A stretch of 64,000 nt of DNA from Phycisphaeraceae bacterium. Its GTDB lineage: Bacteria; Planctomycetota; Phycisphaerae; Phycisphaerales; UBA1924. Where the stretch lies: NCBI GenBank assembly GCA_019636695.1, contig JAHBXD010000005.1, positions 62,001 to 126,000 of the forward strand, in the 5' to 3' direction. Positions within the stretch are counted from its first letter, which is position 1; every line of letters begins with the position of its first letter. The notes under the pieces were generated by a model. It saw nothing but the letters and a program-made list of their open reading frames with translations. It was not told the DNA's origin and made no database searches. This document shows, in pieces, positions 1 to 64,000 of this stretch. Both the position numbers and the translations under genes were made by a program.

Positions 1-1
1 T

Positions 2-430
2 GCCATCCTCGCTTTCGGGTCGCTCGCCATGCAATGCCTCGACGCCGCGGCGTCGCTGCGAGAGGATTACCGCGTCGCCGTCTACGACGCGCGCTTCGCC
101 AAACCCGTAGACGCCGAACTCATCCGTGAACTGCTCACGCGCGGCATCCCCATCCTCACCGTGGAAGATCACAGCATCATCGGCGGCTTCGGCGCCGCAG
201 TAATCGAATCCGCGGCCGAACAGCGCCTCGACGCCTCGCGAATCGTGCGACTCGGAATTCCTGATGCCTGGATCCACCAGGACAGCCGGAACACCCAACT
301 TGTCGAAGCAGGTCTTGACGCCCAGGCGATCGCCCGCGCTCTACGCTCGCTGCTCGACACACCGCCGGCCGAGCCACCGCCGATCTCGACACTGCGAGAA
401 CCAAAGCCAGGCGCCGCTGCACCCCGTTGA
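2..430 (+). CDS. dxs: 1-deoxy-D-xylulose-5-phosphate synthase, C-terminal part (partial)
   Basis: This is the 3' end of a gene that enters from the left; the frame is open from base 2 to the stop at 428-430. The 142 visible residues match the C-terminal transketolase domain of DXS: the AILAFGS strand, the YDARFAKPVD segment, the TVEDHSIIGGFG stretch with its conserved E-D-H, and the LGIPD motif. DXS condenses pyruvate with glyceraldehyde 3-phosphate in the first step of the MEP isoprenoid pathway, using thiamine diphosphate. The last 20 or so residues are proline-rich and look like a non-conserved tail. The NAD kinase gene follows 28 bp downstream on the same strand, so the two may be cotranscribed. 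Confidence 0.93.
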   Translation, partial: AILAFGSLAMQCLDAAASLREDYRVAVYDARFAKPVDAELIRELLTRGIPILTVEDHSIIGGFGAAVIESAAEQRLDASRIVRLGIPDAWIHQDSRNTQLVEAGLDAQAIARALRSLLDTPPAEPPPISTLREPKPGAAAPR

Positions 431-458
431 TATCCTCACGATTTCGGAGCACGCCGAA

Positions 459-1328
459 ATGTCCCGACGCGTTCTGCTCCTTATCAACCGCAACAAACCC
501 GAGGCTATCCGCGCCGCAGCCGATGTCCGCGCGCTTATCCGAGGCCACGGTCTGCTCGTCGCCGAGTGGGACGCAACGGACGATGGCCCCCCGCCACCCG
601 TCACCGCCGATCTCATCGTCGTGCTCGGGGGCGATGGCACTCTACTCAGTCAGAGCCGCCGATGGGCGCCCACCGGCGTGCCGCTCCTGGGTGTCAACTT
701 CGGCAAGCTCGGGTTCATGGCCGAGTTCGACCTGCCCGCCCTTACGACTCAGGCCGCGGCAATCTTCGGAAATGCCCCCCTCCCGACGAGAGTGCTGCAG
801 CAAGTTGCCGTGACCCTTCTCCGCGCAGGGACAGCCCCTGACCAAGGGCAGTATGTCGGCACTGCCCTCAACGAGGTCGTCGTCACCGCAGGGCCGCCCT
901 ACCGCATGATTGCCCTCGACATCTCGATCGACGCCGGAGCACCCACTGTGGTGCATGGAGACGGCCTGATCATTTCAACCCCGACAGGCTCCACTGCCTA
1001 CAACCTCTCCGCCGGCGGGCCGATCATCGCCCCCATCGTCGATGCGCTCGCCATCACCCCGATTGCAGCACACTCGTTGGCGTTCCGCCCCATCATCGTC
1101 GCTGCGGCAAGCCGCATCGAACTCGAACTCTCCCGCGCCAATGACCAAACCCCCGGCACCAGTCTGGTGCTCGATGGCCGAGTCGTCGCCGATCTCGCCA
1201 CGGGCGATCGCATCGTCATCTCACCCGGGCCCGGCGTGACGTTTGTCGCCAACCCACGGCGAGACTACTGGGCCACGCTTCGAGAAAAACTCCATTGGGC
1301 TGCCCCGCCTCTGCTTCGGCAGACATAA
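459..1328 (+). CDS. nadK: NAD kinase
   Basis: The 289-residue protein phosphorylates NAD to NADP in the cytoplasm. The diagnostic GGDGT motif (LIVVLGGDGTLL) lies near residue 55, followed by GVNFGKLGFM, the NE pair in ALNEVVV, and the STPTGSTAYNLSAGGP block that binds NAD. The open frame extends upstream to 264, but that part overlaps dxs. ATG 459 follows GGAG at 446-449 and starts directly at the first beta strand (RRVLLLIN), so it was chosen. The length is normal for bacterial NAD kinases. It lies between dxs and queD on the same strand. Confidence 0.95.
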   Translation: MSRRVLLLINRNKPEAIRAAADVRALIRGHGLLVAEWDATDDGPPPPVTADLIVVLGGDGTLLSQSRRWAPTGVPLLGVNFGKLGFMAEFDLPALTTQAAAIFGNAPLPTRVLQQVAVTLLRAGTAPDQGQYVGTALNEVVVTAGPPYRMIALDISIDAGAPTVVHGDGLIISTPTGSTAYNLSAGGPIIAPIVDALAITPIAAHSLAFRPIIVAAASRIELELSRANDQTPGTSLVLDGRVVADLATGDRIVISPGPGVTFVANPRRDYWATLREKLHWAAPPLLRQT

Positions 1329-1355
1329 CCCTTCATCCCCCTACACTCTTCGAGC

Positions 1356-1721
1356 ATGGAGATTTTTAAGGAGTTCACATTCGAAGCGGCCCATCAGTTG
1401 CCCTGGCTCCCCCAGGGGCACAAGTGCCGCAACATGCACGGACACTCCTACCACGTCCGGCTGACCCTCCGCGGCAGGATCGACCCCGAAACCGGCTGGG
1501 TGCGAGATTTCGCCGAGATCAAGCAGGCGTTCCAGCCCCTTCTGCGCCAGCTCGACCACGCCGTTCTCAACGATGTTCCGGGCCTGGAAAAGCCCACGAC
1601 AGAAAACATCGCCCGCTGGATCTGGCAGCGTCTCCGCCCCTCCCTGCCCCAGCTTGTGCAGATTGACATCCGCGAAACCGCAACCTCGGGGTGCGTCTAC
1701 CGCGGCGAAGATGAAGCCTGA
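1356..1721 (+). CDS. queD: 6-carboxytetrahydropterin synthase (QueD family)
   Basis: The 121-residue protein belongs to the 6-pyruvoyl-tetrahydropterin synthase/QueD family. QueD converts dihydroneopterin triphosphate to 6-carboxytetrahydropterin for queuosine and other 7-deazaguanines. Zinc-binding histidines are visible in FEAAHQL and NMHGHSYH, the catalytic Cys lies just before them (HKCRNMHGH), and the C-terminal E of the IRET motif is present. No other queuosine gene is in the window. A -10-like TACACT at 1342-1347 lies 8 nt before the ATG and no Shine-Dalgarno sequence is visible, so the message is probably leaderless. Confidence 0.93.
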   Translation: MEIFKEFTFEAAHQLPWLPQGHKCRNMHGHSYHVRLTLRGRIDPETGWVRDFAEIKQAFQPLLRQLDHAVLNDVPGLEKPTTENIARWIWQRLRPSLPQLVQIDIRETATSGCVYRGEDEA

Positions 1722-1776
1722 ACCCCGCCCGCACACCGACAGGCCTATCCGGTGACCGCCGACGCGGGCAAAGAAG

Positions 1777-1850
1777 GGTGACCGACGGGACTCGAACCCG
1801 CGACGTCCTGGACCACAACCAGGTGCTCTGCCAACTGAGCTACGGCCACC
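1777..1850 (-). tRNA. tRNA-His (GTG)
   Basis: On the minus strand this folds as a complete cloverleaf with anticodon GTG (complement of 1814-1816). The T loop is TTCGAGT. The acceptor stem has the extra G-1:C73 pair typical of tRNA-His (GTGGCCG against CGGTCAC, with one G:U). No CCA is encoded. A promoter-like TTGACC-18-TATGGT lies just upstream. Confidence 0.96.
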
Positions 1851-1875
1851 GACAAGGCGCACAAAGCGCACCCCA

Positions 1876-1905
1876 ACCATAAGGACGCCGGTCCCGACCG
1901 GTCAA
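1876..1905 (-). promoter_or_regulatory. promoter of tRNA-His
   Basis: Read on the minus strand: -35 TTGACC (1900-1905), an 18-bp spacer, -10 TATGGT (1876-1881). The predicted start near 1869 is about 20 nt before the mature tRNA. The same TTGACC box precedes the 23S and tRNA-Cys genes. Confidence 0.55.
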
Positions 1906-2014
1906 CCCGTCCCGGTTGCATCCTGCAACCCTCCCCCCTCGGGTGGCAACCGACACCTGCACAGCCCTAGGCTTGGGGATCAACCCATCCGTTTGCCTTG
2001 GAGATTACCCAGCG

Positions 2015-3610
2015 ATGGCCGACCCCAAACTCGCTCGATTGAACCTCTCCCCCGAACGCAACGCGGTGAATCTCGCGCCGGCTGAACTCATCGAGCGGGC
2101 GATCAAGGCGGGCGAGGGGCGACTGGCCGCGAACGGCGCTCTTGTCTGCATGACCGGAAGCCGCACAGGCCGCAGCCCCAACGACAAATATCTCGAAGAC
2201 TCTTCCGCCATTCACGGCAAGATCTGGTGGGGAAAGGTCAACCAGCCCATCACCCAGGCCAACTTCGACAAAGTGCTCGACATCGCGATCGATCACCTCA
2301 ACGGCCGGCCGCAGCTCTTCACGTTCGAGGGGTTCGCAGGCGCCGATGCCCGACACCGCCTCGGTGTGCGCGTCGTTACCGAGCAGGCTTGGCATAACCT
2401 CTTTGCGCGAACGCTTTTCATCCCGCAAGGTTCGCCCGCCGCCGGAGGCAGCCGGAACTGGTCGTGCGACTGGACGATCCTTAACGCCGGCCGTCGCTCG
2501 CTCAGCGCGGCCGATCAGGCTGAACTCGGCGTCAAGAGTCCCATCCTCATCGCGCAAAGCCTTGAGCGCAAGATCGTCGTGATTCTCGGCACCGAATACG
2601 CCGGCGAAATCAAGAAGAGCATCTTCTATGCCATGAACTTCGACATGCCCGAGCAGAATGTCTTCCCGATGCACTGCTCGGCCAATGTCGCCACCGACGA
2701 CCCTTCCAACGTCGCCCTGTTCTTCGGCCTTTCGGGCACAGGCAAAACCACCTTGAGCGCTGACCCCCATCGCGGGCTTATCGGCGACGATGAACACGGC
2801 TGGGGCCCCACGGGCGTCTTCAACTTCGAGGGCGGGTGCTATGCAAAATGCATCAAGCTCAGCAAGGAAGGTGAGCCGCAGATCTGGAATGCCATCAAGT
2901 TCGGCAGCGTCCTCGAAAATACACCCATCGACGACATCACACGCGAACCCGACTACGACACTCCCAAGTACACCGAAAATACCCGCGTCACCTATCCCGT
3001 GGACTTCATCCCCGGCGCTGTCATCCCCAGCGTCGGCGGCCACCCCAAGAACGTCATCTTCCTGACTGCCGACGCGTTCGGCGTCGTTCCCCCCGTCAGC
3101 CGCCTCTCCCCCGAGCAGGCGATGTACTACTTCATTAACGGATACACCAGCAAACTCGCCGGCACCGAGGCCGGTGTCACGGAGCCACAACCGAACTTCA
3201 GCCCGTGCTTCGGCGGCCCGTTCCTGCCACGCCCCCCGGCCGAATACGCCCGCATGCTCGCTGATCGCATCCGCCAGCACAACGCCAACGTCTGGCTGCT
3301 CAACACCGGCTGGACCGGCGGACCATACGGCATCGGCAACCGCTTCAAACTCGCCTACACCCGGGCCTTCGTCACCGCAATCCTCAACGGTTCGCTCAAC
3401 AAGGCCCGCTTCACCCCTGACCCCATCTTCGGGTTGCCCATCCCCGATTCCGTCCCTGGCGTGCCCGACGAAGTCCTCAACCCGCGCAACACGTGGAAAG
3501 ACGGTGCGGCCTACGACACCCAGGCCAAAAAACTCGCGAAGCTGTTCCGCGAGAACGACGCAAAGTTCGATATGAGCGAAGCCGTCCGCAAGGCCGGTCC
3601 GCAGGGCTGA
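2015..3610 (+). CDS. pckA: phosphoenolpyruvate carboxykinase (ATP)
   Basis: The 531-residue protein has the length of ATP-dependent PEPCK. It interconverts oxaloacetate plus ATP with phosphoenolpyruvate, CO2 and ADP at the branch point of gluconeogenesis. Visible motifs are TGSRTGRSPNDKY near residues 46-58, the P-loop FFGLSGTGKTTLS, the metal-binding IGDDEHGW, and the substrate site NTGWTGGPYG. The open frame runs upstream to 1916, but ATG 2015 is preceded by GGAG (2001-2004) and matches the usual N-terminus. The next gene downstream is an acyl-CoA mutase, consistent with a central carbon and acyl-CoA metabolic neighbourhood. Long antisense frames across this gene are shadows. Confidence 0.96.
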   Translation: MADPKLARLNLSPERNAVNLAPAELIERAIKAGEGRLAANGALVCMTGSRTGRSPNDKYLEDSSAIHGKIWWGKVNQPITQANFDKVLDIAIDHLNGRPQLFTFEGFAGADARHRLGVRVVTEQAWHNLFARTLFIPQGSPAAGGSRNWSCDWTILNAGRRSLSAADQAELGVKSPILIAQSLERKIVVILGTEYAGEIKKSIFYAMNFDMPEQNVFPMHCSANVATDDPSNVALFFGLSGTGKTTLSADPHRGLIGDDEHGWGPTGVFNFEGGCYAKCIKLSKEGEPQIWNAIKFGSVLENTPIDDITREPDYDTPKYTENTRVTYPVDFIPGAVIPSVGGHPKNVIFLTADAFGVVPPVSRLSPEQAMYYFINGYTSKLAGTEAGVTEPQPNFSPCFGGPFLPRPPAEYARMLADRIRQHNANVWLLNTGWTGGPYGIGNRFKLAYTRAFVTAILNGSLNKARFTPDPIFGLPIPDSVPGVPDEVLNPRNTWKDGAAYDTQAKKLAKLFRENDAKFDMSEAVRKAGPQG

Positions 3611-3744
3611 TCGTCCACTCTGCGGCACTCCGACAATCCATCCGGCCGCCTCACGCAAACCGGCCCGACAACACCCTCGTACTATTGCCCAGACGCGCTT
3701 GGCCTAGGCCGACCGCGTACACCATCCCCTCGTCGGAGCCTTCC

Positions 3745-5556
3745 ATGTCGCAGACCCAATCCCGCCCCACCGACATCTCCGCCGCAATTGACCCCCACGC
3801 CGTGACCATCTCCGGCCTGGTCCTCGACCCCGCCTACGGCCCCGCCGTCCCCTCGTGGGAGCCGACCGAGAGCCTGCGGCACATTGACCGCGACATCCCC
3901 GCGCCAGGGCAATACCCCTTCACGCGTGGGCTTTTCGCCGAAGGTTATCGGACACGACTTTGGACCATGCGCCAATTCGCTGGGTTCGGCTCCGCTGATG
4001 ACACCAACAAACGCTTCAAATATCTCCTCCAGGCCGCGAAAACCAGCACCAAGGCCAACACCGGCCTTTCCACCGCCTTCGACCTTCCCACGCTCATGGG
4101 CCGCGATTCCGACGACCCCCTCTCCACCGGCGAAGTCGGCAAATGCGGCGTTGCCATCTCCACCATCGAAGACATGCACCGGCTCTACGCCGACATCCCT
4201 ATCGACCAGTTCACCGTCAGCCAAACCATCAACGGCCCCGCTGCGGTCATTTGGGCGATGTACCTCGCCATGGCGACCCAGCGCGGCATCTCGTGGGACA
4301 CCCTCGGCGGCACCCTCCAGAATGACATTCTCAAAGAGTTCCACTCCCAGAACGAGTTCATCTACCCGCCTGAGCCTTCTGTCAAGCTCGTCGTCGACAC
4401 CATCGAGTTTCAGTCTCGCTTCGTCCGCAAGTGGCACTCCGTCTCGATCAGCGGCTACCACATCCGCGAAGCAGGCTCGACGGCCATCCAGGAACTCGCC
4501 TTCACCCTTCGCGACGGCATGGAATACGTCGAAGCCTCGATGCTGCGCGGCCTCGACATCAACGACTTCGGGCCGCGGCTCTCGTTCTTCTTCAACAGCC
4601 ACAACGAGTTCTTCGAAGAAATCTGTAAACTCCGCGCCGCCCGCCGCATCTGGGCGCGCATGATGCGCGATCGCTATGGGGCCACCAATCCCAAGGCGTG
4701 GTACATGAAAACACACGTCCAGACCGCCGGGTGCAGCCTCACCGAGCAGCAGCCCCTCAACAACATCGTCCGCGTCGCCTACCAGGCCATGGCCGCCGTC
4801 CTCGGGGGGTGCCAGAGTCTGCACACCGACAGCATGGACGAAACCCTCGGCCTGCCCACCGAACAGGCCGTCACCGTTGCCCTTCGCACCCAGCAGATTC
4901 TTGCCCATGAAACCGGCGTCACCCGCGTCACCGATCCCCTCGGCGGCAGTTGGTTCATCGAGGCGCTGACGGACAAAATGGAAGAAGAGGCCCTCAACTA
5001 CATCGCCGAGATCGACGAAATGGGCGGCGGGGCATGGCAAGCCTCTGCCGGCTCGGGCGGAGTGTCCGAGTCCTCCAACTCCGGCGGCTACGGCGGCGTC
5101 GTCGAGGGCATCCACCGCGGCTACTTCCGCCGCAAAATTGCCGAAGCCAGTTATCGCTTCAGTGAAGAATGCGAAGCCCGAGACCGCATCATTGTCGGCG
5201 TCAACGAATATATTGACGCCGAAGAACATCGCCCCATCGACATTCTCACGATTCCAGACAGTGTCGAAACCGAGCAGGTCGAGCGGCTTCGTGCCTTCAA
5301 GCAGCGCCGCAACGCCGCCCACGTCGCCCAGGCGCTCGACAACATCCGGGCGGCGTGCCAAGGGCGGCCCTATACGCTTGTGCACGACCTGCCGGGCATC
5401 CCCAAAGGTGCATTCGCGAAACAGGGCGGCCCGCTGCATGAAACAAACGTCATGCCGACGCTGATCGACGGCGCCCTCTGCAACTGCACTCTCGGCGAAA
5501 TGGTCCAGGCCATGGCCGACATCTACGGCCGCTACGCCGGCGGACCCGAGTGGTAA
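3745..5556 (+). CDS. B12-dependent acyl-CoA mutase large subunit, isobutyryl-CoA mutase-like
   Basis: The 603-residue protein is a catalytic (TIM-barrel) subunit of the methylmalonyl-CoA mutase family, which carries out adenosylcobalamin radical carbon-skeleton rearrangements. Family landmarks are RQFAGFG, DLPTLMGRDSDDP, GTLQNDILKEF, SGYHIREAG with the conserved His239, and QSLHTDSMDE. The substrate-determining positions are Phe78 (RQ-F-AGF) and Gln202 (HS-Q-NEFIYPP). Methylmalonyl-CoA mutases have Tyr and Arg there; the Phe/Gln pair is the published signature of isobutyryl-CoA mutase, so that specificity, or that of a related acyl-CoA, is favoured. No cobalamin-binding domain (DxHxxG) is present, so a separate small subunit must exist outside the window. 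The frame is open upstream to 3493 inside pckA; ATG 3745 is preferred. Confidence 0.9.
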   Translation: MSQTQSRPTDISAAIDPHAVTISGLVLDPAYGPAVPSWEPTESLRHIDRDIPAPGQYPFTRGLFAEGYRTRLWTMRQFAGFGSADDTNKRFKYLLQAAKTSTKANTGLSTAFDLPTLMGRDSDDPLSTGEVGKCGVAISTIEDMHRLYADIPIDQFTVSQTINGPAAVIWAMYLAMATQRGISWDTLGGTLQNDILKEFHSQNEFIYPPEPSVKLVVDTIEFQSRFVRKWHSVSISGYHIREAGSTAIQELAFTLRDGMEYVEASMLRGLDINDFGPRLSFFFNSHNEFFEEICKLRAARRIWARMMRDRYGATNPKAWYMKTHVQTAGCSLTEQQPLNNIVRVAYQAMAAVLGGCQSLHTDSMDETLGLPTEQAVTVALRTQQILAHETGVTRVTDPLGGSWFIEALTDKMEEEALNYIAEIDEMGGGAWQASAGSGGVSESSNSGGYGGVVEGIHRGYFRRKIAEASYRFSEECEARDRIIVGVNEYIDAEEHRPIDILTIPDSVETEQVERLRAFKQRRNAAHVAQALDNIRAACQGRPYTLVHDLPGIPKGAFAKQGGPLHETNVMPTLIDGALCNCTLGEMVQAMADIYGRYAGGPEW

Positions 5557-5935
5557 TTCCTGAGCGACCCACCAACTTCCTTCGCCCCGACGAAGCATTC
5601 GCGCACACACTGCTGTCGCCCTGTGCTTCGCAGCTGCCTGCACATCGTCGTTCTCTCGCTCTGCTTCCGGAGCGCTTTGCTGCCGCAACCCTGCTCCTTA
5701 TGTCCAGACCCGGAGATTTCTGCACCATCTCGGTCTCATAAGTCTTGGCAGCTACAGCAGTTGCGCATTGCAGTTTTTCAAAGTCAGGACACGAGCCTGC
5801 ACCCCCCGCGGCAGCCCCTGCCCCACGCACACGCCGCCTCCCCACCGCACGCCCAATGACCCCTGCCCACTCCCCCGGTAGACGCCCCCCGCACAAGCGG
5901 ACTAAACTCCACCCGGTGCCGGAAACCCCGGCCAC
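5557..5935. other. intergenic region, no gene seen
   Basis: These 379 bp lie between the mutase gene and tRNA-Lys. The short open frames have no recognisable protein features. A weak -10-like TAAACT (5903-5908) is the only candidate element for the tRNA promoter. Confidence 0.5.
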
Positions 5936-6008
<73 letters not shown>

Positions 6009-6358
6009 TTGAAACGAACGCAAAGAGCCTCTCTCCCATCGTCGGTGCATCGCCTGAAGGTGTTCGGCAAGCAGCAACGCTCGCGCTCCGAGCACATCGC
6101 ACCGTCTTTGCGCCACGCCGTTCGGGCTACAACGGCTCGACACGCGGAAGCGATAGCCCATCAGTTCAATGCGACAATGCCCCGGACGACATCCTCGGCC
6201 AGAATAACGGCTTGACGTTTCATCCAGCCATGGGCCGCGCATGCAATTCAAAATTAATCGCATCCCTTTCCGCCGCCATCCCCCCGCCTCTCCCACCACA
6301 CCCCCACAAGAACGCACGCGACAGAACACGAAAATACCCCCGCGTGGCAGCCTCCCCC
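6009..6358. other. intergenic region, no gene seen
   Basis: These 350 bp separate tRNA-Lys from the convergent thiL gene. The right half is a C-rich, purine-poor tract. Frames crossing it also cross the tRNA and are not credible genes. No clear terminator hairpin was found. Confidence 0.5.
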
Positions 6359-7303
6359 TCAGTGCTCCCACCCAAACCCTGAAGCATCCACCCATTCCCC
6401 TCCCGCTCGAATCACGCAACCCGAGCCTGAAGCAACCCGGCCTACTCGCGTCACCTCCACGCCCGCGGCGGTCACAATCTCGCGCGATGACGTAAACAGC
6501 AACTCATAATCTTCCCCGTCCGCAAGCGCTCGCGCCCACGCCGCACCATCAAGACAAGCCGATACCGGCAGCGCTTCGGCCTCAAGTTCAAGGCGAACTC
6601 CGCTCGCCGCCGCAAGCCTCGCCCCGTCAACCCCCAGCCCGTCCGACAAATCCATCATCGCCGTCAGTTCTTCGCCGAGCGCTTCGGCCAATGCCCACGC
6701 CGCATCGACCCGAGGAATAAACGCGGCATGCTTTCCCGATTCCAGCGACCCACCCAACCGGCCCGTCACATACATCCCATCACCCACGCGCGCGGTCGAT
6801 CGCAACACCGGCCCGCGCGCATGGTCGGCCACGCCGCCAACCGTCACGGTCAGCAGCAGCGGCCCATCAGTTGAAGTGATGTCTCCCCCCACAAGCGGGG
6901 CGCCCCAACTCCGCCCCCAACGAGCCATGGCGTCAAACAGCGCATCCGCCTCCGCAAAATCCGCCGGAATTGCCGCCGTCGCCAGACCCCATAGCGGCCG
7001 GCCCGCCATCGCAGCGAGATCACTGATCGATCTCCCGACCGCTTTCCTCGCGATCAGTTCCACACCCAGCGCCCGCGTAAAATGCCTGCCCTCCACAATC
7101 TGGTCCACGGTCAGCAGGCACTTTCCCCCTTTCGTCTCGATCACCGCGCAATCGTCTCCCGGCCCCACCACGACATGCGAAAATCGCGCCCCCAGATCCG
7201 TAGACCGCGCCTGAATATGTGCCAGCAGCGCCCGCTCCCCCACGCCCGTCGCGGCACGCCCCCTGTCCTCCGCGTTTGCACCATGCGACAATCGCTCGGC
7301 CAT
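6359..7303 (-). CDS. thiL: thiamine-monophosphate kinase
   Basis: The 314-residue protein phosphorylates thiamine monophosphate to the active cofactor thiamine diphosphate. ThiL/PurM-superfamily motifs are clear: GPGDDCAVI with the metal-binding aspartates, LLTVDQIVEGRHF, AVGRSISDLAAMA, GGDITST, MDLSDGLGVDGARLA and DGEDYELLF. The frame is open to 7348, but ATG 7303 is preferred. A -10-like TACCCT (7309-7314) sits 5 nt upstream of it, which predicts a leaderless message. It is transcribed divergently from cutC with only 43 bp between the two start codons. Confidence 0.94.
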   Translation of the reverse strand: MAERLSHGANAEDRGRAATGVGERALLAHIQARSTDLGARFSHVVVGPGDDCAVIETKGGKCLLTVDQIVEGRHFTRALGVELIARKAVGRSISDLAAMAGRPLWGLATAAIPADFAEADALFDAMARWGRSWGAPLVGGDITSTDGPLLLTVTVGGVADHARGPVLRSTARVGDGMYVTGRLGGSLESGKHAAFIPRVDAAWALAEALGEELTAMMDLSDGLGVDGARLAAASGVRLELEAEALPVSACLDGAAWARALADGEDYELLFTSSREIVTAAGVEVTRVGRVASGSGCVIRAGGEWVDASGFGWEH

Positions 7304-7346
7304 GCCCAAGGGTAGTGCCGTGCCCATAGCCCCGTACGCTCTGCCC
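7304..7346. promoter_or_regulatory. compact divergent leaderless promoters of thiL and cutC
   Basis: Only 43 bp separate the two start codons. A minus-strand -10-like TACCCT (7309-7314) ends 5 nt before the thiL ATG. A plus-strand TACGCT (7335-7340) ends 6 nt before the cutC ATG. Transcription should start at or next to each ATG, and each promoter's upstream part lies within the other gene's start region. Confidence 0.5.
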
Positions 7347-8075
7347 ATGCGCGCTCGACCATTGCTCGAAATCGCCGTGCAAACCCTCGACGAAGCCCTC
7401 GCCGCGGCCGATGCCGGCGCCGATCGCCTCGAACTGTGCGCCGATCTCGATCATCACGGCTATTCACCACCCTGCGCGCTTATCTCGACGATCACCTCTC
7501 GCTGTGCGCTTCCCATTCTGGCCATGCTCCGCCCGCGAACCCCCGATGCCCCTTCACGCGGCACACTCGCCCGACTCGCGCTCGACTTCGTCCGTTCCGG
7601 GGCAGCCGGAATCGTCTTCGGCCCAACCACGCCCGATGGCTCCCCCGACATGCCCGCTTGTCTCGCCGTTGCCGAGGCCTGTCCGGGCAGCCCGCTCGTC
7701 TATCACCGTGCCTTCGATCTTGCCCCAGACCCTGCCGCGACCATGCACACCCTCGCACGCATCGGCGTCACCCGCATCCTGTCGGCGGGGCTGTCGCCCC
7801 ACGAAACGCGCTGCGTGCTCGAAAACCGACCACCGCCGAACCCGACACCCATGATGCATCGCCTTATGAACTTGCGTTCTTTGGTTCGTCAGGCCGCCGA
7901 TCGAATCGAAATCCTGCCTTGCGGCGGCATTCGTGACCACAACGCGCACCTTTTTCTGGAGGCTACCGGGGGCCGGCATGTCCACGCCGCCTGTCGCCAG
8001 CCAGGCCCCTCGGGGTCGCAATTGGATGTCTCCGCCATCCGGGCGCTTCGCCGGGTGCTGGACCAACCGCTGTGA
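7347..8075 (+). CDS. cutC: CutC family protein
   Basis: The 242-residue TIM-barrel protein belongs to the CutC family. The family was first linked to copper homeostasis, but its biochemical role is unsettled. Recognisable segments are LLEIAVQTLDEALAAADAGADRLELC at the start (first beta strand and ADRxELC motif), GAAGIVFGPTTPDG, VYHRAFDL and the late GGI (ILPCGGIRDHN). The frame is open to 7302, but ATG 7347 opens directly on the conserved N-terminus and has TACGCT 6 nt upstream. glnS follows 41 bp later. Confidence 0.9.
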   Translation: MRARPLLEIAVQTLDEALAAADAGADRLELCADLDHHGYSPPCALISTITSRCALPILAMLRPRTPDAPSRGTLARLALDFVRSGAAGIVFGPTTPDGSPDMPACLAVAEACPGSPLVYHRAFDLAPDPAATMHTLARIGVTRILSAGLSPHETRCVLENRPPPNPTPMMHRLMNLRSLVRQAADRIEILPCGGIRDHNAHLFLEATGGRHVHAACRQPGPSGSQLDVSAIRALRRVLDQPL

Positions 8076-8116
8076 ATGTGGCTTCTACGATTGCCCCCAC
8101 GAGAAACGGAGCATCC

Positions 8117-9988
8117 ATGTCGGCAGAAGCACCCCGCCATTTCATTCAGCAGATCATCGAAGAACACAACGCCGAACAGGCTTGGGGTGTCTGGAACGAG
8201 CACGACGCCGGCCCGACCGATGCTCCCGGCCCTCTCGGGCAGGCCGCCAGGCAACGCTTGGGCAAGCCGCGCGTGCATACGCGCTTTCCACCCGAGCCGA
8301 ACGGCTATCTGCACGTCGGCCACTGCAAGTCCATCTGCCTCAACTACGGCTTGGCTCGACTGCACGGGGGCAAGTTCAACCTTCGTTTCGACGACACCAA
8401 TCCCGCGAAGGAAGAAGCCGAATACGTCGAAGCGATCATGCGCGATGTCCGCTGGCTCGGCGCCGAGTTCGACCCCGCGCTCGGCCCTTTCGGGGGCGGG
8501 CTGTTCTTCGCAAGCGACTATTTCGACACCATGTACGCCTACGCCGAAGAACTCGTCCGGAAAGGCAAGGCCTACGTCTGTGAACTCTCCGCCGATGAAG
8601 TCAGTCAACGCCGAGGCACGCCGAAACAACCGGCAACCAGCCCGTTCCGTGATCGCCCCGCGGAAGAGTCGCTTCGCCTGCTGCGCGAAATGCGCGACGG
8701 CCGACACTCCGAAGGCGCGATGACCCTGCGCGCGAAAATCGACCTAGCCAGCCCCAACTTCAACCTGCGCGATCCGGTCCTCTATCGCATCGTTCACGCA
8801 CACCATCACAATACCGGCGATAAATGGCACATCTATCCCATGTACGACTGGGCGCATGGCTTCGAAGATTCCATCGAGCACATCACCCATTCACTCTGCA
8901 CGCTCGAGTTTGAGAACCACCGCCCGCTCTACAACTGGTTCATCGACGCCGTGAATGATGGAAGAACCGCTGACGGTTCAGGCCCCTGGGGAAAGAAAAT
9001 CTGGCACAGCCGACAGATCGAGTTCGCCAAGCTCATCCCCAGCTACACCTTGCTCAGCAAGCGCAACCTCCTTCGCATGGTCAAAGAGAACATGGTCGAA
9101 TCGTGGGACGACCCGCGCATGCCCACCGTCAGCGGCATCCGCCGACGCGGATACACCCCCGAGGCCATCTGGGCCTTCTGCGAGGATATTGGCGTTACCA
9201 AGTTCGATAGCGTCATCGACGTCACACGACTCGAAAACGCCTGCCGGGACCATCTCAACAAAATTGCCCCGAGACGCATGGCCGTCCTCAACCCCCTTCG
9301 GGTCATCATCGAAAATTATCCCGAAGATCGCATCGAGCACTTCGACGTCCCGAACAACCCCGAAGACCCCTCCGCCGGCGTGCGGCAGGTGCCCTTCAGC
9401 CGCGAGATCCTCATCGAACGCGATGACTTCATGGAAGACCCACCCAAAAAATTCTTCCGACTTTCCCCTGGAAATGAGGTCCGTCTCCGCTGCGCATACT
9501 GGATTCGCTGCGAACGCGTCATCAAAGACGAAAACGGCAACATCACCGAACTCCGGTGCACCTACGACCCCGATACCCGAGGCGGCGAAAGCCCCCCACC
9601 CGGCCCCGACGGCGCGATCCGCAAGGTCAAGGCCACGCTCCACTGGGTCGATGCCGCCCGTGCTCTCCCCGCGACGGTGCGCCTTTACGACCGCCTCTTC
9701 ACAACCGAAGAACCCGGAAAGACGACCGGCAACCCGTTTGATGACCTCAATCCCGAAGCACTGCGTGTCCTTGCTGATGCCCGCGTGGAGCCTTCACTCG
9801 CCGGCATCACCCCCGACGAACCCCGCTGGGCCGATGGCATCCGCCGTTTCCAGTTCGAACGCCACGGCTATTTCTGCATCGATGTCCCCTCGTGGCGCGC
9901 CGACACACGGCCGTTCGCACAAGGCGCCCTGATCTTCAATCGCACCGTCACACTCAAAGACAGTTGGTCCAAGGCAGGCAAGAGTTGA
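8117..9988 (+). CDS. glnS: glutaminyl-tRNA synthetase
   Basis: The 623-residue class I synthetase charges tRNA-Gln directly. The class I HIGH signature appears as PPEPNGYLHVGHCKS near residues 57-71, followed by RFDDTNPAKEE and the KMSKS equivalent LLSKRNL. The MYDWAHGFEDSIEHITHSLCTLEF block separates GlnRS from GluRS. The anticodon-binding beta-barrel domains fill the C-terminal third and end in GALIFNRTVTLKDSW. An in-frame extension to 8072 exists, but ATG 8117 has GGAG (8108-8111) at a usable distance. Length is slightly above that of the E. coli enzyme. Confidence 0.96.
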   Translation: MSAEAPRHFIQQIIEEHNAEQAWGVWNEHDAGPTDAPGPLGQAARQRLGKPRVHTRFPPEPNGYLHVGHCKSICLNYGLARLHGGKFNLRFDDTNPAKEEAEYVEAIMRDVRWLGAEFDPALGPFGGGLFFASDYFDTMYAYAEELVRKGKAYVCELSADEVSQRRGTPKQPATSPFRDRPAEESLRLLREMRDGRHSEGAMTLRAKIDLASPNFNLRDPVLYRIVHAHHHNTGDKWHIYPMYDWAHGFEDSIEHITHSLCTLEFENHRPLYNWFIDAVNDGRTADGSGPWGKKIWHSRQIEFAKLIPSYTLLSKRNLLRMVKENMVESWDDPRMPTVSGIRRRGYTPEAIWAFCEDIGVTKFDSVIDVTRLENACRDHLNKIAPRRMAVLNPLRVIIENYPEDRIEHFDVPNNPEDPSAGVRQVPFSREILIERDDFMEDPPKKFFRLSPGNEVRLRCAYWIRCERVIKDENGNITELRCTYDPDTRGGESPPPGPDGAIRKVKATLHWVDAARALPATVRLYDRLFTTEEPGKTTGNPFDDLNPEALRVLADARVEPSLAGITPDEPRWADGIRRFQFERHGYFCIDVPSWRADTRPFAQGALIFNRTVTLKDSWSKAGKS

Positions 9989-10029
9989 GGCATTCGGTGT
10001 GCCCCCCGCGAGCACCCGCGCGCCAACCG

Positions 10030-10830
10030 TCACGCATCCCCATCATCCGTCGGCTCAGGAGCCTCGTCGCAAGTCGGCGTCGCCGGAAGATCGGGCCGCT
10101 CCAGCCGCATCAATCGCAACGTGGCCCGCAGATCTCGCGGAAACCCCGTTCGGACATCCAGGGGTTCCCCCGACACCGGATGCGCAAACGCCAGCCGATG
10201 AGCATGCAGCGCCAGGCGTGGTGAGGCCTGCCTCGCTGCTCGCGGCCCATACAGCGGGTCACCCAGCACCGGACAGCCGATGGCGTCCATATGCACGCGG
10301 ATCTGATGCAATCGCCCGGTGACCGGTCGACATTCGAGCACCGAGGCGACCTCGCTCGTCCCGAGCACGCGATAGGCCGTGAGCGCGGGCTTGCCCGACC
10401 GGACAACACGCGCAGCGCTGGCCTGTGTGTAGCGTCCGGTCGAGACGACCTGCTCCGCCAGGTTCAGCCGAACCACCCCGCTCGTGCGCTTCGGGCGCTT
10501 CCAGACAATCGCCCAATAGAACTTCCGCACGACCCGCTGCTCAAACGCCCGGCGTAGCCCCTCATACGCCTCGATACTCAACGCGACAGCCAGCAGGCCG
10601 CTCGTTTCGGCATCCAGGCGATGCACCAGGCCGAAATCGCGTGCAGCCCCCAGATTCTGGAGTCTTGCACCGTACCTTGCAAAAAGCCCGTTGAGCAGCG
10701 ACCCGCGATCATGCCCGATGCCCGGCTGCGTGACAAGCCGCGCTGGCTTGGCCACCACGAGCAGGTGCTCATCCTCGTGATGCACCTTGTACGTCACCCG
10801 CTCGTTTTGTTCTATGGAAAATGAACTCAT
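10030..10830 (-). CDS. RluA-family pseudouridine synthase
   Basis: The 266-residue protein isomerises uridines in rRNA or tRNA. The catalytic motif is HRLDAETSG (Asp near residue 72), preceded by DEHLLVVAKPARLVTQPG and followed by ALTAYRVLG, GRLHQIRVHM and GDPLYG, all typical of RluA-type enzymes. No S4 domain is present, so it resembles the RluA/RluC catalytic core alone; the exact target cannot be told from sequence. The C-terminus carries an acidic 15-residue tail. The next minus-strand gene upstream, a UbiA-like protein, ends 30 bp before it, so an operon is likely. Confidence 0.93.
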   Translation of the reverse strand: MSSFSIEQNERVTYKVHHEDEHLLVVAKPARLVTQPGIGHDRGSLLNGLFARYGARLQNLGAARDFGLVHRLDAETSGLLAVALSIEAYEGLRRAFEQRVVRKFYWAIVWKRPKRTSGVVRLNLAEQVVSTGRYTQASAARVVRSGKPALTAYRVLGTSEVASVLECRPVTGRLHQIRVHMDAIGCPVLGDPLYGPRAARQASPRLALHAHRLAFAHPVSGEPLDVRTGFPRDLRATLRLMRLERPDLPATPTCDEAPEPTDDGDA

Positions 10831-10860
10831 GCCATCCCAAGTCTACGAAACCCCGGGCTA

Positions 10861-11841
10861 TCACCGCCGATATCCCGCAGGCTCTTCAAGCAGCCCGTAC
10901 CACTCGCGCAGAAACGTCATACCCGCGAACCCGACGACCGCGAGCGCCGTCAGAATCCAACCCTCCGTCAGATGACCACCCGCAAAGAGCCACACGCAGC
11001 CGTAGAGCGTCAGCCACAACGCCCCATACCGCCAGACCTTCTCGGCGGCACGTGGCCCGATCCCGGTCGCCGCGACCCGACGCTGGCACCAGAGCACGCA
11101 CAACCCGGCCAGAACCGCGATCCATAACGCCGCCGTACCGGGCACCCATTCGGGCCACACCGCACCCTCTTCTTTCCTCGCCCAGGCCAGCGCCAGAAGC
11201 ACCCCCGACCAGAACGCCCACCCCAAGGAAGCCACCACCATCGCCCGGCGCGAAATCTTGGGCGTCTTCCTTGCCAGCGCGTAGCTGACGCCGAACACCA
11301 GAACGCAGTGCGTCAGCACCACCCAGACCGGCCAGAGAAAGCGGATCTGCACGTTGGGAACCAGCATGTGCCCGGCATAAATAAGCCCAAGCACCACCAT
11401 CCCGATCCCCGGGACAAACTTGGCTGCCGCGTTGAACAGGATGATCAGCGCTGCCAGCGCCAGCGTCAGCACGGTCGCCTCGGTGCCGAATGGGGCCGCC
11501 CCCAATACCGCCGTGATCAACGTGACCGCGACCACCGTCACCGCTGTCGAGGCCGAGACCTTGCCGCTGGGCATCGGCCTGTCCGGGCGCATCGCCCGAT
11601 CGCGGCGTGCATCCAGCAGGTCGTTCATGCATACGCCATAGGCAAATAACCCCACCGCCGCCAAGGCCGCCGCGGGAAGCACCAGCCAGAGGGATCCGGT
11701 TTTCACAAAGTCCGCCCCGACCTCGGCGTCGTTGGCCCGCGTCCACAAAATCACGAACCAGACATTCCCGACCGCGGCAAATGCGCTCGACACCCGCGTC
11801 AGGTGCAGAATCGGCGCCATCCTGGCAAGCCATCGTCTCAT
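10861..11841 (-). CDS. UbiA-like prenyltransferase family membrane protein
   Basis: The 326-residue protein has about eight hydrophobic segments. UbiA enzymes transfer isoprenyl chains to aromatic or other acceptors in the membrane. The first Asp-rich motif, NDLLDARRDRAMRPDRPMPSG (NDxxDxxxD...RPxRPxPSG), is canonical. The second Asp motif expected in the cytoplasmic loop between later helices is not evident: that region reads SYALARKTPKISRRAM. The substrate is unknown, and it could be a divergent or non-catalytic member. ATG 11841 was chosen over the longer frame (to 11967) because -10-like TACCAT (complement of 11849-11854) lies 7 nt upstream. It is divergent from ribH. Confidence 0.8.
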   Translation of the reverse strand: MRRWLARMAPILHLTRVSSAFAAVGNVWFVILWTRANDAEVGADFVKTGSLWLVLPAAALAAVGLFAYGVCMNDLLDARRDRAMRPDRPMPSGKVSASTAVTVVAVTLITAVLGAAPFGTEATVLTLALAALIILFNAAAKFVPGIGMVVLGLIYAGHMLVPNVQIRFLWPVWVVLTHCVLVFGVSYALARKTPKISRRAMVVASLGWAFWSGVLLALAWARKEEGAVWPEWVPGTAALWIAVLAGLCVLWCQRRVAATGIGPRAAEKVWRYGALWLTLYGCVWLFAGGHLTEGWILTALAVVGFAGMTFLREWYGLLEEPAGYRR

Positions 11842-11930
11842 GCGTGCGATGGTACGGGGGTCTTCCCTTGTGCGCGGCAAAGAACGCCCGGGACGCACAA
11901 ACTCGCCAAACACCCCTACCATCCCGGCCC
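11842..11930. promoter_or_regulatory. divergent promoter region between ubiA-like gene and ribH
   Basis: This 89-bp gap holds two outward-facing TACCAT hexamers: minus strand at 11849-11854 (7 nt before the UbiA-like ATG) and plus strand at 11917-11922 (8 nt before the ribH ATG). No Shine-Dalgarno sequence is seen for either gene, so both messages are predicted to be leaderless. Confidence 0.5.
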
Positions 11931-12482
11931 ATGTCCGACCCCCCGTCGCACCATACGCCATCCCCACCGCCGCCCGTGGCCATTGTCGTAAGCCGATACC
12001 ACGGCGCGATCACCTCGCGTCTGCTTGACGGCGCGGTCGAGGCATACACCCGCCGCGGGGGGGTGCACGACAATCTCGGCATCGTGGATGCCCCGGGTTC
12101 GTATGAACTTGTCGCCCTTGCGCTGGCCGCGGCGAACACCCAGGTCTTTGCCGGGGTGCTGGCGTTGGGCTGCATCGTGCGAGGCGAAACTTCGCACGAC
12201 CGCGTATTGGCTGACGCCATCGCCAAGGGGCTTCTGGATGTCACGCTGGCGACAGGCAAGCCTGTTTCCTTCGGCGTGCTGACGGTTGAAACCACAGCGC
12301 AGGCGTTGGAACGTGCCGGGGGTGGATCGGGCAACAAGGGCGAAGAAGGCATGCTGGCTCTGCTCGATTCGATTCGAGCCGCCGAGGCGATCGCCGCCGC
12401 CGATTCTTCGCGTACGCCCGGCGCGGCAACGGTTTCGATCCATCGGACCATCGCCAAACTCGGCGGGGCGGGTTCGGCATGA
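11931..12482 (+). CDS. ribH: 6,7-dimethyl-8-ribityllumazine synthase
   Basis: The 183-residue protein catalyses the penultimate step of riboflavin synthesis, condensing the pyrimidine and dihydroxybutanone phosphate. Visible family motifs are VAIVVSRYHGAIT (ligand-binding aromatic, here Tyr), APGSYELVALA, ALGCIVRGETSHDRVLA with the catalytic His in TSHD, and SFGVLTVET. A 12-residue loop rich in Gly near residue 130 (GGGSGNKGEEG) includes the GNKG motif. TACCAT at 11917-11922 predicts a leaderless start. The last four bases (ATGA) overlap the start of nusB, so translation is probably coupled. Confidence 0.95.
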   Translation: MSDPPSHHTPSPPPPVAIVVSRYHGAITSRLLDGAVEAYTRRGGVHDNLGIVDAPGSYELVALALAAANTQVFAGVLALGCIVRGETSHDRVLADAIAKGLLDVTLATGKPVSFGVLTVETTAQALERAGGGSGNKGEEGMLALLDSIRAAEAIAAADSSRTPGAATVSIHRTIAKLGGAGSA

Positions 12483-13090
12483 GCGTCAGGCGTGAAGTTC
12501 GCGAGCTTGCTTATGAGCACCTGTACGCCCTCGACGACCGGCTCGGGATGCGTCGTCCGGTCTTTGAGACGATGGCCATGGAGGGGCTGCTGACCCCAGA
12601 CGAGCGCCTGATCGCGCATTCGATCGCTGCGCGAAAGCTGGCGATGCAAATGCTGTATCAGCTCGATCAACAGCCGGTAGCCCGGCAGCCGACCGGCGCA
12701 CAACAAGACGTGCTTTCGACACTCGGGCAGGTCGACGATCTCGGCCCGATGCAGTTTGAGCGCGTGGCGGAGTTGGTGCTCCGCGCGTATCGCACGAGGC
12801 ATGAGAGCGACCTCGCCATGGAGCGCCTGGCCCCGACATGGCCCGCAAGCCGACAACCCGCGATCGATCGGGCGATTCTGCGAATGAGCCACGCCGAATT
12901 GGTTGAAGCGAGCACCCCAGCGCGCGTGGTGGTGAACGAGGCCGTGGAACTCGCGAAGCGATTCAGCACCGAGCGGTCCCCGACGTTCATCAACGGTCTG
13001 CTCGGGAAACTGATGCCTCGCGAAGCAGCCCGCGGCGATGCCATTGAGAGCGGAAATCGCGACCAAGATAAGCCCAAGCCACCTGTATAG
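12479..13090 (+). CDS. nusB: transcription antitermination factor NusB, with N-terminal extension
   Basis: The 203-residue all-helical protein fits NusB, which binds boxA RNA together with ribosomal protein S10 in rRNA antitermination. The NusB core begins near residue 48 (AARKLAMQMLYQLDQ) and continues through RQPAIDRAILRMSHAEL, VVNEAVELAKRF and SPTFINGLLGKL. Typical NusB proteins are about 140-150 residues; here about 45 residues precede the core. They contain a second copy-like segment, REVRELAYEHLYALDD, resembling the core's first helix. The start overlaps the ribH stop (ATGA), and ribH-nusB pairing is widespread in bacteria. The last 20 residues are charged and not conserved. Confidence 0.88.
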   Translation: MSVRREVRELAYEHLYALDDRLGMRRPVFETMAMEGLLTPDERLIAHSIAARKLAMQMLYQLDQQPVARQPTGAQQDVLSTLGQVDDLGPMQFERVAELVLRAYRTRHESDLAMERLAPTWPASRQPAIDRAILRMSHAELVEASTPARVVVNEAVELAKRFSTERSPTFINGLLGKLMPREAARGDAIESGNRDQDKPKPPV

Positions 13091-13709
13091 CGTGCCCTTG
13101 CGAGCAAGCAGCGGAGCCGGCGCCATCTGCCGCGCGTTCGCCCTTTGCGCCTGAGCCGTGTGCGAAAGGTCGTTCCGCACCGGTTGCGCCGCGATGCCTT
13201 CGGACTTGCGGCACCCAAGTAACACGATGGAGCCAAGTGCGGATGCGTCATCGCACGGATGCATGGGCATCCGGGGAATGGTGTTTTCGAGTTCGCCATG
13301 GTCCATCTCACGATTATGTGGAACGCCGGAGCGAGCATACCTCCATATTTTTGTGTAGTTCTTCGGCCCGGTCTTCGATGGGGTGTTGTCCGCAGAACTG
13401 CTCGTATGAATGGGTTTCATATGCATGAAGTATGGAAAATGAAAGGGTATATGTCAAGTATCTGAAAGGTTTTTTGTCGGTTATTTTTGATATCGGTGAG
13501 GGCAGGTCAATGCACTCGGCGACATGCTTCCCAGATCCGCCCCGCGACGTAGTCCGATAATCAAGAGACTGGGGTTCTCTGACCCCTTTCTGGAGCCTCT
13601 GGATGGCATTTTGGGAGGGTTGGTGAATCTGGGAATGGCTGTAGAGGGCGTCGGAACGCTCATTCGTAAAAAACCCCATGACATTGCCTAGGGAAATCAT
13701 TCCCTACCA
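13091..13709. other. non-coding stretch with an AT-richer core
   Basis: No credible gene was found in these 619 bp. From about 13300 to 13500 the base composition drops well below the neighbourhood, with runs such as TTTTTTG and TTATTTTTG. The minus-strand frame 13314-13700 shows no family features and is probably chance. A small hairpin (GGGGT/ACCCC around 13573-13589, then TTT) could terminate nusB transcription. An unrecognised small RNA or decayed gene cannot be excluded. Confidence 0.4.
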
Positions 13710-13738
13710 TTGACAGCGGTATGATCGTCGAGTAGATT
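13710..13738 (+). promoter_or_regulatory. sigma70-like promoter of the PTPGA-tailed protein gene
   Basis: -35 TTGACA (13710-13715), a 17-bp spacer, -10 TAGATT (13733-13738). The predicted start near 13745 gives a leader of about 200 nt before the ATG at 13944. The leader contains a GC-rich hairpin (CCGCACGG/CCGTGCGG around 13762-13788). Confidence 0.6.
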
Positions 13739-13943
13739 CTGCGTTCTGAGAGGAGAGTTCCGCACGGCGTCGTGGGGACGGCCGTGCGGGCAAAGCGTGT
13801 TCCGCATCTCAAGAGAGACCTGAGTCGGATTCGCATTTCGGTGTTGTGCCTGGCGGTTCGCAATCGTCGGTGTGTACCGGCGAGTGCTTGCTGTGCGTAC
13901 GGGTCGCTGCGCGCGATCTCGTCATCTATTTGGGAGAGTAGAC

Positions 13944-14708
13944 ATGAGTACACGGGTATTGGCAGGGTTGGCAACGCTGACCGCAGCGGCGCTGCCGGCT
14001 TTGGGCTCTGGGGTGCTGTGGAACAACGGCCCCTTTGTGACGCATCCCGGGTTGCACACCAGCGGTGCGGACATCAGCCGCCTTCAGAATGTGTCGCTGG
14101 GTGACACGACACTGGGGTTCTCGGGGCATCTGCCCACCTTCCGTATCGCGGATGACTTCACGGTGCCGACCGGTCAGACGTGGACGGTTCAGGGCGTTCA
14201 CGTTTTCTCGTATCGCACGGGAAACACCACCGGGTTGACGGGCGGCAACGTGCGCATCTGGCAGGGCGATCCGGGCGCGGGCGGAACGATCGTGTACGAC
14301 GGCAGCGCCGTCAACACACTGGTCAGCTCGACGTTTGCGAATGCCTATCGCATTTCAGAGAACGCGGCAAACCCCAACGGGGACGTTGCACGTCCGATTT
14401 TCGACAGCCTGCTTTCCATTCCGAACGTGGTGCTCGGCCCCGGCCAGTATTGGGTTGACTGGCAGCTTGACCCCGCACCGCTGACTACGGTCTTTCTCCC
14501 TCCGGTGACGATCAGCGGACAGGGGAACACGGCCGCCGGTGGAGCAGCGCGCCAATCGAATGCCGGCAACTGGTCAGCCCAACTTGTTGATAGTGGTAAC
14601 GGCAATCCTAAGGACATGCCGTTCATCCTGATCGGTGTGCCCACGCCGGGCGCCATCGCCGTCTTCGGTCTTGCGGGCATCGCGGCCTGCCGCCGCCGGC
14701 GTGCGTAA
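13944..14708 (+). CDS. secreted protein with PTPGA-type (PEP-CTERM-like) sorting tail
   Basis: The 254-residue protein has a signal peptide (residues 1-22, ending in ALG-SG), a beta-rich exported domain with no Cys, and a C-terminal sorting region. That tail reads VPTPGAIAVFGLAGIAACRRRRA: a short PTPGA motif, a hydrophobic helix, then an Arg cluster. This is the Phycisphaerae variant of the PEP-CTERM signal processed by exosortase-type systems. The body (DDFTVPTGQTWTVQGVHVF, GGNVRIWQGDPGAGG) resembles other uncharacterised PEP-CTERM exported proteins, and no enzymatic motif is seen. GGGAG (13931-13935) supports the ATG. A strong promoter lies upstream and a terminator downstream, so it is monocistronic. 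Confidence 0.85.
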   Translation: MSTRVLAGLATLTAAALPALGSGVLWNNGPFVTHPGLHTSGADISRLQNVSLGDTTLGFSGHLPTFRIADDFTVPTGQTWTVQGVHVFSYRTGNTTGLTGGNVRIWQGDPGAGGTIVYDGSAVNTLVSSTFANAYRISENAANPNGDVARPIFDSLLSIPNVVLGPGQYWVDWQLDPAPLTTVFLPPVTISGQGNTAAGGAARQSNAGNWSAQLVDSGNGNPKDMPFILIGVPTPGAIAVFGLAGIAACRRRRA

Positions 14709-14746
14709 GCCATCCTGTACCCTTCTCTTTGTGCACCATTCACGAC

Positions 14747-14783
14747 CCGGCGTGAGCGAATTCTCGTTCACGCCGGTTTTTGT
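14747..14783 (+). terminator. rho-independent terminator
   Basis: Perfect 9-bp stem CCGGCGTGA (14747-14755) with TCACGCCGG (14768-14776), a 12-nt loop, then TTTTTG. It lies 38 bp past the stop codon of the PTPGA-tailed protein gene. Confidence 0.85.
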
Positions 14784-14962
14784 TGACGGACTTGTCTATT
14801 CCAACATTGGGCTGAAGTTTGTTCCGCATCCGTCTTGGCGCAAAATCGACGGACGATAGGCGCCCATGTCATACGGTCGGGCCAGGTGCCCTTGCGAGAA
14901 GGTGTGAAACCACCGCCGCGAAGCCCAACGCTCGCCATAGCGGGGTTCACGCACGAACAGCG

Positions 14963-15712
14963 TCAAGGCCCCCACCACTCGATAACCTGCCGAGCGGCCT
15001 GGAGAGGATCGGGAACGCCGGTGAGATCGAGCGTGACCGGACGACTCCAACCGAAGGTCACCAACGCCGCGGCGTAGGCGTCTCTTTCGAGCCTCCCTCC
15101 GGCGGATCCTGGGGCAACCCTTCCGGAGTGGCCAAGGTCGGTCAGGCGTGCGGCGGCAAGTCGTCGGGCTGTCGCCCCTACGGCGATGGCAGGATCGGCC
15201 CCCGCGCCAAGCACGGCAGCGGGGTCAAGACCCACGGCAAGACCGGGATAGTCGTTTTCGACAACCGGCCAAGCATGATCGGCAACCGTAACACCGTGGC
15301 GATCGGCGGCACGAGCGATTTCAGGAAGCACCACCGGGAGCGCATCGGGCGGGAGCGCAAGGCTTACGACTGGATCTGCGATGCCGAAGTCACGGAGATC
15401 AGCGGTCATCGCGCATGCGGCGTGTACGGCATCGAGTGCCCGATCGACGCCGGATGGGTCGCGGAAATGGCCCAGGGGAATCCACAGGTCAAGACCCGCG
15501 ATGCGTAATGCAGCGCGACGGAGCAACGCCGCGAGATCTTTTCGGGCGGAACGATCGAGTGCACGCGGGCGCAGTTGGGGATGCGTGGAATCGAGTTGGA
15601 CCGCATGCACGTTGAAGGCGGCGATGGAGTCGATGATCGACCGAGCCGAGTGTCGTTCGGCCGGGGGCGCGAGACCGCGCATCGAGAGGGCAAGAGGAGG
15701 CCTGGGAATCAC
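14963..15712 (-). CDS. sugar phosphate isomerase/epimerase-like TIM-barrel protein
   Basis: The protein of about 249 residues resembles the AP endonuclease family 2/xylose isomerase-like TIM-barrel fold. Segments that fit include an opening strand (RPPLALSMRGL), FNVHAVQLDSTHPQLRPR (barrel strand 2 motif), ALRIAGLDLWIP, then DHAWPVVENDYPGLAVGLDPAAVLGAG and ARLTDLGHSGRVAPGSAGG, which match the late-strand metal-site regions (usually E, D, H, E). Several typical Glu ligands are replaced, so activity is uncertain. The frame is open to 15829. GTG 15712 is used here because it opens just before the first strand; ATG 15682 is another option. No specific substrate can be named. Confidence 0.7.
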   Translation of the reverse strand: MIPRPPLALSMRGLAPPAERHSARSIIDSIAAFNVHAVQLDSTHPQLRPRALDRSARKDLAALLRRAALRIAGLDLWIPLGHFRDPSGVDRALDAVHAACAMTADLRDFGIADPVVSLALPPDALPVVLPEIARAADRHGVTVADHAWPVVENDYPGLAVGLDPAAVLGAGADPAIAVGATARRLAAARLTDLGHSGRVAPGSAGGRLERDAYAAALVTFGWSRPVTLDLTGVPDPLQAARQVIEWWGP

Positions 15713-15807
15713 GCTCTGATTCTTGGCGACACAAACGCTCCGGGATTCGCGCTGGGATATGCTCGACGGAGGTTGCCTCGGGCACGCCAAAGGGGGAAAC
15801 GCCGGGC

Positions 15808-16461
15808 ATGACACCGCCGGCAGGAGCAACGCGACGCAGGGTGCTGGTGCTCAGTCCATGGCTGCGCGGACGGCGGATCGTTCGTCTACTGGTATTGGGC
15901 CATCCCGGGCCGGTTCTGGAGGAGGTTGAGTGGATGCTGTCGCATCATCCTGAGGTGTTCGGGCCCGGGTCGCGGACATCGCGATATGCCGCGGCTGAAG
16001 ATATCCGGCAGATGCCGACTCGGGTCGCTTCGGAAAGGCACCGGCGGGTCTTGGTTGAACGGGTGGTGTTTGACGTGCTGCACGAGAACCGGCAACTGCC
16101 GGATGGCCGAGCCTTGCGCGGGGCAGGGGCGAAGTGGCTCTTTGTGGTTGATGATCCGCATCGGATCGCGGGGACGGGCCTGCGGGTGAGTGTGCGGCAG
16201 CTTGCCGAGCGCCTTGATCGGATGGCGGATCACGCGATCGAGCTCTCGGGTGAGCCTTCGATCGGCATGCTCGATGGGCGTGCATTGGTAGAACATCCCG
16301 AGGAGACATCCAGAGCGTTGGCGGAGTGGCTCGGGCTGGCGTCGTGTCCGGTGGCGCAGCGACTCGATACACGGTGGCTGGAGAAACAAGCAGAACTCGC
16401 CGAAATTCACACCTATGCGACGGAGGTGATCGGTCGGCATGCGATTCGGATCGCCGGGTGA
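15808..16461 (+). CDS. sulfotransferase-like protein, degenerate
   Basis: The 217-residue protein has no confident family match. Its C-terminal half (DGRALVEHPEETSRALAEWLGL) resembles the segment after the core of bacterial sulfotransferases, where a V-x-DP-E...L-x-FLGL pattern is common. The N-terminus (IVRLLVLGHPGPVLEEVEWMLSHHPEVFG) looks like the PAPS-binding start (PRSGTT...L..HP), but the Gly-Thr-rich P-loop is lost. It may therefore be a divergent or inactive relative; this is inference. The start is uncertain because the upstream region overlaps the possible 5' end of the divergent TIM-barrel gene. No clear ribosome-binding site. Confidence 0.55.
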   Translation: MTPPAGATRRRVLVLSPWLRGRRIVRLLVLGHPGPVLEEVEWMLSHHPEVFGPGSRTSRYAAAEDIRQMPTRVASERHRRVLVERVVFDVLHENRQLPDGRALRGAGAKWLFVVDDPHRIAGTGLRVSVRQLAERLDRMADHAIELSGEPSIGMLDGRALVEHPEETSRALAEWLGLASCPVAQRLDTRWLEKQAELAEIHTYATEVIGRHAIRIAG

Positions 16462-16662
16462 TGCAGCGGGTGCGAGCGGGGCATCAAGCGCTCATCCGTA
16501 GGCCCATCACTGGCCGAAAGATGTTCCGTGGCTGGGCCTTGCATTCCCCGATGCGGCGCAGAGCAGGTGGGTCGCGCGTGCCGCGAGCAAGGCGCTCTGC
16601 GTGAGCAAAGCGGCTGAGTCTTGGATTTTTCTGAAGCGGAGACGAATCGACGGACACAGGCC

Positions 16663-18111
16663 ATGCACGATGAACCTGCGGCAACCCGTGATGGACCACT
16701 CGCCGCAGAAGGTTCGGAGGATTGGCCCGCGACTTCTGGTGAGGATGGGAGCCAGCCTCGGCCGGTGGGATGGAGAGAATCGCTCGGTGTGTGGGCGCGG
16801 ATCGGTCTGCTGAGTTTCGGAGGCCCCGCAGGCCAGATTGCCGTGATGCAGCGGATCTTGGTGGATGAGAAGCGTTGGCTCAGCCAAGACCGTTTTCTTC
16901 ACGCGCTGAATTACTGCATGCTGCTGCCCGGCCCGGAAGCCACGCAACTGATGACCTATGTCGGTTGGCTGATGCACCGTGTCTGGGGGGGTGTGCTGGC
17001 CGGGGTGCTGTTCGTGCTTCCCGGGTTTGTGTCGATTCTGGCGTTGTCGCTGGTGTATACCTCGTTCGGTGAGACCGGGGCGGTGCAGGCGGTGTTTTTC
17101 GGTCTGAAGCCCGCCGTGCTGGCCATCGTGCTGGGCGCGCTGGTGCGCATCGGGAAACGAACACTTCACGGGTGGGCGCCATCCGCAATCGCGATCGGGA
17201 CGTTTGCGGCGATGTTCGTGCTGCGCGCGCCGTTCCCGGCAGTGATCGGAGGGGCGGCTTTGGCAGGCTGGCTTCTGGGCAGAACCTGGCCGAGCGCCTT
17301 TGCCGGTGTGCAGGGCGGACACAGCGCGAATGCGGCGGGATCACAGGATGGCCTGATCGACCAGCTTTCGCACGCGGACATGCTTGCGCACACGAAGCCG
17401 AATGCCCGGAAGGCGTTGATGACGCTGGTGATCTGGGGAGGGTTGTGGTGGCTGCCGGTCGCGATTCTGGCGATCGTGCAGGCGGATCAACTCTGGCTTT
17501 CTCTCGGGTTGTTTTTCAGTAAGGCGGCGGTGGTGACCTTCGGGGGGGCATATGCGGTGCTGGCGTATCTGGCACAGCAGGCGGTGGAGCAGTATCACTG
17601 GGTGACGGCGACAGAGATGCTCGACGGGTTGGGGATGGCCGAAACCACGCCGGGACCGCTGATTCAGGTGGTGCAGCACGTCGGGTTCATGGGGGCCTTC
17701 AGGCAGGCGGAAGGGCTGCCGCCGGCGGCGGCGGGTGTGCTGGCGGCGGTGCTGGTGACATGGGTGACATTTGTGCCGTGTTTTCTGTGGATTTTTCTGG
17801 GTGCGCCTTTTATGGAGCATTTGCGATCGCATCGCGGGATACGTTCGGCACTGGCGGGAATTACGGCGGCGGTGGTCGGCGTCGTGGCGAATCTGGCGGT
17901 GTGGTTCGCAGCGCACACGATGTTCGGTGATGTGGGTGAGGTGCGAGCGGGGCCGGTGCGCGTGATCGCGCCGGAAGCATCGAGCGCGGACTGGCGCGCG
18001 ATTGTCATAGCCGCGTTGGCTTGCGTGCTGGTGTTCGCCGCGAGGTGGGGCGTGGTGCGGGTGCTTGGGGTGTGCGTCGCGGCGGGGATGTGCCTCTTGG
18101 CGCTGACGTGA
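16663..18111 (+). CDS. chrA: chromate transporter (ChrA, two-domain CHR family)
   Basis: The 482-residue membrane protein is a long-chain CHR-family transporter, an antiporter-like family that exports chromate. It has two homologous halves. The first has [19 protein letters not shown] and LPGPEATQL; the second has [19 protein letters not shown] and [18 protein letters not shown]. Together they give the paired FGG and PGP signatures, with about ten hydrophobic segments. The first 35 residues are hydrophilic and not conserved. ATG 16663 was preferred to the in-frame TTG at 16621. Some ChrA homologues have roles other than chromate resistance, so the substrate is not certain. asnS follows 43 bp downstream. 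Confidence 0.9.
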
Positions 18112-18154
18112 GGGGTGGACCTACCATCGCGGTCTGATTTCGGGAGAACCTGCG

Positions 18155-19657
18155 ATGGCCTGGTTACGCGTAGTCGAGGCACTTCGAGCACCGCTTGGGA
18201 CAACCATCACGGTGAAGGGATGGGTGCGGACCAGGCGGGATTCGAAGGCCGAGGGCGGGATGTCGTTTGTGGCGGTGCACGATGGAACGTGCTTTGATGC
18301 GATTCAGGCGGTGGTGAAGTCGAACCTTTCGAACTATGCCTCTGAAGTGGCGAAACTCACGACGCACTGCGCGGTTGAAATCGACGGTGTCATCGTGCAG
18401 AACCCCAAGGGGGGAAATGAAATCGCCGTTGATGCGGCCCAGGGCGGAGCGGTGCGGGTGGTGGGCTGGGTGGAGGATCCGGACACTTACCCGATTCAGC
18501 CGAAACCGCATTCGTTTGAATATCTGCGTGAGGTGGCCCACCTGCGGGTGCGGACCAACACGTTCGGTGCGGTGGCGCGGGTGCGGCATTCACTGGCGGC
18601 GGCGACGCATCGATTTTTTGATGAGCGGGGATTTTTCTACGTGCATACGCCGATCATCACCGCGAGCGACTGCGAAGGCGCCGGGCAGATGTTCCGCGTG
18701 AGCACGCTGGACCTGTGCAACCTGCCGAGGAAGACGGACGACGCCTCGTCGCGGCGAGAAGGCGAGGCCGGGCGAACCAAGGGCCTAGCAACGGGCGAGC
18801 CGGAAACGTCGATTGATTACAGCCAGGATTTTTTCGGCAAGGAATCGCACCTTACGGTGTCGGGACAGTTGAACGTCGAAACGTATTGCCAGGCGCTCAG
18901 CCGCGTGTACACCTTCGGGCCGACGTTCCGGGCGGAAAACTCGAACACCAGCCGACACCTTGCCGAGTTCTGGATGATCGAACCGGAGATCGCATTCGCC
19001 GACCTGCATGCCGATGCCGACCTTGCCGAGTCGTATGTGAAATACATGATCGATGCGGTGCTGCGTGAGCGTGCGGATGACATGCAATTTTTTGATACCC
19101 GGATCGAGAAGGGCCTTCTTGCAAGGCTGAAGCACGTGCTCGATACACCGTTCCGCAGGCTGCCGTATACGGAAGCGATCAAGATTCTGGAGAAGGCGAT
19201 TGCGGGGGGGCGGAAGTTCGAGTACCCGATCGGGTGGGGCAGCGATCTCCAGAGTGAGCATGAACGCTATCTCACTGAAGAGCACTTCAAGCAGCCCGTC
19301 ATCCTGATGAACTATCCCAAGGCGATCAAGGCTTTTTACATGCGACTGAACGACCCCGGCACCGACGGCGCGCCGGAGGAAACCGTTGCCGCGATGGATG
19401 TGCTGGTGCCGGGCATCGGCGAACTGGTCGGAGGCAGCCAGCGCGAAGAGCGGCTGGAAGTGCTCGACCGGCGCATCGATGAGATGGGCCTGCCCAAGCA
19501 CGAATATTGGTGGTATCGCGACCTGCGACGCTACGGCACGGTGCCGCACGCGGGCTTCGGGCTGGGATTTGAGCGGATGATGCTGTTCGTAACCGGGATG
19601 CAGAACATCCGCGATGTGATTCCGTTTCCTCGGGCGCCCAAACAGGCGGAGTTCTGA
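18155..19657 (+). CDS. asnS: asparaginyl-tRNA synthetase
   Basis: The 500-residue class IIb synthetase activates Asn for tRNA-Asn. The N-terminal OB fold ([14 protein letters not shown], residues 17-110) binds the anticodon. Class II motif 2 is visible as [25 protein letters not shown] and motif 3 as [27 protein letters not shown] at the C-terminus. Around residues 190-215 there is an insertion rich in charge ([19 protein letters not shown]), as in many bacterial AsnRS. With glnS also in the window, this organism probably charges both amide amino acids directly. The frame ends two bases before the stop of the convergent hydroxyacid dehydrogenase gene. Confidence 0.96.
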
Positions 19658-19658
19658 C

Positions 19659-20624
19659 TCAACCGACGGCAAACGGCGGGCGTCGGCCCTGAAGAATCGC
19701 CACGGCGTTTTCCTGCACCATCTGCGTCATCATTTCGCGATATCGTGCGGCAGCACTGCCGATGTGCGGCGCCAGGGCGACGTTGTCGAGCGTCAGCAGG
19801 CCGGGGTGAACTTGTGGTTCGTGCTCAAAGACATCAAGCCCGGCGCCCCAGATTCGGCCGTTCCGGAGAGCATCGACCAAGGCTGCTTCATCAATGACCG
19901 GACCTCGGGCGGTGTTGACGAGAATCGCATTGGGCTTCATGATCGCAAGCCGCCGGGCGTTGATGAGGTGCCGCGTGTCGGGGGTGAGGGGCGTGTGGAG
20001 GCTCACGACATCCGCCTCGCGAAGCCCTTCTTCCAGATCAACACGACTGGCGGCGAGTGGGGCGAGTTCAAAATCCCAGTGGCGCGATCGAGCGACGTAA
20101 AGCACTCGCATGCCCCAGCCCAGTGATCGCAGCGCCGTGGCGTAGCCGATGCGTCCCGCGCCGACGATCAAGAGCGTCCGTCCGGTCAGATCCTGCCCGA
20201 GAAACTCAGCCATGCCCAACGGCCCGCGGGCAGGATATTCGGGTGACCGGGCGTAGCGGTCGGCCGCAGGCAGCCGCCGGGCCGCAGCAAGAATCAGGGT
20301 CCAGGCAAGATCGGCGGTGCCCTCGGTCACGGCGTGGGGGGTGTTGGCGACGACGACACCGCGCCGTGCACATTCAGCCAAATCAAAGTTGTCGACGCCC
20401 ACGGCGAAGTTGCAGACGCCCTTGAGTTGCGGCCCGGCGGCATCGAGAAAATCGGCGTCAACGCGATCGGAGAACATCGTGACGACGATGGAGGCGCCGC
20501 GGATGCGTACGAGCGTTCGCTCTCGCGGGAGGAGTTCATCCGGACCATGGCTCACCGTGGCTCCGGGAATATGGAGCTCACCGGGAATGCGGCGGGTGAT
20601 GACCACGATCGGCTCTGTGCTCAT
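19659..20624 (-). CDS. D-2-hydroxyacid dehydrogenase (glyoxylate/hydroxypyruvate reductase type)
   Basis: The 321-residue NAD(P)-dependent dehydrogenase has a flavodoxin-like catalytic domain and a Rossmann insert. Visible are the VGVDNFDLAECARRGVVVANTP segment, the nucleotide-binding VGAGRIGYATA, and catalytic residues Arg (VNTARGPVIDE), Glu (DVFEHEP) and His (LAPHIGSA). The family reduces 2-oxoacids such as glyoxylate or hydroxypyruvate; the exact substrate cannot be read from sequence. A -10-like TACCGT (complement of 20630-20635) lies 5 nt before the ATG, suggesting a leaderless start. It is divergent from the next gene, with 32 bp between starts, and convergent with asnS. Confidence 0.92.
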   Translation of the reverse strand: MSTEPIVVITRRIPGELHIPGATVSHGPDELLPRERTLVRIRGASIVVTMFSDRVDADFLDAAGPQLKGVCNFAVGVDNFDLAECARRGVVVANTPHAVTEGTADLAWTLILAAARRLPAADRYARSPEYPARGPLGMAEFLGQDLTGRTLLIVGAGRIGYATALRSLGWGMRVLYVARSRHWDFELAPLAASRVDLEEGLREADVVSLHTPLTPDTRHLINARRLAIMKPNAILVNTARGPVIDEAALVDALRNGRIWGAGLDVFEHEPQVHPGLLTLDNVALAPHIGSAAARYREMMTQMVQENAVAILQGRRPPFAVG

Positions 20625-20656
20625 GGGATACGGTATTCACGGAGGCCGCAGCGGCA

Positions 20657-21442
20657 ATGGCGACGATTTTTACATGGAACATCCTGCACGGAGGAGGGCG
20701 GCGGACACCTGAGATTCTGCTGCGGTTGCTGGCTTCGCAGGCTGATGTGCTGGTGCTGAGCGAATACCGCTCGTCGCGCGGAGGGGGAGTGCGGGGCGTG
20801 CTGGCGGATCACGGCTGGGGGTATCAGCAATGCACCGATCCAGCGCCGGGGCGGAATGGACTTCTGGTGGCCTCGCGTGTGCCGCTGGGCGAGGTGCAAG
20901 GGGCGGCTCCGCCCGAGGCACTCGCGGGGAAGTGGGCCATGGTGGATATTCCTGATCTGGGGTTCAGCCTGGCTGGGGTGCATATTCCGGAATCACGGAC
21001 GGGAACGGCCAAGTACGAAGCGTGGGCGTTTGTACTCGACGTCGCCCGATCGCGGGCGAAGATGCCTTTCGTGATCGCAGGAGATCTGAACACCGGGCGC
21101 ACAGGGCAGGACGAGGAACAGCCGGTGCTGACGTGCTCGGCATTCATGGGGCGTTTGTGGACAGTCGGATATCGGGACGCCTGGCGGGAACTGCACCCGG
21201 ATGATCGCGAGTACTCGTGGTATAGCCACGAGGGGAACGGGTTTCGGCTTGATCATGTGCTCGTTTCCGCTCCGCTGGCGGAGCGTCTCGACGCGGCGTG
21301 GTATGCGCACGATGACCGGGTTTCAGGTTTGTCTGACCACGCCTCGCTGACTGTGCGGCTGAAAGGGGCTTCCTCCGCAGGAAGGCACGATCCCGACGAT
21401 TCGAGTGAATTTCCGAGGTTTTTCGGGCAAGTTGACGCCTAA
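20657..21442 (+). CDS. endonuclease/exonuclease/phosphatase (EEP) family protein
   Basis: The 261-residue protein has the EEP (DNase I-like) fold: TWNILHGGG with the metal-binding Asn, a Glu in VLVLSEYRSS, GDLNTGRTG (catalytic Asp-Asn), FRLDHVLVS and the terminal SDHASLTV with the catalytic Asp-His pair. The family covers nucleases and phosphoesterases; the substrate here is unknown. There is no signal peptide, so it is cytoplasmic. The C-terminal 25 residues are hydrophilic. GGAGG at 20640-20644 precedes the ATG by 12 nt. Confidence 0.85.
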   Translation: MATIFTWNILHGGGRRTPEILLRLLASQADVLVLSEYRSSRGGGVRGVLADHGWGYQQCTDPAPGRNGLLVASRVPLGEVQGAAPPEALAGKWAMVDIPDLGFSLAGVHIPESRTGTAKYEAWAFVLDVARSRAKMPFVIAGDLNTGRTGQDEEQPVLTCSAFMGRLWTVGYRDAWRELHPDDREYSWYSHEGNGFRLDHVLVSAPLAERLDAAWYAHDDRVSGLSDHASLTVRLKGASSAGRHDPDDSSEFPRFFGQVDA

Positions 21443-21625
21443 GTCGCCTGTTTTCCGGGGCAGAGGCTCCGGATTGCGGCTTGGGTGATCAAAAAAGGTG
21501 CGGATTTCGTGGGTTTTTTTGTCCCCAACGCCCGATGAGGCTTGCCGAACCGGATGGGTTGCGTTACAACCTCGGCTCATCGTCCGGCGTGCGCTGGAAG
21601 CGCCGCCTTCACGGAGAACATGGAT

Positions 21626-22006
21626 ATGGCGAAGAAAACGGCGAAAAAAGCCAGCAGTTCAAAGACGGCCAAGGCACCCAAGATCGCGGCTTCGGGCAAA
21701 CCCCGCAAGAAGAGCGAGCTGTACACCGTCATAGCCGCCCATACAGGGCTGGCTCGTAAGCAGGTCGCACAGGTGTTCGAGGTGATGGGGCAGGTCATGG
21801 CGGCCGACCTGGCCAAGCCCGGGAAAGACTCTCCCAAGGTCTTTGTTGTTCCCGGCCTGATGAAAGTGACCAGCCGCTACAAGCCCGCGACGCCGCAGCG
21901 CAAGGGCATCGACCCATTCACCAAGCAGGAAAAGGTGTTCAAGGCCAAGCCCGCTTCGACGGCGATCAAGATTCGTCCGCTCAAGGCGCTCAAGGCCATG
22001 GTCTGA
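21626..22006 (+). CDS. HU-family DNA-binding protein with lysine-rich N-terminal tail
   Basis: The 126-residue basic protein is a nucleoid architectural factor. Residues 1-35 form a Lys/Ala/Ser-rich tail (AKKTAKKASSS, GKPRKKSEL) like that of histone-tail HU proteins. The HU/IHF core begins at LYTVIAAHTGLARKQVAQVFEVM and continues with FVVPGLMKVTSRYKPATPQRKGIDPFTKQEKVFKAKPAS, where the beta-arm is longer and more basic than in E. coli HU. The usual GFG turn is replaced by PGL. ATG 21626 (MAKK) was chosen because GGAG (21613-21616) is spaced 9 nt; an ATG two codons earlier is possible. A strong terminator follows. Confidence 0.88.
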   Translation: MAKKTAKKASSSKTAKAPKIAASGKPRKKSELYTVIAAHTGLARKQVAQVFEVMGQVMAADLAKPGKDSPKVFVVPGLMKVTSRYKPATPQRKGIDPFTKQEKVFKAKPASTAIKIRPLKALKAMV

Positions 22007-22067
22007 CGATCGGATGCGTTCGCCGGCTTGCCGGGTGACGCCTAGTGCCAAAGATCGATCACGCGCT

Positions 22068-22104
22068 GCCACGCCTCAATCTCATGAGGCGTGGCGTGCT
22101 TTTT
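22068..22104 (+). terminator. rho-independent terminator of the HU gene
   Basis: Perfect 11-bp stem GCCACGCCTCA (22068-22078) with TGAGGCGTGGC (22085-22095), a 6-nt loop, GTGC, then TTTTT (22100-22104). Confidence 0.88.
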
Positions 22105-22339
22105 GGCGCACACCACGTCAGCCGGCCCGGTTCGCGACACCCACCGGTTTAAACTTCGAGCGCTGTCGAGCATTGTGCATCCGCCATGGCGATGACGAAC
22201 ATGCACTCGCATGATTTTCATGGAAGGTCAGGTGCAGCAGGCGGTGACGTACTTATTGAAGCCTTCGTCTCCATTCCATTGCCACACCACACACGTGGCG
22301 CACGCACACGCGGATGCGAAACCCTCATTGTTTCGATAC

Positions 22340-22355
22340 CCCACATTTGGAGGGT
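22340..22355 (+). repeat. left arm of a 16-bp inverted repeat bracketing the LuxR-type gene
   Basis: The sequence CCCACATTTGGAGGGT here is the exact reverse complement of 23269-23284. The arm lies 40 bp upstream of the predicted -35 box of the regulator gene, a reasonable place for an activator site. Confidence 0.7.
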
Positions 22356-22394
22356 ATCTCGCGCACTTCTCAGTTCTCGGAAATCGATGGGGGC

Positions 22395-22423
22395 TTGCCC
22401 GCACGAAGTGTTTGCAATACGTT
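22395..22423 (+). promoter_or_regulatory. predicted promoter of the LuxR-type gene
   Basis: -35-like TTGCCC (22395-22400), a 17-bp spacer, -10-like TACGTT (22418-22423), then 8 nt to the ATG at 22432. Transcription would begin at or next to the start codon. Confidence 0.45.
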
Positions 22424-22431
22424 ATTGCGTT

Positions 22432-23238
22432 ATGGATCGGACGAGGGACCTGGATGGAGACACGCTCGCGATAGCGCATGTGCGTGCGATTGTTGATGCA
22501 CTCTCGCTGGTCGCCGCATGCGCGGGCGACGGCGCCGCCAAGAAGCGGCTGCTGATGGAGCGTATCGCCGACCACATCGGCGCCGATCGCTGGGTCTGGT
22601 CTGTCTGTCGATACAACGACCGCGCGGATGTCATGCCTGTTTCGTTTCTGCACAGCGGTTTTTCCGATGCGGATCTGGCCAACATCATGGAAGGCTCGCA
22701 AGATCCTCGTGCCCCATCGCCCGAGCATGCGCCGATTGTCGCTGAACTCCAGAAAACCGCCTCGCACTTCACAAGGCGCCGGGACGAACTGCTTGCTGAT
22801 GACGCGTGGGATTCTTCTCCGCACATTCAACGATATCGCCGGGCATTGGGAATCAACGAGTGTTTATGGTCCATCCGGCCGCTGGATCAGCACCATTTCA
22901 GCGCGATGGGCTTTCACCGCCTGATCGGGCGTCCGGCCTTTGATCCGTGGGCAAGCCTGGTTGTGCATATCACCTTCGGGTCCGCCGCGATGCACACCCT
23001 CGATATGCAGATGGCGCAGGACACTCCGGACGTGCTCGGCCTTCCGCCTCGGCTGCGCACGACGTTCGGCCTGATGCTCGAAGGCTTCGGTCGAGCGGAT
23101 ATCGCATCAAGCCTGGGAATCAGTCGGAATACCGCCGCCGAATATATGTCCACGATCTATCGCCACTTCCGAGTCGCAGGGCACCGTGAGTTGCTCCGAC
23201 TGTTTCGATCCGGAGACGGTGGTCATCGTGCGAGCTGA
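22432..23238 (+). CDS. LuxR-type transcriptional regulator
   Basis: The 268-residue protein has a C-terminal LuxR/FixJ-type helix-turn-helix (about residues 203-258). Visible there are LPPRLRTTFGLMLEGFGRADIASSLGISRNTAAEYMSTIYRHF and the final HRELLRLF, with the usual E replaced in the first helix. The N-terminal ~190 residues have no receiver Asp and no autoinducer-domain signature; they may be a GAF-like sensor (HIGADRWVW, LDQHHFSAMGFHR) but this is not certain. The frame is open to 22186; ATG 22432 is supported by a promoter-like TACGTT 8 nt upstream. The gene stands alone, has its own terminator, and lies between 16-bp inverted repeats, hinting at autoregulation. Confidence 0.82.
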   Translation: MDRTRDLDGDTLAIAHVRAIVDALSLVAACAGDGAAKKRLLMERIADHIGADRWVWSVCRYNDRADVMPVSFLHSGFSDADLANIMEGSQDPRAPSPEHAPIVAELQKTASHFTRRRDELLADDAWDSSPHIQRYRRALGINECLWSIRPLDQHHFSAMGFHRLIGRPAFDPWASLVVHITFGSAAMHTLDMQMAQDTPDVLGLPPRLRTTFGLMLEGFGRADIASSLGISRNTAAEYMSTIYRHFRVAGHRELLRLFRSGDGGHRAS

Positions 23239-23268
23239 TGGCAGCACACCCGCTTGATCCGCATGCTG

Positions 23269-23284
23269 ACCCTCCAAATGTGGG
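23269..23284 (-). repeat. right arm of a 16-bp inverted repeat bracketing the LuxR-type gene
   Basis: ACCCTCCAAATGTGGG, exact reverse complement of 22340-22355. It begins 31 bp after the stop codon of the LuxR-type gene. Confidence 0.7.
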
Positions 23285-23427
23285 AGTTGTCTCAGTCTGT
23301 TCGCGCGCTAACCTAGCACTTGGCATTGTGTCGGCCGAGTTTCTGAGCGCGGGGCTGTGCTTGTTGATCGCTTGCTTGTTCGCACTTCAAAGACCGTCCT
23401 GTGCCTGCATGTTTGCGCATGTGTGCG

Positions 23428-23468
23428 GTGCGGGGGAAAGCCCGGGATCCCCCGCACTATTTTACTTT
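23428..23468 (+). terminator. rho-independent terminator of the LuxR-type gene
   Basis: Perfect 10-bp stem GTGCGGGGGA (23428-23437) with TCCCCCGCAC (23448-23457), a 10-nt loop, then TATTTTACTTTT. Confidence 0.8.
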
Positions 23469-23544
23469 TGACGCCGTCAAATGGATGACGTCTGGAAAGG
23501 CATTGCCCCGCCGAACGACCGCAGCCATCCGCTCGAGCATGTAC

Positions 23545-25464
23545 TCACAAGCACCCGGCTTCGAACAGATCGAGGTAGTAAAAGAAATCTGCTGCGTCAA
23601 TACGCCCATCGGGGACTCCATACATCGGGTCGGCAGGATCGCTCGACGCGGTCAGATCCGCCAAGAGCAGATCGCCCGCCGCGAAACGATCGAGGTAGTA
23701 GAAGAAATCCGGGGCATCGACGACACCATCCGGCCGGCCATACCGAGCATCGCCAGGGTCGGATGAGCCGGTCATGTCCGCACGGCATGCATCGGGGCAG
23801 TCACCCAAGCCGCAGAAAAGGTCGAGCCGAGCCACGGGTGTACGCGCGAGACCACCTGGGGCCGCCTGATCTTCGACTAGCCACTGCATAAACAAACGTC
23901 GACCGTTGAGAGCGGCATTGTCGGGTATGGGCCATCGGTACGTTGCATATCCGGAAGCGGCATCGCCTTGTAAGGTGAACGGCCCGGCGAAAATCTCCGG
24001 ATCGACAAGCCGCCCATTGATCGGACCGGCGACGCTGATGGCGACATAGGCGGTCCGGCCCGCATCGGCATTGGTGATGCCGATCTGGAAGTCGCGATTC
24101 CCGAGATTGGGTGGAGACAACGCGATGAGCACAGGCGTGCGGCCGCCGCTGCCGGATACCCCGTTGCCGATGCGCGCGGGGTTCGGGGGCAGTTCCGACC
24201 GGAGGCGCGGTCGATCGAACGGAAACTCACCATTGGCCACGCGCGGGTCAAGAAGCCCGTTGGCGATGAAATCGACGACATCGGCCGCAGCCTGCGGCGG
24301 CAGAATGATCGCAGGGATCAGCGGATCGATATTCTGCGGGAACTGCACGGTGCCAGGCGCACGAGCATAAAACGCCATGACCTGCTGAAGCGAGCCGAAT
24401 TGCCCGTTATGCATGAAACGAACTCGCAGTGCGGCATTTCGCAACCCCGGCACCTTGAAACGACCGGCATCTCCCGGAAGCCCGGTGACGGCCTGGCGGC
24501 CGGGGTCTTCGGCGATCGGGCGCAGGCCGATATTGCGGAACGTGTTGTTCGTGAACAATGGCGGAGTGTGACAGGCATCGCACCGCTGCTGGCGAAAGAC
24601 GTTCAGCCCTCGAACTTGCGCTGCGGTCAGTGCGGAGGCATCTCCGGCATCAAAGCGATCCCACGGCGACTGGTCGCTGATGAGTGAACGCTGGTACGTC
24701 GCCAAGGCCATGGCGATGCGTTCGGCGGTTATCGCATCATCGCCGAAGGCTGCCGCAAACAACTGGGGATAGGCAGGCCCGGATGCCAGAGCTGCGGCGA
24801 CATCCGGCGGGAGATCGACCGCAAGGGCCAGCGGCCGGACGCGCTCGAGTTTGCGGGTGATCTGCCCCCAATCTCGCTCAGCGTGGGCCATTTCAACCGA
24901 GTTTGTCGGCGGGGCCACGGCCTGCGATTCGAGCGCGCCCCCCGCCGCGATGCGAACCTGCCCGGAGTGCGGATCGATGAAGGTGCCCGAAGCCCGGCCA
25001 TCCCAGAAGAGCACCGGGGCATACGCCGCGTTGATCATCGAGTTGGCCGAACGGTCGGTGACCTGCCGGGCGAGCGAGAAGAGATCGCTGGGGATGAAGT
25101 TCTGGTCGGGATCGCAAGAAATCACGCCGGGCGATCCGAACTTGTCGTCCGGGGAAGGCGTCAGGCCGTCAAGGCCGGGATGGACGGCGATGCGCGGGTC
25201 GGCGCCTGCTCGTTCGGGCAGGTGGCACGTGCCGCACGAGACGGTGTTGTCCGTCGAGAGTTGTTCGTCCCAGAACAGGATTTTGCCCAAGAGCCGTTTT
25301 TCTTCAGTCGGAGGATTCTCAGGCGGAAACGGAGTGGGTGGAAGGTCGGCATGAGCGATATACGCCGCCAGCAGGATGGTGCCGACAGCGGCTGGAAGCC
25401 CGATGACCAGGAGCGCACCGAAAACAGCGCCACGATTTCGCAGTTGACGCGAATGCCGCACCAT
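23545..25464 (-). CDS. di-haem cytochrome c peroxidase-like protein with dockerin-like C-terminus
   Basis: The 639-residue exported protein has an N-terminal membrane segment (13-35) and a MauG/bacterial cytochrome c peroxidase domain (about 50-410). The domain has two haem-binding sites, CGTCH (77-81) and CDACH (295-299), plus the FWDGRA and FMHNGQF segments. Such enzymes reduce peroxide or oxidise partner proteins in the periplasm. Residues 430-545 form a beta-rich domain. The C-terminus carries two 33-residue repeats (562-594 and 602-634) with the shared pattern AD(M/L)T-SSDP-YG-PDG--DA-DFFYYLD-F, which resembles the calcium-binding dockerin-type repeats common on Planctomycete secreted proteins. 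The frame is open to 25575; ATG 25464, with GGGGG upstream, was chosen. Confidence 0.88.
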   Translation of the reverse strand: MVRHSRQLRNRGAVFGALLVIGLPAAVGTILLAAYIAHADLPPTPFPPENPPTEEKRLLGKILFWDEQLSTDNTVSCGTCHLPERAGADPRIAVHPGLDGLTPSPDDKFGSPGVISCDPDQNFIPSDLFSLARQVTDRSANSMINAAYAPVLFWDGRASGTFIDPHSGQVRIAAGGALESQAVAPPTNSVEMAHAERDWGQITRKLERVRPLALAVDLPPDVAAALASGPAYPQLFAAAFGDDAITAERIAMALATYQRSLISDQSPWDRFDAGDASALTAAQVRGLNVFRQQRCDACHTPPLFTNNTFRNIGLRPIAEDPGRQAVTGLPGDAGRFKVPGLRNAALRVRFMHNGQFGSLQQVMAFYARAPGTVQFPQNIDPLIPAIILPPQAAADVVDFIANGLLDPRVANGEFPFDRPRLRSELPPNPARIGNGVSGSGGRTPVLIALSPPNLGNRDFQIGITNADAGRTAYVAISVAGPINGRLVDPEIFAGPFTLQGDAASGYATYRWPIPDNAALNGRRLFMQWLVEDQAAPGGLARTPVARLDLFCGLGDCPDACRADMTGSSDPGDARYGRPDGVVDAPDFFYYLDRFAAGDLLLADLTASSDPADPMYGVPDGRIDAADFFYYLDLFEAGCL

Positions 25465-25581
25465 GGAATACCCCCTGCACAAACCGGCCACCCACTCGGG
25501 ACGATCATCGTGACTGGGTGGTCGCTTCGAGAGCGATAAACGCACCTGGAGGTGGCTTATTGCGGACGGCCGCAAGGAGTT

Positions 25582-27801
25582 TCAGCGTCCGAGTTCTTCG
25601 ATCGCCAGGGCCGCATCGAGCAGGGCCTCGCGGGCCTGGGTCAGTGTGTGCACATAGGCCTGAATAGTGTGCGCAGGATTGCGTTCACGGGCCGAAACAC
25701 CGCGCCCCATGGCGCGCCATTGCCCCGCCGTGGCGTACTCGATTTCCTCGCGAAGCATCGGCAGCATCCACGCGCCGTATCCCGTATTCGGATCGGTGGC
25801 AACGTACATATTCTGGAACCATGGGCGACGCCCCGGGAGCGGTTGGGCCGGCGGGTCGGAGATCCATGCGGCTTCCGCCGCCATGAGCGCCGCGTTGGCT
25901 TTCTCGAGCACATTCCTGGGAAGCCCCTCGGGCATGGCGACCTCTATCGCCGAGGCGAATCGAGCCGCCGCAACCTGCAAGAGTCGGGCGTGAGCATCGA
26001 TCTCGGCGAACTCTGCTGCGAGCGGGGCGTCGTCGAGGAATGACAGCGGCAAGCGAAGTTCGTTTGCGCGTCTGGAAAGATCGAGGAGGTGCCGACGTGT
26101 ATCTACGGCGGTGCGGACATTATCGAGAGGAAGAAGCGGCGCCGACGCGAGCCTTGAGGCAGCAACGAGGGTCATCCGCGTGACCATGAGGGCAGGTTCG
26201 TAGTCTTCGCCCACGACCTTGCGATACCACCGGAGGGTATCGTTGATGCCGTGATAACTTGTGCCTGGGCCCCCACTTGCACTCAACGCCATGCTGGGCA
26301 CGGAAAGAAAGCAGCAGAAGCCGATGTGGTCGCTGCCCCCGCCGAGGTCGCCGATACCGGGTTCTTCCGGGAAGGTGATATCGCGCGTTCTCGATATCCA
26401 GGCATCAAAGACCGAGCGATCGGGCTGGCGAGCCTGGGGAATCGTCCGGCTGGCATCGAGGATAATGCGCTTGAGCGACGGGGTAGCCGAAGCGCCGAAA
26501 TGCGGTCCTGTTGTGGACATATCCAGGTTGATATAGGCGACGGCTTTCTCGCGAAGTTCGGCCGCTCGCCCTTCGACCCATTCGGTCGAACCGATGATGC
26601 CCCATTCTTCGGCGCCCCACGCGGCAAAGAGAATTGTGCGCCTGGGTCGGTGCCCCCGGCGTGCGAGTTCGCCGAATGCGCGAGCGGCTTCGAGCATACA
26701 GATGGTGCCGCTGGTCGGATCGGCAGCGCCGCAGCCCCATGCATCGTGGTGCGATCCGATGATGATCCATCGATCGGGTTCGATTTCGCCGGTGATCCTC
26801 CCGATGACGTTCGCAGTTTTTTTGATCTCTCGCTTCTGCTCGACGTGCACTCGGACACGAAGATCAGGCCCGCCGGTCAAGCGGTAGACGAAGGGAAGCC
26901 CGCCTCGCCAGGCCTGCGGTGCCGGTTCGCCGGTCATGTGCTGCATGATCTCGCGTGCTGCGCCATACCCGATGGGCTGCACAGGAATTCGGAGGAGATT
27001 GGCTTCAAGGGCGCTCCACGGCAGTCGGTCAGCGTCTTCCGTGGCTTCGCGGAGCGGCGTCAACGGATCGCCGGGGTACCCGAGGTTGATGTAGGAACCT
27101 CGCTGGATATGTTCCGGCCCGGCCCAGCCGCCTTCAGGATACTCCAGGCCCTGGACATAACCCGTGTCGGCGGGGTCGGTGTAGACAAGCAGGCCGGCCG
27201 CGCCGGCCTGTTGTGCAAAGACGGCTTTGAATCCGCGGTAGTTCCCCCCGTAGCGGCAGATCACAATCTTGCCTGTGCAATCGATGCCGAGTTCACGCAA
27301 TCGGGCAAAGTCCTCCAGGCGTCCGTAGTTGGCATAGACGACCTCACCGACGACGTCGCCCGATCCGGAGTATGCGGCAAAGCCCGGCCACTGATCTGGG
27401 TGGGCGGTATCTGGGTCGCCGGGGACCGGTGACTCCTTGACCGGCAGCGACATGTGGACTGGAGAAATTATGTCCACCGCGGCCGCGACGGGCGTCGCGA
27501 GCAGCGGCCAGAACTCGTGAATCTCTACCTCAAGGCCCATGTCGCGCATGGCTTCGGCAATGCGTTGAATCTGCCGCTCGTCTCCCGGCGTGCCGGCGAT
27601 GTGGGGTTCCGAAGCGATTTTGTCATGCCATGCACGCAGCGAATCGGCCGTTGCAACCCCTACCAGCGACTGCTCGTAGGCCGCGTAGCGTTCTCGCTGG
27701 GCTGTCGGCCAAAGCGTGAGCGCGTCGATGTCGAGCGCTGGGGGCGTCGCCGACAACACACAGACAAAGGCAGCCGCCACGGTGAGGGCACATCGCTTCA
27801 T
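25582..27801 (-). CDS. M28 family metallopeptidase, glutamate carboxypeptidase II-like
   Basis: The 739-residue exported protein has a signal peptide (1-20), then the three-domain layout of glutamate carboxypeptidase II/transferrin-receptor relatives. A PA domain spans about 115-300. The M28 zinc domain spans about 325-560, with GSHHDAW (His352, Asp353), AADPTSG (Asp361) and WGAEEWG (Glu398-Glu399). A helical dimerisation-like domain fills 570-735. Unlike some relatives, all main metal and catalytic residues appear intact. It probably trims peptides outside the cytoplasm. Its start overlaps the stop of the threonine dehydratase gene upstream (27798-27801), so the two are likely cotranscribed. 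Confidence 0.9.
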   Translation of the reverse strand: MKRCALTVAAAFVCVLSATPPALDIDALTLWPTAQRERYAAYEQSLVGVATADSLRAWHDKIASEPHIAGTPGDERQIQRIAEAMRDMGLEVEIHEFWPLLATPVAAAVDIISPVHMSLPVKESPVPGDPDTAHPDQWPGFAAYSGSGDVVGEVVYANYGRLEDFARLRELGIDCTGKIVICRYGGNYRGFKAVFAQQAGAAGLLVYTDPADTGYVQGLEYPEGGWAGPEHIQRGSYINLGYPGDPLTPLREATEDADRLPWSALEANLLRIPVQPIGYGAAREIMQHMTGEPAPQAWRGGLPFVYRLTGGPDLRVRVHVEQKREIKKTANVIGRITGEIEPDRWIIIGSHHDAWGCGAADPTSGTICMLEAARAFGELARRGHRPRRTILFAAWGAEEWGIIGSTEWVEGRAAELREKAVAYINLDMSTTGPHFGASATPSLKRIILDASRTIPQARQPDRSVFDAWISRTRDITFPEEPGIGDLGGGSDHIGFCCFLSVPSMALSASGGPGTSYHGINDTLRWYRKVVGEDYEPALMVTRMTLVAASRLASAPLLPLDNVRTAVDTRRHLLDLSRRANELRLPLSFLDDAPLAAEFAEIDAHARLLQVAAARFASAIEVAMPEGLPRNVLEKANAALMAAEAAWISDPPAQPLPGRRPWFQNMYVATDPNTGYGAWMLPMLREEIEYATAGQWRAMGRGVSARERNPAHTIQAYVHTLTQAREALLDAALAIEELGR

Positions 27802-28838
27802 GCGGAGTCCTTTGAGGCCGAGCCTCGTATCAGATCGGCGAGCTGGTCAAGATCGACATTGCCGCCCGAGAGCACCACCCCGATGCGCCGACCGCGAAGC
27901 ATCCCGGGCTGCGTGCGGGCAAGCCCCAACGCCGCGGCGAACGCAAGCGCGCCGGTCGGCTCGATGACGATTTTCATGCGCTGCATGGCCCATTTCATCG
28001 CGACGATAAGGTCATCATCCGAGACCGTGATGATGTCATGCACATGGCGAGCCACGATCGAGAACGTGTACTTTCCGAGCGAGGGTGTGCGGGCACCGTC
28101 GGCGATCGTCTGAGGGTTCGAGACGGTGTGCAGCACGCCGGTACGAAAACTGCGGGCGGCATCGTCGGCGGCTTCCGGCTCGACACCCACGACGCGGCAG
28201 TCGGGCGAAAGCTCGCTCGCGGCAACCGCACACCCTGAAAGCAGCCCCCCACCGCCGCAGCAGATCAGCAACAGATCGAGCGGCCCGGCGTCTTCGAGAA
28301 GTTCGAGCGCAACGGTGCCCTGACCGGCAATCACATGCGGATGGTCGTACGGCGAAATGATCTCGAGCGCGTATTCATCCGCAAGACGGCGACCGACCTC
28401 TTCTCGCACCTGCGTGTGCCGGTCATACGTGACGATTCGGCTTCCGGGCGGCGCGCCATCCAGATAGCCCCGGGTTGCCTGCATTTTGATGCGAGGGGCG
28501 TCTTCCGGCATCACGATCACAGCGCGAATGCCGAGCAGAGCCGCGGAGAGCGCGACTGCCTGGGCATGATTCCCGCTTGAGTATGTCAGCACGCCGCTTG
28601 CTCGCGAGCTGGAAGCCAGCCGGCTGAGGGCGTTGTACGCACCACGAAATTTGAAAGCACCGATACGTTGAAAACACTCGGCCTTCAGAAATACCGATGC
28701 ACCGGTGAGCGCATCGAGCGCACGCGATCGAAGAATCGGTGTTCGATGTGCAACTCCGGCAAGGCGATCCGCCGCTGACCGCACGTCGGCAAACGTGACG
28801 GCCCGGGCCAGCGCTGGATCTGGGCGTACATCGGACAT
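27798..28838 (-). CDS. threonine/serine dehydratase (PLP-dependent)
   Basis: The 346-residue fold-type II PLP enzyme has the cofactor lysine in FKFRGAYNAL, SSGNHAQAVAL (cofactor-binding SGNHxQ), CGGGGLLSGC (phosphate-binding glycine loop) and LSGGNVDLDQL at the C-terminus. The family deaminates threonine to 2-oxobutyrate or serine to pyruvate, and some members are serine racemases. No ACT regulatory domain is present, which points to the catabolic or racemase type rather than biosynthetic IlvA. A -10-like TATGCT (complement of 28847-28852) lies 8 nt before the ATG. The M28 peptidase gene follows with a 4-bp overlap, suggesting linked peptide and amino acid use. Confidence 0.9.
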   Translation of the reverse strand: MSDVRPDPALARAVTFADVRSAADRLAGVAHRTPILRSRALDALTGASVFLKAECFQRIGAFKFRGAYNALSRLASSSRASGVLTYSSGNHAQAVALSAALLGIRAVIVMPEDAPRIKMQATRGYLDGAPPGSRIVTYDRHTQVREEVGRRLADEYALEIISPYDHPHVIAGQGTVALELLEDAGPLDLLLICCGGGGLLSGCAVAASELSPDCRVVGVEPEAADDAARSFRTGVLHTVSNPQTIADGARTPSLGKYTFSIVARHVHDIITVSDDDLIVAMKWAMQRMKIVIEPTGALAFAAALGLARTQPGMLRGRRIGVVLSGGNVDLDQLADLIRGSASKDSA

Positions 28839-28936
28839 CGCCGGTCAGCATACTCCATCACACTGCACAACTGCGACCTTGTGCGGCGAAAATGCGATCG
28901 GCCGTGATCTGTATTTTGTGATGTGCTGACGTAATA

Positions 28937-28963
28937 CCGCGGCGGGAAAATGTCCCGCCGCGG
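28937..28963 (-). terminator. likely terminator of the rpsL-rpsG unit
   Basis: Perfect 11-bp stem CCGCGGCGGGA (28937-28947) with TCCCGCCGCGG (28953-28963) and a 5-nt loop, 26 bp past the rpsG stop on the minus strand. The trailing bases (TATTA) form only a weak U-tract. Confidence 0.55.
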
Positions 28964-28988
28964 CAGAGGTCGGAGTGGGTATCCCGTA

Positions 28989-29480
28989 TCAGGCGAAGTG
29001 GGCAAAGGCGCGGTTGGCCTCGGCCATGCGGTGCACCTGCTCGCGGGTAGCGATGGCCTTCCCCTCGCCCTTTGCTGCCGCGTACAGCTCGTCGGCCAGT
29101 CGGCTGGCCATCGGCCGCCCGCGCTCGGAACGCGAGGCCTGGATGATCCAACGGAAACTGAGCGACTGCTGACGGCGCTTGTTGACCTGCATGGGCACCT
29201 GGTAGTTCGCGCCACCGATGCGCTTCGAGCGCACTTCGACGTAGGGCTTGACCTTTTCGATGGCCATGTGGAAGACGTCGATCGCTTCCTTCGGGGCGTT
29301 CGGATCGGTCTCGCGGGAGAGCTTGTCCTGGATAATTTCGATCGCGTCGTACACGACCCGCTGCGCGGTGGCCTTGCGACCATCGCTCATCACGCAGTTG
29401 ATGAACTTCGAAAGCGTCAGATCCGCGAACTTCGGATCCGGGCGCAACTGTGCTTCACTGTGGGTCCAACGACCTGCCAT
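28989..29480 (-). CDS. rpsG: 30S ribosomal protein S7
   Basis: The 163-residue protein nucleates 16S rRNA folding in the head of the small subunit. Typical S7 segments are visible: LTLSKFINCVMSDGRK, AIDVFHMAIEKVKPYVEVRSKRIGGANYQVP, and the C-terminal RMAEANRAFAHFA. It is slightly longer than the 156-residue norm. An extension to 29534 is possible, but MAGRW at 29480 is the usual start region, with a GAGGAGA element at about 29485-29491. rpsL lies 172 bp upstream. fusA and tuf, usually next in the str operon, are not present here. Confidence 0.96.
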   Translation of the reverse strand: MAGRWTHSEAQLRPDPKFADLTLSKFINCVMSDGRKATAQRVVYDAIEIIQDKLSRETDPNAPKEAIDVFHMAIEKVKPYVEVRSKRIGGANYQVPMQVNKRRQQSLSFRWIIQASRSERGRPMASRLADELYAAAKGEGKAIATREQVHRMAEANRAFAHFA

Positions 29481-29652
29481 GACATCTCCTCGGCTCATCT
29501 GCCCGGAAGCCAACGCCCCCGAACTCACGTTCACCGGAGGTGGTGCCTCCGATTACTTGCCGGATTCCGCGGCGACCTGCCGCGACAATCCGCCGTCACG
29601 ACGACGACGGAAGGAACTTCTGCTCCGCATGGCCACCGGCCAGCGGAAGGGT

Positions 29653-30027
<375 letters not shown>

Positions 30028-30135
30028 GCAGGGTCTCTGTCAGGGGTGCACTTGGACGGGAAGTTTAGCGCCCCCCCGTCACGTGGCAAGGGCGACGGCC
30101 CGATCAGCCGGGCATCCGAGGGGGTATTCTGGGGC

Positions 30136-30453
30136 ATGCCACACGATCACCCGTCAATCACGGTCACGGCTTTTCAAGATTTGATTCGCCAGAGGTACTA
30201 CGCCACGGACTCGGCCAGGGGAATCCCCGGTACGTTCATGTGGTTCATCGAAGAGGTTGGGGAACTTTCGACCGCTCTGATGGAAAATGCCCCAGGGAAA
30301 ACCCCAACTGAAACCCAACGCGCCAACCTATCTGAGGAGTTTGCTGACGTACTCGCTTGGCTGATGACCCTCGCCAACATCGCAGGGGTAGATCTCGCCG
30401 CGGCGCTGAGCAAATACACCGATCCTGACCGGGTCAAGGGTGTCAAAGACTGA
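30136..30453 (+). CDS. MazG-like nucleotide pyrophosphohydrolase
   Basis: The 105-residue helical protein matches the all-alpha NTP pyrophosphatase (MazG/iMazG) group. The metal-binding pattern is visible as FIEEVGELSTAL (E-x-x-E), followed by NLSEEFADVLAWLMTLANIAGVDLAAAL (EExxD). These enzymes remove pyrophosphate from (d)NTPs, often non-canonical ones. A -10-like TATTCT (30125-30130) lies 5 nt before the ATG, predicting a leaderless transcript. The open frame continues far upstream through the ribosomal genes, but that part is an antisense shadow. Confidence 0.88.
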   Translation: MPHDHPSITVTAFQDLIRQRYYATDSARGIPGTFMWFIEEVGELSTALMENAPGKTPTETQRANLSEEFADVLAWLMTLANIAGVDLAAALSKYTDPDRVKGVKD

Positions 30454-30560
30454 TCGGTGCGTTCGGGGTTTGAGAAGTTATCCTTCAGGAAATCCTGAAC
30501 GAGCTGGAATGGCCGGATGCCCGTTCCACTGAACCATGGTGGCCGATTGTGGAAACCACC

Positions 30561-31073
30561 TCAGAGCCAGCGATCTACACGCTGCTTGTATTTGACGTAC
30601 GCCTCGCCGAAACGGCTTTCGAGATAACGCTCTTCCCGAAGAATCACCCCGACATTGACCACAAGAAAGGCCACGAGCGCGGTGACAAGCAACCAGGCGC
30701 TCCCGGTCAAGGCTGCCAGCCCGATGTGGATCATCGTGAAGGCGAGATACATCGGGTTCCGCGTCATCCGATATGGCCCGGTGACAACAACGCACGATGA
30801 AGCCCGCGAAGTCGCGATCGCGGTATGGGCGGCACGCAACGAACCTACGGCCCAGACAAACAACCCCGCGCCCAACACACACAACACAATGCCGACCCAT
30901 GGGCCGATTGAACTGGGAATCCATCGTGCCGGCCACTGGGCTTCAAGGCCGATGCCAATCAAGATCGACCCAAGATAAAGCAGTGGAGGCGGCATCAACA
31001 CGCCGGCCGTGCCCCTCGAAACTGCAGTGGCGGAGGGCGTCGATTCCTGCGGATTGGACAATTGATCGTTCAT
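30561..31073 (-). CDS. isoprenylcysteine carboxyl methyltransferase-like membrane protein
   Basis: The 170-residue protein has about four membrane segments and the C-terminal signature of the ICMT/phospholipid methyltransferase-like family: GPYRMTRNPMYLAF (binds S-adenosylmethionine), and EERYLESRFGEAYVKYKQRVDRWL. Bacterial members methylate unknown small or lipid substrates; no specific role can be given. ATG 31073 is used rather than the in-frame start at 31106. It lies 10 bp downstream of the stop of the P-type ATPase gene on the same strand, so they are probably cotranscribed. Confidence 0.85.
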   Translation of the reverse strand: MNDQLSNPQESTPSATAVSRGTAGVLMPPPLLYLGSILIGIGLEAQWPARWIPSSIGPWVGIVLCVLGAGLFVWAVGSLRAAHTAIATSRASSCVVVTGPYRMTRNPMYLAFTMIHIGLAALTGSAWLLVTALVAFLVVNVGVILREERYLESRFGEAYVKYKQRVDRWL

Positions 31074-31083
31074 GGTCGCAGGA

Positions 31084-33138
31084 TCATTGCATCGTTGCCC
31101 CTGCAAGGGCGGATTCTGGCTGTGGAGTGTCGGAATCCGCAGACTTCACAGCGGGAGCCTCGGACCGCAGAGGCGCCACCCAGAGCAGCCGGAGCGAGTT
31201 GAGCACCACGACGAGCGTGCCGCCCTCGTGCGCCAGGACACCCAGGCCGAGCGAAACGCGTAACCCGATCAATGAGCCGATCACCGTCAGCAACCCCATG
31301 ACCACGATCACCGACAGCGCGAAAAGAATATTGGCCTTGACAATTGCGCGGGCTCGTCGGGCTAGCCGAACCGCCCACGGCACGACCGCCAGATCATCGC
31401 TCAGGAGGACGATATCCGCCGACTCGAGCGCGGCATCCGAGCCGATCGACCCGATTGCAATCGAAACATCGGCCATAGCCAGAGCCGGCGCATCATTGAC
31501 CCCATCACCGATGACGCCGACCGCGCTTCGGCGACCCTTGGCGCGAGTTTTCATCTCGCGCACCGCTTCTACTTTCTGTTCCGGCAGCAGTTCGGCATCC
31601 CATTCGTCAAGTTCAAGTGCCTCGGCCACGTGACGAGCGGTCACACGATTGTCGCCGGTCAGCATACGGAGCGGCCGAATTCCCAGGGCGTGCATGTCAT
31701 GCACCATGCGTTCGGCGCCTGGGCGGACAGAGTCGGACAGCACCAGAACCCCGGCCTCCCCGGTCTCGCCGCCGATGCCACACCTTGCCACGACGGTGCC
31801 GATATTGCCGCGGGAGCGGATCGTCTCCAGCGTTTCACGGATGTGTGCCCGCAGACAAGTAGGAATGCACGGTTCCGTGAAGGCGAAGTTTCCAACCACG
31901 GCCGACTCGCCCTGGACGATGCCCTTGATCCCCCGCCCGGCAACGGCCTGCACCTTCTCGGCCTGAGCGTGAGAAATGCCCCGCTCGGCAGCACCCTGCA
32001 CGATGGCGACGGCAAGCGGGTGGGTCGAGTCAACCTCTAACGCCGCGGCCAACGCCAACAGTGATTTTTCGTCAGACCACCCCGCAGGATGCAGATCGGT
32101 CAGCCGCGGGCGACCGATTGTGAGCGTGCCGGTTTTGTCAAAGCAGACCGAGCCGAGGCGGCTCAGTCGCTCGATGGCGTCGCCCCCTTTGAAGAGCACA
32201 CCCGCACGCGCGCCGCGCGCGATTGCCGCGAGCGTCGCGGTCGGGGTGGCGATGATGAGCGCACACGGTGAGGCAACGATGAGCAGGGTGATCGCTGTAT
32301 ACGCGGCATCGGCTGCTGTTCGCTGCACAACGAGCCACCATATGAAGAAGATCGCCGTGCTTACGAGCAGCACGCTAATGGTGTAGGGCTGGCTGAAGCG
32401 ATCGATCACGCGCTGGACAGGCTCCCGGAGTTCTCTCGCCTGCGTGACCAGGTGCAGAATGCGTTGGAGGCTGCTTTCGGAGGCTGACCGAGCAACCCGC
32501 GCGATGATCGGGGCATCGCGATTGATTGTGCCCGCGTAGATCATGTCACCGGGTGATGCCGTACGAGGCACGCTCTCGCCCGTAAGGGTGCTCTGATCCA
32601 GTGCGGAAACGCCCTCAAGAATCACCGCATCGACCGGGACGTTATCGCCGGGACGAATCTTGATGTGTTCTCCCGGCTGGAGGTCTTCGGGTGGGCATTC
32701 CACCCATACCCCGTTTCGCTCGACCAGAGCGCCCGTAGGCATGAGCGCGTGAATGGCCTCGATCTCACGCCGGGTCCGCACCATCGCGCGGCTCTCGAGT
32801 GCCCCTGAGAGGACAAAGAGAAAGAGCAGCAGCGCCCCTTCTTCCGGATGCCCCACCGCTGCGGCGAACCCCGCGCCCAGAATCATCAGGACATCAATGT
32901 CAATTTTTCGACTGGCGATGGCGTGAAAGGCCTTGGGCGCCCCATAGACAAAACCTATTGCCAGGCTGATCCATGCTGGGATATCCGCCCAATCGAGTTT
33001 AAGGAGGAACCGCATCACCACGTGAACCAAGAGCAAGGCTCCGGCACACAACGATGCCGCAAGGGCTCCGGGAGGTTCCCACGGGCCGGGATTATCCCGT
33101 TTGGCCTGGTCAACTTGGGAAGGGTCGAGATCGCGCAT
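31084..33138 (-). CDS. P1B-4-type heavy-metal-transporting ATPase
   Basis: The 684-residue ion pump has the phosphorylation site DKTGTLTIG, the TGES actuator motif (STLTGESVP), the HP locus (DSTHPLAVAI) and the hinge GDGVNDAPALAMADVSIA. The membrane metal site reads SPC (ASPCALIIATP), and a late helix carries HEGGTLVVVLNSLRLL. The SPC plus HEGGT pair defines the P1B-4 group (CoaT/CtpD/PfeT), which exports Co2+, Fe2+ or related divalent metals. As usual for that group, there is no N-terminal metal-binding domain and only six membrane helices are expected. The C-terminal 25 residues are hydrophilic. It is upstream of an ICMT-like gene and divergent from a DMT transporter. Confidence 0.93.
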   Translation of the reverse strand: MRDLDPSQVDQAKRDNPGPWEPPGALAASLCAGALLLVHVVMRFLLKLDWADIPAWISLAIGFVYGAPKAFHAIASRKIDIDVLMILGAGFAAAVGHPEEGALLLFLFVLSGALESRAMVRTRREIEAIHALMPTGALVERNGVWVECPPEDLQPGEHIKIRPGDNVPVDAVILEGVSALDQSTLTGESVPRTASPGDMIYAGTINRDAPIIARVARSASESSLQRILHLVTQARELREPVQRVIDRFSQPYTISVLLVSTAIFFIWWLVVQRTAADAAYTAITLLIVASPCALIIATPTATLAAIARGARAGVLFKGGDAIERLSRLGSVCFDKTGTLTIGRPRLTDLHPAGWSDEKSLLALAAALEVDSTHPLAVAIVQGAAERGISHAQAEKVQAVAGRGIKGIVQGESAVVGNFAFTEPCIPTCLRAHIRETLETIRSRGNIGTVVARCGIGGETGEAGVLVLSDSVRPGAERMVHDMHALGIRPLRMLTGDNRVTARHVAEALELDEWDAELLPEQKVEAVREMKTRAKGRRSAVGVIGDGVNDAPALAMADVSIAIGSIGSDAALESADIVLLSDDLAVVPWAVRLARRARAIVKANILFALSVIVVMGLLTVIGSLIGLRVSLGLGVLAHEGGTLVVVLNSLRLLWVAPLRSEAPAVKSADSDTPQPESALAGATMQ

Positions 33139-33257
33139 AGATCGTGAGCAGTAAGGCTAGGGGATCAGACTGCCCCTTGGCCAAAGGCCGCCAAGCAAAG
33201 AGAATCTCGTGGAACACCCCGATCTTCCCGGAGGGCGACCTACGCTCTCGGCCCGGC

Positions 33258-34202
33258 ATGAACCAGACCACCGCTCATCACGGCCGAGGGATTGGTGTGC
33301 TCGCGGCGGTGATGACGCTGGTGGGGTGGTCGAGCGTCCCGCTGTTCATCAAGTACTTTTCGGAGAGCATCGATGCCTGGACGAGCAACGGCTGGCGATA
33401 CGGCTTCAGCGCGCTGATCTGGCTTCCGGTCGCGTTGCTAGGCATCTCTCGCGGCACGTTGCCTCGGAGCGTGTGGCGGGCAGCGTTGATTCCGGCGTTT
33501 TTCAACAGCGCTGGTCAAATCTGCTTCACGCTTTCTTTTTATCTTCTCGACCCGGCGCTGGTGACTTTTGCGCTGAGGATTCAAATTGTCTTCGTCACCA
33601 TCGGCGCAGCCATGCTGTTTCCGCAGGAACGGCGGATCATCCGCTCACCGATGTACTTAGTCGGATTGGCCGTATTGATGATCGGCACGATGGCAACCGT
33701 GTCGCTGGATGAGACGTTCGGTGAGAAAAGTTCGACTCTCGGGGTGGTGCTGGCTTGTGCATCGGGGGCTTTCTTCGCCGGATACGGTCTGGCCGTTCGC
33801 ACCTGCATGAAGGGGGTACGTGCAATCCCGGCCTTTGCGGTAATAAGCCAGTACACCGCGGGCGTGATGCTGTTGCTCATGCTGATCTTGGGTGACGGAA
33901 TGGGATCCGGAGCCGTGACCGCGCTCGATGCGGAACAGTTTTTCTGGCTTCTGGCTTCGGCGATCATCGGCATCGCGCTCGGGCATGTCTTTTATTACAT
34001 CGCGATCGAAAGGCTGGGGGTAGCACCCACAGCCGGACTCATCCAACTTCAGCCTTTCTGCGTAGGCGCAGCCGAAAGCATGCTCCCGTATTTCAAGCGA
34101 TCACTCACGATCTGGCAATGGGTGTCGGGGGCGGTGGCCGTGTCAGGAGCAGGGATCGTGCTGCGTGTCCAGCACATCATGACGCGCAAGAGGGACCGTT
34201 AG
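33258..34202 (+). CDS. DMT-family (EamA) transporter
   Basis: The 314-residue membrane protein has ten predicted helices in two EamA repeats. The first covers about residues 10-140 (GVLAAVMTLVGWSSVPLFIKYF...). The second covers about 165-305 and contains ALGHVFYYIAIERLGVAPTAGLIQLQPF, a typical end of EamA permeases. Substrates in this superfamily are metabolites or drugs and cannot be predicted here. The frame is open to 33144; ATG 33258 opens just before helix 1. Its last four bases overlap the stop of the convergent sixA gene. Confidence 0.88.
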   Translation: MNQTTAHHGRGIGVLAAVMTLVGWSSVPLFIKYFSESIDAWTSNGWRYGFSALIWLPVALLGISRGTLPRSVWRAALIPAFFNSAGQICFTLSFYLLDPALVTFALRIQIVFVTIGAAMLFPQERRIIRSPMYLVGLAVLMIGTMATVSLDETFGEKSSTLGVVLACASGAFFAGYGLAVRTCMKGVRAIPAFAVISQYTAGVMLLLMLILGDGMGSGAVTALDAEQFFWLLASAIIGIALGHVFYYIAIERLGVAPTAGLIQLQPFCVGAAESMLPYFKRSLTIWQWVSGAVAVSGAGIVLRVQHIMTRKRDR

Positions 34203-34672
34203 TCGGATTCGTCGAGCCGCCTCAGTTCAAGCAAACGCGCTTTTCCCGGCTCGGCGGCGGGGGAACATTCGAGAACGGCCATTTCGCCGGTACGAAGCCT
34301 CGCGGATGCGCCGATGCCCTGGCACATCAGGCCGGTGAAGTCCTCAAAGTGCGGGTTGTGGCCGACCAGGGCGAGCACGCCCACCGAGGCATTCCGGCGA
34401 ACGACTTCGAGCACATCAGAGGGCCTGCGCCCGGTAGCGAGCATCGGCTCGACCGCCGCAGGGCAATCTATCGACTCCGCGATCGCGCTGGCCGTTTCGA
34501 CAGCGCGGAGGATCGGGCTATGCAGCAAGAGGAGTGGCGGCTGGTCTGCAGCGAGTGAGCGTCCGAGCCAGCGGGCTTGTCTCCAGCCGCGATCGGTAAG
34601 CGGTCGCAGATCGTCAGTGTGACCGCTCGGTGCGGGGTGCGCTTTGCCGTGGCGGATGACATAGAGGCGCAT
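34199..34672 (-). CDS. sixA: phosphohistidine phosphatase SixA
   Basis: The 157-residue protein is a small histidine phosphatase. The RHG motif sits at the N-terminus (LYVIRHGKAHP), followed by PLTDRGWRQARWLGR, SPILRAVETA and the second catalytic His in ALVGHNPHFEDF. SixA removes phosphate from phosphohistidine, for example in histidine phosphotransfer proteins. It lies downstream of no obvious partner: the 3' ends of sixA and the DMT transporter overlap by 4 bp, and the rRNA terminator lies 23 bp upstream. Confidence 0.92.
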   Translation of the reverse strand: MRLYVIRHGKAHPAPSGHTDDLRPLTDRGWRQARWLGRSLAADQPPLLLLHSPILRAVETASAIAESIDCPAAVEPMLATGRRPSDVLEVVRRNASVGVLALVGHNPHFEDFTGLMCQGIGASARLRTGEMAVLECSPAAEPGKARLLELRRLDESD

Positions 34673-34694
34673 GGAGACCTCACGGAGGGTGAGT

Positions 34695-34736
34695 GAAAAA
34701 GAACAAGACCCCCGCCAGGTTTACCTGGCAGGGGTC
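34695..34736 (-). terminator. rho-independent terminator of the 23S-5S rRNA unit
   Basis: Read on the minus strand, GACCCC-T-GCCAGG pairs with CCTGGC-G-GGGGTC around a TAAA loop (34707-34736), followed by a T-rich tail ending in TTTTT (34696-34700). It starts 6 nt after the 5S 3' end. Confidence 0.88.
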
Positions 34737-34741
34737 GGCTC

Positions 34742-34843
34742 CGGCGATCACCTACTTTCCCGCAGTGCAGTATCATCGGCAGCCTGGGCTTAACTGCTGT
34801 GTTCGGGATGGGAACAGGTGTTTCCCCAGGCTTATCATCACCG
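34742..34843 (-). rRNA. rrf: 5S ribosomal RNA
   Basis: The minus strand carries the conserved 5S core (CCCATCCCGAACA, TACTGC, GGGAAAGTAGGTGATCGCCGG). The ends were set by helix I: CGGTGAT at the 5' end pairs with ATCGCCG at the 3' end. The exact ends may differ by a few bases. It lies about 165 bp downstream of the 23S gene in the same transcription unit. Confidence 0.95.
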
Positions 34844-35008
34844 AAAATCGTCGTTCATGGTTTTCACCATGCCGACGATGAACGCGGAAATCTCCGCGGT
34901 CATCGGATAGGAAGAGAACGAGAGCCGATTATATCGTGGATGCGATATGGATCGTGTGTCGAGCGAAGCTCGACGACCAGAGCCGAAGCCGTAGTCGGCG
35001 CGGCGTCT

Positions 35009-37787
<2,779 letters not shown>

Positions 37788-38097
37788 GGACGTCGAAGAC
37801 GACCAGAGGCACAACCTGCCACGCCATATGACATTCACGAGATACTCGGCTCTAACAACTTCGCCGCCAACGCACGAACACTCCCGACATCCCGTCAAGA
37901 TCACTCCTGACGAGATCTCGAACGTTCGCACCGCGGCGAAGTCCGCTCTCTTCCGTATCCGATTGTCAAAGTGCACGCGAGCGGGATACCCGGCCGCGCC
38001 GCCGGAAACGCCCCTGCGCTTCCGACATTTCGAACCAACCTGCCGGCCATTCGACAGTCGGTTAGCTCGATGCCGCCTCCCGAAGAAGGCGGAAGAG
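37788..38097. other. leader of the 23S-5S unit
   Basis: About 300 bp of untranslated leader lie between the predicted promoter and 23S. No tRNA or 16S sequence and no credible gene was found. It may hold antitermination signals, but no clear boxA was identified. Confidence 0.5.
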
Positions 38098-38125
38098 ACT
38101 CTAGGCAATCACTGCGGAAGGTCAA
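38098..38125 (-). promoter_or_regulatory. promoter of the 23S-5S rRNA unit
   Basis: Minus strand: -35 TTGACC (38120-38125), a 16-bp spacer, -10 TAGAGT (38098-38103). The predicted start near 38090 gives a leader of about 300 nt. The same TTGACC box precedes tRNA-His and tRNA-Cys. Confidence 0.5.
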
Positions 38126-38173
38126 GGGCTGAAGAAGATTCTCTCAGTCATCCACAGGCAATCCTCAGACCGA

Positions 38174-40213
38174 TCACCCACCGCCGCCCCCACCACCTCC
38201 GCCGCCACCGCCTGGAGGCGTCCTCGGCGAGGGATCACGCTCGCGTTCCCGAGGTGGCGGAGGAGGTCGATCGCGGGCAGGATCGGGAGCCGCCCTCGGC
38301 TGCCCCTGCAGAAGGCCATCCGCCGCCGACTTGGCCAGCCTGCGATACCGCTCGTTCGAAGGGTCATCCATCACAGGCAAGGCCATAACCGCCCCACCGC
38401 GACTCCTGAACAAGGCTCTGTACTTGGGCTGGCCTCCTAACGGACCACTTCCAGGAATGCTGGCTACGTCCATCAGGATGGCATCAACATCGACCACAAG
38501 CTCTCTCGGGCCTTCTTGTGCATTCGGTGGCAGCACAATCCCGGGCGCGGGCTGGCCGGGCGGTTGAGATGGCGGCTGCACAGCGCCTGGAATTCGGCTG
38601 CCGGGAGGAGGAGGCGCCCCTTCCGCGATCGTAAAGATCGGGATGGCCTTCGGGTCAGGAAGACGGACGGTAGCCGAGATCGGGTCGCCGACCTCCGCAG
38701 AGGCCCTGCCCCGACGCCAGTGCCCGTAATAGAACTTGAAGACTTCGATGCCCGCACTCGGGGCGACACCGAGATCACCCGGGTTGGTGCTCGTTACGAA
38801 GATGACTTCGGTCGGCTCGACCTGCTGCGGCGTGCCCCATTCAGACCACGGGCTGGAGATCAGCGGGATGGCTGCCATCGGGGCCTGATCGGCGGCAAGC
38901 TGTGCCCCTTGCCCGAAGAGCGGGTTGTTCATGACGACGCGGGCGCGATAGCGATACGTTGCTCCAGGCTGGACATTCAAGTCGTGCGTCCAGATGCTCA
39001 CCTGCTCGGTTTCGAGCACGCGCGCGAGCCGACGGAGCTCGTCAACTTCCAGTTCCTCCGGCGAGAGCGGCTCACCGGTTTCATCCACGCCGAACCCACG
39101 AAGTTCATTGACGATGAGGTCTCGCTGCCGAGTGGCCTGTTCAACCTGCCGCTCAAGTTCACGGGTTCGGGGCGTATCGACCGCGGGTGCCGAACCGGGC
39201 TGACCTTGCGGCCGGCGAAGGTCCGCGAGTTGCTGCGTCAGGCGTTCGAGGTTGGTGTTGGCCTCACCGAGACGTCGCACGCTGACTTCGATCAGACGAC
39301 GATTGGTCTCGATGGAGCGCATGCGGTCGTATTGCTCTGGGGTGAGCCAAGGCTCGCCGGCAATCACCGGCAGATACTCCGGCTGCACGATGCGACGCAT
39401 GTTCGTCGCCGCAAAATCGACCGCACGGTTGACTGCATCAGGGGTGACGTTTTCTCCGCTGAGATCTCGCAGCAGTGACGGCTCGCCGGTTCGCTGGGGG
39501 AGAGGTTCAGCCGGCCCCCACCCGTGACTGGCCAACTGCTGACGTTCGAATTGCACCGCGAGGATCTCAAAATTGTCTCGCCAGAGCGCCTCGGGCAACG
39601 GCACCAGGTTTTCGCCTTCAGGACGCTCTCGCAACTGCCGCGCCAGTTCAGCTCCGCTGAACTTGATCTCGACCGTGTTCCCGCTGGCATCCCACGGTTG
39701 GCCGGTCAGTCCCTGCGCACGGAGGAGATTCTGCACTTCGCGGTTTGCCGCGACGAAGTACGGATCAATCGTGTTGCGTACAGCAATGACGCGGGGGGGA
39801 GAAGGCTCAGGAATCCGAATTTCGGCAAACCGCGACTCAGGCGCAATCTGCACTTCCGCGCGATCGCCCAGCGCCCCTACCCGCGGCCCGCGCGCCGGCA
39901 CGAGCGCCACCAGACGCTGCGACGGGCCGACATCGGCCTTCCGGGTTGCCTCCCATCGGGCGACGAGGTTCACCGGCCTCGGCCGAGGCAACTCTGCCGG
40001 AGGCGGCCCGCTGACCTCGGCATGCACCCGTTCGGCCCGCGCGGCGATGGGGGCGAAACCGTCGGCAATCGGCACGCTCTTGTTGTCAACCTTCACCCGG
40101 CTGCCGCCGCCGAGAAGCTGCGAGGCGACCACAAGCATGAAAATCAGCCCGACGACGCCGAGCACGATTTTCTCTATGTGCATCTCAATCGGACTCACGC
40201 CCTTGAGTTTCAT
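38174..40213 (-). CDS. inner-membrane protein of a pilus/type II secretion-like cluster (PilP-position)
   Basis: The 679-residue protein has one membrane helix (about 15-35, IVLGVVGLIFMLVVASQLL) and a large extracytoplasmic part. Residues 300-360 are a charged coiled-coil segment (ETNRRLIEVSVRRLGEANTNLERL, RELERQVEQATRQRD). After it come TYRYRARVVMNNPLFG and other beta-rich stretches. The last 80 residues are extremely rich in Pro and Arg and end in a run of 12 glycines. No named family is recognised. Its position, third after a PilM/N-like and a PilO-like gene, suggests a structural part of the same envelope machine. It ends close to the rRNA promoter. Confidence 0.75.
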   Translation of the reverse strand: MKLKGVSPIEMHIEKIVLGVVGLIFMLVVASQLLGGGSRVKVDNKSVPIADGFAPIAARAERVHAEVSGPPPAELPRPRPVNLVARWEATRKADVGPSQRLVALVPARGPRVGALGDRAEVQIAPESRFAEIRIPEPSPPRVIAVRNTIDPYFVAANREVQNLLRAQGLTGQPWDASGNTVEIKFSGAELARQLRERPEGENLVPLPEALWRDNFEILAVQFERQQLASHGWGPAEPLPQRTGEPSLLRDLSGENVTPDAVNRAVDFAATNMRRIVQPEYLPVIAGEPWLTPEQYDRMRSIETNRRLIEVSVRRLGEANTNLERLTQQLADLRRPQGQPGSAPAVDTPRTRELERQVEQATRQRDLIVNELRGFGVDETGEPLSPEELEVDELRRLARVLETEQVSIWTHDLNVQPGATYRYRARVVMNNPLFGQGAQLAADQAPMAAIPLISSPWSEWGTPQQVEPTEVIFVTSTNPGDLGVAPSAGIEVFKFYYGHWRRGRASAEVGDPISATVRLPDPKAIPIFTIAEGAPPPPGSRIPGAVQPPSQPPGQPAPGIVLPPNAQEGPRELVVDVDAILMDVASIPGSGPLGGQPKYRALFRSRGGAVMALPVMDDPSNERYRRLAKSAADGLLQGQPRAAPDPARDRPPPPPRERERDPSPRTPPGGGGGGGGGGGG

Positions 40214-40283
40214 GACACACTCCCGTCACGTGGCAGACCATGGTGCGGCCGAACGCCGCGGGCGATCGAAAAAAACAGCCTGT

Positions 40284-41645
40284 TCATCCCTGACTGACCG
40301 GCACATCCGTAACACCGAGACGCTGCCGGACGTTCGGCGGCATCAGCGGCGCGAGCCATTCGCGGATCCAGATCGTCTCGAGCACGAGTTCCACACGAAC
40401 CACTGGAGCCGACCCATAGAAATACCCCTGCCGCAGATCGTTCCAGACATCGACCTCGTGCAGGTTCATCTCGAGAACGGTCATGAAGTTCGCCCGCGGA
40501 AGCGCCGCAAGGAGTTCGGGCAGGCGCTCGGCATCCACAACCAGCGAAAGGCGAACCTCTCGCACGTCATACAGCGGGTTGCCCGGGTTGGTCAGGCGGC
40601 CGGTCACGCTCCACGAACGCGATGTGCCGATGATGCCGTTCTCTTCCGGCACAGCCTGACGGCTCGATGTCATCCCTCCGCCTTCATCGCCGTAGCCGAA
40701 ATCCGCCACCGAAGACCCGGTCCAGAGTTCCGCGATGTCATCGATGACGTACGCCAGCACACGCTTGACGACCCCCGCATCCGCGCCGACCCTGCGATCA
40801 CCCGAGGTATTGGCGATCTCGATCGCGGCGAGCACGTCGGACGTAATCCAGTAATTCCACTGCATCTCGAACAAATCGACATCGGAAGGTGGTTGCGCGG
40901 GTGCTGCCGCCGGAATTCGCCCCGCGCGATAAAAGATCTCCGGATCGGCGAATACGGACACCTCCGAAGCGCGCCTTCGATAAACATCCAGCCGAAGTCG
41001 CTGCAGTTCATCGCGAAGCTGGGCCTGCTCATCCGGAGATAAGCCATCCTGCGGCCCGCGCTGCCGGACACGCTCAGCGCTGAAATCCTGCGTGCGGCGA
41101 TCAAGCACTTCCCTGACTCGCCGCTCCGGCAGGGGCAAGCCCACACGATCGACCCCCGATCGCTGGTCGCGCAACAGCCTGGCATACGCCCCGGCATCAC
41201 GCTCACCGCGCATGTCGCGGAGCACATCGAACGGGAGCGTCCGCAACCGCGGCGAACGCGGATTGGTCGTCAGTTCGGCGATATATTCGGCATATCGCGC
41301 AATCGGTTGACGACGGTTGAACCGCAGTGCCTCATCGGTGACCCGATCAACCTGATCGTGGCGGGCCTCGATCAGAGACTTAAAGTGCCGCGCAACCGCG
41401 ACGTTCGGTGCATAACGAAGCTCGACAGGCTGCTCATCCGGAGCGATTCGCGGAAGCGTGTAATTCATACGCTCCACACGCGTGAGTTCAGACGCAGAGC
41501 CTTCGAGCCGCTTCTGTTCACGCTGAACGATCGATTTGCTCCACCGCGAGCTGAAGTACCACGCCGTCGGAAGCGAAATTACGATCAGCCCGAGGCAGAC
41601 CACGGGCGCGATGTGACCCTTAACCCATGCCATCATGCCGCTCAC
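40284..41645 (-). CDS. PilO-like single-pass inner-membrane protein
   Basis: The 453-residue protein has one N-terminal membrane helix (residues 12-32, APVVCLGLIVISLPTAWYF) followed by a helical region and a C-terminal alpha/beta part (residues 345-440). In that part, SWSVTGRLTNPGNPLYDVREVRLSLVVDAERLPELLAAL resembles the ferredoxin-like fold of PilO/GspM components. No catalytic motif is seen. The gene begins with GTG overlapping the TGA of the PilM/N-like gene (GTGA at 41642-41645), so the two are translationally coupled. The third gene follows 70 bp downstream. It is probably an alignment-complex subunit of a type IV pilus or type II secretion-like machine; this rests mainly on context. Confidence 0.75.
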   Translation of the reverse strand: MSGMMAWVKGHIAPVVCLGLIVISLPTAWYFSSRWSKSIVQREQKRLEGSASELTRVERMNYTLPRIAPDEQPVELRYAPNVAVARHFKSLIEARHDQVDRVTDEALRFNRRQPIARYAEYIAELTTNPRSPRLRTLPFDVLRDMRGERDAGAYARLLRDQRSGVDRVGLPLPERRVREVLDRRTQDFSAERVRQRGPQDGLSPDEQAQLRDELQRLRLDVYRRRASEVSVFADPEIFYRAGRIPAAAPAQPPSDVDLFEMQWNYWITSDVLAAIEIANTSGDRRVGADAGVVKRVLAYVIDDIAELWTGSSVADFGYGDEGGGMTSSRQAVPEENGIIGTSRSWSVTGRLTNPGNPLYDVREVRLSLVVDAERLPELLAALPRANFMTVLEMNLHEVDVWNDLRQGYFYGSAPVVRVELVLETIWIREWLAPLMPPNVRQRLGVTDVPVSQG

Positions 41646-43693
41646 GACGCACCTCCCTCGTCCGAATCGCTCTGCTCGTCAAGCCCGTCGAGCACCACGT
41701 ACCAGAAGATGTAGACCTTGGCCTGCCGTGCGGGCGCGGCCTGATCCGGACCCGGCTCTAACGGTGCAAGGGCATCGAGATCGCCCGAGGTCATGCCCGT
41801 CGCCGGCGCCGCGGCCGACCCTGTGCCCGTCACCTCGCCCCGGCGAACACGCTCGGCGTGGTATTGCTCGGTCCAGCGCTGTTCCTCTTCATCGGTCAGG
41901 CCCGCGGGAAGTTGCGCGCCTGACGAATCGGCCGCAGAGGCGATCTCCTTCGGCGCCTCTTCAATATCCAGGAACTGTTCGCCGGTTTCGTCAAACACGA
42001 TCACATACGGCACACCCTGCCGCTTGGAATGCTGCTTGAGCCACGGCATCAACGCGGCATACGCCAGTTTTCGCGGATCGCCGTATGTCGTCGAAAGCAC
42101 CACGTTGATCGCCAGACGGGGTTTATCGATCCCGACTTCCTGCGGCGGCATGGCGAATGGGTCGTCATCTCCGCTGCGCCCTTGGTCAAAGGCCGACCTG
42201 CGCACCGTCTGGCGCAGTTGCATGGCCGAAACGTTCGGCGGAACAAAGGTCGTTCGCATGCTCACCAGCGTGAATGCCGGCGACGCCACTGCAGGCTCTC
42301 CGGCCGGCATTCGCACGCCGTCCGCATCGCGAATCATCGCCGCGAGATCGTGCAGAATGTGCCCGAAATACGGCTTGTTCTGGCCGATGGCGATCAGGTT
42401 CGCAGCAGTGAGGTCCGAAGTCGCCTTCTCCACGACATCAAACGCCGGATCACGCCTGGCTTCGTTCGCGCTCCGGACCGCCGTCGCGATGATCGACGGC
42501 GGCGAGACGCCTCGCGTCTTTGAATTCTCGGTGATCGGGCGATAGAACATCGCGCCTCCGGCGACCGCGGCAACGCCCGCGGCAAGCCCGAACCACGGCG
42601 TCTTCCGACGCCACATCGCCTCACGCACGCGCTCGACGGGAATCAGGTTCGCGTCAATCGTCTGCATGCCCACACCCTGCACGGCAAGCCCGTAGGCTGT
42701 CGTCATCTGCAGGGCCAGCGGCGCAAACTGGGCCTTCCGATCCGCATCGATGTCCAGCCGCTTGAACTCCTCAAGGCGATAGACGTCGATATCGAGCTGC
42801 TGCTTGAGATACTTGCGCAGGCCGGGCAGTTCGAAAGTCGCTCCAAGCCCGATCAACCGCGAGAGTTTGGCATCACGGTGCAGGCTCTGGTAATACCCCA
42901 TCGACCGCTGGATTTCCTGTACAAGCTCGGTAAACACGCCTCGCATCGCCTGGAAAACGTGCTTGGCGTGCGCCCCTTGCTCGGCTTCTCGCTTGAGCCT
43001 TTCGGCCTTGGGATACCCGAGCTTGAAAGCGCTCACCAGGGCGTCGGTGAAGTGATGTCCGCCCAGCGGAAACGTCCGCACCCAAACCCGCCCGGCATCG
43101 GCGATCACAAGGTCTGAGCTTGTCGTGCCGATATCCAAGATGATTGTGCCCGGCGTCTTCTCCGTGAATTCAAGATCAAACGCAAGGGCGTTATACACCG
43201 CGACCGGGCTGAGCATCACCACGTCAGGGACGATCTGCACGTCCGCCAGCATTTGCAATTGGCGATTCACGCGCTCCTTGGTGATCGCAAAAATCCCTAC
43301 TTCAACGTCCGGAGAATCCGGTGATTGAAAAGTCTGGTAGTCCCATTCCACTTCCTCCAGCGGAAACGGAATCTGCTGGACCGCCTCGAACTTGACGATC
43401 TGCGGCACCTTCTTCGGCTCGACCGGGGGCAGTTTTGCGAATCTTGCGAATGCCGAGTGCCCGGGAACACTGACCGCGACCCGCGCTCCCGAAAGGTCAT
43501 ACTGGCTCGCGAGCGTCCCGAGCGCTACACGCATCGCGTCGTCTTGATCAAGCCCCGGCGTGGACAATGTCTTTGCGTGCGGTACATAGGCAAAGTCAAG
43601 CAACTTGACGCGCTCGCCCGTCAACTCGAGCTTGACAGCCTTGATTGCCCCTGCGCCTGGCTCAATCCCCCAGCAGATATTCGACGATGCCAT
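41642..43693 (-). CDS. PilM-like actin-fold protein fused to a PilN-like membrane part
   Basis: The 683-residue protein begins with a complete PilM domain (about 1-345): GIEPGAGAIKAVKLEL, AVSVPGHSAFARFAKLPP, PQIVKFEAVQQIPFPLEEVEWDYQ, LDIGTTSSDLVIAD (nucleotide-binding phosphate loop) and LIGLGATFELPGLRKYL. Directly after it comes ANLIPVERVREAMWRRKT (349-366), which resembles the cytoplasmic N-terminus of PilN, the short peptide that docks on PilM. A membrane helix (367-385) and about 300 extracytoplasmic residues follow. PilM and PilN are separate proteins in most bacteria; here they appear fused. ATG 43693 was chosen over the open frame to 43804. It heads a three-gene cluster for a pilus or secretion machine. 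Confidence 0.86.
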   Translation of the reverse strand: MASSNICWGIEPGAGAIKAVKLELTGERVKLLDFAYVPHAKTLSTPGLDQDDAMRVALGTLASQYDLSGARVAVSVPGHSAFARFAKLPPVEPKKVPQIVKFEAVQQIPFPLEEVEWDYQTFQSPDSPDVEVGIFAITKERVNRQLQMLADVQIVPDVVMLSPVAVYNALAFDLEFTEKTPGTIILDIGTTSSDLVIADAGRVWVRTFPLGGHHFTDALVSAFKLGYPKAERLKREAEQGAHAKHVFQAMRGVFTELVQEIQRSMGYYQSLHRDAKLSRLIGLGATFELPGLRKYLKQQLDIDVYRLEEFKRLDIDADRKAQFAPLALQMTTAYGLAVQGVGMQTIDANLIPVERVREAMWRRKTPWFGLAAGVAAVAGGAMFYRPITENSKTRGVSPPSIIATAVRSANEARRDPAFDVVEKATSDLTAANLIAIGQNKPYFGHILHDLAAMIRDADGVRMPAGEPAVASPAFTLVSMRTTFVPPNVSAMQLRQTVRRSAFDQGRSGDDDPFAMPPQEVGIDKPRLAINVVLSTTYGDPRKLAYAALMPWLKQHSKRQGVPYVIVFDETGEQFLDIEEAPKEIASAADSSGAQLPAGLTDEEEQRWTEQYHAERVRRGEVTGTGSAAAPATGMTSGDLDALAPLEPGPDQAAPARQAKVYIFWYVVLDGLDEQSDSDEGGAS

Positions 43694-43889
43694 GCTTGCA
43701 CCTTTCAAGCAGTCCTGCCGCAGCCTACCCGCACGCTTCGCGTGGATTCGAGGTCGAGATCCTACACGCTTCGCCCGCCCGGCGCGCGGATGACCGAACA
43801 ACACGTCCCTACGTCGAACAAGGCGATCAAAGTTCCCGGCCGGTCGGTTTCACAACCACCCGGTTACACTCGCGTGACACCAGGCCGCC

Positions 43890-44192
43890 CTACCGCCGAT
43901 CGAGCCAGATCGAGCACGTCAACCCCGCCGCGATCACGCACAACACGATCCACATTCTTTCCGAAGGGATCACCAGGGTGATCGGGCGCCCGGGCAGGCT
44001 CCAGGCAATCAGGTGATAGCCCACCAAGAGTCCGCTCAGCCCGGCCAGCATCAGCGTCACCACCCCCACGCCCCGGTACGCAGCCAGCCCAGCTTTGGCG
44101 CTCGACCTCGCCCGGTAGACGGCCCATGCTCCACCGCTGCAAACGAGCGCCCCCAGCACAACACCCGCAGCGGCGATCGCATCCACACGCAC
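43890..44192 (-). CDS. small three-helix membrane protein
   Basis: The 100-residue hydrophobic protein has three membrane segments: residues 5-26, 41-63 and 78-97. It starts at GTG 44192, preceded by GGGGAG at a short distance, and ends with a charged WLDRR. No family is recognised. It lies 197 bp upstream of the PilM/N-like gene on the same strand, so it may belong to that transcription unit, but the link is weak. Confidence 0.55.
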   Translation of the reverse strand: MRVDAIAAAGVVLGALVCSGGAWAVYRARSSAKAGLAAYRGVGVVTLMLAGLSGLLVGYHLIAWSLPGRPITLVIPSERMWIVLCVIAAGLTCSIWLDRR

Positions 44193-44298
44193 AACTCCCC
44201 GGGAAATCCCTGGCAGACTCTAATGCAATACATGCCCGAACCCACAAGCCGGGGCAACACTTTACACCCAAGAGGCGTATCCGCTACCATCTATGTGC

Positions 44299-44574
44299 AT
44301 GAACCGCCCACGCACTGTGCTATGCGCGTCACTCTCGGCCTTGGTACTTGCCACGGCCACCCTCGGCGCTCAGTTCCTCCCCGGACAAGAAAACCCGGCT
44401 GCGCCGACGAGCGGCGACACCAATACGCTTCCGGGCGACTTTGTTCGTCCCGCTCCTGAAGTCCGCGATCCGGGGAAACCCCCACTGCTCTGGAATTATG
44501 GCCTTGCGGGTCTGTTGGTCGCGCTGGCTGTCGGCGTGAACTGCATTCCAAGCAAGCGCGGGCACCAAGACTGA
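44299..44574 (+). CDS. small exported protein with C-terminal membrane helix
   Basis: The 91-residue protein has a signal peptide-like N-terminus (residues 1-25, ending TLGA-Q), a proline-rich middle (NPAAPTSGDTNTLPGD) and a C-terminal hydrophobic helix (NYGLAGLLVALAVGVNCI) followed by a basic tail. No family is recognised. The start at 44299 is supported by -10-like TACCAT (44285-44290) 8 nt upstream, suggesting a leaderless transcript; an ATG two codons earlier lies too close to that hexamer. Confidence 0.6.
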   Translation: MNRPRTVLCASLSALVLATATLGAQFLPGQENPAAPTSGDTNTLPGDFVRPAPEVRDPGKPPLLWNYGLAGLLVALAVGVNCIPSKRGHQD

Positions 44575-44705
44575 ACTCGTGCGTCAGAACGACTCGCGAA
44601 TGCCCTGCGGCACCCCGTGTTCTTTTCCGTTATGTTGGTGTGTCGCAACAACCACCTAGGCAAACCCCTCGTCAGCTACGCGGCAACACACGGAGGCCCC
44701 TTGAA

Positions 44706-45011
44706 ATGCACAACCGACGGAATCATGCCCTGATTGTCCTGAATGCTGTTCTGGTGCTCGGGCTGGCCGTCTTGGCGCTCAGCCCCGAAGCCGGCGCGGG
44801 GGGTGCGCAGCCGGGTGCGACGGGTAGACCGAGGGGTGATTACACCATGGTCGCCGGACAGTTGAATTTCGGCAACTCCAGCAGCGTCTGGATCGTGGAC
44901 TCTTCAAACCAGGAGATCGTCACCCTTCGTTGGGATGAGCCTCGGCGAAACTTCGAGGGGATCGGCTACCGCAATATCGCCGAAGATGCGGCTGCCCGCC
45001 CCGGCCGCTGA
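44706..45011 (+). CDS. small membrane-anchored protein, first of a tandem pair
   Basis: The 101-residue protein has one N-terminal membrane helix (residues 8-28) and a short beta-rich tail domain: GDYTMVAGQLNFGNSSSVWIVDSSNQEIVTLRWD. A related motif is present in the next gene (GPYTVMTADGGNNDILIVLDARSERMHVY), so the two are probably paralogues. GGAGG at 44692-44696 with 9-nt spacing supports ATG 44706; a GTG at 44640 would add 22 residues. No family is recognised. Confidence 0.7.
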   Translation: MHNRRNHALIVLNAVLVLGLAVLALSPEAGAGGAQPGATGRPRGDYTMVAGQLNFGNSSSVWIVDSSNQEIVTLRWDEPRRNFEGIGYRNIAEDAAARPGR

Positions 45012-45041
45012 CCGCAGACCCCGTACCAGGCAGGAGCGCCC

Positions 45042-45371
45042 ATGACGATCCCGACCAGTCCACAACGCCCCGGCACGCGTGATGCCGCATCACCTGCGCT
45101 TTGGGCGAGTGCATTCGTACTGATCGCCCTGATTCTTACCCAGGCCGGCCGACTGGTCGGCAACACGGCGCGGGCCGAGATGGTCAGCCAGACCGGTCCT
45201 TACACCGTGATGACCGCCGACGGGGGCAACAACGACATCCTGATCGTGCTTGACGCTCGTTCCGAGCGCATGCATGTGTATGCCGCGACGCAGCGCTCCG
45301 TTGATATGTTGCAATCCTTTGATGTTCCCCAGCTCTTTTCTGATGCTCGCCAGCGCACCCGCGGAAAGTGA
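45042..45371 (+). CDS. small membrane-anchored protein, second of a tandem pair
   Basis: The 109-residue protein has a membrane helix (residues 19-38) and a beta-rich domain with a Y-T-V/M ... N-x-D/S ... I-V-L/D-A/S-R/S pattern like that of the preceding gene, 30 bp upstream. In both, each beta strand pair resembles one blade of a propeller-like repeat. AGGAG at 45030-45034 precedes the ATG. Function is unknown, and the gene order suggests the pair act together. Confidence 0.75.
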   Translation: MTIPTSPQRPGTRDAASPALWASAFVLIALILTQAGRLVGNTARAEMVSQTGPYTVMTADGGNNDILIVLDARSERMHVYAATQRSVDMLQSFDVPQLFSDARQRTRGK

Positions 45372-45547
45372 TTCGACTGAGCATCTCAGGTGGGTGGATA
45401 CCCGACCTGATGAACGCTCCTCGCTCCCATTCTGATCTTTCCGGATGCGTCGGCGACCCGGACTGAACCCACCCTTCGCCGGCGACAACAAGACAGTCCG
45501 CACCCGCGTGAAGCGGCGGCGGTTGCCTTCTGCTTTCGGAGCGCCCG

Positions 45548-47023
45548 ATGCCGATCCTGCCCCTGCCGCAGTTTGAAGAAGACCTCAAGGCGTATCAGGA
45601 TGATCTGGCCGCCTACGAACAACTCAAGCCACCGAGAACCGTGGTTGTTCGATACGGCTCGATGAAGATGATCGGTGAATTCCCGTATTCGGGCGAAGCC
45701 AAACCCGGGTGCGGCAGCAAACTGGTCGTTAAGACATTCCGAGGCACTGAGATCGGCGAAATGCTCACCAGCACCTGCCCGAATAGCGGGTGCTCCAAGA
45801 GCGTCACTCGCCAGGACATGCTTCGGTATATCGAGAACTCCGGAGGGCGGGACTACCCCTTCACGGCCAACGGCGCAGCCCTACGCGTCGCCACTCGTGA
45901 AGATATGGAAGCCCAGGCGGCGATCGAGCAATCTCGCCACGGGCTGCGGCTTGAGGCCCGACGCATTGCCGAGAGACTGGGTATCACCGCTAAACTGGTG
46001 GATGTTGAACCGATTCTCGGCAATGAACGTCTCACCGTGTACTACAACAGCGAAGAGCGGCTCGATCTGCGGCACCTTCAGCAAGCCCTCGAACAGCATT
46101 TTCAGAACCGTATCGACCTGCGGCACGTCGGTGCTCGCGACGAGGCCCGCCTGACCGCCGATTATGAGCGTTGCGGGCAATACTGCTGCTGCAAGAATTT
46201 CCTGAAGGTGCTCAAGCCGGTCTCCATGCGGTCGGCCAAAGTGCAGAAAGCGACGCTCGATCCGTTGAAAATCAGCGGTCGGTGCGGACGGCTGATGTGT
46301 TGCCTGCGCTACGAAGACCAGACATACGAGGATCTTCGCCGCCGCCTGCCGAAACGCAAGGCTCGTGTCGGCACACCCGAGGGCGACGGGATTGTTCTTG
46401 ACACGCAAATTCTGACGCAACTCGCCCTTGTGCTTCTTGATGGCAGCGATAAGCGAGTCGCCGTTCCGATTGAAGAACTGACCGACCCGGTCGACAAGGT
46501 CGGGCCTGCGCCGGGCGAGCGTCCTGAGCCTGCGCGTGCCGGTCCACGCCCGCCGTCAACCCGTCGGCCCGAGCCTGCGCAACCGAGATCAAACACCGGA
46601 CGTGACACCCCTCGAAAACCGCGAGAAGATCGCCCCGAACGCAGCCATGACCGACCGTCAACGCAGCGTCTGGCCGCGGAGTTCGGAGAAGTCGCCGCAG
46701 ATGCTGATATCGGATCGGATGCAACCGGAGATCTGGGTATCGACGACATCGCGGGCGACGACCTGGCCGACATGGCCACTCAGGATGCCCCTTCGCGCAA
46801 ACGTCGCCGTCGCAAACGGCGGAAGGGCGGCATGCGTCCTGAAGGCGAAGGTTCGCCTACAGCGCCGATGAGTGATTCCATGGAGACTTCGCCTGCGCCG
46901 CCTGTAGGTGGTCCAGATGTTGCACCTTCAGACGGATCGGCCGGCCAACGCAAGCGCAAACGTCGGAAACGCAGACGTCCGAGCGGAGGGGGCGGCGCGA
47001 GCACTGAAAGCAGCGGCGACTGA
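45548..47023 (+). CDS. PSP1-domain protein, RicT (YaaT)-like, with long basic tail
   Basis: The 491-residue protein contains a PSP1 domain (residues 25-285) of the RicT/YaaT type. The Cys-rich segments CGQYCCCKNFL (about 210-220) and GRCGRLMCCLRYE (about 244-256) match those that bind a [4Fe-4S] cluster in Bacillus RicT, which helps regulate RNA decay and development. Residues 320-490 are a disordered, charged extension with two Arg/Lys clusters (RKRRRRKRRKGG and RKRKRRKRRR) that could bind RNA. Such a tail is absent from the Bacillus protein. GGAG at 45538-45541 precedes the ATG. The function in RNA metabolism is inferred from the family. Confidence 0.85.
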   Translation: MPILPLPQFEEDLKAYQDDLAAYEQLKPPRTVVVRYGSMKMIGEFPYSGEAKPGCGSKLVVKTFRGTEIGEMLTSTCPNSGCSKSVTRQDMLRYIENSGGRDYPFTANGAALRVATREDMEAQAAIEQSRHGLRLEARRIAERLGITAKLVDVEPILGNERLTVYYNSEERLDLRHLQQALEQHFQNRIDLRHVGARDEARLTADYERCGQYCCCKNFLKVLKPVSMRSAKVQKATLDPLKISGRCGRLMCCLRYEDQTYEDLRRRLPKRKARVGTPEGDGIVLDTQILTQLALVLLDGSDKRVAVPIEELTDPVDKVGPAPGERPEPARAGPRPPSTRRPEPAQPRSNTGRDTPRKPREDRPERSHDRPSTQRLAAEFGEVAADADIGSDATGDLGIDDIAGDDLADMATQDAPSRKRRRRKRRKGGMRPEGEGSPTAPMSDSMETSPAPPVGGPDVAPSDGSAGQRKRKRRKRRRPSGGGGASTESSGD

Positions 47024-47045
47024 CCGCTCACCGTAGTCCGTGGAA

Positions 47046-47756
47046 TCAGGATTCACGCGTCACCCTGTTTCTCAGCCTTCCCACACGCTCGATTTCCACC
47101 TCGACCACATCTCCAGCCTTCAGGAACACCTGCGGATCTCGCGCCATCCCGACGCCCCCCGGGGTTCCCGTCAGAATCACCGTCCCCGCGGGAAGCGTCG
47201 CCCCGCGACTCAGCTCTGCGATCAACGCCGCGACAGAAAAGATCATCTGCCCGGTCGAGGCATCCTGCATCACTCGATCATTCACGCGGCACACGATGCG
47301 CAGCCGCTGCGGGTCACCCACATCCGCCGCGGGGACGACCCGCGGCCCGATCGGGCAGAACGTGTCAAAACTTTTCCCTCGGCAGAACTGCCCGCCGCTA
47401 CCCGACTTCTGCCACCACCGAGCAGAAACGTCGTTCGCACACGCATAGCCGAGGACTTGGTCGAGTGCGCGCTCGACCGGAACATCCCTGGCGGAATTAC
47501 TGAGAATCACTGCAAGCTCAGCCTCGAAATCGACCTGCTCGCGATCCTGACAGACTCTCGGGATGACAATGGCTTCTTCATGCAGGCATGCACTCGCGGG
47601 ACTTTTCGTGAACACCATCGGCCGTTCGGGAATATCCGCGCCCTGCTCAGTCGCATGATCGGCATAGTTTCGCCCGATGCCGATGATATATGCCAGCGGC
47701 AGCACGCCCGTGGGGGTCCACACGGCAAGCCCATGGCCTGATCGAATGATCTGCAT
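47046..47756 (-). CDS. fumarylacetoacetate hydrolase (FAH) family protein
   Basis: The 236-residue protein belongs to the FAH family (5-carboxymethyl-2-hydroxymuconate isomerase or acylpyruvase type). Visible motifs are IGIGRNYADHA, RPMVFTKSPAS, QVDFEAELAVI with metal-binding Glu residues, GYACANDVSARWWQ, GKSFDTFCPIGP and ILTGTPGGVG. The substrate is not predictable. ATG 47756 opens on the conserved start; GTG codons at 47783 (GTGA overlap with the mqnD stop) and 47789 are alternatives. It follows mqnD, so cotranscription is likely, and converges with the RicT gene. Confidence 0.9.
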   Translation of the reverse strand: MQIIRSGHGLAVWTPTGVLPLAYIIGIGRNYADHATEQGADIPERPMVFTKSPASACLHEEAIVIPRVCQDREQVDFEAELAVILSNSARDVPVERALDQVLGYACANDVSARWWQKSGSGGQFCRGKSFDTFCPIGPRVVPAADVGDPQRLRIVCRVNDRVMQDASTGQMIFSVAALIAELSRGATLPAGTVILTGTPGGVGMARDPQVFLKAGDVVEVEIERVGRLRNRVTRES

Positions 47757-47779
47757 ATCCGAGGATAGCCGGGGAAACC

Positions 47780-48709
47780 TCACGGCCACAGCACATCGAT
47801 CGATCCCGGATCAGGAGACAGCCCCAGCCCGTATCCCTCGCCCAGCAATCGCTTGATCGCTTCTCGACCTGCTTCGCCCATGTCCAGCGTCATCGGGCTG
47901 ACATACATCGAGAGGTACCTGTGGACAAGATCAGCGTCGCGCCATTCCGGCCGCCTGTCAGCGTGCAGAAGGAGGAATTGATGTGAAAGATCGGCCCGTT
48001 CCACCGCATATCGGATCGAGCGATCGAGCAGGCGCACCACGCGGCCGATCGTCCCCCGCCCGTGCCGAACATCAAGATCGCGACGGATGACGTTGAGGCC
48101 GAGCGGCAGCGCCAAGCCCGTTCTTGCCTGCCATTGCGCTCCCAGGTCTGCAACTTGGCGTAGACCAAGTGCCGCAAAGGTCAACTGGGCCTCGTGAATG
48201 AGCAGACCCGCGCCGCATTCCCCGGTTGCGACCGCTTCCGGAATCCGGCTGAAAAGCATCTCGCAGACCGGCATGTCCCAGCCGGCCAGAATCCGCAGAG
48301 CCAGGAACGCCGTCGTATGCCTTCCTGGAATTGCCAGAGGCTGCGTATCGGAGACAGGAAGCGAAGAAAGATCGTCAGCTGTGCAATCAGCCCGTACCAC
48401 GACCTTCGGGCCGTATCCCTCACCGAATGATGCCCCGCACGAGGTCACGGCGTAGCGATCGGCGATGTACGGATAGGCATGTGCGGAAACCGCCGTGACG
48501 TCGTAATCACCGGTGTCGATCGCCCGGCGATTCAGCCTCTGCACATCGTCGGCAATGCCGCAAAACGTCAACCCTTCGGTATCGATCGATGGTCGCCCGA
48601 GGTCGCCCTCGATCGGGTTTCCCCGGGCATCTCGCATACCGCAGAGAGGCCACCACATCACCATGTCGTCGGCATCGGGTGAGTGGGCTAGCGTGATCGG
48701 CTCGGACAT
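47780..48709 (-). CDS. mqnD: 1,4-dihydroxy-6-naphthoate synthase
   Basis: The 309-residue protein matches MqnD, which converts cyclic de-hypoxanthinylfutalosine to 1,4-dihydroxy-6-naphthoate in the futalosine route to menaquinone. The N-terminal LAHSPDADDMVMWW motif, the SAHAYPYIADRYAVTSCGASFGEGYGP block and the PGRHTTAFLALRIL segment are characteristic. None of the other mqn genes are in the window. A -10-like TACGCT (complement of 48716-48721) sits 6 nt before the ATG, predicting a leaderless message. An FAH-family gene follows. Confidence 0.92.
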   Translation of the reverse strand: MSEPITLAHSPDADDMVMWWPLCGMRDARGNPIEGDLGRPSIDTEGLTFCGIADDVQRLNRRAIDTGDYDVTAVSAHAYPYIADRYAVTSCGASFGEGYGPKVVVRADCTADDLSSLPVSDTQPLAIPGRHTTAFLALRILAGWDMPVCEMLFSRIPEAVATGECGAGLLIHEAQLTFAALGLRQVADLGAQWQARTGLALPLGLNVIRRDLDVRHGRGTIGRVVRLLDRSIRYAVERADLSHQFLLLHADRRPEWRDADLVHRYLSMYVSPMTLDMGEAGREAIKRLLGEGYGLGLSPDPGSIDVLWP

Positions 48710-48730
48710 ACCGAGAGCGTAGTGCCGGAT

Positions 48731-49819
48731 TCAATCTTCCGGAGGCATCGGGCACGCTCCGCCCTGCCTGGCGTGGTAGTCCTGGTGATACTCCTCGGCT
48801 TCCCAGAAGCGGCCGGGCCCGGACGTAGCCGCGGGAAGAATCTGCGTGACGATCGGCCTTGCATACCGCCCCTTGCCCGATGCTTGCAGCTCATGAATCA
48901 GCTGTTTCACCGCGTCGATTTCAGCATCATCGGCAGTGAAGATCACCGATCGATACTGCTCGCCGATATCCGGCCCCTGGCGATTCAACTGCGTCGCGTC
49001 GTGGAAGCGGAAGAAGGACTCGAGCAGCTGTCGATAGGTCACGCGGGCGGGGTCGTAGACGACTTTGACGACTTCAGCATGGCCGGTATTTCCGGCACAC
49101 ACCTGCTTGTAGGTTGGTTTCTCGACATGCCCTCCCATATAACCGCTGATCGCATCGACAACGCCGGGCACTTGCTGAAAGCGGTCCTCCACACCCCAGA
49201 AACACCCGCCGCCGAAATACGCGACTTTTGTCTTGACCGGAAGCCCCATTTGCGGCGGTTCATCGCCCTCTTCAACAAACTGAAGCGACGCCGAGTTGAG
49301 GCAGTAGCGCAGACCGGTCGGACGTGGTCCGTCATCAAAGACGTGCCCGAGATGCCCATCGCACCGTGCACAGACGATCTCTACGCGGCGCATGCCGTGC
49401 GATTCATCTTTGTAGTATCGAACGTGGTCGACATCGACCGGTTGAAAAAAGGATGGCCAACCTGTGCCCGAATTGAACTTCGCATGCGAACTGAACAAGG
49501 GAAGGGCGCACAGGCGGCAGTGATATACCCCTTGCTTCTTATTATCGAGAAGATTGCCGCAGAAAGCCGGCTCTGTCCCTTTGCGAAGAAGAATCCGGGC
49601 TTCTTCTGCGGTCAGCCCTTTGGCCAGTTCAGCGATGCGTTCGGGACTGAGCGGGGTGATCTCGTGGGCAGAACGGGAGTAGATCGGCCCATTCTTCGGG
49701 ATGGTTCGCACTGTGGTGGTCATGCGCTTGATCTCAGGAGCCTCGGGGCCACGGGCATGGAATGCGGCAAAGGCCGTGGTGACCAAGGCCAGAATCAACA
49801 GGATGCCGAAAACTTTCAT
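48731..49819 (-). CDS. msrBA: fused peptide methionine sulfoxide reductase MsrB-MsrA, exported
   Basis: The 362-residue protein repairs both diastereomers of oxidised methionine. After a signal-anchor helix (1-20) comes an MsrB domain (about 55-180) with the zinc pairs CRLC and [12 protein letters not shown] and the catalytic Cys in [11 protein letters not shown]. The MsrA domain (about 190-355) follows, with GGGCFWG (catalytic Cys), [10 protein letters not shown] and [11 protein letters not shown]. The order MsrB then MsrA occurs in many fused proteins. The N-terminal helix and the family role point to the cell envelope. GGAGG precedes ATG 49819; the in-frame extension to 49978 was rejected. 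Confidence 0.94.
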
Positions 49820-49919
49820 GGCGCCTCCGGGCGAATCGGGCCACGGGAAAACCCCTGAGGCCACCGGATTGTTCGCCGCAAGTGTGCCGGCGGATGAATT
49901 TATTTTCAGCCGATCGCCT

Positions 49920-50861
49920 TCAGGAGGATCGTTTGGCGGCGAGCCGTTCGGGCGACGGCGTACGAACATTGCGGGCAAGACCCACCAGCGCCAAACCGCG
50001 GATAAGCAGGTAGCTCAGATCGATTTGCCACCAGCGAAGGCCGTGCCGGGCCGAAGTGGGGAAGGCGTGGTGATTGTTATGCCATCCTTCTCCGAGCGCC
50101 AGGATTCCGAAAATGACGTTGTTGCGACTCTCATCATGACTTCGGAACGGCCGAGTTCCCCAGAAGTGGCACACGGAGTTCACGCTCCACGTCACGTGAT
50201 GCACCAGAAAAATCCGCACCAACCCCGCCCAGAGAAAACCCAACAGCACACCCAGCCACGAAAGCGTCAGCAGGCCGCCCAGCACCGCGGGCAACGCAAG
50301 GCCGACAACAACCCACACGGGAAAGAGTCTTGAATGCACGCGCACGATTCGATCCTGACGCAGGTCGGTGATGTACCGATCCTGGACCCGCTTTCCCCGG
50401 CTGACGATCCAACCGACGTGCGCGTGCCACAACCCGCGGAGGACGCCGAGCACACCATCGCCTGATGCGTGCGGCGTATGCGGATCGTGCTCGCCATCGC
50501 TGTGCTGGTGATGCTGGCGGTGCATGCCCGCCCATTGCAGAATCGATCCTTGGGCGGCCATCGAACCGAGCGCCCCGATGATGAAGGCCACCGGTCTCGG
50601 CGTATCAAACGACTTATGCGTGAATAACCGGTGATACCCCACCGTGATGCCGAACCCCGTGGCGAGGTACATCCCCGCCAACAACACCAGATAGACCCAA
50701 TTGAATGCGACGCCCCAGAGCAGAATCGTCGCAACGATCACTCCGGCTAAGGGAGTCACGACGCCCAAGATATTGGCGATGCGCGCAGGCCAGGTGCGCG
50801 GCATGGGCGGGTGACCATCGGCATGGCCGAGGTCAACAAGCTTCGATGGAACTTCGGTCAT
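49920..50861 (-). CDS. acyl-CoA/fatty acid desaturase
   Basis: The 313-residue membrane protein has the three histidine boxes of the di-iron acyl-CoA desaturase family: HRLFTH, HRQHHQH and HNNHH (in [14 protein letters not shown]). Four membrane helices are grouped around them. The family introduces a cis double bond, usually at delta-9, into acyl-CoA or lipid-bound chains using oxygen, which suggests aerobic growth. The frame is open to 50939; ATG 50861 begins about 30 residues before the first helix. The divergent KDPG-aldolase-like gene lies 177 bp away. Confidence 0.92.
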
Positions 50862-51038
50862 GCATTTTTTCCGCAGGGAAAAGCCCAAGGCGGAAACCGC
50901 ACCTGGCGACCCCGTGCGTTGCTGCCGTCTTGCCGTCATTGTACGGTCGCCGCATCGAACCGGTTTGCATCAGGAATATTGTCTTCTCATGAGGATAAGG
51001 CCCCAGGCTTCACAGTCGCGACGATATACACTTCGGGC

Positions 51039-51674
51039 ATGACCCCGGATGAATTCGTCATCGCATTTCGTGAGCGCCGTGCATCGGCGATTCTTCGGAC
51101 AGACTCTAAGTCAGCGGCAGCGCAGGCGATGGAGGCCGCCATTCGCGGCGGATTCACGATCTGCGAGTTCACGCTCACGACGCCAGGAGCACTTGACCTG
51201 ATCAGTTCCTTCGCGGGCAGGCCGGGACTGATCGTCGGCTCGGGTACGGTTTTGACCGCCCTGGATGCTCGTGAGGCCGTCGCCGCCGGTGCGCAGTACC
51301 TGGTTTCGCCCGTGATCGACCCGGCGGTCATCGCCGAAGCCCGCAATCTCGGAGTGGCCATGATGCCGGGCTGCGCCACCCCCACCGAAATGCTGACAGC
51401 GCATCGCGCGGGGGCCCAACTGCAAAAACTCTTCCCGGCGCCCGTCGGCCCCGGGTGGGTCGCCCAGACGCTTGCGCCCCTGCCTTTCCTGCGCATTGTG
51501 CCCACAAGCGGCGTGACTGCCGAAAATGCGGCAGCCTATCTTGCCGCGGGCAGCCATGCGGTCGGTTTTGTCAACAGCCTTTTTGACCCCGCAGACATTG
51601 CGGCCGGCCGTTATGAAGTGATCGAGGCTCGTGCGAGAATGATGCTCAGAAGCATAGAAAACAACGTACGATAA
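51039..51674 (+). CDS. KDPG/KHG aldolase family protein
   Basis: The 211-residue TIM barrel matches 2-keto-3-deoxy-6-phosphogluconate/4-hydroxy-2-oxoglutarate aldolase. The Schiff-base lysine is visible in AQLQKLFPAP. The sequence around strands 2-3 reads ICEFTLTTPGAL, then VGSGTVLTALDAREAVAAGAQYLVSP; the conserved MPGCATPTEM and VPTSGVT also occur. The catalytic-loop arginine of E. coli Eda (in LRTP/LRTE) is Thr here, so preference among oxo-acids may differ. TACACT (51027-51032) lies 6 nt before the ATG, suggesting a leaderless start; the open frame upstream to 50811 is ignored. Confidence 0.88.
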   Translation: MTPDEFVIAFRERRASAILRTDSKSAAAQAMEAAIRGGFTICEFTLTTPGALDLISSFAGRPGLIVGSGTVLTALDAREAVAAGAQYLVSPVIDPAVIAEARNLGVAMMPGCATPTEMLTAHRAGAQLQKLFPAPVGPGWVAQTLAPLPFLRIVPTSGVTAENAAAYLAAGSHAVGFVNSLFDPADIAAGRYEVIEARARMMLRSIENNVR

Positions 51675-51711
51675 CTCCTCGTACGTTCGCCTCGAATGAA
51701 GGCACGAGCGC

Positions 51712-52479
51712 TCACGGGTAATCTTGGCGAGTGGGCCGCACCACGATATCACCTACGTGCACTCGAGCCGGGCGGCTGACTGCAAACGTGATTGCGTCGG
51801 CGACATCCCCCGGTTCAAGCACCGGGCCGATGCGATCGACAACGCTTCGAAACCAATCATCCGCATATCCCGCGACGCCCTGAAACTCACTGATGACAAA
51901 ACCGGGTTCAACCAGCGTCACCCGTACGCCCTTTGGCCCGACGTCGCGGCGGAGGCCCTCGGCCAGTGCATGCACCGCGAACTTGGTACTGCCGTATGTA
52001 CCGCTGAACGGTGAAACATGACGACCCACCACCGACCCCAGCACGACGATATCTCTCGGCGTTGTCTGCCAATCACCAGTGCTGATGTCCGCGAGCATTT
52101 CGTTCGCCGCAAAACGCATCAGTCGCGCTGCGCCGAGCAGGTTGGTCCGGATCATCTCTTCCCACTGGGCCTCGTCCGAATCCACCAACCCGCCGCGAAG
52201 CCCTCTTCCGGCATTGACCACCACCAGATCGGCCACGCCCCCGAATCGGGATCGAGCAAGCCCGAACATGGCTTGGATCACCCCCTCCGCCGCGCAGTCT
52301 CCGGCAACAGCACCCACCCGCTCTTCGCCGAGTTCTGCAACAACCTCTTTGAGCACGTCGGCCCTGCGACCGTTGATCACCACTCGTGCCCCAGACTCGA
52401 CAAACGCCCGCGCCGTCGCCCGACCGATGCCCGCCGTCGCTCCTGTGATGATCCCGATCCGGCCCGCCAAGGGTTTCAT
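51712..52479 (-). CDS. short-chain dehydrogenase/reductase
   Basis: The 255-residue classical SDR has TGATAGIG (cofactor-binding), VVNAGRG (NAG motif), a catalytic Ser in VLGSVVG, and YGSTK (Tyr and Lys of the active site). The basic residues after strand 2 (INGRRAD) favour NADP(H). The substrate is unknown. GGGGAG lies about 10 nt before the ATG. It sits 51 bp downstream of purA on the same strand and converges with the KDPG-aldolase-like gene. Confidence 0.92.
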   Translation of the reverse strand: MKPLAGRIGIITGATAGIGRATARAFVESGARVVINGRRADVLKEVVAELGEERVGAVAGDCAAEGVIQAMFGLARSRFGGVADLVVVNAGRGLRGGLVDSDEAQWEEMIRTNLLGAARLMRFAANEMLADISTGDWQTTPRDIVVLGSVVGRHVSPFSGTYGSTKFAVHALAEGLRRDVGPKGVRVTLVEPGFVISEFQGVAGYADDWFRSVVDRIGPVLEPGDVADAITFAVSRPARVHVGDIVVRPTRQDYP

Positions 52480-52530
52480 ATTCTCGACTCCCCATTTACA
52501 ATTCGGGCAACATACATCGACGCCGCAACT

Positions 52531-53883
52531 TCACTCCACGATCGTCTGCACGCGATCCGGGCCGACGCTGATGATCTCCGCGCGCACGCCCGCCGCCTCT
52601 TCAATGAACTCGACATACCGTGCGGCGTTTCGGGGCAGATCGGCCCGCCGTCTTGCACCGGTGATTTCTTCGCCGAAACCCGCGAGCGTTTCATACACCG
52701 GCTCACATGCGCGCAGCATGTGCCCGTCGGGCGGAAAGCGATCGGTGCGTTCCCCGCCGATGTCATACGCCGTGCACACGTTGATCTCGTCAAAGCCCGC
52801 CATGACATCGAGCATCGTCAAAGCCAGCCCCGTCGCCCCGTTGACCATCACCGCGTAACGAAGCGCCACCAGGTCGAGCCACCCCGTTCGTCGTGGACGC
52901 CCCGTCGTCGTGCCATACTCGCGCCCCCGCTCGCGAATGCGCTCACCCGCCGCGTTGACCTGCTCGGTCGGCATCGGCCCGGCCCCGACACGAGTGCAAT
53001 ACGCCTTGCAGACGCCGAGAATTTTCCCGATCCGTTGCGGCGGCACCCCCGTCCCCGAGCCGATCCCAAGGGCCGAGCAGGCGGAACTTGTCACAAACGG
53101 ATACGTCCCGTGATCGACATCCAGCAAAGTGGCATTCCCGCCTTCAAAGAGCAGCCTCTTCCCCGCCGCGAGCTGCTCGTGCAGCAGGTACACGGTGTCG
53201 CGAATCATCGGCCCGAGGCGCTCCCCAAGGGTGAGGAGCTGCGCTGTCAGCACCCGCGGATCGACCGGCTCGTGCCGCCCGCCGAGGCCCCTGAACAATG
53301 CGTTTTTGAATAAACACGCCAGTTCGACTTTGCCCCCCAATACCTCCGGCCGCAGCAGGTCGCCGATGCGAATGGCGCTTGCGCGATACGCCTTGTCCGC
53401 ATATGCCGGGCCGATGCCGCGCTTGGTCGTGCCGATCTCTCCGGCACGCAGCACACCCTCGCCGGTGTGCGCGGCCGATTGTGCAGCGCGCAGTTCATCC
53501 TCACGCAGCGCATCCTCGGTCTTGTGATAGGGCAGCACAACATGCGCGCGATCAGAAACGACAAGCCCCGAACAATCAACCCCCCGAGCAACCAGCCCCG
53601 TCACTTCATCCAACAGCTTGTCCGGATCGACAACGACACCGTTGCCCACCACCGCCAGTTTGCCCGGATACAGAATCCCGCAAGGAACCAGGTGCAGGGC
53701 GAACCGTTCCCCGTTCACCACGACCGAGTGTCCGGCATTGGCGCCGCCGTTATACCGCACGACGACATCGTGCTCAGCGGCCAACAGGTCAACGAGCTTG
53801 CCCTTCCCCTCGTCGCCCCATTGCAGTCCGACAACCGCCGTGGCTCTGGCCTCAGGCACGCCTTGCTCCTTTGCACCGGGCAT
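52531..53883 (-). CDS. purA: adenylosuccinate synthetase
   Basis: The 450-residue enzyme joins IMP and aspartate using GTP in the first step from IMP to AMP. Key motifs are GLQWGDEGKGKLVD (catalytic Asp and P-loop), YNGGANAGHSV, GTTKRGIGPAYADKA, DHGTYPFVTSSACSALG and TTGRPRRTGWLD. One difference stands out: the usual FEGAQGTLLDIDHG reads FEGGNATLLDVDHG, so the IMP-binding Gln is Asn and the neighbouring residues are swapped. This may be a lineage variant. The N-terminal 13 residues are unconserved, and a later start is possible. Confidence 0.95.
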   Translation of the reverse strand: MPGAKEQGVPEARATAVVGLQWGDEGKGKLVDLLAAEHDVVVRYNGGANAGHSVVVNGERFALHLVPCGILYPGKLAVVGNGVVVDPDKLLDEVTGLVARGVDCSGLVVSDRAHVVLPYHKTEDALREDELRAAQSAAHTGEGVLRAGEIGTTKRGIGPAYADKAYRASAIRIGDLLRPEVLGGKVELACLFKNALFRGLGGRHEPVDPRVLTAQLLTLGERLGPMIRDTVYLLHEQLAAGKRLLFEGGNATLLDVDHGTYPFVTSSACSALGIGSGTGVPPQRIGKILGVCKAYCTRVGAGPMPTEQVNAAGERIRERGREYGTTTGRPRRTGWLDLVALRYAVMVNGATGLALTMLDVMAGFDEINVCTAYDIGGERTDRFPPDGHMLRACEPVYETLAGFGEEITGARRRADLPRNAARYVEFIEEAAGVRAEIISVGPDRVQTIVE

Positions 53884-54047
53884 CAGGCCCGAGAACCAAG
53901 GCTAGCCCGCTCGCCTGCGCCCCGCACGCCGTATGGCAAGCGTCCGAAAACTGCCTGCTTTCGCCATCCCCAGCGCCAGCAACGTCCAGGCATAAAGCCT
54001 GGTTGTCGGCAAGTCGATCTCATCCCCACGCCCTCAGGAACCCACGC

Positions 54048-54215
54048 ATGAGAACTGACGACACCATCCGGATCATGTGCCCGAACCTGATGTGCCGCAA
54101 AATTCTCGCCGTTCCGGCCAACGCCCGAGGCAAAACCGTGCGCTGCCGATACTGCCGCACGACGATCCGCATTCCCGGCTCGCCGACCGGGAAGGCCCCC
54201 ATGCCCCGCGGTTGA
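54048..54215 (+). CDS. tiny zinc-ribbon protein
   Basis: The 55-residue protein has a CxxxxC...CxxC pattern: CPNLMC at residues 11-16 and CRYC at 33-36, in the context KILAVPANARGKTVRCRYC. This resembles the small zinc-ribbon modules (CP-C-x-LRVP-x-x-x-GK-V-RCP-C) that are very common in Planctomycetes. The start follows CCCTCAGGAA (AGGA at 54036-54039) by about 8 nt. It is located between divergent purA and convergent ruvB. Function unknown; it could bind nucleic acid or protein. Confidence 0.65.
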   Translation: MRTDDTIRIMCPNLMCRKILAVPANARGKTVRCRYCRTTIRIPGSPTGKAPMPRG

Positions 54216-54230
54216 CGAAAACATGTACTT

Positions 54231-55274
54231 TCAGAACAAGCCCGCATCCGCTTCGCGCGAGGCGGCTTCCGTCTTCAATGCGATGCCAAGATGCTCCGCC
54301 CCGGCATGGGTGAGTGCACGGCCTCGGCGCGTCCGCGCAAGAAACCCGATCTGGAGCAGGTACGGCTCGACGACATCCTCCAGCGTGCCCGCATCCTCGT
54401 TCATGGTCGCCGCGACTGTCTCCAGCCCCACCGGCCCACCGTGATACACGCTCGCGATCGTGCGCATATATGCCCTGTCGAGATGGTCAAGCCCGAGGCG
54501 ATCCACACCCTCCAGCGCCAGCGCTTCATCAACTACAGAAGGCGCGATCCGTCCGTCGCCGCGCACCTGGGCATAATCCCGAACCCGGCGAAGCAGACGA
54601 TTGGCAATGCGAGGTGTCCCTCGCGATCGGGCCGCGATTGCGCGCAACCCATCCATCTCTGCATGCGCCAAGCCGAGAAGCCGTGCCGACCGTTGCAGGA
54701 TCAGGAGTAACTCCGGCTCTTCGTAATACCGCAGGTGATGCGTCAACCCGAACCGCGATCGCAGCGGCGCGGAAAGCAGGCCCGCACGCGTCGTCGCGCC
54801 GATCAGCGTAAACGGCTTACACCTGATCTGCACCGTTCGGGCGTGCAGACCGCTGTCAACCGTGACATCAATCCGAAAATCTTCCATCGCAGGGTAAATA
54901 AACTCTTCCACAGCAACCGGCAGGCGATGAATCTCATCAATGAATAGGACATCTCCCTGATCGAGCTTGGTCAGGCAGGCGACCAGGTCGGTGCCGCGCA
55001 CGAGCGCAGGCCCGCTGGTTGTGTGCGCTTTGCACCCCATCTCGGCGGCGATCACATGCGCAAGAGTCGTCTTGCCCAACCCGGGAGGACCGTGCAGCAA
55101 AACATGCTCAACCGGCTCGGCGCGCTGCTTCCCCGCGGTAATCGCGATACGAAGCCGCTCAAGCAGTTCCGATTGACCGATGTACTCATCAAGCCGACTC
55201 GGGCGCAAAGCCCAGTTCGTCTGCTCTTCCACCGGTCCCGCCGAACCGGCGGCGATCAGACGCTCCGTCGTCAT
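54231..55274 (-). CDS. ruvB: Holliday junction branch-migration helicase RuvB
   Basis: The 347-residue AAA+ ATPase drives branch migration with RuvA. It has RPSRLDEYIGQ at the N-terminus, Walker A HGPPGLGKTTLAHVIA, Walker B DVLFIDEIHRL, sensor 1 IGATTRAGLLSAPLRSRFG with the arginine finger, and the C-terminal winged helix (VVEPYLLQIGFLARTRRGRALT). The frame is open far upstream (to 55613); ATG 55274 is supported by -10-like TACACT (complement of 55281-55286) 6 nt upstream. ruvA and ruvC are not in the window. Confidence 0.96.
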   Translation of the reverse strand: MTTERLIAAGSAGPVEEQTNWALRPSRLDEYIGQSELLERLRIAITAGKQRAEPVEHVLLHGPPGLGKTTLAHVIAAEMGCKAHTTSGPALVRGTDLVACLTKLDQGDVLFIDEIHRLPVAVEEFIYPAMEDFRIDVTVDSGLHARTVQIRCKPFTLIGATTRAGLLSAPLRSRFGLTHHLRYYEEPELLLILQRSARLLGLAHAEMDGLRAIAARSRGTPRIANRLLRRVRDYAQVRGDGRIAPSVVDEALALEGVDRLGLDHLDRAYMRTIASVYHGGPVGLETVAATMNEDAGTLEDVVEPYLLQIGFLARTRRGRALTHAGAEHLGIALKTEAASREADAGLF

Positions 55275-55296
55275 GCCCGCAGTGTATCGGCTCGGC

Positions 55297-57393
55297 TCAC
55301 TGGTTGCCCGCACCTGCCCCCGCGGGCCTCCGCTGCGGCGGCCCCTGCCCACCCCCGGGGCGATCACCCTGCGCACGCGGTGCCTGACGCGGCAGCAACT
55401 CCGGCGCACAGGCAAGGTTGTACGCCGTGATCGCCATACACGTGGCGCTCTGGTAAAGGTATTCGGGAATCGCCTGATCGAGCCGATCAAACTGCGTGTG
55501 CCACGCATACTGGTAGTTCGCACGCCCGACCTCGTCCCAGAAGAACCCGGGCACACCGACCCGGTTGAACGAAGCATGGTCTGACCCGCCCCCGGCAGGC
55601 ATCGACCGCTCAATCCGGACGTTGACGTTCATCCACTTGCCGTCTTCCTCGCTGTAGAAGCGACCGTTGACAGGCGCGGTCGCCGCCGCGAGATAGTCGC
55701 GCATGCTTTCGATCGCGTGCAGACCACCCTGATAATTCGTGCCGCCGTCATCAACGAACACCGCCGAAACATTCGCCAGGTCGTCGCCGAGTTGCTCAAC
55801 GTATGCACGCGAGCCGAGCAGCCCCTGCTCTTCCCCCGTCCAGAGAATGAACCGAATCGTCCGCTTCGGCTGCGCCCTTGCAGCCATCAGCAACCGTGCG
55901 CTTTCAAGGACAACACTTGAACCCGTGCCGTTGTCGACGCATCCCTCGCTTCCAGGCCCGTTCCACGAATCGAGGTGGGCCGAAACAATGACAACCTCAT
56001 GCCGGAGATTCGGATCGACCCCGGGAATCTCGGCGATGGTGTTGTACACCGGGATCGGCCCGGGTGTCAGACGATGATCGAGATTGAACTCGACGCGCAC
56101 GCCCGTGCCCACTCGCTCACGAATCCAAGCAAAATCATCCTGCGTGACCGAGATCTCAAAATCGCGCCCGTACTGCTCAATCGGACGCTCACGCCACCCG
56201 GAAACCGCACCCGTCCACACACGGAAGTCACCGGAACTCGAAATGAACCCCGCCGGGTTCTCCGCCAGAACCGCCTGCAGAATGTAATCCTCGACGTTCC
56301 CGGGGTCGGGCTCCGAAACCTCCGCCGCGCTCGCCCGAGATAGCTGGATTTCGAAGGGAACATCCATGTAGGTCGTTCCCCCCGCCAGTGTGCCGTCAGC
56401 CTGTTGCGTCAGCCGAATCGAATGCACCTCCGCCGGACTGGCCCACTGGAACGTCAGCGTCTCGCCTTCGATCACCACATTGGTGATCTCGTTGCTCGCG
56501 CCGTTGTCCGGAATGTCCATTGTGCCTGTCCATACCCCCTCGGGCGACTGGCTGATCTTGAGGATCACCCCGAGCGACTGCCCCATGCCCGAGGTCGTTC
56601 CCTGCCAGTCGCCGGACCACTTTTCGACATGCCGTTCAACGAGCGTCGAAGGTTGCCCGGGCAACCCGATGTCGGGCCATTCTCCGCGCTCGAGCCGCTC
56701 GCGCGCCTCGCGACGGCGTCCGTCGCGAACACCCATCCCGCCACGCCGGACGCCCCCGCCCTGCGCACCCTGCCGACCGGTCTGCGGATCAATCACCACC
56801 CACGCGCCGGCATAACTGCCTTCATTGGACATCAGTTCTTCAAGGCTGGTGGGCATCACGATCACCGGGGCACGCACCGGGCCGTTGGTGCCGATCACCC
56901 ACGCGCTCGTGCTGAACTGAAATTCCCGGTCCGGTTCTTCCGACCCCGCGGCAAACCCTTTCCCCCAGCTCGGCATTCGGTCGAAGCGAACGGCCACCGT
57001 CCCCCACTCCGCGAGTTCCACGTTCTGCAAACCCCACGCCCGGAATCGATCTGCCGCCCACACGTTGGCGACTTCGCAGTTGGTCGAGCCGGTGAGGCGA
57101 TGGCCGATGTTTTTAGTCAGGTGCGTCAGGTGGTCCATCACCCGGTTGCGATGCATGCCTTCATACAAAATCCGATTGATCGTCGCCGGATTTCCCATCG
57201 GAATTTCCGGAACCTCGGCGTGTTCGCCGTTGATGACGGCAAACGGCGCCACCACGACCCGCTCGCCGGCTTCGTTAATGACGAACGGGCCGGGCGCCAT
57301 CGGCGTTGCGCAGCCCGCAACCAACAACACCATTCCCGCCGCCGAAACACCTGCCGACAGCCACCCCGAACGATTGATGCGACGAACCGGCAT
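55297..57393 (-). CDS. M28 family metallopeptidase, lipoprotein, with inserted beta domain
   Basis: The 698-residue protein is a lipoprotein: lipobox LVAGC with Cys28. The M28 domain with VIVSAHLDSWNGPGSEGCVDNGTGSSV (metal His and Asp) and LWTGEEQGLLGS (catalytic and metal Glu) lies in the second half, and a final metal His may be in YAWHTQFD. A PA-like region surrounds a GSDH-free insert of about 100 residues (roughly 245-345: SGDWQGTTSGMG, GVWTGTMDIPDNG, GGTTYMDVPFEIQL) that looks like a small beta-barrel domain found separately in other proteins. GGAGG before ATG 57393 supports the start. The C-terminus is a Gly/Pro/Arg-rich tail. Confidence 0.88.
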   Translation of the reverse strand: MPVRRINRSGWLSAGVSAAGMVLLVAGCATPMAPGPFVINEAGERVVVAPFAVINGEHAEVPEIPMGNPATINRILYEGMHRNRVMDHLTHLTKNIGHRLTGSTNCEVANVWAADRFRAWGLQNVELAEWGTVAVRFDRMPSWGKGFAAGSEEPDREFQFSTSAWVIGTNGPVRAPVIVMPTSLEELMSNEGSYAGAWVVIDPQTGRQGAQGGGVRRGGMGVRDGRRREARERLERGEWPDIGLPGQPSTLVERHVEKWSGDWQGTTSGMGQSLGVILKISQSPEGVWTGTMDIPDNGASNEITNVVIEGETLTFQWASPAEVHSIRLTQQADGTLAGGTTYMDVPFEIQLSRASAAEVSEPDPGNVEDYILQAVLAENPAGFISSSGDFRVWTGAVSGWRERPIEQYGRDFEISVTQDDFAWIRERVGTGVRVEFNLDHRLTPGPIPVYNTIAEIPGVDPNLRHEVVIVSAHLDSWNGPGSEGCVDNGTGSSVVLESARLLMAARAQPKRTIRFILWTGEEQGLLGSRAYVEQLGDDLANVSAVFVDDGGTNYQGGLHAIESMRDYLAAATAPVNGRFYSEEDGKWMNVNVRIERSMPAGGGSDHASFNRVGVPGFFWDEVGRANYQYAWHTQFDRLDQAIPEYLYQSATCMAITAYNLACAPELLPRQAPRAQGDRPGGGQGPPQRRPAGAGAGNQ

Positions 57394-57760
57394 AACCACC
57401 TCCTGCACGTGAGCACCCCATCGTACAGAAAAACCACGGCCGGTGTTGCAAGATTGGATCTGCCACCCGCACGCTCCTGAAGCCTATCGAGCCTCAGTGT
57501 GGGCGACACTCGGCCATTCCCCCCATGCGGATGGAACCGACAACCCGTTTCCGACGTATCGACTCACCGCTTTTCCGCTCGACCGTTCTGGCCGCGCATG
57601 CACGTCCGCAGTCTTCATCACCTGCGCTCCTCGCGCATTGATCCTTCCGGAACCGCGTGGTCGACTCCTCCACTGCCCCACGAGAGGGCGCGAAGCCCTG
57701 GCATGACCCGGTGTGTGCCGGGTCATGCTTTTCTCATGTGCCATTTGCCACGCCCGCAAC
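57394..57760. other. intergenic region with a strong hairpin
   Basis: These 367 bp between the M28 lipoprotein gene and the coiled-coil lipoprotein gene hold no credible gene. The one structure is the hairpin at 57701-57732. Confidence 0.5.
57701..57732 (+). terminator. terminator-like hairpin (T-tract on plus strand)
   Basis: Perfect 11-bp stem GCATGACCCGG (57701-57711) with CCGGGTCATGC (57718-57728), a 6-nt loop, then TTTT. It lies just past the minus-strand coiled-coil lipoprotein gene, yet the T-run follows the stem on the plus strand, where no gene was found. It may work in both directions or end an unrecognised plus-strand transcript. Confidence 0.55.
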
Positions 57761-58372
57761 CTACCCACCACTGGGCGGCGAAGTACTCGGAGGATCTTTC
57801 TTCTGCCCCGGAAGAAGGTTGGGCAACAGGCGCTCAAGCCCTCCGCCGCCTGTGCCGCGAAGCGCATTGGTCAACAGTTCAATCTGCTTGGTTGCCTCAG
57901 TCAGCGCTTTGAGACGCTCATCGGCCAGTTGCTGAAATGTCGTCAACTGCATCTGCACACCGCTCAATTCAGACTCAAGCGATCCCATGCGCAGCCGCAG
58001 CCCTGCAATCTCACCGATGTTCTGTTCCAATCGCTGCATCAAACCGCCGATTTCGGATTCCTTTGACAGCAACTGGCCGATCCGCATTGCAAGATCTGTC
58101 GCAAGCCCATCGATCTCCCGCCGCAAACCCGCGACCACGTCGTCGGCCTGTTCAAGCCGACGCAATGCTTCGGCCAGATCACCCGCGCTCTGCCCCAACT
58201 TCCGGAACGCGGCAAGCTCCTTTGTCAGTGCCTCGACCTGCCTGGCAAGACTGGCCTTCTCCGCTTCGAGCCTTGACAGCTCCTCTCGATCACTGCAACC
58301 GACCAGCACCACCGCGATCGCGGCAGCTCCGACACACCCACGCAGCACGCCCCAAAGACGTCTGGTCGCCAT
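57761..58372 (-). CDS. coiled-coil lipoprotein
   Basis: The 203-residue protein has an N-terminal helix with lipobox VLVGC (Cys26), then about 150 residues of almost continuous coiled coil (RLEAEKASLARQVEALTKEL... through ERLKALTEATKQIELLTNAL) and a Pro/Gly-rich C-terminus. The layout resembles periplasmic spacer or scaffold lipoproteins, but no family is assigned. ATG 58372 was chosen because the frame upstream runs through the tRNA-Cys gene. Confidence 0.78.
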   Translation of the reverse strand: MATRRLWGVLRGCVGAAAIAVVLVGCSDREELSRLEAEKASLARQVEALTKELAAFRKLGQSAGDLAEALRRLEQADDVVAGLRREIDGLATDLAMRIGQLLSKESEIGGLMQRLEQNIGEIAGLRLRMGSLESELSGVQMQLTTFQQLADERLKALTEATKQIELLTNALRGTGGGGLERLLPNLLPGQKKDPPSTSPPSGG

Positions 58373-58483
58373 GCCGATCTCCTTCGCCTGTCGTGACCGG
58401 GCCGCCCACATCATCCGTGCGTTGCGACCCCGACCGGTGATCTCCCGCCGCAGAGAGGAGGAGAGACCCCGGAAAAAACTCAA

Positions 58484-58568
58484 AGGCCGCGGTCGGATTC
58501 GAACCGACGACGCTCTTTCGAGCAACGGATTTGCAATCCGCCCCCTTAGTCCACTCGGGCACGCGGCC
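58484..58568 (-). tRNA. tRNA-Cys (GCA) with long, class II-type variable arm
   Basis: The minus strand folds as acceptor GGCCGCG/CGCGGCC, D stem CCC/GGG, anticodon stem GCGGA/TCCGT with loop TTGCAAA (anticodon GCA), variable arm T-GCTC-GAAA-GAGC-GTC, T arm GTCGG-TTCGAAT-CCGAC, and discriminator U73. U73 plus the GCA anticodon are the main identity elements for cysteinyl-tRNA synthetase. Ordinary tRNA-Cys has a 4-5-nt variable loop; here it is a 16-nt arm with a GNRA tetraloop, as in tRNA-Ser or -Leu. No CCA is encoded. Confidence 0.93.
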
Positions 58569-58578
58569 GGACGGGCAG

Positions 58579-58607
58579 ACGCTACGAGCCACAAGTGCCT
58601 GGGTCAA
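58579..58607 (-). promoter_or_regulatory. promoter of tRNA-Cys
   Basis: Minus strand: -35 TTGACC (58602-58607), a 17-bp spacer, -10 TAGCGT (58579-58584). The tRNA begins 10 nt later. Confidence 0.5.
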
Positions 58608-58734
58608 ACCGCCTCTCGCTCTGAGGGGGGCACCACCGGCCCGATCGCTCATGGCTTCCACGCTCGGCAGCCTAGTACACTTTGCCTTCTCAGGGTTGGT
58701 GCTGCGCTGCCGCGAGCGTCGATGGAGATCCCAC

Positions 58735-59706
58735 ATGCCCCCCTCATTCGAATCTCTGGCAAGACAGGTCGCAACTCTGGCCGTTTGGCTCGCAAGTGCA
58801 CACGCCTATGCGCAACCGGTGTTTTCCCCTGTTCAAACGCCGCGTCCAGCACCGGTGATTCCTGGCCAGCCCGTCGTCAACGATGCGATCCCCCAGATCA
58901 AGGGGGAAGACATCCTGGTTCCCCGCAGCCGACTCATCCGCGAAGGGGCATTCGTCATCCAGAGGTCCGGTGTACTCCTCCGCGCACCGACCGGTGAGTG
59001 GATCGTGGCTTTCGCCCCCGATGACCCAGGAAACCCCCAGTCAAACCGCCTGCCGCCGATGGTACTTGTCCCGAATCGCGCGCTTTCAACTCTTGAAGCA
59101 ACAATCGGCGACCATGCCGGCGGGCTTCTGATCACCCTGACCGGCGAAGTGCTCGTCTATCACAGCCGGAATTACCTCTTGGTAAGCCTCTACAACCTCT
59201 CCAGCGCTGAACCCGCACCACAGGTCCCCCCTCCCCAACCTGACCAAGGGCATGCCCCGCCCTCCTCCACACCAAGCCCGACTGACCGCCCTCCGAGTGC
59301 GGCAGATGATCCACGGGTTCTCGAACTGATCTCAAGTCTTGAGCGCACCCGAACCCCGGGAATCCACCGGGCTGGCGAAGGTGATGCCCCTCAACCAAGA
59401 ATTCTTGGAGCCGGCTCATCCGGCCGCGACGGTGCCTTGATGGTGCGCCAACGCGGCCGACTTGTCCGCGGCGGGGCAGGGCATTGGTATTTCGCCCCAG
59501 ACACGGGCGTTCAAGATGCCCAGGGTCAAACTCGGGCCCTCCTCCCTTGCCAGACACTCATGGAGCTGGAACGCGTCGCCCAACGCCGCGGCGATGGTCT
59601 CACTATTGAACTTACGGGTCGGATTTATTCTTATCACGGCCAGGAACTTGTGCTCCCCACGATGTTCCTGATCGCCCCCCCCTCCGATGTCGCCCCCTTG
59701 CAATAA
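58735..59706 (+). CDS. exported protein with two copies of a beta domain
   Basis: The 323-residue protein has a signal peptide (1-26, ending AYA-Q) and two related domains of about 85 residues separated by a Pro/Ser-rich linker (about 155-225). The copies share the order G-A-(F/L)-(V/M)-(I/V)-(Q/R), an L-R segment, W-(I/Y)-x-F-A-P-D, a conserved proline-rich turn, and a final L-T-G-(E/R)-(V/I)-x-x-Y-H plus a hydrophobic strand (NYLLVSLYNL and ELVLPTMFLI). No catalytic residues are apparent and no family is named. It begins a run of exported proteins of unknown role leading to an FHA protease. Confidence 0.78.
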   Translation: MPPSFESLARQVATLAVWLASAHAYAQPVFSPVQTPRPAPVIPGQPVVNDAIPQIKGEDILVPRSRLIREGAFVIQRSGVLLRAPTGEWIVAFAPDDPGNPQSNRLPPMVLVPNRALSTLEATIGDHAGGLLITLTGEVLVYHSRNYLLVSLYNLSSAEPAPQVPPPQPDQGHAPPSSTPSPTDRPPSAADDPRVLELISSLERTRTPGIHRAGEGDAPQPRILGAGSSGRDGALMVRQRGRLVRGGAGHWYFAPDTGVQDAQGQTRALLPCQTLMELERVAQRRGDGLTIELTGRIYSYHGQELVLPTMFLIAPPSDVAPLQ

Positions 59707-59775
59707 GGCGTACGCGAACTCGTCCGGGAGCGTACAGACGGCTGCGGCCGAAACACCTGATAGACCCGAGCCGCG

Positions 59776-59805
59776 TTGACAGCATCGGTCGAATGGGGCT
59801 AGATT
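59776..59805 (+). promoter_or_regulatory. sigma70-like promoter of the HEAT-repeat protein gene
   Basis: -35 TTGACA (59776-59781), an 18-bp spacer, -10 TAGATT (59800-59805). The predicted start near 59812 leaves a GC-rich leader of about 190 nt before the GTG at 60000. The same hexamers precede the PTPGA-tailed protein gene at 13944. Confidence 0.6.
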
Positions 59806-59999
59806 GCTCCCCCTTCCGGACCCGGGCCGGGAGGCCGAACCGGCGATGCATCAGCGCTGGTCGGGAGAGCGTATCGGAGTGACCCGTCGGGGCGGGCTTC
59901 GATTCGTTCGCCCCCCGGGACGTCAGGGGGTCGTGTCGGCGGTTCGCCGGCAGGCACGTCCTCGCGGGAGCCTTGGACGATCCGTAGCAGGAGTCGATC

Positions 60000-62210
60000 G
60001 TGCGCAAGATGTGGCATTCGCGGGTGGTTGTGCTGGCCGCGGCCGGCGTGCTGGGCCTGAGTGGAGTCGCAGCGGGGCAGGCCCCCGTGCAGCCGACGCC
60101 GTCAAGCCTGAACGATGCGGAACTGCTCCGCGATTTCGTGCACTACGTGCTGATCGATGACTACCGGCTTGCCGGCGCCCACGCCGAAGAGTTGATCAAG
60201 CGGTTTCCGATGGACGGCGAAGGCCCGATCCGTTTCATCGAGAATGTCGAACGCCACGAAGAGGGTGATCGTTTCGCCGCGGCTGTGCAGGGCGCCCGCA
60301 ACGTCGAGGCGACTCGCGCGATGGCCGAGCACCTCGACAACCTCTACGAAACCGGCCGCCGTTCCCGTGCCCGCCGTCCCGACGAAATTGCCCGCAATAT
60401 CGAACTGCTCAAGGGCGATGCCCGCGGCCGGATTCTCGCGCGTGACCGATTGGTCTTCGCCAGCGAGTATGCCATGCCGCAGCTTCTCGAATCGCTGCTG
60501 ACGACGAGCGATGTGTCGCTCCAGAGTGAAATTCGTGGCGTGATGATCCGCATGGGGCGGTACGCCGTCATTCCTCTGGTGACCGCGCTGCCCGAGCTTG
60601 ACGCTGCACGGCAGGAGATCATCGTCAACCTGCTGTCACAGATCGAGTATCGCACGTGGCTTCCGTTCGTGGCCGAATTGCGTCAAACGACCACCTCTGC
60701 CCAGGTTCGCGCCTCATGCGATCGGGCAATTGCCCGCCTGCTGCGTAATGCCACACTTGAAGGCGATGTTGCCTACTGGTTCTTCGAACTGGCCGAGCGC
60801 TATTACGCCGAAACCAGCGAGTTGACGAGCTTCCCGCGTGAAGACTTCCAGTTGCTCTGGACATACCAGCAGGGCATCGGGCTATTCCCCGTGCCGATCG
60901 CCACGCCCGTCTATCACGAAGCCATGGCCATGCGCCTCTGCGAACGCTCGCTGCGCCACCGCACTGACGCCAACGAGGCCCTCGGCCTCTGGCTTGCCTC
61001 CAACTTCTCACGCGAACTCGACACACCCGCGGAATACGAAAACCCGGTCTACCCCGCGGCACGGCCCGGGGCGATGTTCTACGCCGTCGCCTTCGGTCCA
61101 GAGCAGTCGCAATGGGTGCTGGCCCGCGCGCTGGATACACGCCATACCCCCCTTGCCCGACTGGCGATCAACGCCGTTGAGCGCACCGCGGGCGCCGATG
61201 CGATGCGCCGGCCGATTGTTGTGGGCGTCGGCTCCAACACCGCCACGCGTCGCCCGCTTATTGAGGCGCTGAGCTATCCCAGCCGCCGCGTGCAATATGA
61301 CGCCGCATTGGCCTTGGCCCATAGCCAGGCTGAAGTCATGTTTGAAGGATCTGAAAGGGTCGTCCCTCTGCTTGCAGGCGCGGTGACCGAGTCCGGCCGC
61401 AGCGCAGCCCTTGTGCTCAGCACCGATGCCGAGCGTCGCGCCTTCTTACGCGATTTCATGTCTCGCCGCGGATACGAAGTCTTCGCTGGGGCTAACCTCG
61501 GCGATGTCGCCGTCGGTCTCGGAACGATCGGCGGTATCGATGTCATTCTCGTCGATGCCCCGAGCCAGCAGTTGATCGCCCTCGCGGGGTCGGTCAGGTC
61601 CGATCGCCGCCTCGCCGCCGCGCCGATGATGGCCTTGCCCTCTGACGGCGAACTGCTCCCTGTCCAGCGTGCGCTCGCCGGTGATGCCGCAAGCGCCGTC
61701 CGCGCCCCGGGGCTTTCCGAAACCATGCTTGCCGCGGCGATCGATGACCTGGTGCTCCGGGCCGCGGGCGGGCCGATCAGCGATGATGAAGCCCGTGACT
61801 ATGCCAACCGCGCTCTCGACGCCCTTCGGGATCTGGCCGTGGCCGCGAACCCGGTCTTCGATGTGGCCGATGCGGCTCAGCCCCTGATGGCGACGCTCTC
61901 ACGGACGCAAGGCTCACTTCGCTTCAAGGTGGCCGAAGTGCTCAGCCGCATCAACCAGCGCCAGGTGCAGATGACGCTGTTTGACGCCGCCATGAGCAGC
62001 TCGGGCATCGAGAAAGTCCGTCTTCTCACGTTCACAGCGCTCAACGCCAAGCGATATGGCAACATGCTTGATGCTCGCCAGCGCCAGCAACTCGTTTCGC
62101 TGGTCGGCTCCGCACGCGGTCCCGAGGCGACCGAAGCCGCCGCGTTGCTCGGGGCGCTCTCTCCCGCGGCGGATGAGGTCATGCCTTTGGTCATCCCCGC
62201 CCGGAGGTAA
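60000..62210 (+). CDS. exported HEAT-repeat-like protein with a degenerate receiver-like segment
   Basis: The 736-residue protein starts at GTG 60000 (AGGAG at about 59988-59992) and has a signal peptide (1-26). Most of it is helical repeats resembling HEAT/armadillo arrays: MPQLLESLLTTSDVSLQSEIRGVMIRMGRYAVIPLV, ARQEIIVNLLSQIEYRTWLPFV, and VQYDAALALAHSQ. Around residues 465-590 the chain resembles a response-regulator receiver fold: ALVLSTDAERRAFLRDFMSRRGYEVF, GIDVILVDAPSQQ, AAAPMMALPSDGEL. The phospho-acceptor position may be the Asp of ILVDAPS, but the other acidic residues are missing. An exported receiver-like domain is unusual. A terminator follows directly. Confidence 0.82.
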   Translation: MRKMWHSRVVVLAAAGVLGLSGVAAGQAPVQPTPSSLNDAELLRDFVHYVLIDDYRLAGAHAEELIKRFPMDGEGPIRFIENVERHEEGDRFAAAVQGARNVEATRAMAEHLDNLYETGRRSRARRPDEIARNIELLKGDARGRILARDRLVFASEYAMPQLLESLLTTSDVSLQSEIRGVMIRMGRYAVIPLVTALPELDAARQEIIVNLLSQIEYRTWLPFVAELRQTTTSAQVRASCDRAIARLLRNATLEGDVAYWFFELAERYYAETSELTSFPREDFQLLWTYQQGIGLFPVPIATPVYHEAMAMRLCERSLRHRTDANEALGLWLASNFSRELDTPAEYENPVYPAARPGAMFYAVAFGPEQSQWVLARALDTRHTPLARLAINAVERTAGADAMRRPIVVGVGSNTATRRPLIEALSYPSRRVQYDAALALAHSQAEVMFEGSERVVPLLAGAVTESGRSAALVLSTDAERRAFLRDFMSRRGYEVFAGANLGDVAVGLGTIGGIDVILVDAPSQQLIALAGSVRSDRRLAAAPMMALPSDGELLPVQRALAGDAASAVRAPGLSETMLAAAIDDLVLRAAGGPISDDEARDYANRALDALRDLAVAANPVFDVADAAQPLMATLSRTQGSLRFKVAEVLSRINQRQVQMTLFDAAMSSSGIEKVRLLTFTALNAKRYGNMLDARQRQQLVSLVGSARGPEATEAAALLGALSPAADEVMPLVIPARR

Positions 62211-62230
62211 CTCGGCAGGACACGCCCTCT

Positions 62231-62263
62231 CCGGCCGGGCAGGTGCCCGGCCGGTTGTTTTTT
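62231..62263 (+). terminator. rho-independent terminator of the HEAT-repeat protein gene
   Basis: Perfect 10-bp stem CCGGCCGGGC (62231-62240) with GCCCGGCCGG (62245-62254), a 4-nt loop, then TTGTTTTTT. Confidence 0.9.
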
Positions 62264-62411
62264 CATATCCATTCGCTGCCCTGTCGTCACCGTCGGGTAT
62301 CAACCTGGTCCAGCGCCCGGGATGGCATCGATCTGCTATCTTCTAGTGCCCCTCGACCCGGTTGATGCCCGTGGGACAAGGCGGGGGGCGGGTTCAGTTC
62401 TGGAGGCAAGC

Positions 62412-63017
62412 ATGAATCGCACATGCCGTCGCATCGGATTGGTCGCCGCGCTGGCCGGAAGCATCGCCCCAATGGCAGGGTGCGAATGGATTGAAAAGCA
62501 ATCGGCCGAGTTCCAGGCGTTCCTCTTCGGCGCGGGCGCGGGCCTCACGGCAGGCCTCTTGGCCGCGGCCCTCGGCGCAGACACGGAAGAAGCCATCCTG
62601 ATCGGCGTGCTCGCCGGAGCCGCCGTCGGTGCTACGACCTACATCATCGCAAAGAAGCGGCAAAGTTCACGTGAAGAAAACGCCCGCATCGAGGCTGAAG
62701 CACAAAAAGCCGCCTCGGGCCTTCCCAAGGATGTCGCCAGAACACTCGAACAGGAAAATCGTCTCCTGGCGATTCCGTATGAACCACCGGCGGGCACACC
62801 CGCCGCGGGCAGCCCCGGCGAACCCGTGCAGGAATATGTGCTGGTGCGTGCCGACGGCACAGTGGTGAAAGAAGATGGCGAAACTGCCACGGTCTTCGCT
62901 ATTCCTGAGGAAAAAGCCAAAGAAGCCATCGAAGCCCAGTCGAATGCGGAACAGCGACGGTTCGCACGCATCGACACCTATGACGTCGTCATCCTTCCCA
63001 AGCCGACCCAGGGCTGA
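62412..63017 (+). CDS. glycine-zipper membrane/lipoprotein
   Basis: The 201-residue protein has an N-terminal signal with a possible lipobox (PMAGC, Cys24). A glycine-zipper-like helix pair follows (FGAGAGLTAGLLAAAL, LIGVLAGAAVGATTYII), then a soluble tail rich in Glu and Ala. Residues 137-195 contain YVLVRADGTVVKEDGETATVFAI, a beta hairpin-like motif. GGAGG (62402-62406) precedes ATG 62412. It lies 57 bp upstream of the FHA-protease gene, so the two are likely cotranscribed and may work together in the envelope. Confidence 0.78.
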   Translation: MNRTCRRIGLVAALAGSIAPMAGCEWIEKQSAEFQAFLFGAGAGLTAGLLAAALGADTEEAILIGVLAGAAVGATTYIIAKKRQSSREENARIEAEAQKAASGLPKDVARTLEQENRLLAIPYEPPAGTPAAGSPGEPVQEYVLVRADGTVVKEDGETATVFAIPEEKAKEAIEAQSNAEQRRFARIDTYDVVILPKPTQG

Positions 63018-63074
63018 CCTTCGTCGCGTCGACCAAGACACGATCCTTGAACTGCTTGTTCGAGGCTGACGACC

Positions 63075-64000
63075 ATGCAGCAGATCCAGATTCGACATCT
63101 TGCGCGCAGCACGCTGGCGGGCCAGGAACGCACTTTCGACACCCAACGCATTCGCCTCGGGCGAAGGGCGGAGAACGACATTGTCTTTGACGCCGTTCGC
63201 GATGCGCTCGTCAGCGGATCTCACGTCGAAATCCACCTCGACAATGGACAACTCCTGGTCACCGACCTCGGATCGAGCAACGGGACTTTTGTCAACGGCA
63301 GAAGAATCTCGGCCCCTACGCCGGTTCAGCCTTCCGATGTCATCTCCCTCGGGCAAGGCGGGCCGGAGTTTTCTGTTTCCGTTCCTGGCGCTGTCGCGCC
63401 TGCCCCCGCGGGTGTGAGTGCAACGATCGTCGCCCCGGTGCGCCCCAAGCCTGTTCAAGCCGTGCCATCGGTGCGTCCATATGTTGCACCAAAGGCCGCC
63501 CCGCCGGCGGTTGCTCCCGGGCGAGACATGCAGCCCGTGGCGCGAGCGGGCGGCCCCGCCCACCCTGAGGCGCCTCACGCACACAAGGGTGTCGGCATGA
63601 ACACCCTGATGCGCGTGGTCAAGAGCGCTACCGCCAAGGAACGCAAACGGACAACCATGGTCGCAACGGTCATCGCTGCGCTGCTGGCCGTGGGCGTGGG
63701 CCTTGGTGTCTACTTCAGCATTCCCAAGGCATCTGAAACACCGACCGGGCCGTCGCTGCCTTCCGCGCGTGAAATCCAGAATCGAATTTTGGGCTCGACA
63801 TATGTGGTGATGGTGCGCCACGCCGGACAGCAACGCTTTTCTCCACAAGGTACGGCCTGGTCGGTCCGGCCCGGACTTCTGGCGACCAACGCGCACGTTG
63901 CTGAGCTTTTCACCGAAGTCGGCACGGGCGGCGAAGTGATCGCCCGCAAGCACTGTGCTCCCGGGGAAGAGCCGACCGAGGTGCGCATCACCGGCATCAC
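63075..64000 (+). CDS. FHA-domain, single-pass membrane, trypsin-like serine protease (partial)
   Basis: The gene is open to the window end (308 residues visible). Residues 1-95 form an FHA domain that binds phosphothreonine: RIRLGRRAENDIVF, SGSHVEI and DLGSSNGTFVNGRRI. A Pro/Ala-rich linker (100-170) is followed by a membrane helix (195-215, MVATVIAALLAVGVGLGVYFS). The part beyond it starts a trypsin-like domain: GTAWSVRPGLLATNAHVAE contains the catalytic His274. The Asp and Ser lie outside the window. The layout puts a phosphoprotein sensor inside the cell and a protease outside, suggesting signalling to envelope proteolysis. It is not a closed frame, so it is easily missed. Confidence 0.88.
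   Translation, partial: MQQIQIRHLARSTLAGQERTFDTQRIRLGRRAENDIVFDAVRDALVSGSHVEIHLDNGQLLVTDLGSSNGTFVNGRRISAPTPVQPSDVISLGQGGPEFSVSVPGAVAPAPAGVSATIVAPVRPKPVQAVPSVRPYVAPKAAPPAVAPGRDMQPVARAGGPAHPEAPHAHKGVGMNTLMRVVKSATAKERKRTTMVATVIAALLAVGVGLGVYFSIPKASETPTGPSLPSAREIQNRILGSTYVVMVRHAGQQRFSPQGTAWSVRPGLLATNAHVAELFTEVGTGGEVIARKHCAPGEEPTEVRITGI

Follow-up and report, generated by a model that had tools for sequence, protein, structure and literature searches.

A gene enclosed by two exact copies of a short sequence in inverted orientation raises the question of what the copies do: they may be binding sites or RNA elements through which the gene is controlled, the ends of a DNA segment that carries it, or a coincidental match. 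Such an arrangement is found in the window, by which we mean the whole stretch of 64,000 nucleotides of Phycisphaeraceae DNA that was analysed, where a pair of 16-bp arms surrounds the gene of a LuxR/FixJ-type regulator. The following sections consider the arms and their surroundings, the gene and its relatives, the history of the locus and the frequency with which chance would produce such a bracket, before the possible explanations are weighed against each other.

The inverted repeat and its surroundings

Both arms lie where the preliminary description had placed them (Table 1) and are exactly complementary, the upstream arm reading CCCACATTTGGAGGGT and the downstream arm being its reverse complement, with a spacing of 913 bases between them. 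The upstream arm is 76 bases away from the ATG and the downstream arm 30 bases away from the stop codon, and the regulator gene is the only gene found between the arms. The surrounding DNA is indeed less GC-rich than the window, with 57.2% upstream and 58.2% downstream versus 62.5%. One element of the description was not recovered, namely a -35 box located 40 bp downstream of the upstream arm: a sigma-70 scan of positions 22000-23800 returned 0 sites, when 0.9 would be expected from shuffles.

Upstream of the regulator gene, on the + strand, lie the genes of a nuclease-family protein and an HU-like protein; downstream of it, on the - strand, come those of a MauG-type di-haem peroxidase, which carries a dockerin, and of an M28 peptidase. 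Because the regulator is encoded on the + strand and the MauG and M28 genes downstream of it on the - strand, the downstream arm falls in a convergent intergenic region. On the upstream side, the open reading frame can be extended in frame to position 22186. However, GC3 drops from 0.675 inside the ORF to 0.488 in 22186-22431, and the alignments with homologues begin at residues 4 to 20 of the regulator in its shorter form; a start near 22432 is therefore preferred, which leaves the upstream arm non-coding.

Table 1. Positions of the features discussed in the text, numbered along the window
Feature	Position	Strand
Approximate block with the regulator and MauG-dockerin genes, absent between the HU-like and M28 genes in the congener and two family members	22042..25580	
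24-bp dyad GATACCC-N10-GGGTATC around the upstream arm; candidate for an operator or a 5'-UTR hairpin	22335..22358	
Upstream 16-bp arm	22340..22355	+
Gene of the LuxR/FixJ-type regulator (268 aa; N-terminal domain sensor-like, helix-turn-helix at the C-terminus)	22432..23238	+
Downstream 16-bp arm (exact reverse complement), between convergent genes	23269..23284	-

The upstream arm is itself part of a longer symmetrical sequence, GATACCC-CACATTTGGA-GGGTATC, situated 73 bp upstream of the ATG. The overlap of an arm with such a dyad is only mildly surprising, because dyads with 7+7 bp and a loop of 3-12 are equally common in the window (52, or 0.81 per kb) and in Markov sequences (46-59). When the two copies are read in the same direction, the downstream one carries ACAACT and CAG in place of the upstream CGATAC and ATC; it thus retains all ten spacer bases, which form the asymmetric centre of the dyad, and loses the outer half-sites. 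A kept spacer combined with lost half-sites is odd for a pair of operators, which usually retain the reverse, and better suits chance or RNA-RNA pairing. A second short dyad, GCAATA-CGT-TATTGC (window 22414-22428), ends 3 bp short of the regulator's start codon and could be an operator or a start-codon hairpin.

The enclosed gene and its relatives

The gene had been described as being of the LuxR type, an assignment that holds, weakly as far as its own sequence is concerned (Pfam GerE, E 1e-4, 22.3 bits for a cut-off of 23.5). GerE (PF00196) is matched by 13/13 aligned members of the family at E <= 0.01, and the family profile matches the NarL (E 6e-11), FixJ and GerE structures. The AlphaFold2 model of the regulator (pLDDT 88.4, pTM 0.85) comprises an N-terminal domain of mixed helix and strand and a helical C-terminal domain. 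Its best Foldseek matches are SdiA, RhlR, TraR and CviR, with E values of 7e-8 to 1e-5, followed by GAF domains. Identity to these four proteins is 10-17% and the full-length TM 0.30-0.52; we take full-length values of at most 0.52 to suggest that the two modelled domains are arranged differently from those of LuxR receptors. At E <= 0.01 the 13 members match 14 Pfam families, and Autoind_bind, the autoinducer-binding family, is not one of them. Because Autoind_bind finds no sequence match, the protein is classed as a LuxR/FixJ-type sensor-regulator and not as a quorum-sensing receptor. A search of the genome with PF00765 for a LuxI-type synthase gave 0 matches, as it also did in the control genomes.

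Relatives of the regulator are found at E <= 0.001 in 34 of 101 genomes, its own included, the best of the others being 45% identical, and at E <= 1e-30 in 9 of 163 genomes of the family, again with its own included. The regulator was not found in the single congener compared, and a search of plasmids, phages and viral contigs gave no match. While a first profile search of genome contigs found no relative, a second one, with a five-member alignment as query, returned 8 loci that are 29-45% identical, with L117, L118, L121 and L123 being places already counted. The closest homologue (45%; L071, 4402-8559) lies between two similar genes that, judged from their translations, resemble HD-domain proteins. 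In two genomes the regulator occurs as tandem pairs of diverged copies (L072, 6087-8796; L080, 4079-5689).

The preliminary description had proposed that the locus be compared in close relatives, and that a lack of conservation of both arms in strains that keep the gene would speak against its interpretation. The flanks of 16 full-length homologues were checked, 12 with 300 bp on each side and 4 with 400 bp, in a set that leaves out the weaker homologues of the E <= 0.001 search and a truncated one in L090/L120. The arms are conserved in 0/16 of them, but these proteins are only 26-45% identical to the regulator, and operators are not expected to stay conserved at such a distance. The best match to the 16-mer in the flanks of the 16 homologues has 5 to 7 mismatches, none having fewer than 5. 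The longest inverted repeat between the upstream and downstream flanks is 7-10 bp around the 16 homologues (9 bp in the 400-bp flanks of locus L091), as in shuffles, which served as controls for 12 of them.

A lineage-specific block at the locus

In the congener, the gene order is nuclease, HU-like and then an M28 gene in the opposite direction, with 281 bp between the matched segments. The adjacency of the HU-like and M28 genes also occurs in two further genomes, with gaps of 134 and 173 bp, which makes 3 out of the 10 other genomes that were looked at; the regulator is present at this locus in 0/10 of them. Similarity to the congener stops at 22041 on the left and restarts at 25726, in the M28 gene, from which it follows that the regulator and the MauG gene are held together on an extra block of ~3.5 kb. 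The ends of this block do not coincide with the arms, the left one lying ~300 bp from the upstream arm and the right one ~2.3 kb beyond the downstream arm. In the congener, a relative of the MauG gene adjoins an FtsX-like gene (FtsX-like as judged from its translation) on another contig, and the locus of that FtsX-like gene in the window's genome is without MauG. The comparison with the congener therefore indicates a rearrangement of the locus at places other than the arms.

The MauG-type di-haem protein (window 23545-25575) ends in a GC-type dockerin domain. When used as a query, it gives 73 and 80 matches in the two genomes of the genus, nearly all of the listed ones to the dockerin end, and 0 to 13 matches in the other nine genomes searched.

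Further copies of the 16-mer and related sites

The search for additional copies that had been suggested for this repeat found the two arms only, with no third exact copy in the genome (3.11 Mb, 94% complete). At 3 mismatches, the genome holds 11 further sites versus 12 for the reversed control, and at <=1 mismatch the 16-mer is present in 6 of 399 other genomes of the order versus 2 for the reversed control. The symmetrised consensus CCCWCMWWWKGWGGG has, at one mismatch, 8 further genomic sites versus 8 for its control. Five of these 8 lie outside predicted genes as compared with 1/8 for the reversed control (one-sided Fisher p 0.06), an intergenic excess that may be a weak positive and on which we do not build. 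The genes beside these sites are unrelated, and include those for an N-methylation-motif protein, a YjgF family member, a PilZ-domain protein and an epimerase (6 flanking proteins scanned). Among the degenerate dyad sites of this genome, one (L099) is located between two divergent PilZ-domain genes.

The dyad pattern GATACCC-N10-GGGTATC is found at 111 sites at <=3 mismatches versus 42 for the reversed control. An interpretation of this excess as a regulon was rejected because the sites at 2 mismatches are mostly genic (6 of the 9 lie inside predicted genes) and because the two patterns differ in codon-like content.

Chance expectation for the bracket

Exact inverted repeats of at least 16 bp with arms 100-2000 bp apart are expected at 0.075 per 64-kb window in Markov sequences. 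Over 304 kb of the genome, consisting of the window and 12 sampled stretches, 0.4 are expected at the same spacing and 1 is observed, while exact inverted repeats of 15 bp exceed expectation, with 5 versus 1.7. The stretches of relatives (160 kb) contain three longer inverted repeats (17, 19 and 28 bp), at two places and with arms 96-170 bp apart. When arms are placed at random, 1.04% of the trials leave the two of them outside predicted genes and a single gene between them, a figure that rests on a crude gene prediction. The product gives a chance expectation for a single-gene 16-bp bracket of ~0.0008 per window and ~0.04 per 3.11-Mb genome, and takes no account of repeats of other kinds, which a reader would have reported as well. 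As matters stand, the value of the finding is mainly one of calibration: by chance, an exact 16-bp bracket around one gene would be met in roughly one of every 25 genomes of such a size. The bracket is thus notable for one window and weak once all windows and all reportable types of repeat are allowed for; it is unusual for one genome and unremarkable across a large scan.

Competing explanations

The explanation that we favour, while giving it not quite an even chance, is that of an ordinary ligand-sensing regulator carried on a lineage-specific block, with the dyad as a candidate control site and the second arm as a coincidence. The regulator would be a single-gene, ligand-sensing protein of the LuxR/FixJ type beside an unrelated MauG-dockerin gene; the dyad upstream of its ATG would be the best candidate for a control site. 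The sequences, the predicted fold, the lineage-specific block and the lack of other exact copies are shown, while ligand sensing by the protein, the dyad as an operator and a coincidental second copy are what we infer; the 16-bp match beyond the stop is most likely coincidental and, if active, would give the same DNA-binding protein an accessory contact. This explanation is favoured by the chance expectation per genome, the lack of a third copy, the numbers of near matches in this and the other genomes of the order as set against the reversed controls, the absence of the arms around the homologues, the loss of the half-sites downstream and the sensor and DNA-binding domains of the model. The same chance expectation also lends some support to something real. 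Counting against coincidence, moreover, the product of the bracketed gene happens to be a regulator that binds DNA, and paired sites are plausible for such a protein, and the upstream arm lies in a dyad of its own, next to which stands the intergenic share of the consensus sites. The arms could be paired sites for the regulator, whose dimers, bound upstream and downstream, would loop the gene and set its own expression. That possibility, to which we give distinctly less credence, is in line with arms that are exact, present in both flanking intergenic regions and unique to the regulator gene, with the position of the upstream arm inside the 24-bp dyad, with the helix-turn-helix of the protein and with the intergenic location of the degenerate sites. 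It has to contend with homologues that lack the sites, with degenerate sites that are no commoner than in the control and whose neighbouring genes have no common theme, and with a downstream copy devoid of the outer half-sites of the dyad. If the arms were paired control sites, they would provide a defined operator for a LuxR/FixJ-type regulator of the Phycisphaerales; a literature search for such operators, short of full texts, gave nothing useful.

At the RNA level, the 5' arm could fold into a hairpin and the 3' arm could base-pair with the loop and the 3' stem of that hairpin; the ends of the message would then be joined, with an effect on its stability or translation. Such pairing, which we regard as unlikely, would account for the asymmetric centre common to both copies. 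The 16-bp duplex between the arms is predicted at -38.0 kcal/mol with short flanks, versus -11.6 kcal/mol for the local upstream hairpin, and in the lowest-energy fold of 22330-23300 the arms are paired with each other. However, that stretch as a whole folds no better than shuffles (z +1.08, 17/20 shuffles being as stable), the upstream arm may not be transcribed, and there is no Rfam match. A structured RNA was rejected in view of the lack of an Rfam family and of a whole-message fold that is not special. It is slightly less likely still that the 5' hairpin and the antisense 3' arm make up a switch at the two ends of the regulator message, in which the 3' copy would capture the loop and autoregulation would proceed through an end-to-end contact of RNA or DNA. 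The upstream dyad of this switch would work as a hairpin or as an operator, with an end-to-end contact of the DNA running through protein. The preliminary description had also envisaged a small cassette, mobile or invertible, in which the arms would be the terminal repeats and the regulator the cargo. Inverted arms do surround one gene, which is missing from the congener compared and is contained in a lineage-specific block. Yet this block is ~3.5 kb long and does not end at the arms, no recombinase is encoded between them, no target-site duplication was found, the flanks outside the arms being different, and the genome has no other copies of the 16-mer. A cassette is therefore very improbable and was rejected, as the site of the congener lacks the larger block instead. 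Altogether, coincidence and a control site are about equally likely as accounts of the bracket. For the second arm, chance is the single most likely account, autoregulatory sites come next and an RNA interaction third. The observation of the repeat is correct and the gene appears, from its sequence, to be an ordinary regulator; a function of the bracket is putative.

Comparison with known systems

Autoregulated regulators that are known to act through a DNA loop have several degenerate operators with conserved half-sites. The present locus is like them in that one site occurs twice, around or close to the regulator gene; it differs in that the arms are a single exact pair, with the half-sites lost in the second copy. 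With LuxR/FixJ (GerE-domain) regulators, the protein shares the C-terminal helix-turn-helix, its own match being just under the Pfam cut-off, and Pfam reported no receiver domain. Compared with the quorum-sensing LuxR receptors, its family is without an Autoind_bind match and its identity to them is low (10-17%). In the model, a sensor-like domain followed by a helix-turn-helix has its best Foldseek matches among these receptors and the LuxR solos (SdiA, RhlR, TraR and CviR), but GAF domains match as well.

Follow-up and report, generated by a model that had tools for sequence, protein, structure and literature searches.

A long variable arm on the tRNA-Cys of a Phycisphaerales bacterium, switched repeatedly between long and short forms within the order

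tRNA-Cys is a class I tRNA, and long variable (V) arms are carried by the tRNAs for serine, leucine, bacterial tyrosine and selenocysteine (reviewed in PMC4810241 and PMC9976931). The described long-arm exception is the selC* tRNA-Cys of some anaerobes (Mukai et al. 2017, reviewed in PMC7609411), an extra tRNA which combines a GCA (or UCA) anticodon, U73 and a long V arm with an 8/4 acceptor/T arm and a bulged A51a, and which is partly accompanied by a SelB* and a CysRS* of its own. Class I anticodons together with a gained large V arm are also found in tRNAs of Caenorhabditis nematodes (PMC4810241), but these are Gly, Val, Pro and Arg anticodons and are neither those of cysteine nor bacterial. 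A literature search, confined to main texts and mostly to papers free of subscription, returned no account of a long-armed tRNA-Cys in Phycisphaerales, and the nearest published form is the selC* tRNA-Cys. To our knowledge none of the nematode tRNAs with a large V arm is a sole isoacceptor.

The tRNA-Cys(GCA) gene described here is located at 58484..58568 on the minus strand of the window, that is, the whole 64,000-nucleotide stretch of DNA that was analysed, and is 85 nt in length with no encoded CCA. ARAGORN called it as tRNA-Cys(gca) and it scored 55.5 bits with the Rfam tRNA model RF00005, for which the cut-off was 29 bits. The cloverleaf contained a 7-bp acceptor stem, a 3-bp D stem, a 5-bp anticodon stem and a 5-bp T stem, and the gene is placed with tRNA-Cys by its GCA anticodon (58532..58534, minus strand) and its discriminator U73 (58484..58484, minus strand), the two elements which make up cysteine identity (PMC9976931). 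The V region UGCUCGAAAGAGCGUC (58509..58524, minus strand) has 16 nt arranged as U-GCUC-GAAA-GAGC-GUC, where a GAAA tetraloop caps a hairpin of four Watson-Crick pairs, or five when a U-G pair is included; with more than 10 nt and a stem-loop it is of class II type. Folding of the single strand recovered all of the cloverleaf stems and the V hairpin at -39.9 kcal/mol (z = -2.7).

An earlier note on this DNA had read the same anticodon, discriminator and GCTC-GAAA-GAGC hairpin at this position, and these readings were confirmed by the gene calls and the sequence and, for the hairpin, by the fold and by covariation in relatives. The same note had regarded the D arm (58543..58559, minus strand) as a class II-style trait, a view we do not share since the Rfam model, the fold and the relatives indicate that the short-armed orthologues have the same layout with an equal 3-bp stem and a long D loop, and the D arm is therefore no class II signature. 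The upstream promoter it had proposed was not recovered, as scanning around the gene for sigma-70 promoters and terminators found neither element. By reasoning we also rejected the idea that the V region holds a bacterial intron, because the extra 11-12 nt are far too small and fold as a GNAA-capped hairpin. Elsewhere in the window 23S and 5S rRNA genes were located at 34739-37778, and no 16S rRNA match was present anywhere in the window, so that the 16S rRNA gene appears to be unlinked.

In its anticodon, U73, 7/5 acceptor branch, 3-bp D stem and the locus it shares with short-armed orthologues, the gene resembles an ordinary class I bacterial tRNA-Cys, from which it differs in that the ordinary V region has 4-5 nt whereas that of the Phycisphaerales form has 12-18 nt and forms a hairpin. 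Comparison with the class II tRNAs of the same genome (G000) did not sustain the view that the arm is serine-like. The four tRNA-Ser of the genome have V stems of 6-8 bp, one unpaired 3' base and G73, whereas the tRNA-Cys has four Watson-Crick pairs plus a possible U-G (4-5 bp), 2-3 unpaired 3' bases and U73, and so does not have the long V stem, single unpaired 3' base and G73 which mark the tRNA-Ser of this genome. Its V-arm layout is closest to that of tyrosine, the tRNA-Tyr of the genome having a 3-bp V stem and three unpaired 3' bases. Bacterial tRNA-Tyr, which is class II, shares with it a short V stem, a small loop, about three unpaired 3' bases and a similar D arm, and differs in its own anticodon GUA, in A73 and in its acceptor and anticodon stems.

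The genome assembly is a draft of 3.11 Mb in 9 contigs, estimated at 94% completeness, and a gap could conceivably hide a second tRNA-Cys. When the anticodons of the 43 tRNAs above the Rfam cut-off were inspected individually, the long-armed tRNA-Cys was the only one with GCA, and as far as the draft shows it must therefore serve all cysteine codons. The class II set was otherwise ordinary, with four tRNA-Ser, five tRNA-Leu and one tRNA-Tyr. Relatives, too, usually had a single GCA tRNA per genome, and a plasmid search for a similar tRNA found none. A normal tRNA-Cys elsewhere in the genome together with no conservation of the gene in relatives, which the earlier note had named as a refutation of its reading, was not what we found; no second GCA tRNA was present among the 43, and the form is conserved.

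Within Phycisphaerales the long arm occurs widely, though with a patchy distribution. A tRNA-Cys orthologue was present in nearly all of 60 relatives in two forms, a short form of 74 nt with a V region of 5 nt (typically UAUUC) and a long form of 81-88 nt in which the V region has 12-18 nt, and both forms occur within one family. Comparison of tRNA-Cys across the class Phycisphaerae agreed with a lineage-specific form, as all 33 of the long forms in a sample of 397 genomes were from Phycisphaerales (three families) and none of the other orders sampled had the long arm. Among 392 genomes drawn from the whole phylum there were ten long forms in Phycisphaerales and, outside it, one differing form with a 24-nt arm. 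In a scan of genome collections the genuine tRNAs among the matches listed were almost all titled Phycisphaerales, Phycisphaeraceae, Phycisphaerae or Planctomycetota; the few other cellular long-armed cases among these listed matches were from Anaerobiospirillum (L125), Salipiger (L178, in a tRNA cluster) and Bacteriovorax (L175), with two further cases (L127, L167) looking like selC*. Many pattern matches had no tRNA call and were discarded as chance. The Anaerobiospirillum metagenome contig carried two adjoining long-armed tRNA-Cys genes with encoded CCA (2523-2771 of L125).

Long-armed tRNA-Cys genes are also carried by large phages. Of 63 viral pattern matches (loci L192-L254), 55 were called as tRNA-Cys of at least 80 nt (41 distinct) and nearly all of these were in loci with several tRNAs; a long-armed tRNA of Pseudomonas phage D6 (OQ363659) is annotated as tRNA-Cys. 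The phage genes share GCA, U73 and the long V arm with the Phycisphaerales form but lie mostly in tRNA clusters and often have an encoded CCA. Some are closest to phage tRNA-Tyr, which suggests a separate origin, and the phage forms likely arose independently of that in Phycisphaerales.

The long-armed gene is orthologous to the short-armed tRNA-Cys of relatives and lies at the same locus. In an all-against-all comparison, homologues of the divergent neighbouring gene at 58736..59706 (plus strand), which served as a synteny marker, adjoined short-armed tRNA-Cys divergently at two loci (L070, L072) and also many long-armed ones. One genus (g24) contained five long-armed genomes and one short-armed genome (G311). 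The flanks in four of the five aligned with those of G311 at 74-86% identity, and the short tRNA-Cys of G311 differed from the aligned long forms by the absence of exactly 11 bp of hairpin; in this genus a small indel is enough for the switch. A tree of RpoC from 60 genomes, with the root set by assumption on one family of Phycisphaerales, contained at least ten changes between long and short, also forced by strongly supported branches. With equal costs there were ten changes from a short root, and when few gains were forced some twelve losses accompanied a single gain. A two-state model gave an lnL of -30.7 with both gain and loss, which fell to -51.9 when loss was disallowed and to -40.7 when gain was, and these much worse values indicate that both are needed. 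In Phycisphaerales the arm has therefore changed repeatedly between its long and short states, once via a clean 11-bp indel.

In 20 distinct 83-nt relatives the three V-arm stem pairs were paired in 98% of cells, and double compensatory changes were observed at all three (GC/AU/UA, GC/AU/CG/UA and CG/GC/AU). The whole-structure values of this set were matched by none of 500 shuffles, and sliding likewise destroyed the signal. Over 49 distinct V regions the mean V stem was 3.76 bp compared with 2.76 ± 0.12 bp when shuffled, and GNAA loops capped 30 of the 49 arms. Some forms had a minimal arm of 2 bp with GCAA and others had a likely bulge (UGUGCGAAAGCCAAYC). The V arm, variable in length, is probably under weak to moderate constraint.

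To judge the meaning of the codon we used columns which are Cys in short-armed genomes, 12 in RpoC and three in CysRS. TGC was found at all 15 of these columns in the genome, and in long-armed genomes Cys occupied 315 of 327 conserved cells and Ser only one. The 15 columns include motifs of both proteins which match what we take to be known zinc-binding sites. The CysRS gene of the genome encodes catalytic, DALR and C-terminal anticodon-binding domains, and the product resembles solved CysRS structures including that of the E. coli enzyme, entry 1u0b, presumably a tRNA-bound complex. We know of no use that CysRS makes of the length of the variable loop. One SerRS was found above the cut-off. 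The earlier note had left two outcomes, a lineage-specific tRNA-Cys accepted by CysRS or serine at cysteine codons. The former is supported, with acceptance predicted from a sole tRNA-Cys, its covarying conservation and the presence of a CysRS gene, whereas the latter, like the serine-like arm and the D-arm signature, was not upheld, as conserved Cys positions are TGC and remain Cys in long-armed genomes. Apparently the codon still means cysteine.

From this sequence evidence we consider it very probable that the gene encodes the ordinary tRNA-Cys of the genome and its only one, which CysRS charges with cysteine and which reads UGC and UGU, and that an additional hairpin has been inserted into the variable loop of this tRNA. 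CysRS would recognize it by U73 and GCA, and with identity resting on these elements the outward-pointing arm should be no hindrance to charging. The short stem with 2-3 unpaired 3' bases, a layout of tRNA-Tyr and not of tRNA-Ser, would together with U73 keep SerRS, LeuRS and TyrRS away, and for both charging and decoding the arm may be nearly neutral.

The compensatory changes in the arm imply that its pairing is selected, and "neutral" may therefore be too weak a word. We regard it as quite unlikely that the arm has a selected function in this order, for example in tuning a dual Cys/Ser identity, with mistranslation at Cys codons under regulation, or in altering the attachment of integrating elements at tRNA-Cys; if true, this would explain both the covariation and the repeated gain and loss. 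Very unlikely, too, is a dual identity in which, owing to the arm, part of the tRNA is charged by SerRS and low levels of serine are placed at Cys codons. Serine identity lies mainly in the variable arm and not in the anticodon, and G73 was no serine determinant in unmodified transcripts in vitro (PMC9976931). The pairs G1-C72 and G2-C71, which are conserved in bacterial tRNA-Ser (PMC9976931), are common to the tRNA-Cys and the tRNA-Ser of the genome, and the V stem of the tRNA-Cys is longer than that of the tRNA-Tyr, so that some affinity for SerRS is conceivable. The geometry of the V arm is however unlike that of all four tRNA-Ser, the discriminator is U73 and not G73, and wholesale reading as serine is excluded because the conserved Cys of RpoC and CysRS stay TGC. 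Himeno and colleagues reportedly found in 1990 that small V-stem insertions in E. coli tRNA-Tyr can create serine acceptance, and by analogy low-level mischarging of the long-armed tRNA-Cys by SerRS is possible. Descent from a tRNA-Tyr (or tRNA-Ser) gene with an altered anticodon, or acquisition of the arm by gene conversion, appears highly improbable. The layouts of the D arm and of the V arm (T-GGC-NNNN-GCC-TTC) resemble those of tRNA-Tyr from the same order, and some of the phage genes look most like tRNA-Tyr, but the acceptor stem, anticodon stem and locus are those of short-armed tRNA-Cys, and mean edit distances between the Cys V arm and the Tyr V arm of the same genome (5.05 compared with 5.08 when permuted, p = 0.50) gave no signal of gene conversion from the own-genome tRNA-Tyr. 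An ancient single conversion as the source of the arm is conceivable. We give almost no credence to a selC*-type special tRNA-Cys, or a relative of tRNA-Sec, with its own elongation factor. GCA, U73 and a long V arm are likewise combined in the selC* tRNA-Cys (PMC7609411), but the acceptor/T arm here is 7/5 and not 8/4, there is no bulged A51a, and the gene is the sole tRNA-Cys of its genome whereas selC* is an extra species beside a normal tRNA-Cys. A search for SelB in the genome found none above cut-off. tRNA-Sec itself, with UCA, G73 and a 13-bp acceptor domain, was rejected as the gene has GCA, U73 and 12 bp.

A mechanism of switching that is compatible with an ordinary sole tRNA-Cys is that integrases attaching at the 3' half of the gene swap the arm, which they could do because the stretch from the anticodon loop to U73 gets replaced; we consider this unlikely. 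On contig CALMPG010000151.1 a Phage_integrase gene abuts an intact tRNA-Cys (L161) and a duplicated 3' half with the V arm lies farther along (L139). An extra 3' half was also found in three other genomes (L113/L096, L143/L136, L132/L148), and the 3' half of a long-armed tRNA-Cys of Phycisphaerales type is present on three viral contigs (L196, L200, L237), where it is probably the attachment site of a phage or element. However, the intact and half copies had an identical V arm in all four genomes, so no swap was caught, and the 11-bp indel in genus g24 is explained without an integrase. The duplicated 3' half spans the anticodon loop to U73, V arm included, and is attachment-site-like.

The shift from class I to class II in this essential tRNA is real and lineage-specific, with the amino acid most likely unchanged, and a wider recoding claim is not supported. 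Specialists in tRNA evolution should be surprised that an essential tRNA, the single tRNA-Cys of a bacterial order, has crossed the class II boundary ten times or more without any sign of changed meaning, and annotation rules that rely on arm length can mislabel such tRNAs. The order offers a natural series for studying the origin of the tRNA classes, the way in which SerRS tells class II tRNAs apart, and whether class I tRNAs are free to acquire a variable arm.
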